A stretch of DNA of 64,000 bases, taken from NCBI RefSeq assembly GCF_018687715.1, contig NC_056758.1:15257501-15321500 (forward strand). Direction: 5' to 3'. Shown piece by piece: positions 1-64,000 of this stretch. The position numbers and the translations under genes are program-made. This DNA comes from Carya illinoinensis (Eukaryota > Streptophyta > Magnoliopsida > Fagales > Juglandaceae). The notes under the pieces were generated by a model. That model made no database searches and had not been told where the DNA came from. It saw nothing but the letters and a program-made list of their open reading frames with translations. How positions within the stretch are numbered: the first letter of the stretch is position 1; each line of letters opens with the position of its first letter.

Positions 1-838
1 TCATGCTAAATACTTCATTTGTGGGTAAAGAAGTCACAAGTAGAAATCCATATCAAGGATTACAGAGGAATGTCCACTATGTAGTCCAATGGAAAATGAA
101 AAAATTGTCAAAATAGGAAAATATTTTCATCAAGCATCTAAAATATACCTTACACAAATTTCCCACATCAGCGGAAAGAATGCCAATGATGTCGAAACCA
201 AGAGCTTGAAAACATTTAAAAAGTCTCTGAAACAAGATGAAATGGGTCAATTAACATTGAGTAGCATGTCATACTGGTTGACATTGAGTATGTTCAGACA
301 TGCAACCATCTACAATCAAACACGAAAGCATGCCATATGTATATTTTAAATCTGCAAAAGGGGCAAACATATGAAAATAGCAATTTCTACCATAATACAG
401 GCAATAATAGCCACGCAAGAAGTAGATATGAACATATCAACAAAGCTTTTTAGAGGTTTTCCATGAATTTGGAGGTTTTCCTTGAGCTATGTGGCAGTGA
501 TCTAAGAACCTCAAAATTCACAAGACTTTACCACTCAACAAATAAAAGGCAGTTTTGTGCTTCTTACACCAGATGAGACATATCACATATCAAACCTATC
601 ATCTCCCGAAATTTTCAAGGTGGCCAGCCATGTCTTTTTTGTTATTTCGAAGTCATATGCATTTTAACATTGTTTCCTGAAATCATTATCTCATTTTCCA
701 AATATGGTTGTGTAAACTAATCTTTCGACTTTACTGCCATCAAATAAAAATAAATATATGCTCAAGAAAGAAAAAAGACCACTAAACAGAAATTACACAG
801 AATCAAGGTTCATGTTAATTAATAAAGAAAACACTTAC
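1..838 (-). other. Partial intron 12 of the GCN1 gene
   Basis: The GCN1 reading frame ends at a good donor (GTAAGT, minus strand) at 838. I found no further stretch resembling the next conserved GCN1 segment to the window edge. The sequence is AT-rich, and its open reading frames show no protein character. Confidence 0.6.
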
Positions 839-3800
839 CCTCCAAACTGTATCTCGCTTTGCAGTGCCAACCACACATGGATGATGTGAGCAGAATATAA
901 TTCGCATGGATGTACTAGGGGCAGCAGCTAGAGCTGTTGATGATATTAGAACTAAAGCCTTCACCAAGACCTCCACTGATGGAAGGAAGGGAACTTGAGG
1001 GTCCAAAGAATTCTCCGTGTCACTACACACATACAAAGTTAGATGCCTTCACAACATCACAGACCAGTATTAACAAATGATTAATTACATGCACAACTCA
1101 GTATTGTTTTAAACCATCAGAATACAACAGGATTTGATTGTAAGCTATGCTTGAGCACATTGCTTTTCCACAACTTCAACGTAAATATGTATATTGATGT
1201 GGGTATACGTATGTACAAATATATGCATCTCCTTACCAAATATATATATAGATATATATATATACAAATACATACATGTCATGTATACATCGTAATAGCA
1301 ATACAAGGAGTTAAAAGAACCATCGAAACAAAAATTATACCTGAAATAAAATTGTGCATATGCATTTCAATGTGTGCATTTTAACACAATGGAGAAAAGG
1401 AAAATAAAAGTTTAGAATGACAAAAGTAAGCAATCTTAAAAGAGTCATTGAACATAAATGTACCTTGTCTTTGAACTACAAAGTCTCTCCCCAACTAGAG
1501 AGAGAAAATTTGAAAATTCAATTAAAAGATCTTCAGATAATTGTGGTGCAGCAGTAATTATCTTTCTCGTAGCGTTGCAAGCGATTCTTCGTATGTCCCA
1601 ATTTGGATGACATATCAAAAAGATTATCAACTGCACCATTCAACAATCAATAAGTAATCTTCCTAGTCAAGAAAAATATCCATGTAGTACCACACACCGA
1701 TTTACCTGTAATAGTGATCTGACTGAAAACGTGGCCACCACTCTGCAGTATAAACAACATAGATCCATTGAGAAAACCCACTTGAAAGTTTTCTAAGACA
1801 CTACACTACACAGATAATAATAACGGAGAGGCTTTGCAACATAAATGAATTCAAACCTGTCAAAATGGCCCACCAGCAAAACTTCAAGAAGATCAATACA
1901 TGCCACGCAATCCTCAGTAGAGAACTTTGAGGCCTGTGTAGCACATCTAAGTATTAAAATAACCAAGAAAAACCTAGATTAGATACCAATAAAATCAAAG
2001 AGTCTGCAAATAGCTACCAAAGAAACTGGTACGAGTGAGGGTTCGTTTTGAGATATCAAAGACCAGATCTTTTCCTTTGTGACGGTCTCCTCTGAGAAAA
2101 GGAGTAGAAGTTAATGAAATTAATGATCTACAAATGAAAATCAGTGATAGAAATGCAGACGCGGTTGCATGTATAACTTCATGGCTCAACTTGTAGCTAC
2201 AAGGATAATAGCAGTAAACACTATAAACCTGCTCTCATATCAACAGCTGCAATTTTCCCCACTACGAGCAAAGCATATACACCATCCAAACGCTGTACAG
2301 CCTTACTAAAACCAGTTTTAACAAGTTGGACCAGAGGACCCAATAAAGATGATACCTGAAATGTTTAATTTAAAAGCATCAAAATGATGAATGCAACAGC
2401 CTCAACTAGAATCAATCAACAAAAGCATGTTAGGATAAAATTAGGAAGACAACTTACTTGTAAAACATTAGCATCATTTCTGCATATGACTCGGAGACAA
2501 CGAAGATGTCCCCTCCTCAAAGTTTCCTTCTCCTTGAGCCCAGAAGCAATAAAGGAAACTACATCTGGCTGAACAGCATCAGCAGATCGTGCTGCCCAAG
2601 AAGCTACAGCCAACAAAATTGCAAGCTTCACCTCTTCATTTCCTAAACATTAGAACATTGTATAAACAATCAGCCACGCGAAAAAATAAATAAATAAATT
2701 CCAACCTTTGGAAAGGGAAAAGCAAAGTGACAATTGAAAGCAATAAAGCTTACAAGAAAAGCTTATGATGCCCACAGGTATATAAAAGAAAAAAAGATAA
2801 ACATCAGTCATTTGAAAAGAAAAAGAAAAGAAAAAAAAAATTACCATCATCCTTGTAATAGGACAAAAGGAAGACACAAATGGAACTTGATAGGCTGTTC
2901 AGGTATTTCCCCTCAGGAGCATTAGACAATTCCTGAAGTGCATTGACCATGCCAATTCTCTGGTAAGGATACGCAAGTCTGCCTTCTGAGCCTGTTTAAA
3001 TTTGAAGCATGAACATTTGAAGTAAAATGCACATTCAGTTATTGACCTTCCTAAATACACCGTCTTACAGCAACCATTATAATTACTTAAATCGCAAAAG
3101 AAATGATTTGACAGCAAATATAAATAAATAAAATCAGACCTCCAATTACAGCTTTGACAGCATTGAACATTGCTTCAAAAATGTCTGGATTACTAGACTT
3201 TCGGCTCAAGCACCTGACTATTGCTAATGCCACAAGCCTTCTCCCTTCATCCGCATGCCGAGCTTGTGGTAAAACCACAGAAAGAATTTCGGTGGCATAC
3301 CTACTCAAATCAAGCTTGACCGACTCCAAAAGAATTGAAACAGACTCCAACACAATCTCAGGATTGCGTTTCAGCATTTTTACAGAAGATGGAACCACAA
3401 TACTTTGAAAATCTTCATGGGTCATGCGTTTAAAAAGTAAACAAAAAGCCTCACTCAGAACCTTTGTTGGTTTTTCTCTAGCATTTAGCACTGCCTTGAC
3501 ATATATATCAAGAAATATTGGCTACAGAAAACAAGAAGAAACCATGTCAACATTCAGGCAGAAGAAACAACACACCAGCATTTCCATCATATGCATGATA
3601 CATGACGAAAAATAAACTTAACTGACCTTGCACTCCTCAAACAAAGAAGGGGACATGCTTGAGAACTCTAGTAATAACCATATTAATTCAGGACTATCTT
3701 TGTATGGAATCCGCCCATTCTTAAATTCTTCAACATATGCCTTAAAAATGTCAGGAGACTGAAAAAAAATGGCCACATGAAAAATGCTTAAAAATCAAAA

Positions 3801-4236
3801 GTTAAAGGTAACAGCAGGACAACTTTCTCAATAATCAGTAAAAGTTAAATGGCCTAAACCTGAGAAAATAGACTCAAAAATGTTTGCTTGCAAGCCCTTC
3901 GCACACGGAAAGATCTTCGTACAACAATATGAAGTAAAGATGCTTGCGCTGCAGCTACCCTACATAATGCATTCTTCGAAACTGTCGCAAACTGACTCTT
4001 GCTTAATAGGAGGCATGACCACCTAAGAAGTCTGTAGCAACCCACATGGGATTGGAACTTTAGCTGCCTTTCCATTACCTGGACAAGTGCTGCTGCAAAA
4101 TTCTTCATGAACAATAAGTCACCAAGAGCTTTTTCAATCACATCATCAACAGCTTTCCTTGATCCGTGATCATCATAGATTGACAATGTTCTAAACAATA
4201 TATCTACCAGAAGTGATGCAAGCTCTGCACACATCT
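839..4236 (-). CDS. GCN1: GCN1 exons 2-12 cluster (residues 40-669)
   Basis: Eleven exons lie close together with introns of about 70-440 bp and canonical GT-AG ends, for example CAG|GTTTAG after exon 2 and CAA|GTAAGT after exon 6. Exon 2 covers about residues 40-165 and is rich in cysteine and arginine. Exon 4 (210-336) contains a HEAT-like run, LLFKRMTHEDFQSIVVPSS. Exons 11 and 12 carry the segments CHPNWDIRRIACNATRKI and IIFCSHHPCVVGTAKRD. No internal stop or frameshift was seen, so this looks like a functional gene and not a pseudogene. Exons 8-10 are short (74, 77 and 37 nt) and are the least certain calls. Confidence 0.85.
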
Positions 4237-7200
4237 CTGCAAAATAACGATGAAAGATATATTTTAAATGCGTACATACATAAATGTATATATGTGTGTC
4301 TGTGTAAATATATTTACATGCATCAAAATAACATCAATCTAGTCACACCACTGCTTTTACTTGCGGGCTGCCTATTAGTGTTTAGGGGCATGAATATTCA
4401 CAAAATGGTTGAAGTTTACAAAAGGTGAACTGAACTTTCTTTAATTCTAGCTACGACAAATCACCATTAAGGTCATTCTACAAATGCTATGGGAAAAATC
4501 ACCACGTTAATTAGGACTCCTGGCTAAATATGACAAGGAGACGTGGTTTAGGGCAGAAGTAGTGCAGGTGGTTAGCTCTATGTATTGCCATGGTGCGCTA
4601 CTCAATCTTGGTAAATGGCTACCGCTCGGGTATCTTTGCAACTCACAGGTTGTGACCAGGGCCCCTTGTGTCTACCCTATTGTTGTTGTCGATATTTGCC
4701 CTTATCAAGATTATTTCAACACCGGAAGACAATGACAATCTCTCAAGATTGTTAGTGGGAACATGTAATGAGCAACTTCTTGCATTACATTCACTCTTGG
4801 TGGGCAACACATTGAATTTTGTGTGGGAAATCCATAATACTGCATTTTCTTTTGTTTATACGTTCTTTCAGATTTGAAGATTAACTTGGCCAAGTCACAG
4901 TTGCTACCAGTTGGCAATGTCGATTATGTTAATAGTTCGATCAAGTACTTGGGTATACCATTGGGAGCTAACGCAAAGGCGATTGGAATGGTATTCTGGA
5001 TATTTGAAAAATCAATTGGGGGGTTGGATGAAAGGGGAATATAGTAACCTTGAGCAAGAGCACTATCTCGAATCTATCAACTTATTTTATGTCCTTATTT
5101 CCTCTCCCTCTAGTAGTTGTGAAGCACGTTGAGATGTTACAAAAGGATATATTATTGGGGAGGAGAAAAAATCAACTTTATGAATTCACCCAAAGTGAGC
5201 TTGGTTTCCAATTTCCATAGGCAGCCTAAGTTAGAAGAACACTCAACAAAGCATGACTAAGGGAAGGGCTTTGGCATTTTGCTAAAGATATAGGAAGCCT
5301 TTGGAGGGAGGTGATAAAGATGAAGTATTGCAACAAGTGGGGATGATTGAGTGCCAGTTAGATGAACAAAAGCTACAGGATGGGGTTGGAAGAACATACA
5401 AAGAGAATGGAGGAATTTTCCCAACATATACAATCTCAAGTGAGGAATGGAGCCAAGGTCAATTTATGGGACAATGTATGATGTGGAGATTAGCCTCTTA
5501 AAAGCACATTCCAGGTGTATTCACCATTTCTTTTTTTTCTTTTTATAAGTTAGGTTCATCTCCCGTATACTTCCTGTGTATTTGGGCCTTACCTAATTAC
5601 GTGGTTTAATAAATTCTTTTAACTATCAAAAAAAAGTAATAATCGTTTTTTTTAGCAATAAAAAAACTTTTATTGATAAAAATTCTTTTTATAAGTAGTA
5701 ATCATTTCATTTAAATAGCTATAGGAGTGGATCTTTTTTTTTTTTTTTTTTTGATAAGTAGCTATAAGTGTGGATCTCCTCGCATGTCTAATAAATCCCA
5801 TACATTCTCTCCATACAATTTCTCTCATCTTCTCTACTACCTGTTTCCAATGTTCAGCATTTTTCCGGACATTATTAGGAGTAATTTTTTAAGGATGGAA
5901 TGCTCGAAATGATTATTACTTCTAAAAAGAATTTCGATCGATAAAATTTTGTTTGCCGATCAAAAAAAAATTATTACTTATAGAAAGAAAAAAAATAAAT
6001 GATGAATACATCTAAGTATGTGCTTTTTTTTTATAGGTAATAAGAGATTTTATTCGAAATGAATAGGCATAGCTCAAGTACACAGGAAGTATGCAAGAGA
6101 ATACACTTGAGTACAAGCTAAAGCAAAAACAATACTAAGTAAAAGCGTTACAAATGTTGATATCCCTCACAAGATTGTTCACCCAAAAATTTGAAGTGCT
6201 AAATAAAAAGTCCCTAAATTCCGCCATTTAAAATAGCTATAGGCATGGATCTCCTTGCATGTCTAATCTAGGTATGTGCTTTTTAAGAGGCTAATCTACA
6301 CAGCATACATTTAAAATAGCTATAGGTGGGGATCTCCTTGCATGTCTAATAAATCCCATACATTTTCTCTCCGTACATCTTCTCTCATCTTCTCTACTAC
6401 TCGTTTCCAATGTTTAGCATTTTTTCGGACATTATTACGAAGGCAGTCCTCATTGAGACAAAGTTAATTGAGATTTCATCTGCAGGAACTTGTACAATAT
6501 GCATAATAGAGAGAGGAATGAAGGTGACTAAAGACCTAGTACAAGGTATTCCAATAGTGACCTAGGTTGTGTAGGCTCCAGAAGAATGCTCGGAATTTAT
6601 CATAACATCCAGCCTAGGCAGCAGTGCTTATATTCCACAAAAGTCCTGTAATGTATATGGTAGATATCTGACTATAGTAGAGTACAAAGGCAGTGGAAGG
6701 AAAAGTCTCATCATGATCCCCGAAGAAGTGGAAGGCAAAGGTTGGAAGAAGAGGGCTATGGAGCTTCGTGAGATAAGTGGTAGTGTGGGCAAAACCAAAG
6801 ATGGCTGATACTCTCAAACATCAATTGTGCACAAATGTTACATGCAGTGGACTTACCTCTAAGTCGTGCACAAAGGTAGTCTCATGCTTTGCTCCAGTCA
6901 TTAAAGGCGATGCCGGGAGAACGGAGGAGACACCGAGAAGAGTAGGGTTGCCAAACCAAGGAATGAGGGGAAGTACGGGTATTTCGAAGGAGATAGAAGT
7001 TACCATTAAGGAGAATGGTTTGGGAGGTTCTCTGATAGTGTATTGGCATTCGGTCTTCATAGATGCCAAACAGACCACTCGATATTCCATCTACATAGTG
7101 ATGCAGGTCATATCTTATTGATTGTATATGTAGATAATATTGTAATTATCTGGGAGTGATTCAGTTGGAATCGTCAGGCTGAAACAATTTTTACATGATC

Positions 7201-10200
7201 AGTTTCAGACAAAAGACGTGTAAACTTATATACTTTCTTGGAATCGAAGTTAGTAGATCTAAAAAGGGTATCAGCCTATCTCAAAGAAAATATGCGCTTG
7301 ATCTTTTGGAAGAAACTGGCATGTTGGGTGCATGGCCTATTGACACTCCTATGGATCCAAATCATAAACTCTTGAAAGAGGAAGATGAGTTGTTTGGAGA
7401 TCCAGGTCGGTATCTCAGACTTGTTGAAAAATTAAATTATCTGACTATCACTAGACCTAATATTTCTTATGCAGTAAGTGTATTGAGCCAATTTCTACAA
7501 ATGCCTAGGGTCTCACACTGGGATGTTGTAATCCATATTCTTTGGTATCTTAAGCGAGCTCCTGGTCTTGGGTTGTTGTATAGACCAAATGGACATCTTA
7601 GAATTGAAGCTTTTTCAGATGCTGATTTGGCAGGATCTCCTTCAAATAGAAGATCGAATACTAGATATTATACCTTTGTAGGAGATAACTTGGTTACATG
7701 GAAGAGTAAGAAGCAAACAGTAGTAGCTCAATCTAGTGCAGAGGCCGAACACAGAGCAATGGCTCATACTGCTAGTGAGCTGACATGGTTGCAACACTTT
7801 CTTCATGAGATTGGGTTTCCAGCTCCTATCCCCTTTCAGTTATTTTGTGATAATCAAGCTGCAGTACATATTATATCTAATCTTGTGTTCCATGAGAAGA
7901 CTAAACACATTGAGATTGATTGTCACTTCATTTGAGATAAGATATTCAGTGGTGACATTTCTACACCCTTTGTGAAGTCTGTTGATCAACTTACGGATGT
8001 GTTTACCAAACCATTTTGTCATAGTTGGCTACAATTTATTTGTTCCAAACTAGGTTTATATGATATATATGCCCCAGCTTGAGGGGGAGTGTTGGAATAC
8101 ATAGTTGTAACTAATTGTATAGAATGAGGGTATAATGGTCATTACTCTATGTATATGTATAGTTGGATATTCATCAATAAAACATAACAAAGTATCTTCT
8201 CTCTCTTGTTTATCAACTACAGGTGTAATAGATTTCTATCTCCACCTAAAGGAGATTATATAGTGAATTTGAGAATCCTCAAGGAGTAACTTAAGACGAG
8301 AACGTAAGCAGTGGGGTTAAATCTCGTTAAAATATTTTTTTTTTTTTTATAGATAATAGAGATTTTATTCGTAGTAAATAGGCATAGCCCAAGTACACAG
8401 GTAGCATATAAAAGAATAAACCTAAGTACAATCTAAAGCAGAAACAGTACTAAGGAAAAGCATTACAAATGTTGATATCCCTCAAAAGATTATTCACCCA
8501 AAAGTTTAAAGTGTTGAAGAAAAAGTCCCTAAATTCCATCCTTGTGCATTCACGATCTTCAAAACGCCTCCCATTTCTCTCAAGCCATAGACACCAGAAT
8601 AAGCACAGGGGGATCATTCTCCACTCCTCCGTACTTCGTCCACTTCCAGCTGCTCCTTGCCAGCAAGCCAAAAAATCCACCACATGAAAAGGCATTACCC
8701 AATCAATACCTACCTTGACAAATAACTCATTCCACAAAGCCGTTGCCATTTCACAATGAAGAAACAAATGGTTGATAGATTCACCATCATTTTTACACAT
8801 GGTGCACCAGTCCATCACATAAAAGCCCATTTTCCTCAAATTATCGGTAGTTAAAACTTTCTCAAGCGACACCAACCAGCCAAAAAAAACAACTTTACTG
8901 GGCACTTTAGCTTTCCAAATACATTTCCAGGGAAATGTTATATTACCAAGACTAGTTAAGACCTTGTAATAGGATTACATAAAATCTGCTTTTAGAATCT
9001 CGTTAAAATACTGAATTTACATCTCTCTTACCCTTATTCTTTTTATTTACTGCTACTTAGTATTTTATTCACATTTTACATTATGTAGTTGATTTATAAT
9101 TGTTAATTTTTTAAAACAACTCAATTCACCCCCCTCTCTCGGGTTAGACATCCAGGCAACAATGAGCTTGATTATGGGCTGGTATTTAGGCTTAGCTTTT
9201 GCAAACCAAGACTTAGACCTACCATTTATCCTAGAGGAAGGGGTGTTACAGGTTGAGTCCTTGCTCTCCTCCTATACTTGGTTGTATCATCTTTTACTAC
9301 ATTGTGATATAGCTACCATTCTATGGCAACCTATTTTTACTTGTTTAAGTTGAGCGATGCCTAAAAATGTGGTAGATCTTTCAGCATGCCACAAGGAATA
9401 GTTTAAGGGCTAGCATGGACACATTGTGGAAGATCTCTGTGTGTGTGCATGTGTGTTAATCATTAATAAAATCATCCTTTTTTTGCAAGGCAATGTTTTA
9501 GGGACATTAGATCCCACCCCCCCCCCCCAAAAAAAAAAACAATGTATGAAGGTTTTTTTTATCAATAAACAAGAATTTTTATGAATGATACAAATAGGCA
9601 TGGCCAAGTATACAAGACATAAAAACCCCAGTAGGAAGTATTTGAGCCCTCCCTCCATCTTAGAGTCCTGTGGTCCCTAGGGACCAGAGTGGATGCCAAT
9701 TGGCCCACAGGCCATTGACCATTAATAAAATCATCTTATCAAAATAATACCCTCATAAACACTCTAATTCCATTTCAAATTTAAACTGGAAACTAATTTA
9801 TCTATAAACACATTTCTGAAAACGGATACATTAAATGAATACGGATATGAAAACTTTTAAATGGACATATGCAAAACCATCACATGATTGGTGGATTATG
9901 AAGCCTACAAGTTGTGAATCCTTCCCAAAACAAGGGCAAATCCCAAGTCGCATGATGTTGCCTACTCAAAGTAGTCAACAAACCTATTGTCAACAATCAG
10001 CAATGAGACATTATAACCTTGCACAAAACAACACACAATGGACAAAAATGGTATAGGTAGCGCATGCATGCACAAAAATGAAATATACATGCATTTATGC
10101 ATGTGATCATGTGTCGCAGTACTTGGCATGAGAATGAAAAGGTATAGAAGTTGGAACCAATTCGGGACACGGTTGAGTTTGGATGTTGGGTTGAGTTGAA

Positions 10201-10776
10201 TTGAGTTGAGTTGAGTTGAATAAAATATTGTTAGAATATTAGTTTTAAATATTATGAGTGTGTTGGGATTTGAAAAAGTTAAATTTTTTATTATATTTTA
10301 TATAGAAATTTGAAAAAGGTGTATGGAGATTTGAAAAAGGTGTATGGGGATTTGAAAAAGGTATGGGGATTTAAAAAAGTTAAATTTTTTATTATATTTT
10401 ATATAGAAATTTAAAAAAGTATATGGAGATTTGAAAAAGGTGTAATGATGAGATGAAGTAAGTTTAGGAGAATTTGGCAACCAAACGGAGGACACTTTCC
10501 CAAAAACCCATTCTAACATTTTCTACAGTAACAAAGAAAGTCACTTCAAAATGAAAATGTAACAACTAGCCAAGCAATACAGAAGTGAAAATGAAACAAA
10601 AACCAAAATTGCATTTGAAATATAGAAATATAATCCAAAAAATAATTAGGTGACTGACCTGAATTGCCTAGAATCCTGGGGATTTCGTTGCGGAAGATTA
10701 GGACCCGGGTCTTGGTGGACGTGGAGGAGACCAACCCAGCAATGGAAACAAGTGAATCGAATGAATTTGCAGCCAT
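839..10776 (-). CDS. GCN1: GCN1/ILITYHIA-like HEAT-repeat translational regulator, 5' part (exons 1-12)
   Basis: GCN1 is a very large cytosolic HEAT-repeat protein on ribosomes that passes the uncharged-tRNA signal to the kinase GCN2; the Arabidopsis protein is ILITYHIA. Predicted exons on the minus strand: 10776-10659, 4236-3860, 3758-3627, 3521-3140, 2991-2845, 2642-2458, 2355-2229, 2091-2018, 1933-1857, 1742-1706, 1630-1464 and 1022-839. All phases agree and give 669 codons without a stop, about a quarter of the family's roughly 2,600 residues. Recognisable segments include NALQELSNAPEGKYLNSLS (exon 5) and PFLPSVEVLVKAL (exon 12). Helical HEAT-like repeats run throughout. The start at 10776 has a strong context (ACCATGG); an in-frame ATG at 10794 is weaker. 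The gene leaves the window to the left. Family assignment is from remembered conservation, and exon edges are by eye. Confidence 0.88.
4460..5636 (+). mobile_element. 5'-truncated L1-type LINE, decayed
   Basis: From about 4,870 the translation resembles the region after the LINE reverse-transcriptase core (a GLKINLAKSQLLPVG-like segment, then IKYLGIPLGAN), but frames shift and stops occur. It ends with the tail shared by many LINEs in this window (GTATACTTCCTGTGTATTTGGGC...) and an A-run at about 5,629. The 5' boundary is not resolved. Confidence 0.7.
5695..6440. repeat. Duplicated ~200-bp block interrupted by a LINE tail
   Basis: The sequence around 5,755-5,885 (TAGCTATAAGTGTGGATCTCC..., CATGTCTAATAAATCCCATACA, TTCCGGACATTATTA) recurs at about 6,310-6,440, and its first part also at about 6,230-6,270. 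A minus-strand LINE tail lies between the copies. The origin of the unit is unknown. Confidence 0.6.
6024..6228 (-). mobile_element. LINE 3' tail fragment (~200 bp)
   Basis: A T-run is followed by ATAGGTAATAAGAGATTTTA and the complement of the LINE tail. It is closely similar to the 3' part of the LINE at 8335-8995 (shared word ACAAATGTTGATATCCCTCA). It is therefore a severely truncated insertion of the same family. Confidence 0.65.
6700..8089 (+). pseudogene. Ty1/copia pol remnant: reverse transcriptase end and RNase H
   Basis: The longest open part (7195-7935, 246 codons) matches the copia region after the YVDD motif: FLGIEVSRSKKGISLSQRKY, then NYLTITRPNISYAVSVLSQF. RNase H follows, with the SDADLAG segment, QSSAEAEHRAM and a tKHIEIDCHF end. 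The reverse-transcriptase catalytic part upstream is broken by stops near 7,120-7,190, and the C-terminal end is cut by a TGA at 7933-7935, after which homology continues (QLTDVFTKPF). A polypurine tract (GAGGGGGAG) lies at 8081-8089, directly before a TGTTGGAATA LTR start. The element is dead. Confidence 0.8.
8090..9161 (+). repeat. LTR mosaic, split by a LINE
   Basis: The LTR begins TGTTGGAATAC at 8090, next to the copia polypurine tract. From about 8,220 the sequence matches the 3' half of the solo LTR at 20277-21481 (shared words TTTCTATCTCCACCT, AACTCAATTCACCCCCC) and ends ...GGCAACA at 9161. The LINE at 8335-8995 sits inside. The join near 8,220 may be a recombination between two LTR types. 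Confidence 0.6.
8335..8995 (-). mobile_element. 5'-truncated LINE with 15-bp target-site duplication
   Basis: The flanks AATCTCGTTAAAATA at 8320-8334 and 8996-9010 are identical. The element starts on the right and ends in a poly(A) tail (T-run on the plus strand at 8335-8348). Its only coding part, 8905-8450, is the zinc-binding C-terminal domain of LINE reverse transcriptases, with a conserved LTTDNLRKMGF, a WCTMC pair and HLFLHC. The insertion interrupts the LTR described above. Confidence 0.87.
9162..9440 (+). pseudogene. LINE C-terminal zinc-binding domain fragment
   Basis: An open stretch ends HLLLHCDIATILWQ, followed after a stop by MPKNVVDLSACH. These match the same LINE domain as at 8450-8905 and 28586-28930. 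This is probably the older LINE into which the neighbouring LTR inserted. Confidence 0.55.
9513..9660 (-). repeat. C-run/A-run and another LINE tail
   Basis: About thirteen C followed by about ten A (roughly 9,517-9,539) precede a minus-strand LINE tail, with a T-run at about 9,553 and the words AATAGGCATGGCCAAGTATACA. No coding content was seen, and 9,660-10,140 holds nothing I recognise. Confidence 0.5.
10150..10490. mobile_element. Miniature inverted-repeat element with internal tandem duplication
   Basis: It carries the family hallmarks: TTTGGATGTTGGGTTGAGTTGA at one end, GATGAGATGAAG...GGCAACCAAACGG at the other, with AATAAAATATT and TTATTATATTTTATATAGAAATTTG inside. The inner block AAATTTTTTATTATATTTTATATAGAAATTT occurs twice (about 10,283 and 10,383). 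It lies about 170 bp from GCN1 exon 1. Confidence 0.65.
10659..10776 (-). CDS. GCN1: GCN1 exon 1 (residues 1-39 and first base of codon 40)
   Basis: The exon starts MAANSFDSLVSIAGLVSSTS and ends at donor GTCAGT (first base 10658). Its last base completes a glutamate codon with the first two bases of exon 2, 6.4 kb away. The combined sequence around the junction (..RILGNSE|MCAELASLL..) reads as one conserved GCN1 N-terminus, which supports this distant pairing. Confidence 0.82.
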
Positions 10777-10910
10777 GGTGAAGCAGGTAGACACAGATTA
10801 AGGATCCGAGTGAGGTTATGGAGCTTAAGGTGGCTGGCTGGTTAGGGTTTTAGGAGCAGCCAAGTCTTGTCAGTGTGAGAAACAGTCAATCTCCTTGATC
10901 TCGATCTTCT
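10777..10910 (-). promoter_or_regulatory. GCN1 5' leader/promoter-proximal region with telo-box
   Basis: Upstream of the ATG at 10776 the minus strand carries CCTAAAACCCTAACC (plus strand about 10841-10854). This is a telo-box-like motif, common near the start of plant translation-related genes. No clear TATA box was identified and the transcription start is not resolved. Confidence 0.45.
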
Positions 10911-11329
10911 CCCTCACCATTCCTCCAAAATAAATAAATAAATAAATTAACCCAACTTACCCAAGCCAGTTGCAACAATAGGCACAAAAAATTGCACGGT
11001 AGTGATAAAACAAATCAAATGCTCTTTTTTTCTTTTTCTTTTTTTTCTTTTTTTTGCTCTTTTCAAATTTTAGATTTTAGATACGGCCAACTTGTTGTTC
11101 ATGTTCACTTAACCAAAATAACTCTTGGGCAGTGGACTAATCCAACCAATGGGTGCATAAAAGAAAACAACCAACGTCCATTCATACGACACCATATACC
11201 GTTTGGGCCCTATAGAACAACTACTATAATTCCCATCGCTTGCTCAACCAAAACATCAATTCCACAATGGTCCAAGTGTACAGATCCACAACTGCCACTA
11301 AGTACTCAATCCCGTGGCGGAGGGCTGTG

Positions 11330-11900
11330 ACAAACGGGGATTTGAGAGAAAGAAAACAGAGAGACAGAGGAGAGAGAGACCGAAGGAAGAACTTACTGGC
11401 CAGGTGGCTCACTACGGCAGCAGGGCTTGTGGTGTAGGCGCCGTGGAGTGCGATAGAGGCGTGACGCCGGCGGAATAGAAAACAGATAAATACGGCAGTG
11501 GCGTTCGACGGCTGAGGAGTTTGACGAACAGTGTCGGAAAGAGCGGCCTAATCACGGGAAAAGGGAGGAAACCGAGTGAGAAGTATAGATAGAGAGAGAG
11601 AACAATAGAGAGAGAAAGAGAGGAAGGCTTACCGGTACGGTGGAGCACGGTGGCGGCGTGCAACCTGTGCTTGGAGTGGCAGCAGCAGAGAGATGTGAGA
11701 GAATCGGAGACGAAGACCGACACAGATAGAGAAGGACGGACGAGAGAGAGACAGTCAGACGAGAGACTTACCGACCGGTGGCGTGCGGCTGAGTAGTGCA
11801 GACAAGAGTGAGAATCGAAGAGGGAGAGTAAACAGTGTCACAGACGGAGAAAGGAATGTGTCCAGGGGGAGGAAGGAGAAAGAGATGGAAATAAACCCTA
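11330..11900 (-). repeat. GA-rich block with repeated splice-donor-like units
   Basis: Three GA-rich tracts each end in a CTTACYG word (about 11,392, 11,628 and 11,767), followed by a GC-rich GTGGCG/GTGGAGCA segment. Read on the minus strand each unit is a GC-rich stretch, a donor-like GTAAG, then a CT-rich tract. No protein homology was seen in the frames. It may be an LTR or an untranslated-exon array. Confidence 0.4.
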
Positions 11901-12049
11901 TGGATCAAAACGGTGCGTTTAGCATCGCTCTTTAATTTTTGCCTTTCCTAGCCGGGCTGGGCTTTAAAGGTTTTGGTCTTGGCTCGAACAATTCAACAGC
12001 TGCCTTGACGCGAACAATTCAACAGCTGCCTTGACGCGTTGAATGATTT

Positions 12050-12275
12050 ATTGTAAGGGGATTTAGGTGCAATTTGAACGATGAAATGATATGGAATAGT
12101 TTTAAATAAAAATTTAAAAAAATATTATTTAAATATTATTTTTTAATATTATTATTATTTTAAGATTTAAAAATATTGAATTATTTATTATATTTTATGT
12201 AAAAATTTATTAAAATTATATTGATGAAATAAAATCAAATGAAATGAAATACTTTTATTATCCAAACGAGACATT
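12050..12275. mobile_element. Miniature element, GATGAGATG family
   Basis: An AT-rich core (TTTTTAATATTATTATTATTTTAAG, ATTATTTATTATATTTTATGT) is flanked by GATGAAATGATATGG and GAAATGAAATACTTTTATTATCCAAAC. It matches the family copies at 55690 and 56239. Confidence 0.6.
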
Positions 12276-12534
12276 AATAAAAAACACAATCGATAAAAGG
12301 ATGATATAGGTCAATGGTGCATGCACGTGCAAAAATATATTCATACATGAATGTATGCATGTGTTCATGGGTCGCAATGCTTGGCATGAGAAAGAAAAGG
12401 TATAGATTTAACCTATTTGAAACTTGGACTAAATTAATATCAACTCAGTTCAGTCTAATTTTAAATTAAATCTAACATCTAAATACACAACTCTCAAATT
12501 ACTAAATTCATCTCAACTTAAAATATCTTTATAC

Positions 12535-13745
12535 GTAGGTGGTGACTATTTACATGTTAGATGTACTGCACATATTTTGAATTTAATTGTGACCGATGGA
12601 TTGAAAGATGTTGATGACTTGGTTGCATGAGTAAGAATGACTGTGAGGTTTGTGAGATCTTCTTCTACTAAATTGGAGAAATTTAAGATTGTTACAAAAA
12701 ATGCAGGCATAATATTCAAGAATGGTCTTTGTACTGATATTTCTACAAGATGGAACTTAACCTTTTTTATGTTAGAGGCGGCTTAAGAATATAAGGTAGC
12801 CTTCAATTATTGTGTGATGAAAATATTCAATATATCAAATACTTTGATGAGCATGGGGATTAAGAAAGCTTATTGATAATGATTGGGAGGTAATGTTTAC
12901 TTTTGTAGATTTTTTAAAGCTTTTCTAGGAGGTCACATTAAAGTTATTTGATTCTTTATACCCTACATCTCATGAGTTCTTTCACTAAATATGGACAATA
13001 AAAAAAGAATTGGATGAAATAGGTAGGGTGACCATTTTAGGATGCGGGAAATGACATTGACCATAAGGGTCAAATATGACAAATATTGAAAAGATTTAAG
13101 TAGGCTAAATATTTTGTTATATGTAACTATTACTTTTGATCCCCATCTCAATATTGATGGGATTGTATATGGCTTGAGACTTGCACGCGGGAAGACATAG
13201 GCTGAACTTATTAGAGAAATAGTTAGAGAAACCCCGAGTAAATTGTTTGATAAGTTTACTACGATCAAAGATGGTACCGCATCTACACCTACATCTACCC
13301 CAGCTCCTCCTCTAAACACTGGAGTAGCGAAAAAGTGTAGGATGGCATGGAGTGAGAACCTCTCACATAACCCCCTACTAGTTCGTCAATCTATAAAGAC
13401 AAAGTCGAAGGTAGACAGATATTTGGCAGGGGATTTTCTTTTACATACAACGGACTTTGATATATTAGCATAATGTAATATCAATGTCATGAAATATCCC
13501 ATCATTGGAGAGATAGCCCGTTGTATTTTAGTCATCCCTATTAGTACCGTTATCTCAGAGTCGGCCTTTAGTATCGGAAGGCACGTATTGAATCTATTTC
13601 AAAATTTATTGTCTGCTACCACTATAAAGGTATTGATATGCACGTAGAGTTGAATGATAGAAAAGAAAATTTATGTTTAAGATATTCTTGAGTTTAAGAA
13701 GACCGACGAGGAAGAGAGTGGTGATCAGCTTGGATCTGGTAATCA
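12535..13745 (+). pseudogene. hAT-family transposase remnant
   Basis: Conceptual reading gives HVRCTAHILNLIV at about 12,560, a STRWNLTFFML segment near 12,740, and, after frameshifts and stops, an ARCILVIPISTVISESAFS segment at about 13,515-13,575. The last is the hallmark of the hAT C-terminal dimerisation domain (RICESLEEPER/Daysleeper type). Several stops show it is inactive. Terminal repeats were not located. Confidence 0.75.
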
Positions 13746-14580
13746 TTGATTTTATTTTCTTATTTTGATTTATTTATATTCATTTCATCCGTATTCGTTT
13801 ATAAGTTAATTGTTGTAACAATACATGAGATGAGTTACGTCTGCTGTAGTATGATTTCGCGCTATTAGACCCACCATTGTCAATTTGTCATTTGTCATAC
13901 CCATAGGTTTGTAAATTTTGTATTGTCCCATTATTGATTTTTTGTATATATTTATATAATTTTTTGTATATAGTTGATTTTTGTATTTACATATTATTTG
14001 TACAATATGAATATGTGTAGCTCAAGTCTCAAATCTCAATGAGTTAATTCTAATCCCAAGCCTAAGGACCAAAATTCAAATGACATTTTCTCAATGTCTC
14101 ATCTTAATCCCCATCTCATCATGGTTAGTCAAATTTTAATTTTTAATTTTTTTATTTCCAATATATGTTTGTAATTTTAATTCTTGTTTTTAGTTTATAA
14201 TTGTAATTTATTTTCCTATTAAATTGTTAATGTTGTTTTAGATTTTATGATCTCACAGGATGCAATACTAATTGCATATCTTTCCACCCTTGATCACCCG
14301 CCTTAGCCGCCCCAAATGTCATACAGCTTGCTTAGTTCAATGAAATTTGAATCAGTTGTACTTATATTTAGTTATTTGTAATTTTGATATAATGTCCGTT
14401 GTACCTTTTTATATTTATAATTTTGTAATTATTTACCGTCAAATTTTATAATAGTTTAGTTATTATTATTCTTTATTAGGTAGTAATTTGTAGTAATACT
14501 TCATTAGTTCGTTTGCTCTAAATTTATATAATGTATATTATTTTTATTCATGTAAATTTTTTTAAATATTCTTTTTGTTA
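13746..14580. other. AT-rich stretch without recognised features
   Basis: The composition is low-complexity AT-rich, with scattered TTTATATAATTTTTTG words and no coding signal. It may be residual sequence of the flanking hAT or gypsy elements. Confidence 0.5.
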
Positions 14581-14789
14581 ATTTCTGGGCCAAAGACCCA
14601 TTTGGAGGGATGATGGATGGATTGTCAGCCCACACACTCTAAGGGCAAGTGTCAAGGTGGAAAACCCCACCCCGTCCATGTAGAGGCGAGGGGCGGGGAG
14701 GGGGCTACCCAACCCTGTAGGGTGCGGGTAGCACCCCAAGGTAGAGGCAACCGACAAGACCCTAATGGGGATACTCAAAAAGAAACTCA

Positions 14790-15227
14790 ATGACAGGAAG
14801 GGTGCTTAGGTGGAGGAGCTTCCCATGGTTCTGTAGGCATACCAGGTTACGATGTGGATGCCAATGGAAGAAAACTCGTTCACCTTGGCCTATGGTTGAA
14901 GCAATGTTGCCAATTGAATTCGAGATCCCCACCTACAGGGTACAACGTTTCAAACAAGACTTTAACGACAAGAGACTTGAGGAACAACTTAACCTATTGA
15001 AAGAAGTCAAGCTCGAGGCAAAAGTGACAACAACCGCCTACAGAAGGTGGGTAGAGCGATGCTTCAATAGGAGGGTATACCGGAGATTATTCAAAGTCAG
15101 AAACCTCAAGCTGAAGCAGATAGGAACCACCACCCAAGATGAGGAGAAGCTGGGCCCTCAGAGAGAAGGACTCTACGTAGTTGTTGCCAACAACTGCCCG
15201 AGCACCTATTGGCTTCGAGGCTCCTGA
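14790..15227 (+). pseudogene. Ty3/gypsy integrase C-terminal fragment
   Basis: From about residue 35 the 145-codon frame follows the end of plant gypsy integrases: EAMLPIEFEIPTYRVQRF, a long helix with NLLKEVKLEAKV, YNRRV-type basic residues and a degraded GPY segment (LGPQREGLYVV). The integrase core and reverse transcriptase are absent. Confidence 0.72.
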
Positions 15228-16210
15228 GGGAATGAGCTGCCACATCCTTGGAACGCCTAGCATCCATGAATGTTTTATCATTAAAAACTTTATAATTTGT
15301 AATTTACATTCCTGTGTTATTATCACAAATTCATCCAATGGGAATATGGCTTTTCAAGAATAAAGTGTATGGGCTCCTTGTCTACATTAGCTAAAATCAA
15401 ATCTTCATCCACAAAATCCCAATGATTACTTATCTCCCCGCAGGATACCAAAGAGACGGGTGTAACGCCTCAGGCTACCTTGTCCTTCTCGTGGCAAAGT
15501 GTGAGCCCTCGGCAACCCAATTATTTACCTTCCTCGTGAGTGTCAATAGGTAGGAGTGAGTCCAATTCAAAACTGCCCAAACAACCTACCTCCCAACAAG
15601 GGTCAACAAACGAGACCAGCACTTAAGGTGACCCGACCTCCCCCACAGAGGAGAGTAGGTCCAGCTTTATTGCTACTCGAACAACTTACCCCGATCTCAA
15701 CCACTACGAAGAGTGGATATAGCACTAGCTTGGCCCTCACTTGCCTTCCATGTGGCATCAATGAGTAAGAGCAGGTCTAGTCCCAAACTGCCCGAACTTC
15801 TCTACAAAGGTCAACAGGCGGGACTAACCCCTATGCTAGCCTGACCTCCCGACGTAGGAGAACAGGTCCTCGCCACATCAAAGGGTAGACTGGCTTCTCA
15901 GTTGTCTAACTAATTACCTCCCTAGGAGGGTCCAAAGGGAGGGCATGGTCTGAGGCACCCCTACCCCTACCCGTCCCTTGATGGAGTGCAAGTCAGTCCT
16001 TCGACTATCCAACATAACTCTGGAGCACTATCTCCAGCAATAGAACACCTTGAGCTTATGCTACACCATTCGGATTGACTAGGTTAGCAGGTATCAAAAA
16101 TCATTTACACTGGCAAATTTAACTTTTGTAGTGCAGATTAGTACCCTTGATTTACCTTCCCCGTAAGGCACGAAAGGGATAGGTGTAATACCTATATCAC
16201 CCATTATAAT
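15228..16210 (+). repeat. Probable gypsy 3' untranslated region with diverged internal repeats
   Basis: The moderately GC-rich non-coding sequence follows the integrase fragment. Phrases recur in diverged form: AACTGCCC(A/G)AAC..., GGTCAACA(A/G)(A/G)CG(G/A)GAC, and GACGGGTGTAACGCC at 15456 against GATAGGTGTAATACC at 16170. This suggests tandem units of 100-250 bp. No LTR boundary was resolved. Confidence 0.4.
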
Positions 16211-17389
16211 TTAAAAATAAATCACCCATACAACCCCCCCGCCCAACTTGCTTCATTCACATTGTTTTTGCTTTGCCAATACACGAAATAAAAAGAGTCA
16301 CCTCCTAAAACTATCTTGCTAGGTTGTGTTATAGAGAGAAGATACGGAAAAATGGAAAGAAATGAAAGAGTATGGTTTGCTCAATATTTAACCGCAAGGG
16401 AATATATATTATACACATGTATAAGTAACCATTGCCAGAAAATTGTGGCAATCAAACAACTTGATTAGTGTACAAGTAACCACTACAAATAACAAAATTT
16501 AGTGCTTTATAGTCAATGCACCAACGCCAAAGCATAAAAAAAATTAGTTAGCTAAAATGCATCGCATGTGTTTGACAAAAGTCTTATGAAACATTAAAGG
16601 TGAAATTAGACAAGATTGAGTTAAGATCGTTGCTTACCCGGTAAGAGCGCATTCCTGGACCCATGATTGTTGATCTCTTAATGGTAAGACTTCAGTCGTG
16701 AAGCTTGACCGTGGAGGACCTCTGCTTCTGTAGTAAGATGGTAGTGGAGTATCTTGATTTCGGCATGGGGATGGAGTTATATAGAAAATTGAAACAAAAA
16801 TGAAAAAATAAAAACCAAATAGGGGCACAATATACACCTGCAGAGGAGATGCTCACAACGTCAAGGTTAGAGTACCAAACTTGAGAGATTGGAAATAAAG
16901 TTTCTAACAGATGGAAATGAAGTTGAGTGCAGATGGTAGAGGATCAGTTTGACCGCACCATATTTCAGAGAAAAATTTCATGTTTGTTTACCACGCTGAT
17001 TGCAGAAGCCACAGAGGGTTGCAATGGTTCAGATGGTAAAAGGCCGATCAAATTGACTGTTGGAGCATGGGGGTTGCAAAGAGTTTGTGGTTGATAGTAG
17101 GAAAATTGCCGTTGAAACAGTGGCCAGTTGTTACACCTTGGGTCCCATTGAAGCTGTCAATTGTGGGGGATGGTGATTGGAGTAATGCCTTTTTGCCTCA
17201 TTGCTTCCAGATTTCAATTCAGTGCTGGCTCTTCGAGGTTCAATCCGTCGCATCTCACTGCAATAGAGTTCCTCACGTTCTCCTCAGTAATTTATTCGCA
17301 TCTCGCTGTAGCAGAGTTCCTCACGTTCTCCTAAGTAATTTTTCCAATAGCTCAATTTGGTTATAGATGGGGGAAGCTAAAGAAGGAGC

Positions 17390-17391
<2 letters not shown>
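16211..17391. other. Unassigned non-coding region
   Basis: The open frames here show no recognisable protein. A short direct duplication occurs at about 17,236-17,340 (CGCATCTCGCTG.../GAGTTCCTCACGTTCTCCT repeated). It could belong to the gypsy remnant upstream. Confidence 0.4.

Positions 17392-17459
<68 letters not shown>
17392..17459. repeat. (GA)n microsatellite, about 34 units
   Basis: The sequence is an uninterrupted GA repeat of 68 bp. Confidence 0.95.
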
Positions 17460-17463
<4 letters not shown>

Positions 17464-18529
17464 GGTAGGAATTAACGGAAACTTAAAAACAATTTCAAAA
17501 TACAGACGTCAGGAATCTCTGCCATTTGTCAAGGGTTATATCTATGTATAGTATTAAAGTTTAGCTCACCTCGATGTAGTTCAGTTGGGTGTTTGGTTTC
17601 TAGAAGAGGCTTCAATTTAAAGTGCATTGAGCTTATCTTAACTCACTCAAGTAACCAAACGGGCCCTAAGTGTATTAAGGGGAAATATGAGATGGGCTCG
17701 AGTATGGGCTTGGCCTGTGTTTTAGCTTTAGAGGAAAAAAGGTCTGTTGTGGGCTTCAATGGGAAGGCAAAAGACTTGGGCTAGGCAAGAGGGAATGAAA
17801 AGGCCATGGGCCCAAGTCCTGGGCTTCAACCCAGGGGAAAGGTCTCGTCTAGCCCATCAGGGGTTGTTTAGATGAAATGATCGTAGGTCATAAGAGTTGT
17901 TGGCCCATCAGTGGGGAAGCACAAGCCACCAGCACCTATGATCCTAGAGACCACACTAATGACTCCAGAACCGTCTTTAGCAACCATGCCGACAAACCTA
18001 GAACCACAGATGGCTCTAAAACCCCAGACAATCCCATTATCATCGACAATAGCACCTAAAGAGCTTGGAGAAGGGAGTTTGAGCACCTCTTTTCCCGGTG
18101 GTAGCACTTGAGTGTTGGATTTAGCACAGACAAGTCTGACGATGGTTTTTGGTGCATCAACGACATCAACTAGCTCCATGATGTCATCGACAATGGTACT
18201 TATAGAAGAAAGGGCTCCGATTCTTACGAACTGCCTCCTATCATCAATTGGGCAACCACAGGGGGTTGTGCTGGAGGCTTCCGACTCCATCCTTAGGGTC
18301 AAAATCTTAGTGAAATATGAAGGAGTGGACTAAAAATAGCCACATGGAGTTGGGCTAGGACGTGAGGACAGAGGTCTTTTTGGTGGGGGTGCCAGATGGG
18401 GAATGTCTTGATGGTGAGGATTTGTAGTTGGCCATTTGTGAGCAGGAATGCTTAGATGGGAGGAAGGCTTAACCAATTGAACACTTCCTCCTAGTTCTGG
18501 CTCAAAGAGATTCAGGTTGGAATGGGTGT
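17460..18529 (+). other. Unassigned; possibly the 5' part of the LINE that follows
   Basis: Overlapping open frames of 60-144 codons occur on both strands between 17,868 and 18,333, but none is recognised. Because LINE-type coding begins at about 18,530 on the plus strand, this may be the divergent N-terminal part of the same element. Confidence 0.35.
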
Positions 18530-19547
18530 TCAAGAAGGTGTTGAAGTTACAAGCTGTTATTAGAGCCTACAATATAGGGTATAAAGAGCAGTTCAGGGCC
18601 CTTCTTGTTGCCATTGAAGCTGGTCATTTGAAGTCTGCTACAAAGAGAGATAAGGAACTCAAAAAGCTCTAATGTTCTATTAATTATGAAGTAAAGGAGG
18701 GGAGAGGTGGAAGGGATAGATCAAAAGGGATGAGGATCAACTTTGTTTATGAAACCTAAGATTCTCTCTTGGAATGTGTGTGGGCTCAATGATCGCAACA
18801 AGTGCCTTCATATAAAATCTCTATTGCGATTGGGGTAGGTTGATGTGGTGTGTTTTTAAGAGACAAAATTTCAGTTTGTTGATAGAAGAATTGTTCGTAG
18901 TGTGTAGGGGTGTTTGTACGTGTGTTGGTCTTATTTGGCTTCAGTGGGTGTGTCGAGTGTTCTTTTAATCTGGGACAAAAGAGTAGTGGAGGTGGTAGAA
19001 GAGTGTGCTGGGACTTTCTTAGTCGCTAATCTCTTTAAAAATGTGGTAGATGATGAGGAGTGGGCTTTTGTAGATATCTTTGGGCCCAACTTGGATAGAG
19101 ATAGGAGGAGGCTTTGGGAGAAATTGGTTTATATTGTTTATGGGATGTATCGTGGTGTATGGGAGGTGATTTCAACATCACCCGCTTCCCCAACAAGCGA
19201 TTAGGGAGTCATTACAATTCTTTGGTCATGGAGGAGTTCTTTGAGTTTATTTTTTATTTGGACCTTATGGATCTCTCCCTAGTTGGGGGCGCGTTCACTT
19301 GGTCCAACAGTACGGGTTGGTCGAGATTGGATAGGTTTCTTGTCTCTCCTTCGTGGGAGGTCTACTTTCCTAAGTTGTGCCAAAAGCTGTTGCCTCATGT
19401 ATACTCAGATCATTTCCCTATTTTGTTAGAGTCTGGCAGTATTCATGGGGGGCATTGATATTTCAAGTTTGAAAATATGTGGTTAGTGGTTGATGGTTTC
19501 ATTGAGAATGTTTGTTCTTGGTGGTCTTCTTAGCACTTCATGGTTAC
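18530..19547 (+). mobile_element. L1-type LINE, endonuclease part, interrupted
   Basis: The conceptual frame runs through an ILSWNVCGLNDRNK segment (AP-endonuclease start), GGDFNITRFPNKR at about 19,160, LSLVGGAFTWSNS, RLDRFLVSPSW and YSDHFPILLE (the terminal SDH motif). Stops at about 18,836 and 18,859 break the first half, so it is not functional. The reading stops where a minus-strand LINE tail begins at 19548. The LINE reverse transcriptase at 26595 could be its other half, but some 350 codons would be missing. Confidence 0.75.
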
Positions 19548-20276
19548 TTTTTTTTTTTTTTTTTTTAAAAAAAGAGATAAAGGTCACATGTTCATGAGTA
19601 ACTCCCTTCCAATTTTATTAAAAGCCTTCACTTATGGTGAATGAATACCGTGGTAACAACTTGAGAGCCAAAGCGAAAGAATAGTAAAAAACCAATTTAA
19701 ACAGGCCTATAACCAAAACCAAAAGACAAAAGGAGAACAACAAAACAATTCAAAGTAAACTCATATTAACAATGTAGGTATGGTAAGCCCATCTTGTTCA
19801 ACCTGATGATGCCCCTCAAATGACTAGGCACAGAACCTTCCCCCTCAAAACGACATGTAAATCCTTCCTCACCTTGACGCACCAAAAAATTCGCAGCTTG
19901 GTTTGGCTCTCAAAACTAATGTCGAATTGAGAAATTAATGCCTTGTAATTCCTGAAGAACTTCCTCTCAAAAATCCCAAAGATACCAAATTAAACACTAT
20001 CCAGCAATAACCCAGTTCACTACTAATTGTGAGTCACACTCAATTTTCAGGAAAAAAAAACCCATAGATTTGTATAGAGCCACCCCCTCTTTGAGGGCTC
20101 TAAGTTCAGCCTCATTATTGAGACTATTGCCAAAATAGGCAGAGAAACCCCCCAAAATAGAACCACCACTATCCTGAATCACCCCTCCTCCACCACAGGT
20201 TCTTGGATTTCCTCTACAACTTCCATCAACGTTAAGCTTTACAAAACCAAACGACAGCTTGCACCACAAGACACAC

Positions 20277-21481
20277 TGTTGAACTCAAGGTTTCAAGTTT
20301 CATGTGATTATAAATCTACACATGGATTTTGATGATAACAAATGAATTCAAAGAATAAATGAGTTTCAAGCTCAAGTTGTTCGCACAATGGAATCAAGCA
20401 CATCAAAGAACCAAACATGAGCAAGAAGGAAACAAGTTCACATTAAAGTTATAGAGTAATGTTGTAAATCTCTTAACATTCGAAATTAGGATTAATGCTC
20501 AAAATTAATATTTTATCACAAAGTATTAAAATACATTTTTCATATGGGCATGTTTTATTTGAATATTTTCAAAAGTGATTGATACTTTTTTAGACTTATA
20601 CAAAAAGTAAAAGATTAGGTTTGAATTTTTTGAAAAGGAAAGTGTGCTCCTTTTGTCATATGCAAAAAGTAAAATATTAGGTTTGAATTTTTTGAAAAGG
20701 AAAGTGTGTTCATTTTGTCATATGCCAAAAGTAAAAGATTAGGTTTGATTTTTTTGAAAAAGTGAATGATGTTGTCTTTGACAATTGAAAAAGAAGAACC
20801 TTTTATTTGAATTTTTTGAAAAAATGAATGATGTTGTCTTTGACATGTGAATCTTTTTAAATTTGAATATGAAGTCTCATATGCCTATAAATAGATCATT
20901 TGAGAGCTTCACATTCACAACACTAAGAGCATACAACATTCATTCAAAGCTTTCATTCTCTCTTCTCTAAGCATTGAGCCTTAATCCTTGTTCATTTTGA
21001 GAGATATAGTTTGCGCTGTATTGTTCTTATTTCACTCATTGAGGAGTGTTTTCTGATAACCTACCCACTATCAGCTTTTGTATCAGAAAAAGGGTGTGTA
21101 TAACCCTTGTACGTGTAGAAAGTATTTTACACGGGGAATAGTTGAATCACCACGTGTAAGGTGATTGCAAGTGTAGAGGGTGTTCTACACGGATCCTTTG
21201 TAGCGGTGTTGTTCAAAGGGGTAATAGGTTTCTATCTCCACCTGAAGGAGGTTGAATAGTGAATTTGGAAATCCTCAAGGGGTAGCTTGAGGCAAGGACG
21301 CAGGCAGTGGGGCCGAACCTCGTTAACATACTGAGTTTGCTTCTCTCTTACCCTTGCTCTTTATATTTATTGTTATTTCATATTTTATTTATATTTTATA
21401 TTATATATTTGATTTATAATTGTTATTTTTTTTAATACAACTCAATTCACCCCCCCTCTTGTGTTAGTCATCTGGGCAACA
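20277..21481 (+). mobile_element. Solo LTR (1,205 bp) with 5-bp target duplication
   Basis: It begins TGTTGAACTC and ends CTGGGCAACA, giving inverted termini TGTTG/CAACA. CACAC flanks it at 20272-20276 and 21482-21486. No internal retroelement region is left. The part after about 21,220 matches the LTR at 8220-9161. The insertion site is within the LINE frame just before RNase H. Confidence 0.87.
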
Positions 21482-22894
21482 CACACCTCACCCAATAACT
21501 CTTAATGGATTGCATGGGTAGGCCTAAATTCTGTAAAATCCGCTCATTCGAAAGAGAGAGGGAGTGCACTTTCTTATATTCACTCGATAGAATATTCAGC
21601 CACGTTTTCAGCGAGAACCAGGAACCATCAATAGACTCCACACAACCCTCCATCCTAGCTCTGCAATGCCTCTGCCAAAATTTCCAAGTGATAATACAAG
21701 GAAAGATGCCAATTAGCATACCTAGTTGTGAGTTCTTCTTAGCTAGAGCAAACCAAGTCACACATCCCCACCAAGTTTGTGACGGCAACACTGAAATTCC
21801 AAACTCCCTTATTGCCCTCTACCATTGCTGTGCTGCAACCTCTCTTGACCATAAAACATGATCAAGAGACTCAACCTCTTTAGCCACACAATAATCACAT
21901 CTGGATGCCAAGGAAATACCACATAATTGCACCTGAGTATCCACAAGTAAACACTAAAAATGGGCCTTCCACATACACAAGGAAATTTACTTTGGTAAGA
22001 GTCTACGCCAGATCCAAGGTAAATCAATAGGAGTAGTCGACTTAACTCGAACCATCTCCCAAGCACTGGCTGATGAAAAATTCCTATAAGTTGTAGGCTT
22101 CCACACAATGATATCTTCCCCTTCTTTACCAACAGCAATCGAGGAAACAATGTCCCCCATGAGACTAGTACCAACCAGATTTTCAAGGGACTCAAAATCC
22201 CAAGCCCTATCAACCCAACACTCCCGAAGCTGAATCAAAGGGTTTGTCACGTCTGGTACCCTCAAGCAAAGTGATCCATTCTCTAACCATCGATCAAACC
22301 AGAAGGATATGCACCCCACTTTTTACTTTCCAGATGATATTCTCACACACCTTAGGCAAGACAGACATGATAGACTTCCAAAACTGAGAACAAGAAATAT
22401 CATTTTTTGCAAGCATTAAATGCCCACGTCGGGCATATTTTGTTTTGAAAAACCGGGTCCACAGATTGTCAACTGGTATAAGATGCCAAGCAAATTTCAT
22501 GTGAAGGGAGCTCTGAACCTCAAAGAAATCTCAAAGACCCAGACCTCCCTTTAACGTCGACCTACACACCTTGGACCGTGAACACCACTTCTGTTTAGCA
22601 ATGCCATTTACCTCTCCTAAAAAAAAAAGAAAAAAAGAGGATAGTAGTGAGTTAAGTCTCTTCAAAGTCACTTTAGGAACATTCATAACCGATAGGAGAT
22701 GTGTTAACATGAATGAGAGCACATGTTTAAGCAGAATAAACTGTCCATCCTATGACAATAATCTAAGCTTCCACCCTACCACATTATCCCAAATTTTATT
22801 CGCAAGTAGCTCCAAATGCCTAGCCATTAAATGACTAGAAATCAGAGGAACACCCAGGTAAAGAATCAGAAAAATACCTTCTAAGAACCCATAA

Positions 22895-23108
22895 ATTCTT
22901 AGGTTCGGTTTGGCCCATCAAAATTTTTATCTCCAACTCAAAATTCTCATATCATCATTACAATTTTCCCAAATCTCCATATAAAATATAATAAATAATT
23001 CAACTTTTTCAAATCTCAAAACAATAATAATATTAAAATATAATATTATAATATTATAATATTTTATCTTAAAATTCAAAATTCTTATCTTACTATCAAA
23101 CCATACAG
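22895..23108. mobile_element. Miniature element inside the LINE reverse transcriptase
   Basis: It is an AT-rich block with ends GGTTCGGTTTGGCCCATCAAAA and CTTACTATCAAACCATACAG and a core ATATAAAATATAATAAATAATTC, the reverse complement of the GATGAGATG family core. LINE coding resumes on both sides. Confidence 0.65.
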
Positions 23109-23691
23109 TACGCCACGACTCCTTGCATGTCTAATGTGCTTGGAAAGAAAAATCGCTGATTTCCTCTTGTTAATACTTTTGCCAGACCAGATCTCATACA
23201 GTTCAAAAATCTGCGTTAATCTTTTAACGGGTTGAGCATCTCCATTAGCAAATACCATACGATAATCTGTATAAAATAGATGAGAAATCAAAGGTGCACC
23301 CATAAGATGATAAAATTTGCTAATGAGACATTCCTCAAAATCCCTCTTGAGTAGGCGGGATAAAACTTCCTCCATAATGATAAACAAATAAGAGGAAAGA
23401 GAATTACCTTGGCGCAACCCTCTAAACGGTTTAAAGAATCCTTTATACTTCTCATTCATCATAATTGAAAACCAATGAGACTTCACACACTTCGCAATTT
23501 GACAAAAGAATTTATCGTTAAAACCAAATCCCTTCAAAACATCTAACAGAAAACCCTAGTGGACTCTATCATAAGCTTTAGTCGTGTCAACCTTTATAAT
23601 AATATTACCTCCTTGAGTTTTCCTATGTATCGAGTGCACCATCTCCTGAGTAAGGGTGATATTTTCAAAACTACTACGTCCCAGGATAAAT

Positions 23692-24352
23692 TGTTACAAC
23701 CCCTAGAAAAGTCACCTTGGGACAAGCCTTGACACTGCCCTTAGGAGTCAAGGACAGCACCTTGGCTAGACCACAAGCATGCCTTGGCTCTTGGGGTGAC
23801 ACGCACAGGGCACCTAGCAAGCATGCATGCCTTGGCCCGTGCGGTGGCACACACGGGGCGCCCAGCATGCAGGCTAGTGTGGCTAGCGAGAGCTTGCTTG
23901 CGCGAGCAGCTTGGTGCCGCACGCCCATGCAAAATCTCAGTGTGCAGGTCCATGCGCACCATGGTGGGCCGCGTGGCCCTTGCATGCACCCATGCACCGC
24001 AAGGCCTTGCGCGGCGCTTCCAGCCCACACAGCCATACTTCAGCAAGGTTAGTGGCATGCCCATCAGGCATGCCATCCAACGCATGGCTCTAGCCTTTGT
24101 CTTGCATAGCAGGTCAATGGTATGCCCACCAGGTATGCCATCCAGTGCACAGTTACAACCAGTGCCTTGCAGAGTAGGTCAGGCATGCCACCCAGCGCAT
24201 GGCTCCAGCCCATGCCTTGCAGACTCAGCACCTAGCCCACCAGCCTAGGCCATGCCGTGCACCGTCATGGCTCACCATCAGTAAGCCATGCCGCACCACT
24301 TGACCATGGACCAACCCAAAGACTGTTGTGCACCCACTTAGCCCACCATGGG
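23692..24352. repeat. GC-rich block of diverged CATGCC-containing repeats
   Basis: It begins TGTTACAACCCCTAG, an LTR-like start. The block is far more GC-rich than its surroundings and is built of diverged phrases such as GGCATGCC(A/C)(T/A)CCA(A/G)(C/T)GCA and AGCATGC. Long open frames occur in several frames on both strands, as expected from composition alone. Confidence 0.5.
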
Positions 24353-26594
24353 TGTGACGCCCCCAAATCCCCACGCACGAATACGGGAAAATCAAGACAT
24401 TCGGATGATGACATCACGGGTCACCACCCTATCGACATGTGTCAAGTGTGTGTATAAGCAACAATTGTGTACGAAGAAACACGCAGCGGATAGCAAAGTC
24501 ATATAACTAAGTACCAGAATTTTTCTTAATTTAATACAAAACTGATCAAAACATACATATTAAAATATTACAAAACACAAATATTATTTCAAAGCCAAAT
24601 ACAAAATATAAACTCCACTCAGAACTCCGGCGAAGCCGCATCCTCGGACTCAGCCTCCTCCTCCTCTTCCTCGATCGCTGCACCAAAATCTACGGTACCA
24701 GAAATGGTGCCGCAGGTAAGTAAAATCCAAACACCACTAGATAAAAATATATAAAACTCAAACAATATGCATGAAAGAAAAGCCAATGCACATGTCCCGT
24801 AAAGCCATATTTTTCCATGCACGCCAAAAACCTATTTAGCCCACAAAAACATATCGCTTAAAATCAAGTCTCGCCATTACCCAGATAATGGCCCAAACCA
24901 CCATTTTCCCAGAAAATGGATCAAAAACCTCAAAACCAAATTTCGTCATTTTTCCAGAAAATGGCCCGCATCCGAAAACCATAAAAACGATCCAATTATA
25001 ATGGCACCATGATCTCCCCTAGGGATCATTCGCACACCCTGGCTCTATGCCACACCGCAGGTAACGACTACGTGTATGACACCTAAACAAGCGATGCCCA
25101 GCGCGTACCTGGCCAGGCCATCCTCTAGTCCCCGCCACTCTAGGGACCACGAATTGACACGACAGCGTTACCATATCGTGCGATCCGTTCGTCGCCCTGC
25201 GACAACCCAGGGATGTCACTCAGTATTATCCACTCCCGAGTGACCAGAGGAGCTCCACCGAGATAATAACCCATCCGGGCCTGGGCTCGTGAAACACACG
25301 CACCCGAAAATCCATTTACACCAATAAAACAGGATTTTTCTCAATTAAAATAAAATGCACATTTATGCAATATGTAACACACGCCTTATGGCACAAATAA
25401 CCAAGCAATCACAAACAACCAAAACTAAGCACTCCGTCCTCGATCCATCCGACCCCCGAACTCTTCGGATTCAGTCCGGAATCAACCAACCAACAGATAA
25501 ATATTTATTGTAAGAGTAAAATACATTTAAATCTAAAAGTAGAGTTTGGAAAATACTTACAGCGCTATACGGTATTTTTTGAAAGATCGCAGCGTTGCAA
25601 ACGGTGGAGGAAAAGCAACGTAACAGTGTAATTTACACTATGGCCGTGGGTAATAAATTACCCACTTTCGAACGGGGACAAACTAAGGCACAAAATTGAT
25701 AGGAAATGGTCTTGAGATATTTATGAAGTTAAAGGAAATGAGTTTTGGCCGTGGGTAGTGGTGGAAACGGCGGAAGAAGCGGAAAAAGATCAAATCGGAG
25801 TTGAACTCGTGGAAACTACTCCGGCAACGGATCGAGACCAGAAATAGGTGGTTTAGGTCGGCAAGAGGTAGGGGAAGAAGCTATGAAGAGATGGTGGCCG
25901 AAGGTGGTGCGACGGCGCCGGAATCGGTGAAAAACCGTGTGGCTTGGAGGAGCTCGTGGTGGCTAACGGTGGCTCGGATGGAGGTGAAACTTGCTAGGGA
26001 TGTTCACCGGTGAGAGGGGACGAAAACTGGGTGGGTGGTTTAGGCCACGCCGCCGGCAAGCGGTGGTTCTAGGCTGCGAAAGCAACCGGCGACAGGGGAG
26101 AAAAACAGGGCAGGTGTTGTGACTTCTAGGGGCCCGTGGCGGCTAACGGATGGTTCGATGGTTTTGAAAATTGGTGGGGATGATCTCTGGTGGGAGGGGA
26201 AGAGAATGATGGGGGTGGTGCACTACAAGGCAGCCGGACGACGACGGTAAGGAGAAAGAGAAGTTGTTCGGCGTACGTGGGAGAGAAAGAAGAAGAAAGA
26301 AGAAGAAAAGAAAGAAAAAGAAAGAAAAAGAAGGAAAAGGAAAAGGAAAAAGGAAAAAGAGAAAAGAAAAAGAAAAGATGAGGGAAAAGAAATGAGGTCC
26401 AGTCCTCACTCCGGAAACCAAAACAGATCCGCTGAAAACGATTTTAAAATCGTAAAACGACTAAATAAATTGAACACAACATAAAATAAATAAAAAACAA
26501 TTTAAATACATTAATTTAAAATAAATAAACCAATATATTAATTAAATTAAAAACAACCCTTCAGTGAAAATATACGTAAAAGCGGGTCATCACA
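24353..26594. mobile_element. 2.2-kb LTR-like element, copy 1
   Basis: It starts TGTGACGCCCCCAAATCC and ends CGGGTCATCACA, giving inverted termini TGTGA/TCACA. A second copy starts at 61719. No 5-bp duplication was found (ATGGG on the left, GAAGT on the right), so it is probably one end of a rearranged retroelement. Inside are a minus-strand frame (24822-24619) also present in copy 2, a plus-strand CAG|GTAAGT donor-like site at about 24,715, and a purine-rich tract at 26280-26395. Confidence 0.72.
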
Positions 26595-29085
26595 GAAGTT
26601 GAGGATTTTCGCCCTATAAGCCTAGTGAGTGAGGTATACAAGATTATATTAAAGGTTCTTGCTAATCGATTAAGCTCAATGATGGAGTAAATTATTTCTA
26701 AGCCTTAGAATACTTTTGTTTGGGGGAGACTAATACTTGATTTAGTTCTCATTGGCAATGAGTGCTTGGATCATAGGTTGAAAGAGGGAGTACCAAGTAT
26801 CTTTTGTTAGCTCGATATGGAAAAAACATATGACCATGTGAATTGTGATTTTCTCTTTTATTCACTTGAGAGGTGCGGCTTTTGTGATCGGTGGATATCT
26901 TGGATTCAAATTGTGTTACAATTGCTCGTTTCTTAGTCGGTTTCTCGGTGGGTACTGATACTAATGGTTCTATAATAATCTTATATCTCTTATTTGCAAA
27001 TAACACGTTTCTTTTTTGTGATGCGAGCCTTAGCCATATTCAAGCTTTACGTGCACTTTTGTTCTACTTTGAAGCCGTGTCGGGGCTTAAGGTGAACCTT
27101 AGCAAGTCAGATATGATGGCGGTGGAAGCGGTGCTGTGAATCAATAGGCTGACAAATCTCTTGGGATGTAAAGTGTCTTGCTTGCCCATGAATTACTTGG
27201 GCCTTTTGTTGGGGGCAACTTTTAAAACAAGGGATATTTGGGATGGAGTTATTAAGAAAGTGGAGAAAGTGTTGATTGGTTGGAAACGGTTTTATTTATC
27301 AAAAAGGGCCAAATTACTCTTATTAAGAGCATTTTATCTTAGGGGTGTCAAATCGTATTAATGGGTCGTGTTCGTGTCTTGTTAAAACATGTATATTATA
27401 CCATATGGATAAATCTGAATTTGACCCGTTAAACTTATCGTGTTAAAATATCAAACCATAATACGTCCCATTAACATAATGAGTCATGTCGTATCAACTT
27501 GTTTCAACCCATTTATGTAAATGGATTGAATAGACCTGAAATTAAATGGTTTGACCTGATTAAATTTAGTATAATTTTATATAAATGTTAAAATACAATT
27601 TCTATAAAAAATTATAAAACTAACTAAAAATCCAAATAATTAAAATATAGAAATTAAAATTTTAAAAATGTTATTTTTAGATATAATTGTAACTTTAACT
27701 TTCTTAATGGGTCATAACGGGTTATAACGTGTCAAAATGGATTGACCCGTTATTAACCCGTTATACAATTCTATTTTAACAGGTCAACCTGTTTTGACCC
27801 GAACATGTTAAGACTAAATCCAAATATGTTGTTATTATCGTGTCATGTTCTTGTTGGGTTAACAGGTCGTGTCACATATTGCCACTCCTACAATTTATCT
27901 AACCTTAGACCCTATTTTCTATTTCTTTTTCTGTTACTTGTTGGGGTGGCGACTAGAATTGAAAAATTATTTCGAGCTTTCTTGTGGTGTGGTATAGGCG
28001 AGGAAACAAAATTTCATCTTGTAAAATCGGATAAAGTTTGCTTCCCAATCTTGACTAGAGGGTTGGGAGTGCTCAACTTAAGGACCTTCAATAAAGCGCT
28101 ATTGGGAAAATGGCTTTAGAGATACCACTTGGAGGGGGATTTGTTGTGGAAGGAAGCTATTAACCATAGACATGGTAGTGTTTTTTTTTTTTTTGGGTTG
28201 GTGCTCTAATGTTGCGAGGGGGTATGGTGTGGGTTTGTGGAAATTTATTAGGAGGGGTTGGTCGTGTTTTGAAATTCATATCAGTTTTATTGTTGGAGAT
28301 GGAACCCGAATCAGGTTTTGGAAGGATGTTTAGTGCGGAGAGAATACTCTTGAAAGGGCTTTCCCAGCTCTTTTCAACATTGATACTAACAAAGAGGCTT
28401 CTGTGGCGGATCTTCATGCATTTTCTCATAATTCTCACCATTGGAATGTCCTATCTAATAGGGCTAATCATGATTGAGAATTGCATACAGTTTCAAAATT
28501 TTTCAGGTTGATATTTTCCACAGGGAGGCTAATGGTACATGGGGATTGGATACAATGAAAATCTAGTGACAACAAGAAATTCACTGTGAAGGCATATTAC
28601 AAATTATTGGCACCTCATGGTAATGATACTTTCCCGCGGAAAAGTATTTGGAGGTCCTACGCGCCTTTCAAAGTGGCTTTCTTTATATGGACTACGGCGC
28701 TTGAGAACATTTTGACCACAGATAACTTGAGGAAGATGAGACTTATATTGATGGATTGGTGCTATATATGCAAAAATCATGGAGAGCTAGTGAATAACTT
28801 ATTATTACATTGTGAGGTGACAAGAAAGTTGTGGAATGAGATCTTTAGAATAATTGATGTTTCTTGGGTAATGCCATTGAGGGTGGTTGACTTACTCGCT
28901 TGTTGGACGGATATTCACAACTGTGCTTAGGTGGCGGCAGTAGGGAAGATGATATCACTATGTATTATGTGGTGCATTTAGTCGAAAAGGAATGCACAGT
29001 GTTTTGATGATAGAATATACTTAAGCATTTTTTCTGTATACTTCATGTGTACATAGGTTTTGCTTACTTTCATGATTTCAAAAAA
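26595..29085 (+). mobile_element. L1-type LINE, reverse transcriptase to 3' end, decayed
   Basis: Reading starts with VEDFRPISLVSEVYKII. Part of the catalytic core is deleted near 26,930, and the FADD box is changed to FANN (ANNTFLFCD). It continues through VSGLKVNLSKSDM, LGCKVSCLPMNYLGL and, after an insertion at 27340-27890, FRAFLWCGIGEETKFHLVK, the zinc-binding domain (28586-28930: ENILTTDNLRKM, WCYICKN, LLLHCEV) and the family tail at about 29,030. Catalytic loss and frameshifts show it is dead. Confidence 0.82.
27340..27890. mobile_element. Miniature hAT-like element in the LINE
   Basis: The left end TAGGGGTGTCAAATCG and right end ATTGCCACTCCTA are imperfect inverted repeats of a common hAT type. 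TTTTATCT precedes it and ATTTATCT lies just beyond, which resembles a diverged 8-bp duplication. GGGTCGTG/AACGGGT phrases fill the inside. LINE coding flanks it. Confidence 0.65.
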
Positions 29086-29312
29086 ATTTGAAAAATACTT
29101 TAGTTACAAAGGGAGTACATAAAAATAAACTTACAAATTAATATAGTTTGATATGGTATGTCGGATTGTAAAGTTACTTTTATTATAAAGTAGATCTAAC
29201 GGATTCCATAAAATCATACCAGTTTATGGATATATTTTATATAATCACTTTATGTCTGTAACAGTTCTCATAAAATTTACTTTTTACTTATAAAAGAAAT
29301 TACAAAGATTTT

Positions 29313-29530
29313 AAGGTTGGGTTTGAGTAGTGAAAAATGTTAAGAAGTATTGTGAATAGTAGTGAAAAAGTAATGAAAAAATAATAATAAAATATTGAAT
29401 AATAATAAAAAGTAATGAATAATAATAAAAAATATGTGAAAAGTAATAATAAAATAATAACTAATGATAAAATATGTTGAAAATAGCTGAAGTACTTTTT
29501 TTTTTTTTTTAATACCCAAACATAGGTTTA
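29313..29530. mobile_element. Miniature element with GTAATAATAAA-type core
   Basis: Its ends GTTGGGTTTGAGTAGTG and TACCCAAACATAGG are roughly complementary. The core is a run of AATAATAAAA and GTAATGA words. Confidence 0.5.
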
Positions 29531-29534
29531 AACT

Positions 29535-29745
29535 CTAACCAATTCGGTTCGGTTTGATAAGTGAAAATTTTGAGATAAGAATTTTGAGTTTTAATATGAA
29601 ATATTAAAATATTAAAATATAATAATATTATTATTTTAAAATTAGAAAAAGTTAAAAAAATTTAAATTATTTGTTATATTTTAAATAAAAATTTGAGAAA
29701 ATTATAATAATTTTTGAGTTTTAGACGAGACCGACAAACCGAACC
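29535..29745. mobile_element. Miniature element adjoining the U11-48K promoter
   Basis: It begins TTCGGTTCGGTTTGATAAGTG and ends GACGAGACCGACAAACCGAACCG, a clear inverted terminal repeat (CGGTTCGGTTTG/CAAACCGAACCG). The AT-rich core resembles the GATGAGATG family. It ends about 110 bp before the U11-48K start codon. Confidence 0.7.
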
Positions 29746-29854
29746 GTCCAGTCATCTCCCTGTTCTCTCACAAACGGTGGCTCCTCGCTTTCACTTTTTA
29801 CCCTCTCTCCCCCTCCTCCTCTCTCTCCTTCTGTTCTAAACTGCGAGTGAACTG
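29746..29854 (+). promoter_or_regulatory. U11-48K 5' leader and proximal promoter
   Basis: The region is pyrimidine-rich (CCCTCTCTCCCCCTCCTCCTC). No convincing TATA box lies close by; the AT-rich sequence farther up belongs to the miniature element. Confidence 0.45.
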
Positions 29855-31065
29855 ATGGACCTTTCTTCCTCGTCTTCCGTTTCTTTGCCTCAAAACCCTA
29901 GCAGAAACTTTTGTTACTCTCAGCCTCAGAATCCTCCATCAAAGCCTGCTGACCTCCACACCACACTCTCCTCCCTCAAAAGCCTCATCTGCCTCTCGCA
30001 CCAAACTCTCCACTCCCTCTCCATTCTCGTCCCTCCGAAACCACACCGAAGCCCCAATCACGTCCCATGCCCCTTCAATCACCACCATCTCATGCCCCCT
30101 CACTCCCTCTTTCTCCATTCTCTCCGCTGCCATTATCCCAATCTCCCCCTCCAAAATCGTCTCCACCAGTACTCATCCGATTCCCCTTTCGACTCCAATT
30201 TTCATTCCATATTTTTGTACGGGGACTGCCCGGGTGTTGTTTGCTTGTCGAGTCTAGATTCTGCGAAGAGGACGTTCACGATTCCGACCTTTTTATCCGT
30301 CGAGTTCGCGGATCTTGTTCATTGTGGCGGAAAAGAGGTTGAAGGGCTTCGGAAGGAGTGCTTTTTGGAGATTACTCCGTCGGAGTTAGTGGCAATTAGT
30401 GGTGAAACCGAGGCTTGGAGTGATTATCCTAGTGCCTACTCCCATGGTGTTCTTCGTGCGCTTTCTAGGGGTACGAGGATGCTTAGAGAGTATGGATTGA
30501 TGAATTGGGTAATTGCCAGTTCGCCGCTTTATGGTGGTGTTGTGCTTGATGTCGCTCTGAGGGACCATATATTTTTGCTTTTCAGGCTTTGCCTCAAGGC
30601 AATTGTGAAGGAAGCTCGAAGTTTGGATCGGGATCAGGACCAGATGTATAAGGGGAGGAATATGAGTTTCAAATGTCCCGTTTTGGTTCAAGCATTGATA
30701 TGGTTCGCATCTCAGCTTTCTATTCTGTATGGGGAAATGAATGCAAAGCTATTTGCTTTTAACATGCTTAAGCAATGTATATTAGATGCTGCTGCACTTG
30801 GCTTGCTGGTGTTCCCCTCTGAGCAAAAGGTGACCGAGTCTGCCACTCTAGAAGAAGAAGGTTCTCCTTCTCAGAATTTGGTTGGTAATGGCTCCGGTAT
30901 TAGCGATGCCCAATTACTTGAAACAACCATGAACAATAAACTGAACTGCACCGTTACTGGAAAGGTCATTTTAGAGTCACAGGTCGCGGCAGCAATAGCT
31001 GCACTGCGTGAACGGGCTTTGCTTGAAGAGAAGATCAAGGGTTTACGGCCTTCCCGACCACTTAC
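29855..31065 (+). CDS. SNRNP48: U11-48K exon 1 (residues 1-403, CHHC zinc finger)
   Basis: The exon runs from ATG to TTAC|GTAAGT. A Ser/Pro-rich start is followed by the zinc finger at residues 72-92 and a long folded region (about 100-350). Two bases of codon 404 are left at the donor. A telo-box-like AAACCCTAG lies in the first codons (about 29,892). Confidence 0.92.
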
Positions 31066-34000
31066 GTAAGTATCGACAGTATGTTACTATTCTTTTTTAT
31101 ACCTGTATTTTTCTTTATTTCGATTTAAGAACAAAAAATACCCCTACTCCTTTTTGGCATCCGAGAACTCTATTGAAAACTAATAAAAAGTAGGGGGGTA
31201 ATTCAAAATAAGAGAGATAATTGAAGGTAGGGGTGTCATAAAAAACAAGAGAGAGAATTTAATGTAGTGGGATAATTCAAATGAAGTGTAATAATTTAAA
31301 AAATATTATGTTCTAGCAATTTTCTATTGGCACAATTTACGGTAGGATGGATGTAGGAGATAATTTTCCCTTTTTCTTATTGGCATCGGGTGTCTGAGAA
31401 CTAAGTCTTGACTAATCCCGGGGTGTATAGGCCCTCGGCAAGGAGTTTCCCCAAGTGTATCTAAGATAATTCAAGGGGAAGTTCTCCAGTCCAATGGCCC
31501 TTAGAAATTTTTTACACCCAAGAGGATTCAAATCTTAGACCTAGAGGGAGCATACATCCAAGACCAATCCCTTTACCACTTGAGCTAATCCCTACGGGTT
31601 AACTATTCGGTGTAGGACAGAAATTCAAAAATGTTTACATCAATAAAGGATGCTTGCATACTTAAATTAAGAGAGGTACTGAGGGCTATTTAAAATTTTA
31701 CAATATTTTGACATTAACATATCTTTATTGCCTTCTACCTCTTCATTGCTTCCTACAAGAAGGTAGGGTGGTGGACATACATTTTGAAAATGTATACATC
31801 AACAAAGGATGCTTGCATGATTAAATTAGCAGAAGTATTGTGGTTCATTTAATAATTTTACCAACATTTTTATATCATTTTTTTTATTTACTACCTTCTC
31901 GCTGCTTCATTGAGTCCTACTTTTTTGTAGAATTGTCATGTTTTGGTATTAGGTGGTAAAATATTGTGTAGGCTTAGGGTATGTGCTGAGCCAAGTATCA
32001 GCTGTTCGAGCTGGACTTGACAAAAATATATCTAGGCTCTAGCTCATCGAGTGCGAGTTGAGCTCCAAAAGGTTGTTCAAGCTTAGTTCAAGTAGTATTA
32101 GCCAAGTTCAAACTCTTATTTTACAAACACAAAGAAGAAAAAAAAAACTCGGATCAAGCATTACTCAGAAATTGCAGTTAACATGAACAACAATAAAAGA
32201 AAACATAGATCGATTGTCATAAACAGAAACCAGCGGACCTACTTTGAACCTTGAATCAATTACCTGCTTGAAGACTCATTTTGGAGTTCATACCGACGAT
32301 TTCTTACCAAAATGTTGAGGACATAGGTGACAAGACTAAATCCATTTTTTCATGGTCAAAACACAATCTCATTGTAATTTTTTTTCCCAATATTTTGTTT
32401 TTGTTTTTGTTTTTTGTGAACTTGTACCATTTTCATCTTTTATAAAGTTTTTGTCGTGAGCAATCTTTTCTTTATTAAAATACTATTGTCATAATATTAT
32501 AGCTTTTATTATGTTTTATAAATGGAAGTGTGAATGTGAGAAATATAAAAAAAGAGAGGAAAAAGGAAAGAAATACTATTTTTTTTTAGATTTATGAATA
32601 TTGCAACCCAAATATAGAGAAGTATTGTAGCTCATATGACTTTCATTAACTTTATATAACCCATTGGAGAGCGTATTTTGACATGTTAACCATTTTGCAT
32701 TTATATGCAAAATGGCTAAACCATTGTGAATCCTCTTACGAGCTTTAAAGAAGTTAAGTAGATTTGTGTTTTGTTTGCGACTTTAATTGAGTTGAACCGA
32801 GCTTATGCAAATTTGACTCATTTAATGTTTGAGCCAAAGTTCATTTACAGCCCTACTTAAATTGATTGGAAATGAGAATGATTTGGCCTGTATCCTATTT
32901 ATTAATTTGAATGTCTAATAAATGTTACATTCTTGTATCAACTTGGATCAATATATTAAGATGGTGCCTAAAATGTGATCAAACCAATATTTAACAGTCT
33001 CTTTGATGGATGGCATTGATTGGGTTATATAATTTACGTGGTTTTGGTTGTGTAAATTGGCTTCCAAACGTCCTGTTTGAATTCATTTTATATCTAATTA
33101 CACGGAGATAGCAGATATATATTGTATCCAGGTTTATCCATCTGATTAACCTGTTCATTTTTTTTACCTATTTATTGTGGTCCTACCATGATTTTTTTTT
33201 TAACATCAATGTAATGTTGGACAATGTGTCATTATATTGATATGTTCCTGTTTGACTTATGGTTTTAAGATCTTCTTCTATAGTACAGTTAGTCTTGATA
33301 GACATACCAGTTTTCAGTTTTTATAATAATAAATGCTGAAGTGAATGTCTTTCTACTTGTAGATTTGCTGAGCATGATTATGTATCACAGAGAGCTGATG
33401 AGGAGCGGATAAGACGTCCTAATTACAGGTCTATAGTTGAGCATGATGGACTTCATCAGCAACGGTTTTCTAATCAGGTTAATGATATCATAGCCTTTTT
33501 ATATAGTAGCAGGAACTTATGTGCTAACTGTATATTGTTTGGTTTGCAAAAAGTGGTTTGGCACTGGAAATCTTTTGTTTTCCAAAAACTACTTATGTTG
33601 ATTATGACAATTAAGTCTTCAGAAATCAATTCAATTGTGGTTGGTTTCTACTGATCTTTGGGCTTTTGAGAACTTTTGTGACATTCCTTATATGTGGGAA
33701 CTCTACCTATTGCTGGCTGAGAGGAAAGGGATGGGAAAGATTGGAAGGAAAGGAGTAGTGGATGGAAGGTGATATCTCCTTAAGACTGAGGGAACATCTT
33801 TCCATGGGGCTCATTATTTGTTTACTTATAAAAAAATAATAAGTGGATAAAAATATTTTTTGGTAGCTGCTTTTCCAATCTCTTCCCCATGTTGAACCAA
33901 ACAAGTGAAATACATATCCTTTCTTTTCTTCGTTTATATCTTGCCTTCCTGCATACACATCAAAAGAATAACAGCACCCATTCCCATCTTCTCTATATTT

Positions 34001-34634
34001 CCATGCCCTTATCCTGTCCCTTCTCCTGCCAAACAGTGTTAAATCATTCCACATTTTTTAGGAATGCGGTTTTTTGTTTGCTTGTGTTTCCCCTTCTTTG
34101 GGTTCAGTCTGATAAAGTATGAACATGGATGTTACTTATAAAAAAACAATTATAAATATGTACAGTAGGTTATACTCCAAAGGAATTGCTGTTAGAATAT
34201 GAACATCCCTATTTTAACGGAAGCAGCCGCAACACAGTTGTAGACTTGTGGTCATGTTAAAACACATAATCCTTGTCCACTTGTAGCTATTTTGATAGAA
34301 AATGACCAACTTTCCTGAATTGACCCATCATAACATCCATATTAGGATGTCATCTCACTTGGATTACCTTGCTGTTAAAAATCCATCAAGGAGTTGACCA
34401 CTTGGCAGATTTTAAGACGTGTGTTCCCTAGGCTTAGCAACTCAACTTGAAGATTAACCCTTTGAAGTGCTTATTTTGAGATTCTTTGCTCAAGATCTTT
34501 TAAGGAATTTGCCTTAAGAAATACAATCAGGGGTTTTCAGTATGGTGCGGCACAACTTAAAGATGGCTCCTCTAAAGTGCTTCTTTTGACAGTCTTCACT
34601 CATATTGTAGAAATTGGCCTGAAGACAAGGAGAC

Positions 34635-34669
<35 letters not shown>

Positions 34670-37600
34670 ATCCTTGAATCCTATTAGGTTGGAGAATGGG
34701 TAACTGTTATGAGCAGCTATCCAAGCATGGAGACTGTTGAAGACTATGACTCTGAACTCCGTTACTACCATGTCATGGTCTCCAAAAGTTTCATATTGGG
34801 TTCTTGCAAAATACACCATATTAAGCAAGTTGGGGAGCACCCTCCACGCATCTAAATTTCATTGACTTCCCCAAGAGTTTAACCAACAAGCCAACAACTT
34901 CACCAACCTTTGGACCATAACCTCTCAATCCTGAAAGTGTTGAGTATTGCCACCCATAAATTTCTAGTCAACTTACAATCTACCAAAAGGTAATTGATTC
35001 CCCATTTTGTTTGCACATACCACAACACTTCAGAACAATGTCTCTTTCTCAAATTATCTCTTGTTAAATCTTCTCCAAATGCCATTTTGTGGAAACGAAT
35101 AGCCAGTCTAAGAGTCCAAATGAGTACATTAAAATAAAACAATCTCAAATATCCATCTTTTGGACAGGTTTTAGCATATTCGAGCATCACTAACTCTTCT
35201 CCACCTAAAGGATGCATTGTACTACCATATATTATTAGGAGTTAAGTACATAAACAGTCTAGGTTTTATATTTTATTTTATTGCACTTCAGGTTCTCAAT
35301 TTTAACCATTTGCTCCTTAGGTTTGTAGTTTTTTTTCCAATAATACCCTCCAGATTTTCATTAGACTGTTTAACGGAAATCAGCTGTGTCATGCCACCTA
35401 TCAACAGGTGCCATCCCACATGGCTGATCAGCGTGTGAGGTTGTTGGGTTTCAGCCCTTCTTAGAAGGGGTTGGGACCAAGCCCTAGAGTGCCAAAGTGG
35501 CTGGGACCAGCTCATGACCCAGCACCCTCGCATGCAGAGGGCCTGGGTCCAGCCCCCCGCATGATGGGTCGGAGGGAGCTTGGACCAGCCCCCACAATGC
35601 CAGAGTTGGGTGTCCTCCTCCCCCTTTGGCACGCCACACCTTTTTTATTTGTTATATTTATGACCCTTTGGTTTTTAATTTTTTAAGATTTCCTTTATTT
35701 TTTATTTTCTTATATTTTTTTTATTTTTTTTGTGTTTGTAAAAATTTACATTGAGGCTTTTTTTTTTTTGCAAAATTACTTTTTTTTTGGTTTTTTGAAA
35801 TTTTATTTTCTAGGTTGTAATTTATTTTTCTATTTGTAAATGACTTAAGATTTTTTATAATAAGACTTCTAAAACTATTTTATTATTTTTAGCCATGTAG
35901 CGTGTCACATAAATTTTCGTATGACAATTTTATAGAGGGGTCTTATTGAAAACAATTACTAACCTAAAGAGCGAATTGACAAATTGAAAGAAATAAGGGG
36001 AGTGAAAAGATAAACCTATAAAACCTTGAGACTGTTTATGTACTTAAGTCTATTATTAGAGATCTGCAAATGTTTTGCAACTGAAGCTTCCATATGTTGG
36101 GATAATTGAAACAACTCCTAGTAGAGTGTCTACAGGGGCTATCCTCATGATATAAGTCATGTCAAAATTTGATTCTAGACCTGTCCCTCGCCATGTATAA
36201 AATAGAACAAGAAAAAGCACCTGCTCTCTCCTGATGTTTTTCCATGCTCTGGCTCCAAAAGGCCAAATAACCTCATTTGAACACACATGCTATTGTATGT
36301 GATTTCCACCACCACCAGTCCACATAACTTCCCTCCTAGTGGCTTCTAATTATTTCTCCAAACTGTTACTAGTTCTTAAAAAGGTGTATGCTTTTGTATA
36401 CCTCAAGTGTACTTGGGCTATGCCTATCCTTTTATCAATGAAATATCATATTACTTATCAAAAAAAAAAATAAATTATTTCTCCAATGGAGCTTTGTGGT
36501 ACAAAAGCAAATTTCTAATGCCCTAACCAAAGGATGGCATATGGGGTTGCAAATCTTAGACCGCTTGACTAGGTGGAGCTTGAAATGACTGCCAATCCCT
36601 CTACACAAGAAGTCTCTCTAATGCTTGTCAAAGTGCTTGGCTATGCTTACAGGCATAGGGAGAAGAGACAAGAATTAGGTTAGAAGGTTTGAGAGAGTAC
36701 TTTTGATTAAAGCAACTCAACCTCCTTTAGATAAGCAAAGCTGCTTCCACCAAGCTAAGTGGCGTTAGTGTTGGTGGAAAGCACCAGGCACACTTAAGTG
36801 CATAAGCCACATAGAGCCTAGGTGCAAAGTACAAGCGCACGCTTGATTGAGGTAAAGCGTATAATTTTAAACATAATATAAAATAACAAAATATCCATAA
36901 AACACAGTAAAAAAAAGCAATATATTAATACACTTGTCCTATTATCTTAGTTGTTTGAGTATTATGCAACATGATATATACATAGTTTTCTCGTGCTTTA
37001 CAAAAATATACATAACCATGATATTTGATAGAAATGATAAAGTAAATAGTTGAATTAAAATATAACCAAAAGAAAATGCCCAAAAAAGCACAAGAATTAT
37101 TGGTACTGTCTTCCATGCCAACATAAGTAATACAATGCAATATTAAAGCTTATAATCAAATTTATCATTAAGCAAGGACTGTTATCATTTTCATCAAAGG
37201 ATTTGTGATGCTCATTATCATTTGTCAACTTCATCTAAATTAATAGCCTCCCCTTCATCTAGAACGGAACTGGTTTTCCTCCATGGTGACCTTACCCTTG
37301 AGTCTTGATCTCATGCTGAATTTTTCTTCTTCAACTGTAGCAGCTCTAGGAATTATGCCCCATGTCAAGAAATAACCGTCAAACACAATATCCTCGTTAG
37401 CATATTCATTAGCTTTTTATTCTCCTTCATCAGTTGTCCCAGCCAGACTCTCGTTGCTATAATCTATCTCACCCAAAGAAATTGGATCAACTGTGCCACG
37501 TGATTACAACTTTGCTTCAGGGATTGATTGTAACCTACATAATTTAGGTAGTCATGAATTAAAGGGCATATAGGCAATTGAAGTTATAACTTCATTCTCT

Positions 37601-40600
37601 TTGTATCACATGCTCAAAAATACTCCAGCCCAAACCCCATCTGAGCATATATCCACAAAAGTCTAGTCAATGTCATAATTGAAGCCTTGTAGAATAATTA
37701 TAAACTTACCTATAAAAAAAGTTTTATTTTAGTTTCCCTCCCAAGCAATGAGATTCTAATCACGACCATCCTATACTCAGTCCGGAGTATCAGAGATGTG
37801 TCCTTATAGCATTAATTGTCATTTAATAGTAGTATATTTGGATAGTTGATGATGTAGTTTATAGGAGTAAAGCTCCATGCTTTGCAAATTAAATTAAATA
37901 GTATATAGATTTTTGTTTTCTAGATTGTATTCTGATTTGCATTATCCTTTATCAAGGTCTTAAATCTCTTAGTTTGCATTTATTATATTCTATAATTCAG
38001 CCAACGTTTTGCTGTTATGGGTAAGGGGATGCTTGCATCAATGGTTATGATGCAAGTCATAATGTATGTGACGTAGTCACGTGTCTATTTAAAGTTCAGA
38101 ACAGCTTAAAAGTTTTCTGCTTTGGCAAGAGAATGTTCTCTCTCTCTCTCTCTCTCTCTCTCAGAAGTAACTTAAATCTTAGTGTCTTCTGTTTATGCCA
38201 GGAATCAAACAAGACTAAAACTAGAGAGGAGTTATTGGCTGAAGAAAGGGACTACAAACGCCGAAGAATGTCATATCGTGGAAAAAAGGGGAAGAGAACA
38301 ACACTACAGGTAAGAACAACTTTATGCTGGTTGTTGTTTTACACAACTGCAAACTTTTAAAGGCATCATCAGTCCAGTGAAAAAGTTGTGGAAGGAAACC
38401 AAGTTAAATTATTAATTGTGCATTTATTGTCGGTAACTTTCTACCATGGGCTAATTGGAGTGATATATGAGATCTACATAGTAATGATATCAACAAGATG
38501 TTATTATGATGTATTTTGAAATGGTATCATTAAAGCTTAGATTGTGTAGCTTAAATGTTAGTATTATTTTCTGTGTCATAAGTTGTGGATTAAATGAATA
38601 GAGGTGCGGGTAACATGGGGTAGAAATGGGAAGAATTACTAGAAAAGGATATGTTGAATAGGAGACAACAAAGAGTAGATGTTAGATAAGATCCATGGCA
38701 TAAAAAGAGTAATGTGGTGGTTCTCCATTAGTTAAAATGGATCCGTTCTGTATAAAAATTTGCTCAGCTGAGTTAAATTAGAATATATGATATGGTTGTG
38801 TTAAATTTCATTATTTCAATTACATTCTTACTTACAAAAAAAAATCAGTATTTCAATTACATTTTCCAATTTTGTGTTGTGTATGAGGTCCTTTGATATA
38901 GATAACTGGGTGTTGTTAGACCATGAGAAGACAGTGACAAGAAAGGGTTTTGACTGTCAGTTTTCTCATGGTCTTCGATTGTGTGGGCATTGCATTCCTG
39001 TTGAATACACTACATTAAGCACAACCCGAAACAAATTCTCCAAACTTCTATATTTTTATGACTCTGGAATGACCTGTGCCATAACCCACACAATCAAAAA
39101 GGTACTGGGAATCATGACTCCCTAACCACCTCACAAGCAGGAAATGATAAACTCTTTCCCTCGCTCTGCTTCATCATATAGCACCTCTCCCAGGCTACGA
39201 TTTGCCTCTTTCATAAATTATCTAGCATTAATTTAAGAAAGAGCATTGGTCTTGGCGTATTCTCCTCCAAGTCTAAGGTTCAAACTTGTGGGTGCAACAA
39301 TTCCTAGAGGCCGTGTCCCTTGGTTAAAAACTGATGATTTACCCAAGTTGTGTGATGGGGCGTGTCACAGGGCTGGTAGCCCATCTCTCTTTAGCTTTAA
39401 TACTTCCAGGATTTCCTTGCTGTTTTCTTTTGTACTAAAATTATGCCTCTCTCATTTCTTGGTCGTTTTGTAAATTTCATACTTCTATAAAAACTAATCT
39501 TCCCTAATTTCATCTTACTACTTATTTCTGCACACTCTTCTGATGAAATGGCACACCAACTTTGGGGGATGTGTGTTGTAGAAGGATGACCTTGATACTT
39601 ATAAAAAAAAGGGACGACCTCGATAATAACAATGGAATTCCTAATGCCTAAAACTAATTATTAATTGAGTATACTGTTAAATTAGCCACATAGATTTTAA
39701 GCATTTTAGGAATCTATTATGTGAGGGGAACTTCAATCTCTGCAGGTCACTAATTGCTTAGGCCATGTGTAAGCATTACTTTGATGATCGCTGTCTATTT
39801 TTTTTATTAAACTTGATTGAAAAGTTTTTTAGAATAACACAAAAGATGTAGCCCAAGTACATGTCAAGTTTGCTTGAATACCCTCAAATGAGAGTTTCCA
39901 TATATTATATATGCTGCCAAGTCTTAATTACAGCCTACAAGTCATCTGTAAAATAGGAAAGAATCAAGGAATACAAGAAAGGAAATAAACTCAAGTTGGC
40001 ACCTAATCAACTATTGCTATTTATAGCGATATATAGATATCATTGACTTCCCCCCTCAAATTGATGTTGGTCGATCGAGAAGCATCAATTTGTCAATCAT
40101 GAATTGATGACGATGGCGAGACATAACCTTGGTAAAGACGTCAGCAATTTGGTGTTCGGTGGAAATGTGAGGAAGTGTAATCACATGATGATCAAATGCC
40201 TCATGAATGGAATTGCAATCTACTTTAATGTGCTTGGTGCGCACATGAAACACAGGATTGGCTGCAATTTGAATAGCATTGGTGTTATCCGCATGAAGAG
40301 GGGTAGGAGTAAGTTGTGGAACACTCAGTAAATCCTGAAGCCACACAATCTCAGAACATGCTGATGACATAGCACGATACTTAGATTCAGTAGAAGATTT
40401 GGATACGCGATCCTTCTTCTTACTTTTCCAAGAAATGAGAGCATTACCAAGAAACATACACCAACCAATAACGGAACGATGAGTATCTACACAAGCAACC
40501 CAATTAGCATCACTGTAACCTGTTAATTGTAAGGAATTCTCAGTGGGAAAGAATAAACCTCTACCAGATGTACCTTTGAGATAACGAATGATCCGTTGTA

Positions 40601-43600
40601 CTGTTGCAAGATGAGATTGACGAGGAGCTTGTATAAACTGACTGACTTGTTGGACAGTAAAGGAAATATCAGGTCGGGTAATAGTCAAGTAATTTAAACT
40701 CCCTACTAACTGCCGATATAGAGAGGGATCAGATAATAGTTCACCCTCATCCCGACAAAGCTTTAGATTGACCTCCAGAGGTGTAAGTACTGAGTTTCCA
40801 GATTGAAGCCCAGCCAAGATGAGAATCTCTTGGGTATACTTGTGCTGATGCAAAAGCATACCATTAGAACAAGAATGTACCTCGAGACCAAGAAAATACT
40901 GAAGTGGGCCAAGGTCTTTCATATGAAAAGTAGTTTTGAGATGCTGCTGCTCAATCAGGTGAGAATTAGAACCTGTGATAACTATATCATCGACATATAC
41001 TAAAAGAACAAGAAGTCCAATGGCAGTTCTCTGAATAAAAAGAGAATAATCAAACCGACTCTGAGTAAAATGAAAATCAAGAAGAGTGGTGCGAAACTTC
41101 TCAAACCATGCACATGGTGCCTGCTTCAAACCATACAAAGACCGCTTCAACTGACAAATCTCAGTGGATGATGAACTGAACATACCAAGAGGAGGAGTCA
41201 TATAGAGTTATTCCTTCAAATCCCCATGTAAGAACGCATTTTTCACATCCATCTGCCTAAGAGGACCAGCCTTTGGAAGCAGCAATGGCGAGAAGAGAAT
41301 TTATAGTGGTCATCTTGGCAACGGGTGCAAAGGTTTCCCCATAATCAAGGCCATACTCCTGACAATTTCCAAGAGCCACTAAACGGGCCTCATATCTATC
41401 AATGATACCATCAAGCCTGAGTTTAATAGTGTACACCGATTTGCAGCCAATGAGTTTTACGCCATCAGGACATGGGACGATGTCCCAAGTGTGGTTATCT
41501 TGAAGAGCCCGAAGTTCATCTTGCATAGCTTGCCGCCAACAAGCTTGAGCAGCAGCCTGAGAATAAGACTTGGGCACAGAAGTGGTATCAAGAGTAGCTT
41601 GATGGGCAGTATTTACAAACCCATACATGTCCGGGGGATGTGAAACTCGAGATGATCGTCGAGGTTTAGTTGAGATGGGATCAGATGTCTGTTCTATGAC
41701 AGGAAGGGGTAGCGGAGACTGTGGACGACGTCTTTGATAAACAAGCCTTGGCTTAAAACGTTCAAGAGTACAAGAGACATCATCAAAAATAGGCAATTGA
41801 GCAGAAGTAGAATCATGTGAAACGCAAGACTGAAAGAAATATTTGTTTTCAAAGAAGACCACATTTCGAGAGACACGAAGCTTGTGAGCATCCGCATCAT
41901 AACACACAAACCCTTTATGAACATTACTATACCCAAGAAAAGCACACTGAGTAGCCTGAGCAGAAAGCTTGTGACGTTCAGTGGAGGGCAAGTGAACAAA
42001 ACAAACACAGCCAAATATATGAAGCGAATTATACTTGGGAACAACACCAAATAGACAAGAATATGGAGAGTCAAATTGTAAATTAGGAGAGGGTAAACGA
42101 TTAATCAAATACACAGCTGTAGATAAAGCTTCAATCCAAAAACGAGGAGGCACAGAAGATTCAATCAACAAAGTATGAACAACATCCAAAAGATGACGAT
42201 TCTTATGCTCAACTACTCCATTCTGTTGAGGACTGTAAGGACATGAGCGTTGAGAGAGAATACCCTTAGTTTTGAGAAAATTCTGAAACTCATGAGACAT
42301 ATATTCCCCCCCATAGCCAGAACGTAGTGTTTTAATACAAGCAGAAAATTGAGTCTCAACAAACACAACAAAAGCTTGAAAAGTGGAAAACACATCAGCT
42401 TTGGATTGTAGAAAATATATCCAAGTGAAATGGCTATAGTCATCAATGAAGGTCACAAAATACTTGTATTGAGCATGTGAAAGAATGGGATTCACTCCCC
42501 AGACATCAGTCTGAATTGTCTCAAAACATGTAGAAGCGCGACTGCCATTTAAAGGAAAAGGTAAAGATTTGCTTTTACCAAGTTCACAAGAGCTACAATC
42601 AGAAGACACAATAGAAACATAATTTTTATTCCCCAAATAAGCTCGGTTCATAAGATGATTCAAAACAGAAGAATTGGGATGTCCCAAATTTTTATGCCAA
42701 ACATCACTATTATTAGTAACAGCAGTACAAGCAAAGGAATCAAAACTAGAAATGGAAAATTGAAGAGGAAATAGACGTCCCACTTTAGGCCCCTTTGCTA
42801 TCACGTTCCCCGACACTTGATCCTGCACACAATAACCATTACAATCAAAATGAATCTCACAATTATTATGTACAAGCTGTCCAACAGAAATTAAATTTGT
42901 AGATAATTCTGGTGACACAAATACATTGTTGAAAGGGGATCCCAAAGTTCCAATTGCAGTGATGGGAAGAGTATTACCATTGGCTATTTGAATGTATTGA
43001 TCACCCGTATATTTACTAACATCATGTAAGGCATCGGCATTTCCAGTCATATGATTGGAAGCTGCAGAGTTAACCAAACAAGGAGATTTGAGGAAATTTC
43101 CCTTACCTTGAAGACCAAACGCAGCAAAAGCGGAAACAATCATCTGTTGGACCATCTCAGGTGTAAGAGTAGATGAAGAACCAGCTGTAGGTGGCTGCCC
43201 CGGAGCAGAAACAAAGGGGACAGCAGCTAAATTAGCCTGGGCAGCAGTGTGAATTCCTTGGCCCTGTCGATTCTGAGGTCGCACGCGACAATCTTTAAGA
43301 ATATGGCCCTCCTTTTTGCAATAATTGCATAATTTTCTGCTGCAATGCTTTGCAATATGCCCAAATTCCTTGCAACTAAAGCACTGTATCTGTGTCTTGG
43401 ATCTTCCTTTCCCTTGAGCAGCATATGCCACATTAACCATCTCAGTTGTCACGGTTTCTTGAGTGAGTCCATGTTGAGTAGCAAGACACTGCTCTTCTCT
43501 CAATAATTCCCCCAAGCACACATCCAAGGAAGGAACAGGATTACGGTTTATCAAACCAGCTTGTGCAGTCTCAAACTCAGGTCTTAGTTTTATCAAGAAT

Positions 43601-46600
43601 TGATCTCTGTGACTCTCAGCATGAACAACTTGGAATGCTTCTAGGGCTGCCTTAGGAACTTTAGAATATACTATCCCAGAATACTCACTCCATAAATTTA
43701 GAAACCCAGCATAGAACTGTTCAATGGAGAGATTACCTTGTTTGTAGTTGGAAATCTCTAACTCAACTTGAAATTTGCGTGCAGTATTGTCTTGATAATA
43801 TACACGCCTAAAATAGTCCCACATCTCCTTGACAGTAGTAAATCTGGCATGATCTTTGTATACCTCTAGTGTTCTTAGGCTATGCCTTTTTATGAATAAA
43901 ATTTACTTTTACCTATCAAAAAAAAAAAAAAAAACAGTAGTAAATGATTGAAGATTGTTGACCATATGTGGTTCAACGGAACTTAATAGCCAAGAAACAA
44001 TCTTGGCATCCTTGCTGGACCAAGAACTAAATTCTTTGAGATCAGTAGGGGCCACAGAAGACCCATCCAAGTGACCCCATAATTCATTTCCTTTCATAAA
44101 TATTCGAAACTGAAATTCCCAGCTTCCATAATTCTTTCCATTAAATTGAATGATTGAATTTTCACCCTACATAATGACCACAAAATCAAAATGAGTGACC
44201 TGAAAATGCCAATATACCCGAAAATACCACTGCCAGAAAATACTACCAGAAAATGCACCAAAAAAACTCAGAAAATCTCTCTGCAAAAGCCTAGACAGAG
44301 AGCCCGAGAAAAGTGCACCTAAAGAGGCCAAAAAAACACCTCTCTAATGAAACAGAAACTGCTGAAATTTCCAGTAGCCACTGACCCACTAACTGAAAGC
44401 TCCAAAAAAGGCCAAAAACACTGCTCTGAAAAACAGAGTGCCGACAACCATGTAGAAAGAGTTGCCCAGAAAAAATTAACCCAGAAAGTGAAGGCAGAGA
44501 GTGCCGACATAAGCCAAAGAAAGTATCTGCCGAAAAAAATTGCCCAGAAAATTCTAGGGCTCTGGTACCATGTCAAGTTTGCTTGAATACCCTCAAATGA
44601 GAGTTTCCGTATATTATATATGCTGCCAAGTCTTAATTACAGCCTACAAGTCATCTGTAAAATAGGAAAGAATCAAGGAATACAAGAAAGGAAATAAACT
44701 CAAGTTGGTGCCTATACAACTACTGCTATTTACAGCCATATATATTTACTGCCATATATAGATATCATTGACAGTACACAGTATTTCTACAGGAGGAATA
44801 ATTAAATAGAAATACAGAAAGGTACAAGAAAATCATGGAAACTCAACATACTAAAATACATAGGGGCTGCCTCGATGAAGAGTGTATTGAAAACAAAAAT
44901 TTTAACCTTCCATTGTCTGCTGGCAAACTTCAAAACTTCTATCATTCCTTTTCCTCTAAATACACCGCACTAGGCAAATAGGGATCACTTTCTGAACTGC
45001 TGCAGTATGTGGGTAGCCATATAATCGCCTCCTATTGGCAAAGAGATAAACCATTCTTCCTGCATAACCTAAACCAACCCAGCCTCTACTGCAATAAGTC
45101 ATTACACAAAGCTCACAATTCTTTAAGACTTTTTCATAATGCTTTGGGCTCATTTACTTCTCTTACACACTTGACACCGGTGTGACCTGGGTTGTGCGAT
45201 CTTGTTGGCCACAAGAAAAGTCCCGTGAGGTTTGATCACTACTGGGATTGATCTGCCCAATTAACTCTGGGTGCACTTGGTGTAGAGATCATCCCTTGTG
45301 ATGATGAATACTAGTGTGGTTGCATTCCATTCATTGATTCCATGGCTGTGGATCCAAGATTCTGAGTGATCATTCCTTCATTCATTTCATGCATTTCCAT
45401 GATGGCCAAGCATTTTTTTTCATTCTTTGGAAATATGTACACTATGATCTTTACCTTTACCTTATGTTGAGTATTCATGATAGGGTACAATTCCCATAAC
45501 CTTTGAGAGCTTTAAAATTTTTATCTTTCATGAAAAAGCTTGTAACTTGCACTCTTTGAAAACTTGGGAAAATAACTTCTGAACTTTTCAAGAGAAAGTT
45601 CATTGATACTTATAAAAAAAAAAAGAAAAAAGAAAAAAAGAAAAAGAGAGAGTTGGTTGATATCATTCTTTGAGAACATTGCTTTTATAGAAAACCTTTT
45701 GGTTTCCCTTTTATATTTCTTGCTTCCACAGAAAAAGTAATCTTGCTTCTTTCGAGCCTTAATCCCTTGGTCCCTTCTATCCTTTTTGGAAACTTGATTC
45801 ATGATGCAAAACACCTTAGCATTCATCCTTCAGTACACTGCAATACATAATCTTCTGTCATAAATATGTTCAAGATTTTTAAATATGTTTGTTAGGTTTC
45901 AATTGCCGCAGGTCTCATCTCATTTGGTGCCACGTAGAGGTGCCAACCCACCATGACACTTACTGGACTTGAAGCTGGAAATTGCAGTGACATCTGTGAC
46001 TGGTTTTTTAACGTCTTGGCCTGGAATTTCAAACTGTTTTAATTAATGGAAAGCCAACTTGAACAAAAAATTATGGAGACCCAATTTGAGGTGTATCTTT
46101 GCCAGAGCCTTATCTAGGCAGTGAAAGTTCTCGGATACCTTGTCATAAAAAAAAAAAAAAAAAAAAAGGTGTATCTGGTGCATTATGGGCCCTACCCCAG
46201 GCCCGGAACTCATGGTATCCTAATCTGTCAGAATTATGTCTCATAGGTTCCAACTTTTAACTTCTACTCAAAGCTTTTTAGGGTTGAAGAAACCTAACTA
46301 TTGACTAATATCAATCCATGCCTCAAAATTACCCATACATGTCAAAATCACCCTTCTGCCCATCCTGCCCGTTACCCAAGTCAGGTGGGCGGGGCAGTCA
46401 GATTAGTATAACTGGGCAGGTGGATACCCACCCACCATCCTGGCTTGTCTGCCCAACCTGCCCAGCTGGTAGGATAACAGCCAACAGGTGGGTTGCCCAC
46501 CCATTTCCCCAGGCTTTTTGTATTTTCTTTTTTACTTATAATAACGAAAGAAGTTCTTGTAGTTTTGATGATGAATGACGTAATTAATTTGGTGATTTTA

Positions 46601-48076
46601 TCCTCAAGGCTCAATATAATTGCATTTCCCATAATGGTTCCCCCTAATGGCGGGCTGGCTTATCTTCTGTTTTTAAAAGTACTGTAGCTGTATGTCTATT
46701 TCAATGTTAATAAAATATACTTGTAAAACAAATATCAACAAAATATCTTCTTAGTTATATAAAACAAGTTGTACTATAGCTTTATGTTATACATAAAAGC
46801 TATAAACACTTACTCCTGCTTCTCATCTTTGTTATGCACTGCACTGTAGTGACTTGAGTTTTGACCCATTCTGCATATTTTTCCCAAAATGATTATGCAG
46901 TTCCCCTGTTGTTTGCGTAGAAGAATATATTGTGAAAGGTTGTGCTTAAAAGAACTTTTTCTTTTTTCTTTTTGTATATCAGATTTTATAGGCAGAGCTT
47001 TCGAGGAAGCTGGTTAGTTTTTAGTTACGCTAACCTGCATAATATTAGAGTCTAGTGAATATGTGAATGTTTGAGATGGTGGACCATCTGTTAGTACATT
47101 GTTATATTACAAGATAGTTGCAGTTGCTAGAATTCACTTCATTTATGTTTCATTGCCTAAAAGGGTCGTGTACTTTTGTTGGAAAGGATGCTTGGCTTAT
47201 ATGGCAGTGTTTATATGGAATTCTGTCCTGCTCTGCCTTGTGTGGACCATTTTTCATCTGTCTTCAGTTTTCTTATGTATGTTCTGTACAATCAGCTTAG
47301 TTTTGGCATCTAGCCGGCTTTGTTTTTTCTAGTGCCCCGTGCCCTCCATTTCATTAATGCCTTGTTTTTACTACACATTTTAAAAGGTCACAAGGGATAT
47401 AATAGAGGAATACATGGTGGAAATCAAGAAAGCTGGAGGGATTGGGAGCTTTGCAAAGGGAGCTGAAGATGGAGAAATGTTTCCATCTGAATCACCTTCT
47501 GCTCATAACATCACCTCTAGGGTTGATAACCCAGCAAAAAGTGACTATGCATCGACCCGAGGTAGCCAATACAACAACAGGACACAGCCAGAGTCTGATT
47601 ATAGTAGTAAGAAATATAAAAGTTCCACTGATGCCAAAGGTTATGAGATGCCGAGAGGAAGCCTTAATGAATGCCCCCAAAATGCAGATCAGAGAAGTTT
47701 GGGTTGGGACAAACGTGAGAGAGAAAATCCTTCAAGAAGTCCAGAAAGATACAAAAGTCATGGCCAGTCACATGTTCAAAGTAGTCATCGACGAGAGCGA
47801 TATGATCTGAAGGTGACCAGTTCCTGGCATGACAAGAATAAGCAGCGGTATTCTGGCATGTCAAAATATCATAATAATAGATCTCCTGTTTCAAAATCTG
47901 TAAATGACTTGAGTGTAAGGAAGAATGCACAGAAATCAGAAGTTGAGCATAGACAGCGAGGGAACACATTAGGAAACGATAGTTCTGATTTTCTGGTGCA
48001 AATTCCTTTTGAGGATCGATACAATCCTACAGAATCTCCTGACATGTATGAAGATCTTTGTGCGGGAACTCCATGA
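29855..48076 (+). CDS. SNRNP48: U11/U12 small nuclear ribonucleoprotein 48 kDa protein (U11-48K), four exons
   Basis: U11-48K belongs to the U11/U12 di-snRNP of the minor spliceosome and helps recognise U12-type 5' splice sites in the nucleus. Predicted exons 29855-31065, 33363-33477, 38202-38309 and 47387-48076 join in frame to 707 codons, close to the length I recall for the plant protein. Residues C72, H78, H88 and C92 fit the CHHC zinc finger exactly (C-x5-H-x9-H-x3-C). Exon 3 encodes the family signature LLAEERDYKRRRMSYRGKK (about residues 453-471). The C-terminal 200 residues are polar and rich in Ser, Arg, Lys and Asp, as expected for a disordered spliceosomal tail. No stop or frameshift was seen. 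Introns 2 and 3 are long (4.7 and 9.1 kb) through transposon insertion. Identity is from motif and overall resemblance; splice sites are by eye. Confidence 0.92.
31385..31610 (-). mobile_element. tRNA-derived SINE
   Basis: On the minus strand it carries an A-box-like TAGCTCAAGTGG (plus 31576-31587) and, about 50 bp downstream, a B-box-like GATTTGAATCC (plus 31524-31534). These RNA polymerase III promoter boxes have tRNA-like spacing. It starts near AACCCGTAGGGAT. The 3' end is not sharply resolved. Confidence 0.65.
31620..31925. repeat. Diverged tandem duplication, two units of about 155 bp
   Basis: Unit 1 (from about 31,624) and unit 2 (from about 31,784) share AAATGT(T/A)TACATCAA(T/C)AAAGG, GATGCTTGCAT and CTACCTTCT/GCTTC words in the same order. 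Confidence 0.65.
33363..33477 (+). CDS. SNRNP48: U11-48K exon 2 (residues 404-442)
   Basis: Acceptor TTGTAG and donor CAG|GTTAAT give 115 nt that complete the split codon and end in phase 0. The translation FAEHDYVSQRADEERIRRPN is charged and in frame with both neighbours. The donor is weaker than average. Confidence 0.85.
34890..36300 (-). mobile_element. LINE C-terminal remnant split by a Mutator-like element
   Basis: Frame 35217-34900 resembles the LINE zinc-binding domain (RFHKMAFGEDLTRDNLRKRH, then YLLVDCKLTRNLWVAIL). LINE-like sequence resumes at about 36,060-36,290 after the inserted element. Confidence 0.55.
35239..36050. mobile_element. Non-autonomous Mutator-like element (812 bp) with 9-bp target duplication
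   Basis: TATTATTAG flanks it at 35230-35238 and 36051-36059. The ends GAGTTAAGTACATAAACAG and CTGTTTATGTACTTAAGTC are inverted repeats of about 30 bp with few mismatches. It has no transposase. Its interior includes a GC-rich segment (about 35,455-35,640) unlike its AT-rich ends. Confidence 0.87.
36362..36472 (+). mobile_element. Very short LINE insertion (111 bp) with 14-bp target duplication
   Basis: AATTATTTCTCCAA is duplicated at 36348-36361 and 36473-36486. The insert ends with the family tail (GTATACCTCAAGTGTACTTG, then TTACTTATC and an A-run). Confidence 0.87.
38137..38162 (+). repeat. (TC)13 tract near the exon 3 acceptor
   Basis: The dinucleotide run ends in TCAG at 38161-38164, a potential acceptor with a strong pyrimidine tract, 37 nt upstream of the in-frame acceptor. 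Confidence 0.9.
38202..38309 (+). CDS. SNRNP48: U11-48K exon 3 (residues 443-478)
   Basis: Acceptor TTATGCCAG and donor CAG|GTAAGA bound 36 whole codons, including the LLAEERDYKRRR signature. A competing AG directly after a (TC)n tract, 37 nt upstream, would bring in an immediate stop. Confidence 0.9.
40056..41201 (-). pseudogene. Copia reverse transcriptase and RNase H
   Basis: The 381-codon frame has the catalytic LVYVDDIVITGSN intact, followed by FLGLEVHS, LNYLTITRPDISFTVQQVSQ and an RNase H domain (GYSDANW, SSTESKYRAM, HVRTKHIKVDC). A frame break between 41257 and 41201 separates it from the upstream frame. Confidence 0.88.
41257..44097 (-). pseudogene. Copia gag, protease, integrase and start of reverse transcriptase
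   Basis: Gag begins upstream of 43946 and is split by a 90-bp LINE tail (43844-43933). The 855-codon frame 43824-41257 then holds the gag domain, two zinc knuckles (CFSCKEFGHIAKHC and CNYCKKEGHILKDC, about residues 148-161 and 166-179), protease, the integrase zinc-binding and core domains, and the start of reverse transcriptase. The protease active site DSGAS reads NSAAS, losing the catalytic aspartate. The second integrase aspartate (usually RSDNGGEY) is also replaced (RSGYGGEY). The product cannot be active. Confidence 0.88.
43844..43933 (+). mobile_element. 90-bp LINE tail in copia gag, 12-bp target duplication
   Basis: ACAGTAGTAAAT is duplicated at 43832-43843 and 43934-43945. The insert is only the LINE 3' tail (GTATACCTCTAGTGTTCTTAG, ending with an A-run). 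It destroys the gag frame. Confidence 0.87.
44779..47386 (+). other. Remainder of intron 3
   Basis: It contains an A-run at about 46,147-46,167 and a GC-rich imperfect inverted repeat at 46,340-46,505 (GGTGGGCGGGG...CCCACCC, CTGCCCAACCTGCCC), probably a small DNA element. No coding region is supported. Confidence 0.5.
47387..48076 (+). CDS. SNRNP48: U11-48K exon 4 (residues 479-707 and stop)
   Basis: The exon starts after TTAAAAG with VTRDIIEEYMVEIKKAG and ends EDLCAGTP-stop. The tail is Ser/Arg/Lys-rich, with RERE- and SPER-type words, like other spliceosomal proteins. The acceptor has only a short pyrimidine tract (TTTTTACTACACATTTTAAAAG). Confidence 0.88.
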   Translation, partial: VTRDIIEEYMVEIKKAGGIGSFAKGAEDGEMFPSESPSAHNITSRVDNPAKSDYASTRGSQYNNRTQPESDYSSKKYKSSTDAKGYEMPRGSLNECPQNADQRSLGWDKRERENPSRSPERYKSHGQSHVQSSHRRERYDLKVTSSWHDKNKQRYSGMSKYHNNRSPVSKSVNDLSVRKNAQKSEVEHRQRGNTLGNDSSDFLVQIPFEDRYNPTESPDMYEDLCAGTP

Positions 48077-48330
48077 ACAACGCAGCGGATACTCTGCAGG
48101 AACCATCTGTCCTGACTTCCATGATAATTCTGAGTAGCATTACCTTGTGAGGTGAGTAGCTCTAGCTGTTCTTTCTATTCAAGCCTGAATTTTTATTTGG
48201 GTTTCAGTGTGTAGTTTTTGATGTGGCTTATTCTCGTAAATTTGCAGTAAAAGGTCGTCAGGGTGCAGCAATTCTGTCTAGACTTGTATCCTCCTTTGTA
48301 TCCTTTACTGTTTCGTTTGTTTGCTGTTTA
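48077..48330 (+). other. U11-48K 3'UTR with predicted intron 48152-48247
   Basis: A good donor (TGTGAG|GTGAGT, intron from 48152) and acceptor (AATTTGCAG, ending 48247) define a 96-nt intron beginning 75 nt after the stop codon. Further AGs lie at 48268 and 48281. No polyadenylation signal was picked out with confidence. Confidence 0.65.
48286..48306 (+). promoter_or_regulatory. Tandem U12-type 5' splice-site motifs (USSE)
   Basis: GTATCCTC at 48286-48293 and GTATCCTTT at 48298-48306 lie 12 nt start to start. The second is a perfect match to the U12-type donor consensus (A/G)TATCCTTT, and the first matches at seven of eight core positions. Tandem motifs of this kind in U11-48K genes are known as the U11 snRNP-binding splicing enhancer, which activates U2-type acceptors lying upstream. 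Here the acceptor at 48247 is 38 nt upstream. Assignment rests on motif, spacing and gene context. Confidence 0.87.
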
Positions 48331-48563
48331 GCTCGTTTACATCTTGTTAGTGCTCCTTTATCTCCCTTTTTTCTATCAAATTAGAAGCATGGTAGGATAT
48401 AAATGTGATTTCTCATAAATCATCACATCTTTAGTTTACATCAATTGCATCATCACATTACTCTTTGAGAAATTATAACTACACTATTGCCATTGAAATT
48501 CTCTGTGGTCTTACCATGCTGTGACATAGTGTCTGTTACTTTTTTTTGGTAGTGGTGGTTGTT

Positions 48564-48584
48564 GGGGGGGGGGGGGGGGGGGGG
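48564..48584 (+). repeat. G homopolymer (21 bases)
   Basis: An uninterrupted run of 21 G follows TGGTAGTGGTGGTTGTT. Confidence 0.9.
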
Positions 48585-48599
48585 TGTTTAAGGTCATTG

Positions 48600-49184
48600 T
48601 TTGATGGTTAAGGAAAACCCAAGCCACATATGAGTTTATACTTTAAAAAGGCTAGTCGAAGTTATATTTATAGTTCCTTGTAATCATCATAAACAGCAAG
48701 AACTTCTCCCTTAAAGATGATTCAGAATCTCCTTCAGTACCCTTTCCCTCCTAATCAATTAGGGGCTTTCATTCCCATACTTCAGCAAAGTAAAAAATAA
48801 AAATATAGGAACACATTTCACTTTTTATCTTCTATTTTATACACATTAGTATGGGAATACGTCATGCAAATGATCATAGTATTGTTTGTTATCTGGTGTA
48901 GAGCTGCAGTTGAAATGAAGGTCCACTTTTACAAAAATTTCTTTGTTAGGCTCTATCATTGATGTAGCCAGGCATCAATATGAATAAATATTCATTAATA
49001 GCATAATTTGATTGTCGGCGATATAATATAGGATGGGCCAATGACTTGTGGATATTCTTATCCTCTAATACGAATAAAATTATATCGGTAGGGATATACA
49101 CGCTTGATCATTCTTGAATATGCGAATTTGATATCTTCCAAGAATTGGTAGTCGCAAATTGTCCCAATCATGGTTACGCTAAAT
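48600..49184. other. Intergenic, nothing recognised
   Basis: The sequence is AT-rich without coding signal or clear repeat. Confidence 0.5.
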
Positions 49185-49819
49185 TGTGACACCTCAAATC
49201 CAAAATTAAAAACGGATAAAATTTAGCCTATATTTTTATAACTTTCTTGTATTCAAATATATAATGGATACATAATCTCCAAAATATTCACAATTATAAT
49301 ATAATAATTTAAAAAAATTCATTTACAAGCTTGACCAGAGCCATAATATTCTAAATAGTTAGAATACAAGTAATTCAATGAAAATTGTAAAAGTAATTAA
49401 GATGACTATGAGGAAACTCTATTTACAATCAAAATCATCTAGCTCCAGAACTTCTAACCCTCAATTGACTAAAATCATGTCCACTCTATAGTCTTCAGTT
49501 CAAAAGCTATCATCTCAAAAGAAGGAATCTTCTAAATGTCAAATGAAGTGGTGGTGAGTTGCCACGTGCTCAACAAGTAACAAGTTAATGGGCGTGTGGG
49601 AGTGGCAATATTCTTGACTATAAGATGGAACAAGTTTCCAATAAAAATATGAGTGATACAATTTTATCTCAAACAATATATTTAACCAAATATCCTATTC
49701 AAGCCATATGATAATAGAGAAATCACCAATATATTACAAGGATATCAAGTCGCGAGGAGTATAATATATCATGAAAATATCATGTAACGAAGACATTACA
49801 CCCTGAGAGGTGTCAAACA
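49185..49819. repeat. LTR-like fragment
   Basis: It starts TGTGACACCTC and ends GAGAGGTGTCAAACA, with roughly inverted termini. It resembles the TGTGAC...LTR type at 24353 only at the start. No target duplication was seen. Confidence 0.35.
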
Positions 49820-50089
49820 TGTTAATGTCAAAATGGCTTGAATGCACTTTCCATAGGTTTTCCTTTCATTATACGAAAGATATTGTAAATTAGCATTGCC
49901 ATATTTCCGATGCCCAAGTGCTATACAAGGTAAGTTTCTCCAACGTATTTACAGTTTAATTATCTGCTATATATACAAGATAGCTATAAAGGAAAGCATC
50001 CTAAAACATTACAAATCAAATATTAATCAAATATTATAGTATCAATCAAGTATCCTAAATTATCTCTGTTAACATTTCTCCTTGAATTG

Positions 50090-53000
50090 ATGCTAGGAGA
50101 TTAAGAAGCATCAATTTGTCAATCAAGAGCTGATGCCGGTGCTAATAAAGGGTTTTAATGAATATGTTTGCAGTTTGATGTTTGGTGGAAATGTGAGGAA
50201 GAGTAATCACATCTGTCAAGGGCTTCACATATGGAATGATAATCGACTTCGATATGTTTAGTACGCTCATGGAAAACAGGATTAATAGCGATCTGAATGG
50301 CACTTGTATAACTAGCATTAAGAGAAGTGATCTCAGAGCATGCAGAAGACATAACACGATACTCAGACTCAGTGGATGACTTGAAAACTTTGTCTTGCTG
50401 TTTACTCTTTTAAGAAATGGGAGCATTGCCTAAGATCATGCACTAGCTAGTAATAGAGTGACGAGTATTCGCACATCTGTCCCAATCAACATTACTATAC
50501 CCCACCAATTGTGAGGAAGATTCCTTAGGAAAGAACAACCTGTGTGTAAAGGTGCTATTTAAATATTGGATAATGCAACATACAACGGCTAAATAAAGAT
50601 GTCGAGGGGCCTGCATAAATTGACTGATTTGTTGCACAACAAAAAAACTATTAGGACGAGTAATCGTCAAGTAGTTCAAACTCCCAATGAGCCAGCAATA
50701 CAAGGATGATTTGAGTGAAGCTCACCTTCCTCCTGACGAAACTTGGGATTTACCTCCAAAGTAGTAAGAATAGAGTTACCCAATTGGAGACCAACTAATG
50801 AAATCACTTTCTAGGTATATTTGTGCTGATGTAACAATGTACCAGTTAGAGTAATCTGCACCTTAAGGCCAAGAAAGTATTACAGGGGACCAAGATCTTT
50901 CATGTTAAAAGAGGCCTTGAGATGCTGTTGTAATTGTTGAATTAATTCAGTATCAGAGTTAGTAATCACAATGTCATCAACATATAATAGAAACAATACA
51001 ATTCCTGCAAAAGTCTTACGAAGAAAAAGAGAGGAATCAAACTGACTTTGAGTAAAATGAAAAGCAAGTAAGGTAGAGCAAAATTTATCAAATCAGGCAC
51101 GCGGAGCCTGTTTCAGTCCATACAAGGATCGTTGTAGTCGACAAACCTATGAAGAAGGTATAGCAAACATGCCGAGAGGTGGAGACATATAAATTTCTTC
51201 TTTTAGATCCCCATGTAAAAAAGCATTCTTTAGGATATTTGCCAAAGAGACCACCCTTGTGATGTAGCAAGTGCTAAGATAGTTCTTACAGTAGTCATTT
51301 TAGCAACAAGTGCAAATATTTGTTCATAGTCAATATCATATTCTTGCCGGTTCCCAAGAGTTATGAGATAGGCCTTATATCTGTCTAGTGAGCCATCCGA
51401 CCGAAACTTGATTGAATACACCCATTTACAACCAATAAGTTTGACACCAGATGAACATGTCACAATATCCTAAGTGTGATTGTCTTGAAGAGCTTGGATT
51501 TCTTCTTGCATGGCTTACTACCAACATGCTTGGGTGGCTGCTTGAGTATAAGAATGAGGAATACAAACAGTGTCAAGAGTGACAATAAGTGAGGTATGAG
51601 GAAAACCATACCTATCCGGTGGATGTGTAACCCGAGTGGAGCGCTGAGGTTTATGAACCACATAATCAAATGATGGATCAATGTCTGGAAGGGGTGCTGA
51701 AGAAGGGGAAAGATGTCAATGATACATCACATTTGGTTTAAATTACTCTATAGAAGAAGACACATTATCAAAAGTAGGAAGAAGAGCAACAGGAGGATCA
51801 GAAATAACTTGAGACTGAAAGAAATATTAATTTTTGAAGAAAATCACATTCCGGGAGATTTGAAATTTATTTGCATAGGTATCATAACAAACAAATCCTT
51901 TCTGAGCAGGGCTATATCCCATAAAAGTACAAGTGACAGACTGGGCAACAAGCTTGTGATGATCAATGGGTGGTAGATGAATAAAACAAACACAGTCAAA
52001 AGTATGAAATGGTTGATACTCAGGATATATGCCAAATAATTGAAAATATGGAGAGTCATAATTTAGAGTGGTAGCAGGCAAACGATTGATCAAATTGACA
52101 GCAGTAGATAAAGCTTCTACCTAGAACTTAGAAGGTATAGAAGAATCAATAAACAAAGTATGAATGATATCTAAGAGATGATGATTCTTACTCTTAGCGA
52201 CTCTACTTTGTGGAGGAGTATAAGGACAAGAACGCTAGGGAATGATCCCCTTTTGCTGAAGATAAGTCTGAAAGGAATGAGACATGTACTCCCCCTTAAG
52301 TCGGAGCGTAAGATTTTGATAGAAGAACTGAACTGGGTCTCAACAAGGGCAATAAATTTTTGAAAGATAGAAAACACGTCAGCTTTGGAATGGAGAAAAT
52401 AGATCAAAGTAAATCGACTATAATCATCGATAAACGTCACAAAATAACGATACTGATCATGTGAAATAACAGGACTGACACCCCAAACCTCAATATGCAC
52501 AATCTCAAATCAATTAGAAGCATGACGATCATACGTAGGAAAATGTAAAGTTTTACTTTTACCAATATGACAACAAGCACAATCAAAAGAGACAGGAGAA
52601 GAAGAAAATTAATCTTTATTGCCCAAAAAACCATGTTTCAAAAGATGAGTCAAGACAACATAATTAAGATGGCCCAATTTCTTATGCTAGACTTCATTAT
52701 TATTGGTAGTAGCCGTACAAGCAAGAGAAATAACATTAGGAATAGAAAATTGTAAAGGAAATAGACGTCCCACTTTAGACCCATTTGCGATCACCGTCCC
52801 CGACACTTGATCTTGCATAAAACAACCACCATGAAAGAAATAAACATCACAGTTATTATCTATCAATTATCCAATAGAAATCAAATTGGTAGATAATCTA
52901 AAAGAGACAAAAAAATTTCAAAATGAAGAGCCCAAAGTACCAACAACAGTAATAGGAAGAGTACTGCCATCAGCAATCTGAATAAATTGCCTACCTCCAT

Positions 53001-54598
53001 ACTTATGAAAACCATGAAGACCCATCATACTATCAGCCAGTTATATGATTAGAAGCATCCGAATCAACAGTCCAAGAAGAAGTGGAGTTAGGACTAGTAC
53101 CTTGTAGGCCTAAAGCCGTAAAAGTAGACATAATCATATGTTGGACCATGGTTGGTGTGAGAACAAATGAATTAGAGCTTATAGTGGAGGGCGCAGAAGA
53201 AGATGAGGACTGAACAACAGCTTGAAAGGCTTGGGATTGGCAGTTCTGAAGTTGCGCTTGATGGTCTTTGGTAATATGGCTCTCTTTCTTGCAGTAGTTA
53301 CAAACTTTCTTAGGACAGTTGCGAGTAATATGATCGAACTCCTTGCAACTGAAACACTACAACTTATTCTTCATTCTCTCTTTTGCTACATAGGCAACAT
53401 TCACAGCCTCAAAAAGACCTTTTCAGAAGCCATACCCATATGAGTGGATAACCATTATTCTTCAGGCAATAAATCTTCCAAACAAGTATCCAAAGAAGGA
53501 ACCGGATTACGGTTCAATAAATCGGTGTGAATAGGCTCAAATTTAGGTTGAAGCTTCATAAAAATCTGATCGCGTTGACTCTCAGCGTAAACTGCTTTAT
53601 GAGTTGTGAGGACCGCATGGGGAACCTTAGTATGAACAATAGCTGAATACTTGCTCCAAAGATTAATAAAACCATAATAAAATTGCTCAATGGTCAAATT
53701 AACTTGATTGAAATTACTAATTTCCAACTCCAATTGGAATTTTCGAGCATTGTGGTATTGGTAATAAATACGATGCTGGTAGGCCCAAATAGCTTGAGCC
53801 GTAGTAAAACACCGATGATTGATGACAAGATGGGGTTCAATCGTTTCCTAATAGCCAAGAGATCACCTTAGCACTAGCATTGGTTTCTTTATATGCATCT
53901 TCAAAATCACAACTTTTGAAGATTGATTTTGCATATAAAGAAAAACCCCTACATTGGATTATGTATTTTTGAACCAAATAACAATAAAATATTATTATTT
54001 TTTTATTTTTTTCTTAAAATTATTATTTTTATATATTTTACAATTAACACAATGTGCTCAAAAATATAAATTCCATATATCTAAATATTACCAATTTTAT
54101 ATATCAAAATGACTACTTTTATCAATAAATATTAATATATACTAAAAAAAACATTTTGTTTCATTAACTTAATATAAACTTAATATATCAAAATCATATT
54201 AATACAAATTTTAAAAAATTGATTTTAATGGGTAGGAGAGAGAAAAAATAGTAAAATAATGTTTGAAAAGTGAATTGTGGTTCTTCAAACTTGAATAAAC
54301 ACTATTGATAGTTATGTAAAATTTTGAAGATACATAATCCAATGTAGACCAATTTAAAAGGATATTATGTAAATATGAAGATGAATATGAAGATAAATAA
54401 GCCATTGCCAATGCTCTTAGCATCCATGATCTCCCATTGGGCAAATTCATTTTCATCAGTGGGAACTCGAACATAACTATCAATATGATTTGATAATTCT
54501 TTCCATTTCAAGAACATTTCAAATTGAAATTTCCATGTAGGAAAATTCTTTCCAATAAATTGAACAATAGTGTTATGAATAGACATGATAAAAACCAT
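50090..54598 (-). pseudogene. Copia gag-pol remnant of the second element
   Basis: Broken frames in order on the minus strand: gag start (54598-54365), gag centre (53733-53455, NFNQVNLTIEQFYYGFINLW), integrase (52500-51827, with HIEVWGVSPVISHDQYRYFV), reverse transcriptase (51463-51230) and RNase H end (50703-50142, NYLTITRPN). The sequence parallels the intronic copia frame by frame, so both belong to one lineage. Many stops and frameshifts occur, and no frame exceeds 110 codons. Confidence 0.83.
53874..54415. mobile_element. Miniature hAT-like element in copia gag
   Basis: CTTAGCA flanks it at 53867-53873 and 54416-54422 (8 bp if one mismatch is allowed). The ends CTAGCATTGG and CCAATGCT are inverted, and the interior is AT-rich. 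Gag coding (MDA... to K-V-I-S-W) is continuous if the insert and one duplication are ignored. Confidence 0.75.
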
Positions 54599-55340
54599 TT
54601 AGAAAAGCAATAAGTCCAACAATAAAATTAGAGATAGTCACAACAATAAGTAATGTATGGCTATAAGCAACAAAATAACTTCTAAAGAATAAGCCCAATT
54701 AAAATACCGAGTTGACTACAGACCAGTAAACAAATAATCACCTTTGTCGGCCACATCAGGAGGAGTTGAAGTTGCTGACCACCACTTAGCTATCCACAGA
54801 AACTCCTAACCACCTCACAGCCACTCATAGATGCTGTCAACCACCATAGAAAGTGCTGACTGGCACAAAAAACAGCACTCGCAACTCCCGAAGAATGTTG
54901 ACAGAGACCAAAGTGACAGGCTCACATGTCGGAACACCACATACGTGCGATAAAACATGCAGGAAACACCACAAACACACAAACGTGCTAGAGTAGAAAA
55001 GGAAGATTTTTTTTCCTATCGTCGCAACACACAAACTCTCAAGGATTAAGACCACAGAGAAACGATAATTAGAGTAGAGGCTCTGGAACCATGTCAAAAT
55101 GGTTTGAATACCCTTTTCATAGGGTTTTCTTTCATTATGTAGAAGGTATTGTACATCAGTGTTGCCATATTTCCAGAGCCTAACTGCTATACATGGCAAG
55201 TATCTCCAACGTATTTAAAGCCTAATTATATGCTATATATACAAGCTAGCTATAGAGGAAAGCATCCTAAAATATTACAAATCAAATATTAATAAAATAT
55301 TATAGTATCAATCAAGTATCCTAAATTATCTCCGTTAACA

Positions 55341-55689
55341 ATTACAAATATATTTGATCATGGGCTCAAGAATAAATAGCATGCTTACATTTAACTTCCA
55401 AAATTTAATAGACCACATGGCATTTTTCAAACATTCCAGCCATTACAAAATTTGCACAAATTCCCACAAGCAATGCCAAAATAGCATAAAAATATGCATA
55501 AATCTAAAGTTTACACAAGTTTAAAATATAATACTAACGCGCACCATTCCAAACAAAACTAACTAGTTCTTTTAGCAACAACCCATTAAAGAGCCACTTA
55601 CTTTTATTGCAGTCACAAGTAATCACATGATATTCTTTTGTTAACAGTCACTTGGAACCTATTTCAAGACCTTTACAACACATCAACTT
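55341..55689. other. Intergenic, nothing recognised
   Basis: AT-rich, non-coding. It may continue the LTR-like sequence left of the copia element. Confidence 0.4.
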
Positions 55690-55895
55690 CTACACTAAGT
55701 GATTGGTTGTATAGTAAGATATGATGAGATGATTTTAGATGAAAGTTGAATAAAATATTATTAGAATATTATTTTTTAATATTATTATTGTTTTGATACT
55801 TGAAAAAGTTGAATTATTTATTATATTTTGTGTGAAAATTTGAAAAAATTGTAATGATGAGATGAAATGAGATGGGTTGAGAGTGTTTCTCAATC
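55690..55895. mobile_element. Miniature element, GATGAGATG family
   Basis: It has TATGATGAGATGATTTTAG at one end and AATGATGAGATGAAATGAGA at the other. The core TAAAATATTATTAGAATATT and ATTATTTATTATATTTTGTG is nearly identical to the copy at 56239. Confidence 0.75.
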
Positions 55896-56238
55896 CCAAA
55901 GATCTCCAAAAATGATCTCATTTAACTCTAAAATTTTACACAATCTTAACATAAATTTAAACTTGCCCAAAAAGATTATCCCAACAATTGATAAATCCTA
56001 AATTTCTAGATTGTAAACATGTTGTTGGACAACACATATTTCGGCTTCTATTCCCTTTTTATCTCAACGTAAATAAGGTTTAAACTCGATTATATAATAG
56101 TGACATAAACATGGATTAATTCTAGTTAATACCCATAATTAAAGACTTACCTATTTACCCTAAAGTAGGTCTAGATTAAACTTAGATGTATTTGAAAACA
56201 TCCAGACACGTTTGAAAAGATTGATAAAAAATTTATGG

Positions 56239-56842
56239 AAGGTTTGGATAGTGAATTGATATGAAAGTTGAATAAAATATTATTAGAATATTATTTTTTA
56301 ATATTATTATTGTTTTGAGGTTTGAGCAAGTTGAATTATTTGTTATATTTTGTATAGAAATTTGAGAAAGCAGTAATAATTATATGAGTTGAGATTAGGG
56401 GTATACAAGAGAACCCATAAAATCAGTCGTGACTGACTCAGATCGGCCACTAGAGCTCAGAACCGGTAGGGAATTGGTTGGTTGACTGCATAATTTTAAC
56501 AAAATCGACAGACGTCGGTTCGATCTGATTTTTTTTACAAGCCTCAAACCGTTGAATCAGCTAACCCCATATACTATTATATTTTTTTTTAATTTATACC
56601 TATCTAAAACGACGTTGTTCTACTTAAGTTTAAGTGGAATGACGTCGTTTTACGCCTGTAGTTGTGTTTTAAACACAACTAAAATGACGTTGTTTGGTAT
56701 TAAACCAAAAATATCAAATAGCGTTGTTTTATTTATAACGTACGAAAGAAGTGGAACAATGCCATTTGATTTGAAACCAAACGACATCGTTTCGATATTA
56801 TATCATCTTCTTTCTTCCCCGTGATTCACTTCTTAGTTTTTC

Positions 56843-56898
<56 letters not shown>

Positions 56899-57128
56899 GC
56901 AACACACTCTCTCAGGCAAAACCAACCGCTAGGGGAACCCAAAACCGGCCGAGAACCGCTGGAGTTGATACGGCTAGTTTTCCTTCTCCCTATCGACCGG
57001 TTATGGTCTGTTGCTCCTCCCTCTTTTCAGATGTTGGTTGGCATCGGTTTTGCCCAAATTGTGCCAAAGGCGTCGATTTTCACCCCTAGTTGAGATGAGT
57101 TGAAAGAACTTTTGTATCCAAACTGGAT
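56239..57128. mobile_element. Miniature element, GATGAGATG family, split by a hAT-type insert
   Basis: The left part begins GGTTTGGATAGTGA and the right part ends TTTTGTATCCAAAC, together a family-typical inverted terminus. The two parts are separated by 56396-57088. Confidence 0.78.
56396..57088. mobile_element. Non-autonomous hAT-type element (693 bp) with 8-bp target duplication
   Basis: GTTGAGAT lies at 56388-56395 and 57089-57096. The termini TAGGGGT and ACCCCTA are inverted. Inside are several TGACGTCGTTT-like words and a (TC)n tract at about 56,848-56,896. It has no transposase. Confidence 0.87.
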
Positions 57129-58215
57129 CAATCTTCCAAACACCCACCACTATCATTTAAGTATTAATTTCATCTTCAAGACACCACAACGGTATAATTA
57201 ACTAAGTACATTCTCAAAAATTCAAAACACTAAATTTGAGTCAATCTCTTATTCGAAATTCATTAAATATACTGCTTATAAGGAAGAAAATTTATCTAAG
57301 ATTGTTGTTGGTGGTGATAGAGCAATGTGGAATAGTGGTTATGGTTGGAGAGATATGTTGTAAAAATAAGAGTCAGGAGGGAGATAGAGAAATAGAAACA
57401 AATATAGAGAGAGAAAAAAAATGAAAATAGAGAGACAAGAGATTGGGAGAAATAGACCAAAGAGAAAAAGTATAAAAAATAAAGAGAGATTGTGAAACAG
57501 GAAAAAATATGTGTGAGAGAGACTAGATGGGGTTGGTGGGGTGAGGGGTGGGGTTTGGTTCCTGCAAATTTTGGGGGTGGGGAAGGGAAAGTGGGGGAAA
57601 CGCAAGAGGGAAGGATAAAAATGGTACTATTTTGACTACGTAATAGTTGGGGTGCTTGAAGCAAATCGATAAGATAAGCATGTCACATGAACTAGTTTTC
57701 AACTATCAAAGCAGTTGCCTCCACATTGTGTTACGAAGTCTTATGCTACATTTTTAATTTTAAAGTGGTAAGTGATCGCTGCTCCATATAGTTTTGCTAT
57801 GGAAATTCTTGTGACCTCAGTAATGTAATGTACGTATAGGCCATTAAATCAATGGAAAATAATAGAACCAATTTGCAGGGAAAATAAGAAGGTAGTTAAC
57901 TCAGTTTTGGTAGAGAGTTATGTTTGTTAGAGGTCATTAATATGAATAGGTTGTGACTTATGGCCATTATATCCAAGGATCCTACTTTATTATCAAACCG
58001 TGCAAGTAGCATTAGTGTGGCTGACGAGGGGACTGGACAGTGGACACTATGTCTTCACGTTTTCCTGATGATTAAAGCTTTGTGATTGCAATTGATAGCT
58101 TTATCTCTTCTCCATCGAAATTCACATGCGTTTTATTTTTTATTGCTCGAGTATATATTCTCTGCCAACTTTTCTGTTGAAATGCACTCTATGGATTTAA
58201 TTTGAAATTATCTTT
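57129..58215. other. Intergenic, no gene recognised
   Basis: A GA-rich stretch at 57,380-57,620 gives composition-driven open frames on the minus strand. Nothing else stands out. Confidence 0.5.
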
Positions 58216-58540
58216 AGATGCACTCTGGTGTAAATTCGTAATTTACACCAGTCGATGGGAGGCTGCCAGCGATATACTAGCATAGAGTCTTGAGAAAAGT
58301 TCCATCTCACCGAGATGGATCCTGCTTGCCTCTTGATAAAGTAAAGAAATGACATAGTGTTTGTATGCTCAATTCACTACACTACGTACTGTGCAGAAGA
58401 TAAATTATTATATAGAGAATCAAGTCACAGAGTTTGTATACTATACAAATACATTATCTAGTGATTGAACTATAGATAAACTCCATGTCTCTAAATCTTC
58501 GGGACTTATCCTTGGCTTGCTTGGGTTTATCTTTTACACA
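58216..58540 (-). repeat. Probable 3' LTR portion of a copia element
   Basis: On the minus strand a polypurine-like AACTTGAGGCGG (58541-58552) is followed by TGTGTAAAAGATAAACCC. This is the layout at the 3' LTR start of copia elements and fits the pol remnant upstream at 59912. The far end of the LTR is not resolved. Confidence 0.5.
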
Positions 58541-58559
58541 CCGCCTCAAGTTGATCTGT

Positions 58560-59905
58560 GGATCTTCCTGATGAGTGTGTGAAAATGCACTCTAAATACT
58601 CTATTATTGGACTAAAATGCTAAAATGTGAATAGAAATCATAAAAATTAATGTGTATTCTTAAATTGAATTTCTATTTACGTTGGGATACTCCTAAACAG
58701 TTTCTTTATGTCTAATTTCAGAGTTTATAAAAGAGCAAGTCAAGTCTAGTCAAATTCAAAGGATGACATTCATGGGGGTTTGAGAGCAATTTGAAAGAAA
58801 AGAAAAAGAAAAAAAATCACAAAATGAAACAACAAGAAGTCCGAGTTCTAAATTTGTTAGGAGACAGTCTGGACATATTTTAGTCTTTTGACTATATCGT
58901 TTTACTCACATATCTGATTGATGCGATTCTTGATGTATTAGAAAGATATCTTAAAGGGCTATAACTTTCTAATAAAGATTTCTAAATTCGAACTCCTGAA
59001 GGGTGTACGTGGCTACCAAGATAAGTCCTAAAATTTAGGCGATTTTTTTTAGGCGGAAATTAAGAGGATATTAGGGTTTCTTTTCTACCCTATATAAGCA
59101 TATTATTAGCACGAAATGAGGGGAAGTAAGAGGCACAAGAGGCAGATCTGAAGAGAGGAGAAAATCACTTCCATGGCCACCGTTCGCTTCAGTTTTCTCT
59201 AGATATTTTTGTTGTCCAATATATTTATGGGTAACTAAATTCTCAAATAGGGTTAGGGATGAACTTGCATATTAGATGGTATTTCTAATTTATTCTTAAT
59301 TCATGTATTTGATTTTCAATTATTAAAACTCTTTTATTTTATCATTCTCAATTCATCGTTGATGTTTTCTTTTCAAAATAATCATATAATTTATTCTGTT
59401 TATGGATTCAATCATACTTTTTCTATTGAATGGATTAGTTCTTTGATTATGTTTGGATCAATTATTTATCTATATTGATTTAGTTTTTTACTGCAACATC
59501 GCTCCTTGAGTATATTGTCGTCATTGGATTTTCTCAATAGGGGTAGTAATTTACGTATTTTAAAAGTGGTGAATGATTTTTCAAAGGGTTAAATTTGATT
59601 TAATCTTGATTTATAAATCTATACTTTCTAATTGGAAATTTCGTAAATTGAGTTCCTAATTGAGTTATTCAATGAATTAAGAATAATTAAAATACCAGAT
59701 TTGTGCAAGGGATCCTGACGCTTTACTGTTCGTCAAATTTGAGTACTTTTTCCGTTAATCACTTTGCTTCACTTTAATTTACATTTAAAATTAATTTTTA
59801 TTTTCCATTACTTATTTAATATTTTTCTTTAGTTTTTTTGTTCCTCTTGCTATTCTTTTAATTTGTCTCCCTGTGGAATCGACACCTTAAAGCTGTGCTA
59901 CAAAT
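58560..59905 (+). repeat. LTR-like insertion in the copia remnant
   Basis: It starts near TGTGAAAATGCACTC and ends near CCCTGTGGAATCGACACC, a phrase typical of the 3' end of some plant LTRs. TATATAAGC at about 59,091 could be an LTR promoter TATA box. It separates copia pol from its polypurine tract. Exact ends and a target duplication were not found. Confidence 0.45.
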
Positions 59906-61718
59906 ACCGTGTTATTCTTTGGGCGTAATCACTTCCACATGAAGCTTGTCCCGCAAAGAAACAAATCTTGTTAAGCCAAGTAGTTTTGTAAGTATATCAA
60001 TGAGTTGATCCTTACTTGATAGAAAAAGGACAATTAGACTTCCTTGTGATACTCGTTCATGTACAAAATGAAAATCCAACTGATTAGCTGTGAGATAAGT
60101 TACCCCTACATTATCACAGCAAAGAATTAGGGGGTGATGTAGAAAGATGCCAAGTTCCTTTAGTGGTGATTGTATCGAAATCAACTCTATTATGGCATTA
60201 ACAATGGCTCGATACTCTACATCTGTACTTGATCTGGCAATAGTGGATTGCTTTTTCAAGCTCCATGAGATGAGACTATTATCGTAAAATATACCATAAC
60301 TACTTGTTGATCGTCTATCCTCAGAAGAGTCAACCCAATCAGGGTATGAGTATGCAACCAAAGTAGAAGATGGACTTGCTTTTAGTTACAAGAAGAGAGT
60401 AATCGAGGACTTTAGATACATTAAAATTCGCTCAACAGAAGTCCAATGCGACTTGGTTTGACGGTGCATGAACTAACATACCTTGTTGACAACAAAGCTT
60501 ATCTCTAGTCTTGTTAAGGAGAGGTACTGAAAGCTCCCACTATGTTGTGATATAGGTGCTCATCTTCAACTGGATCACCATCATGTAGAGAAAGAGAATA
60601 AGCAATTGACATGGGTGAAGAAATAGGCTTGGCGTTGAGCATGTTTGTTCACTTGAGAAGGTTGAGGATGTAATGTTGCCGTGTAAGAAAAAGGCCAAAT
60701 GAAAGGAAGCTAGCTTCAATACCCAAAAAGTAGTGTAATTGACCCATATCTTTAATTGCAAAGTCCAGGCCGAGAGATGTAATTAGAGAGGTAAGAACGT
60801 GATCATCAGCTTTTCAAGACCCAGAAAGTAGTGTAATTGACCCATATCTTTAATTGCAAAGTCCAGGCCAAGAGATGTAATTAGAGAGGTAAGAACGTGA
60901 TCATCAGAGCTGATGATCACGTTCTCATCAATATAGACAAGAAAATAGATTGTGGCTGAGTTATCCTTGTATACAAATAAAGATGTGTCAACTTTGGAGT
61001 TTGTAAATCCAAGGAAGATAAGTGTGTCCCTTAGTCTTGAATATCAAACTCGTTGAGCTTGTTTTAGATTGTATATGGCTTTGTGAAGTTTGCATACATG
61101 GTTCAGCTTCTGAGGATGGATGAAACCTGGTAGCTATTGCATAAAAACCTCCTCTCGGAGAAAATCATGCAAAAATACATTTTGTACATCCATTGTCGAA
61201 TATGCCACTTATGAGAAACTGCATGTGCAATGACTAGTCTAATGGTTTATGGCTTTACAACTAGATTGAAAGTATCTTGAAAATTGATTCCCTCTTGTTG
61301 ATGGTAGCCCTTGGCTACTAGTTGGGCTTTATAACATTCCAATGAGCCATGACGTTTGATTTTATAGACCCATCGGCAATGAACTATATTTATGTTTGAG
61401 GTGGGCGCGACAAGAGACCAAGTACCATTATGGAGTAGAGCATTGATCTACGTATCCACGGCTTGGTGCCATTTGGAATTTTTGTAGCTGAGCTAAAGCA
61501 AATAGGCTTAGTTTCTAGTGGGTCATAGGTAGCAAGTAAAGCCTTGGGTAGTGGATATCGTACCGTGCCATCAATGTGAGTTTTTGGCTTAGATATGGCA
61601 TTTTGGAGCCTTGTACGCATTGGATGAGTTTGTAGGGGCATACTAGCGACGACGATACTAGGGACTGACGAGGGTGTTTGATGTGGAGGTGAGCTCGAGG
61701 TGGGTGATAGGGTAGGAT
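59906..61718 (-). pseudogene. Ty1/copia pol remnant (linker, reverse transcriptase, RNase H)
   Basis: On the minus strand: the integrase-RT linker (HPMRTRLQNAISKPK, about 61,610-61,500), reverse transcriptase with YVDD altered to YIDE (about 60,930), FAIKDMGQLHYF, and RNase H in 60361-59912 (SSTDVEYRAIV, FVHERV). A tandem duplication of about 80 bp (60,755-60,900) and several stops show it is dead. Its upstream part is cut by the LTR-like element at 61719. Confidence 0.8.

Positions 61719-64000
<2,282 letters not shown>

Follow-up and report, generated by a model that had tools for sequence, protein, structure and literature searches.

Tandem U12-type donor motifs lie just past the stop codon of a pecan gene that encodes U11-48K, and this arrangement raises the question of whether the motifs form a USSE, an element through which bound U11 snRNP would activate an upstream U2-type acceptor. 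The USSE was reportedly described by Verbeeren et al in 2010. We addressed the question in a 64,000-nt stretch of the Carya illinoinensis genome (the window, in whose coordinates positions are given), and conclude from the arrangement of gene and motifs that the tandem is very probably a USSE, a self-regulating splicing switch of known kind.

The window contains a complete U11-48K gene on its + strand. Coding exons 1 (29855–31065), 2 (33363–33477; matching pecan protein P0002), 3 (38202–38309) and the coding part of exon 4 (47387–48076) are separated by GT-AG introns, with the reading frame kept through exons 2 and 3, and when joined they encode 707 amino acids without an inner stop, ending at a TGA at 48074–48076. 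The closest protein match is Carya illinoinensis I3843_07G073600, likewise of 707 amino acids, and the sole difference is at residue 503 (Gly in the window, Glu in the match). Exon 1 carries the CHHC zinc finger (residues 70–92, approximately 30062–30130), which the Pfam zf-U11-48K profile scores at 20.6 bits (E 4.2e-4), slightly below its cut-off of 21.1. In the PDB, human U11-48K (8r7n_F, E 0.0014) was the sole sequence to match at E ≤1, with the best similarity over residues 439–531, within which exon 3 falls. The gene identity claimed in the original prediction is therefore borne out by the four exons, the 707-residue product one residue off the pecan protein, and the zinc finger.

A DNA search of the pecan genome with a 1,314-base query covering the U11-48K 3′ end detected no second copy; it returned at least 16 other matches (the counts of this search are lower bounds), all of them only to a dispersed repeat at approximately 48609–48700. 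This repeat starts at about 48609 and is 74–84% identical to its further genomic matches, suggesting that the unique 3′UTR of U11-48K ends upstream of it. The PF05253 profile gave no matches in the same genome, and because the U11-48K gene itself scores below the cut-off, this result is uninformative on paralogs. With exon 1 as query, no relatives were found among prokaryote genome and viral contigs. Two further features of the locus were observed: a G homopolymer of 21 nt adjoins the 3′ end of the gene (48564–48584, + strand), and intron 3 holds an LTR retroelement on the minus strand (39857–44772), Copia-like by our reading of its frames. Its LTR stretches (39857–40035 and 44565–44744) share 95% identity across 180 bases, and the element therefore looks fairly recent.

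Both donor motifs lie on the + strand. Copy 1, GTATCCTCC (48286–48294), matches the consensus RTATCCTTT at seven of nine positions, and copy 2, GTATCCTTT (48298–48306), at all nine. Their starts are 12 nt apart, leaving a spacer of TTT (3 nt) between the 9-mers and 5 nt between the 7-mers. Since the TGA ends at 48076, copy 1 begins 210 nt past the stop and the tandem is thus in non-coding sequence. The predicted motifs, their spacing and their distance from the stop all proved correct when the exact positions were read; both members of the proposed pair of U12 donor motifs are present, but copy 1 is weaker than had been implied. By consensus match, and by the U11 pairing given below, copy 2 is the stronger site and copy 1 its weaker partner. 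Following copy 2, a third and degraded 12-nt step, GTTTCGTTT, is found at 48310. The predicted RNA fold of the 83 nt around the tandem was no better than that of shuffled sequences (z 0.06), a result that counts neither for nor against a USSE; a stable RNA hairpin at this place was dropped as a candidate because the fold energy was at shuffle level.

An Rfam search of the pecan genome for U11 snRNA identified two genes, scoring 74.6 and 63.5 bits against a cut-off of 39; scoring covered 40 of the 72,666 candidates from the first look, so the genome holds at least two. Both begin with UAAAAGGGU, which is complementary to the donor motif. In the U12-donor register, copy 2 forms seven of seven pairs with U11 (one of them G-U) and copy 1 forms five of seven, while a shifted UCCUUU (48292–48297), 3 nt off register, forms six of seven. 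When the pairing energy was calculated in a fixed register, copy 2 ranked in the top 2% of positions across the window and copy 1 in the top 5.4%, and for this reason U11 pairing taken alone would be weak evidence. Duplex energies computed with a human U11 end (15 nt) were dropped, as its 3′ part pairs anywhere, and the genome's own U11 was used. An Rfam scan of the window at gathering score detected neither U11 nor any other Rfam RNA.

Upstream of the tandem, the 3′UTR contains a good candidate for a U2-type donor (GTGAGT, at 48152) and a candidate acceptor (TTTGCAG, at 48247) located 38 nt before copy 1. The possible acceptor AGs include 48207, 48214 and 48247, which with donor 48152 would give introns of 56, 63 and 96 nt, respectively. 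We judge 56 and 63 nt to be short for introns in plants. The predicted intron (48152–48247, + strand) is thus 96 nt long and 46% U, with the borders GAG/GTGAGT…AAATTTGCAG/TA. Exon definition would act across the 38-nt segment between acceptor and copy 1 (48248–48285), and this spacing resembles the geometry by which a U11-bound enhancer acts on an upstream acceptor in the animal genes treated in passages of PMC8329584 and PMC5473595. The stretch of 3′UTR from stop to donor (48077–48151) measures 75 nt and exceeds the threshold of approximately 50 nt for plant intron-based NMD given in the relevant passage of PMC3711448, a figure from plant reporter work in which NMD is set off by 3′UTR introns located at least about 50 nt after the stop codon. 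An mRNA spliced here would consequently be an NMD target, its junction lying 75 nt after the stop.

How far the tandem departs from expectation depends on how it is defined. The window holds 21 RTATCCT sites on both strands, against 19.2 expected from shuffles, and among these the sites at 48286 and 48298 are the only same-strand pair within 30 nt; a lone site is meaningless, and what counts is the pair. With a loose score (summed matches to RTATCCTTT of at least 16, copies 9–20 nt apart), the tandem was equalled in 11 of 3,000 shuffles of the 600-nt stretch that follows the stop codon. Shuffling the whole window 20 times yielded 5 such pairs, or 0.25 per strand, and a pair of equal score is present in the real window at 38666 on the minus strand. 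The loose pattern RTATCCTYN{2,8}RTATCCTY occurs at 108 places in the genome, compared with 75 for the reversed pattern, giving approximately 5e-5 expected per 600 bases. An identical ATATCCTTTAATCATATCCTC makes up 40 of the 100 such places listed; these evidently belong to a single dispersed repeat that contains tandem U12-donor-like sequences and would inflate any loose genome-wide search for USSEs. The strict pattern GTATCCTYN{2,8}GTATCCTTT occurs at only three places in the 674-Mb genome (reversed control, two). One is the tandem of U11-48K; another precedes, by approximately 370 bases, the open frame of a zinc-finger gene of FCS type (PF04570, E 9e-13; contig C6, locus L001), and the last falls within the coding frame of a leucine-rich-repeat gene, immediately ahead of the part for the LRR N-terminal domain (contig C14, locus L003). 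From the two other places in 2 × 674 Mb, the strict pattern is expected approximately 9e-7 times per 600 sense bases past the stop and approximately 3e-5 times over the 18-kb coding span of U11-48K, so that chance would place it in the 600 nt following the stop about once in a million. Across the genome the pair of motifs is in itself unremarkable; what sets it apart is where it lies, on the sense strand just past the U11-48K stop. Because loose pairs arise in shuffles, in the genome and in the window, the statistical case rests on the strict form together with the gene and not on the motif alone.

These numbers bear on the simplest alternative, that two donor-like 7-mers came to stand together by chance in a pyrimidine-rich 3′UTR, perhaps through a local 12-nt duplication. 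The degraded third step at 48310 would fit such an origin, as would the commonness of loose tandems genome-wide and the rate at which shuffles equal the loose score. The leucine-rich-repeat gene makes the same point: four GTATCCT copies within 74 bases (L003 1492–1565, minus strand) form a longer array than that in U11-48K, at a place where no USSE would be expected, and such tandems can therefore arise without being USSEs. Against chance stand the rarity of the strict pattern, with one of its three occurrences on the sense strand of U11-48K, and the spacing, position and U11 match, which agree with an element already known from this very gene. We regard a chance origin as highly unlikely. It would be more improbable still that one or both copies are true U12-type donors of an unannotated 3′UTR intron. 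Copy 2 has the perfect donor sequence that this requires, and a branch-site-like TCCCTTAAA (7/9) followed by CAG is found at 48707–48725; however, the sequence from approximately 48609 onwards is the dispersed repeat, and no U12-type branch sites above background were detected in the 3.2 kb downstream (48300–51500). Sites matching at 7/9 or better number 11 in this interval versus 253 on the + strand of the 64-kb window, and those at 8/9 or better number 1 versus 34. With downstream branch sites at background level, nothing suggests that the tandem donors are themselves spliced, and a real U12 intron starting from 48286 or 48298 was dropped as a candidate.

We therefore return to the USSE. The observations that weigh against it are the weakness of copy 1 (7/9; five of seven pairs; the lower rank of its pairing energy), the commonness of loose tandems, the four-copy array in another gene, the 11 of 3,000 shuffles that equal the loose score, the equal pair on the other strand of the window and, as regards NMD in relatives, the apparent older stop discussed below. 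In its favour are the gene, the tandem, its non-coding place, the acceptor 38 nt upstream, the complementarity to U11 and the lack of a downstream U12 acceptor signal above background, and on these points the identity proposed in the original prediction is well supported, while the prediction as a whole is supported in part. The element is not new: a review passage (PMC3584512) reports it to be conserved in plants and animals. USSE-like peptide patterns (VS..VS, IL..IL, YP..YP), which served as a back-door test of USSE conservation in orthologs, were absent from 121 proteins (120 listed of 361 matches, plus one exon translation).

From the sequence, the gene, the positions of its motifs, their U11 complementarity and the rarity of the strict pattern we infer how binding, acceptor activation, decay and feedback would follow one another. 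When U11 snRNP is plentiful it would bind the tandem donors, with U11 snRNA pairing to UCCU(UU) and U11-48K contacting the first donor bases. The bound particle would not splice from these donors; exon definition across 38 nt would instead lead U2-type factors to use the acceptor at 48247, whereupon the 3′UTR intron (48152–48247) would be removed. The resulting junction past the stop would make the mRNA a target of NMD, or the bound U11 snRNP would hold it in the nucleus. In either case the spliced form would be the unproductive one, the output of U11-48K would fall and the negative loop would close. A feedback loop running through the zinc finger had been proposed for this gene, and it is sound in outline: contact between U11-48K and the first bases of the U12 donor is described in a passage of PMC3584512. 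A USSE with a U11-dependent 3′UTR intron and negative feedback is thus the best explanation of the locus, and we consider it likely.

The output of such a switch could be nuclear retention in place of NMD. In animal U11/U12-65K, according to passages of PMC5473595, a USSE works in the 3′UTR and nuclear retention needs U11 binding, and the same source describes the USSE-containing isoform of U11-48K as likewise nuclear. The coding end of the pecan gene also bears on this choice. An alternative frame running to a TAG at 48135–48137 (…VRELHEQRSGYSAGTICPDFHDNSE) matches the extreme C-terminal end of four among the 119 ortholog proteins tested (P0003, P0004, P0005 and P0014; 0 of 100 shuffles for each); seven more of the 119 pass at no more than 1 of 100 shuffles, at internal places only, and 108 fail. 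Relative to ortholog P0003, window positions 48020–48137 show a net loss of approximately 41 nt from the coding end (counted on sequences), a changed frame and a stop 61 nt earlier. The alternative frame suggests an earlier stop at 48137, which would have left 14 nt before the donor at 48152. This distance is too short for junction-dependent NMD, and relatives may therefore have a different output, for example nuclear retention of the kind known for 65K. In pecan itself, with the stop at 48076, the junction lies at a distance capable of eliciting NMD, and for this gene we see retention as possible but not the probable outcome. The two sets of positions could be joined in one history, in which the loss of approximately 41 nt in the hickory lineage altered the frame, shifted the stop upstream by 61 nt and so widened its distance to the USSE-controlled donor from 14 to 75 nt, and an old U11 sensor was kept and gained an exon-junction NMD output of which it had previously been incapable; we think this unlikely to be what happened. 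Among the orthologs, the annotated C-termini of P0006 (Quercus lobata) and P0033 (Senna tora) read K-HQTR and K-CQAR where others go on, and a possible cause is splicing from another donor within the last coding exon to a 3′UTR acceptor.

If the USSE is confirmed, a woody plant would share with animals the switch by which the minor spliceosome measures itself, and control of major-class splicing by the minor spliceosome could be tested in a plant. The placement in the 3′UTR would make the switch readable by simple RT-PCR across 48152–48247, and the locus would illustrate how the readout, NMD or nuclear retention, can change once a stop codon is displaced.

The review passage cited above (PMC3584512) describes feedback through the USSE, on both U11-48K and U11/U12-65K, as conserved between plants and animals. 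The USSE passages of PMC3584512, PMC8329584, PMC6865273, PMC5473595 and PMC12179342 do not give the location of the element within plant genes, and a term search of the Arabidopsis U11-48K paper (PMC4892727) returned no mention of isoforms, alternatively spliced forms or UTR.

The pecan tandem shares with the USSE of SNRNP48 (U11-48K) in animals and plants the gene, the non-coding tandem of U12-type donors, a candidate upstream U2-type acceptor and the expected unproductive isoform (passages of PMC3584512, PMC8329584, PMC6865273 and PMC5473595). The mammalian U11-48K USSE favours a poison cassette exon and NMD (in the account of PMC5473595), whereas the pecan tandem is in the 3′UTR and would drive a 3′UTR intron. 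In this it would resemble the animal USSE of RNPC3 (U11/U12-65K), which acts on 3′UTR splicing; that element differs from the pecan case in belonging to another gene and in its output, a long 3′UTR isoform retained in the nucleus. Finally, the NMD autoregulation of Barentsz and SMG7 in plants has in common with the proposed switch a 3′UTR intron whose distance from the stop exceeds 50 nt and which marks the mRNA for decay (in the parts of PMC3711448 that treat these genes). The Barentsz and SMG7 introns are efficiently spliced (same passages of PMC3711448), whereas splicing of the U11-48K 3′UTR intron would depend on U11 snRNP.
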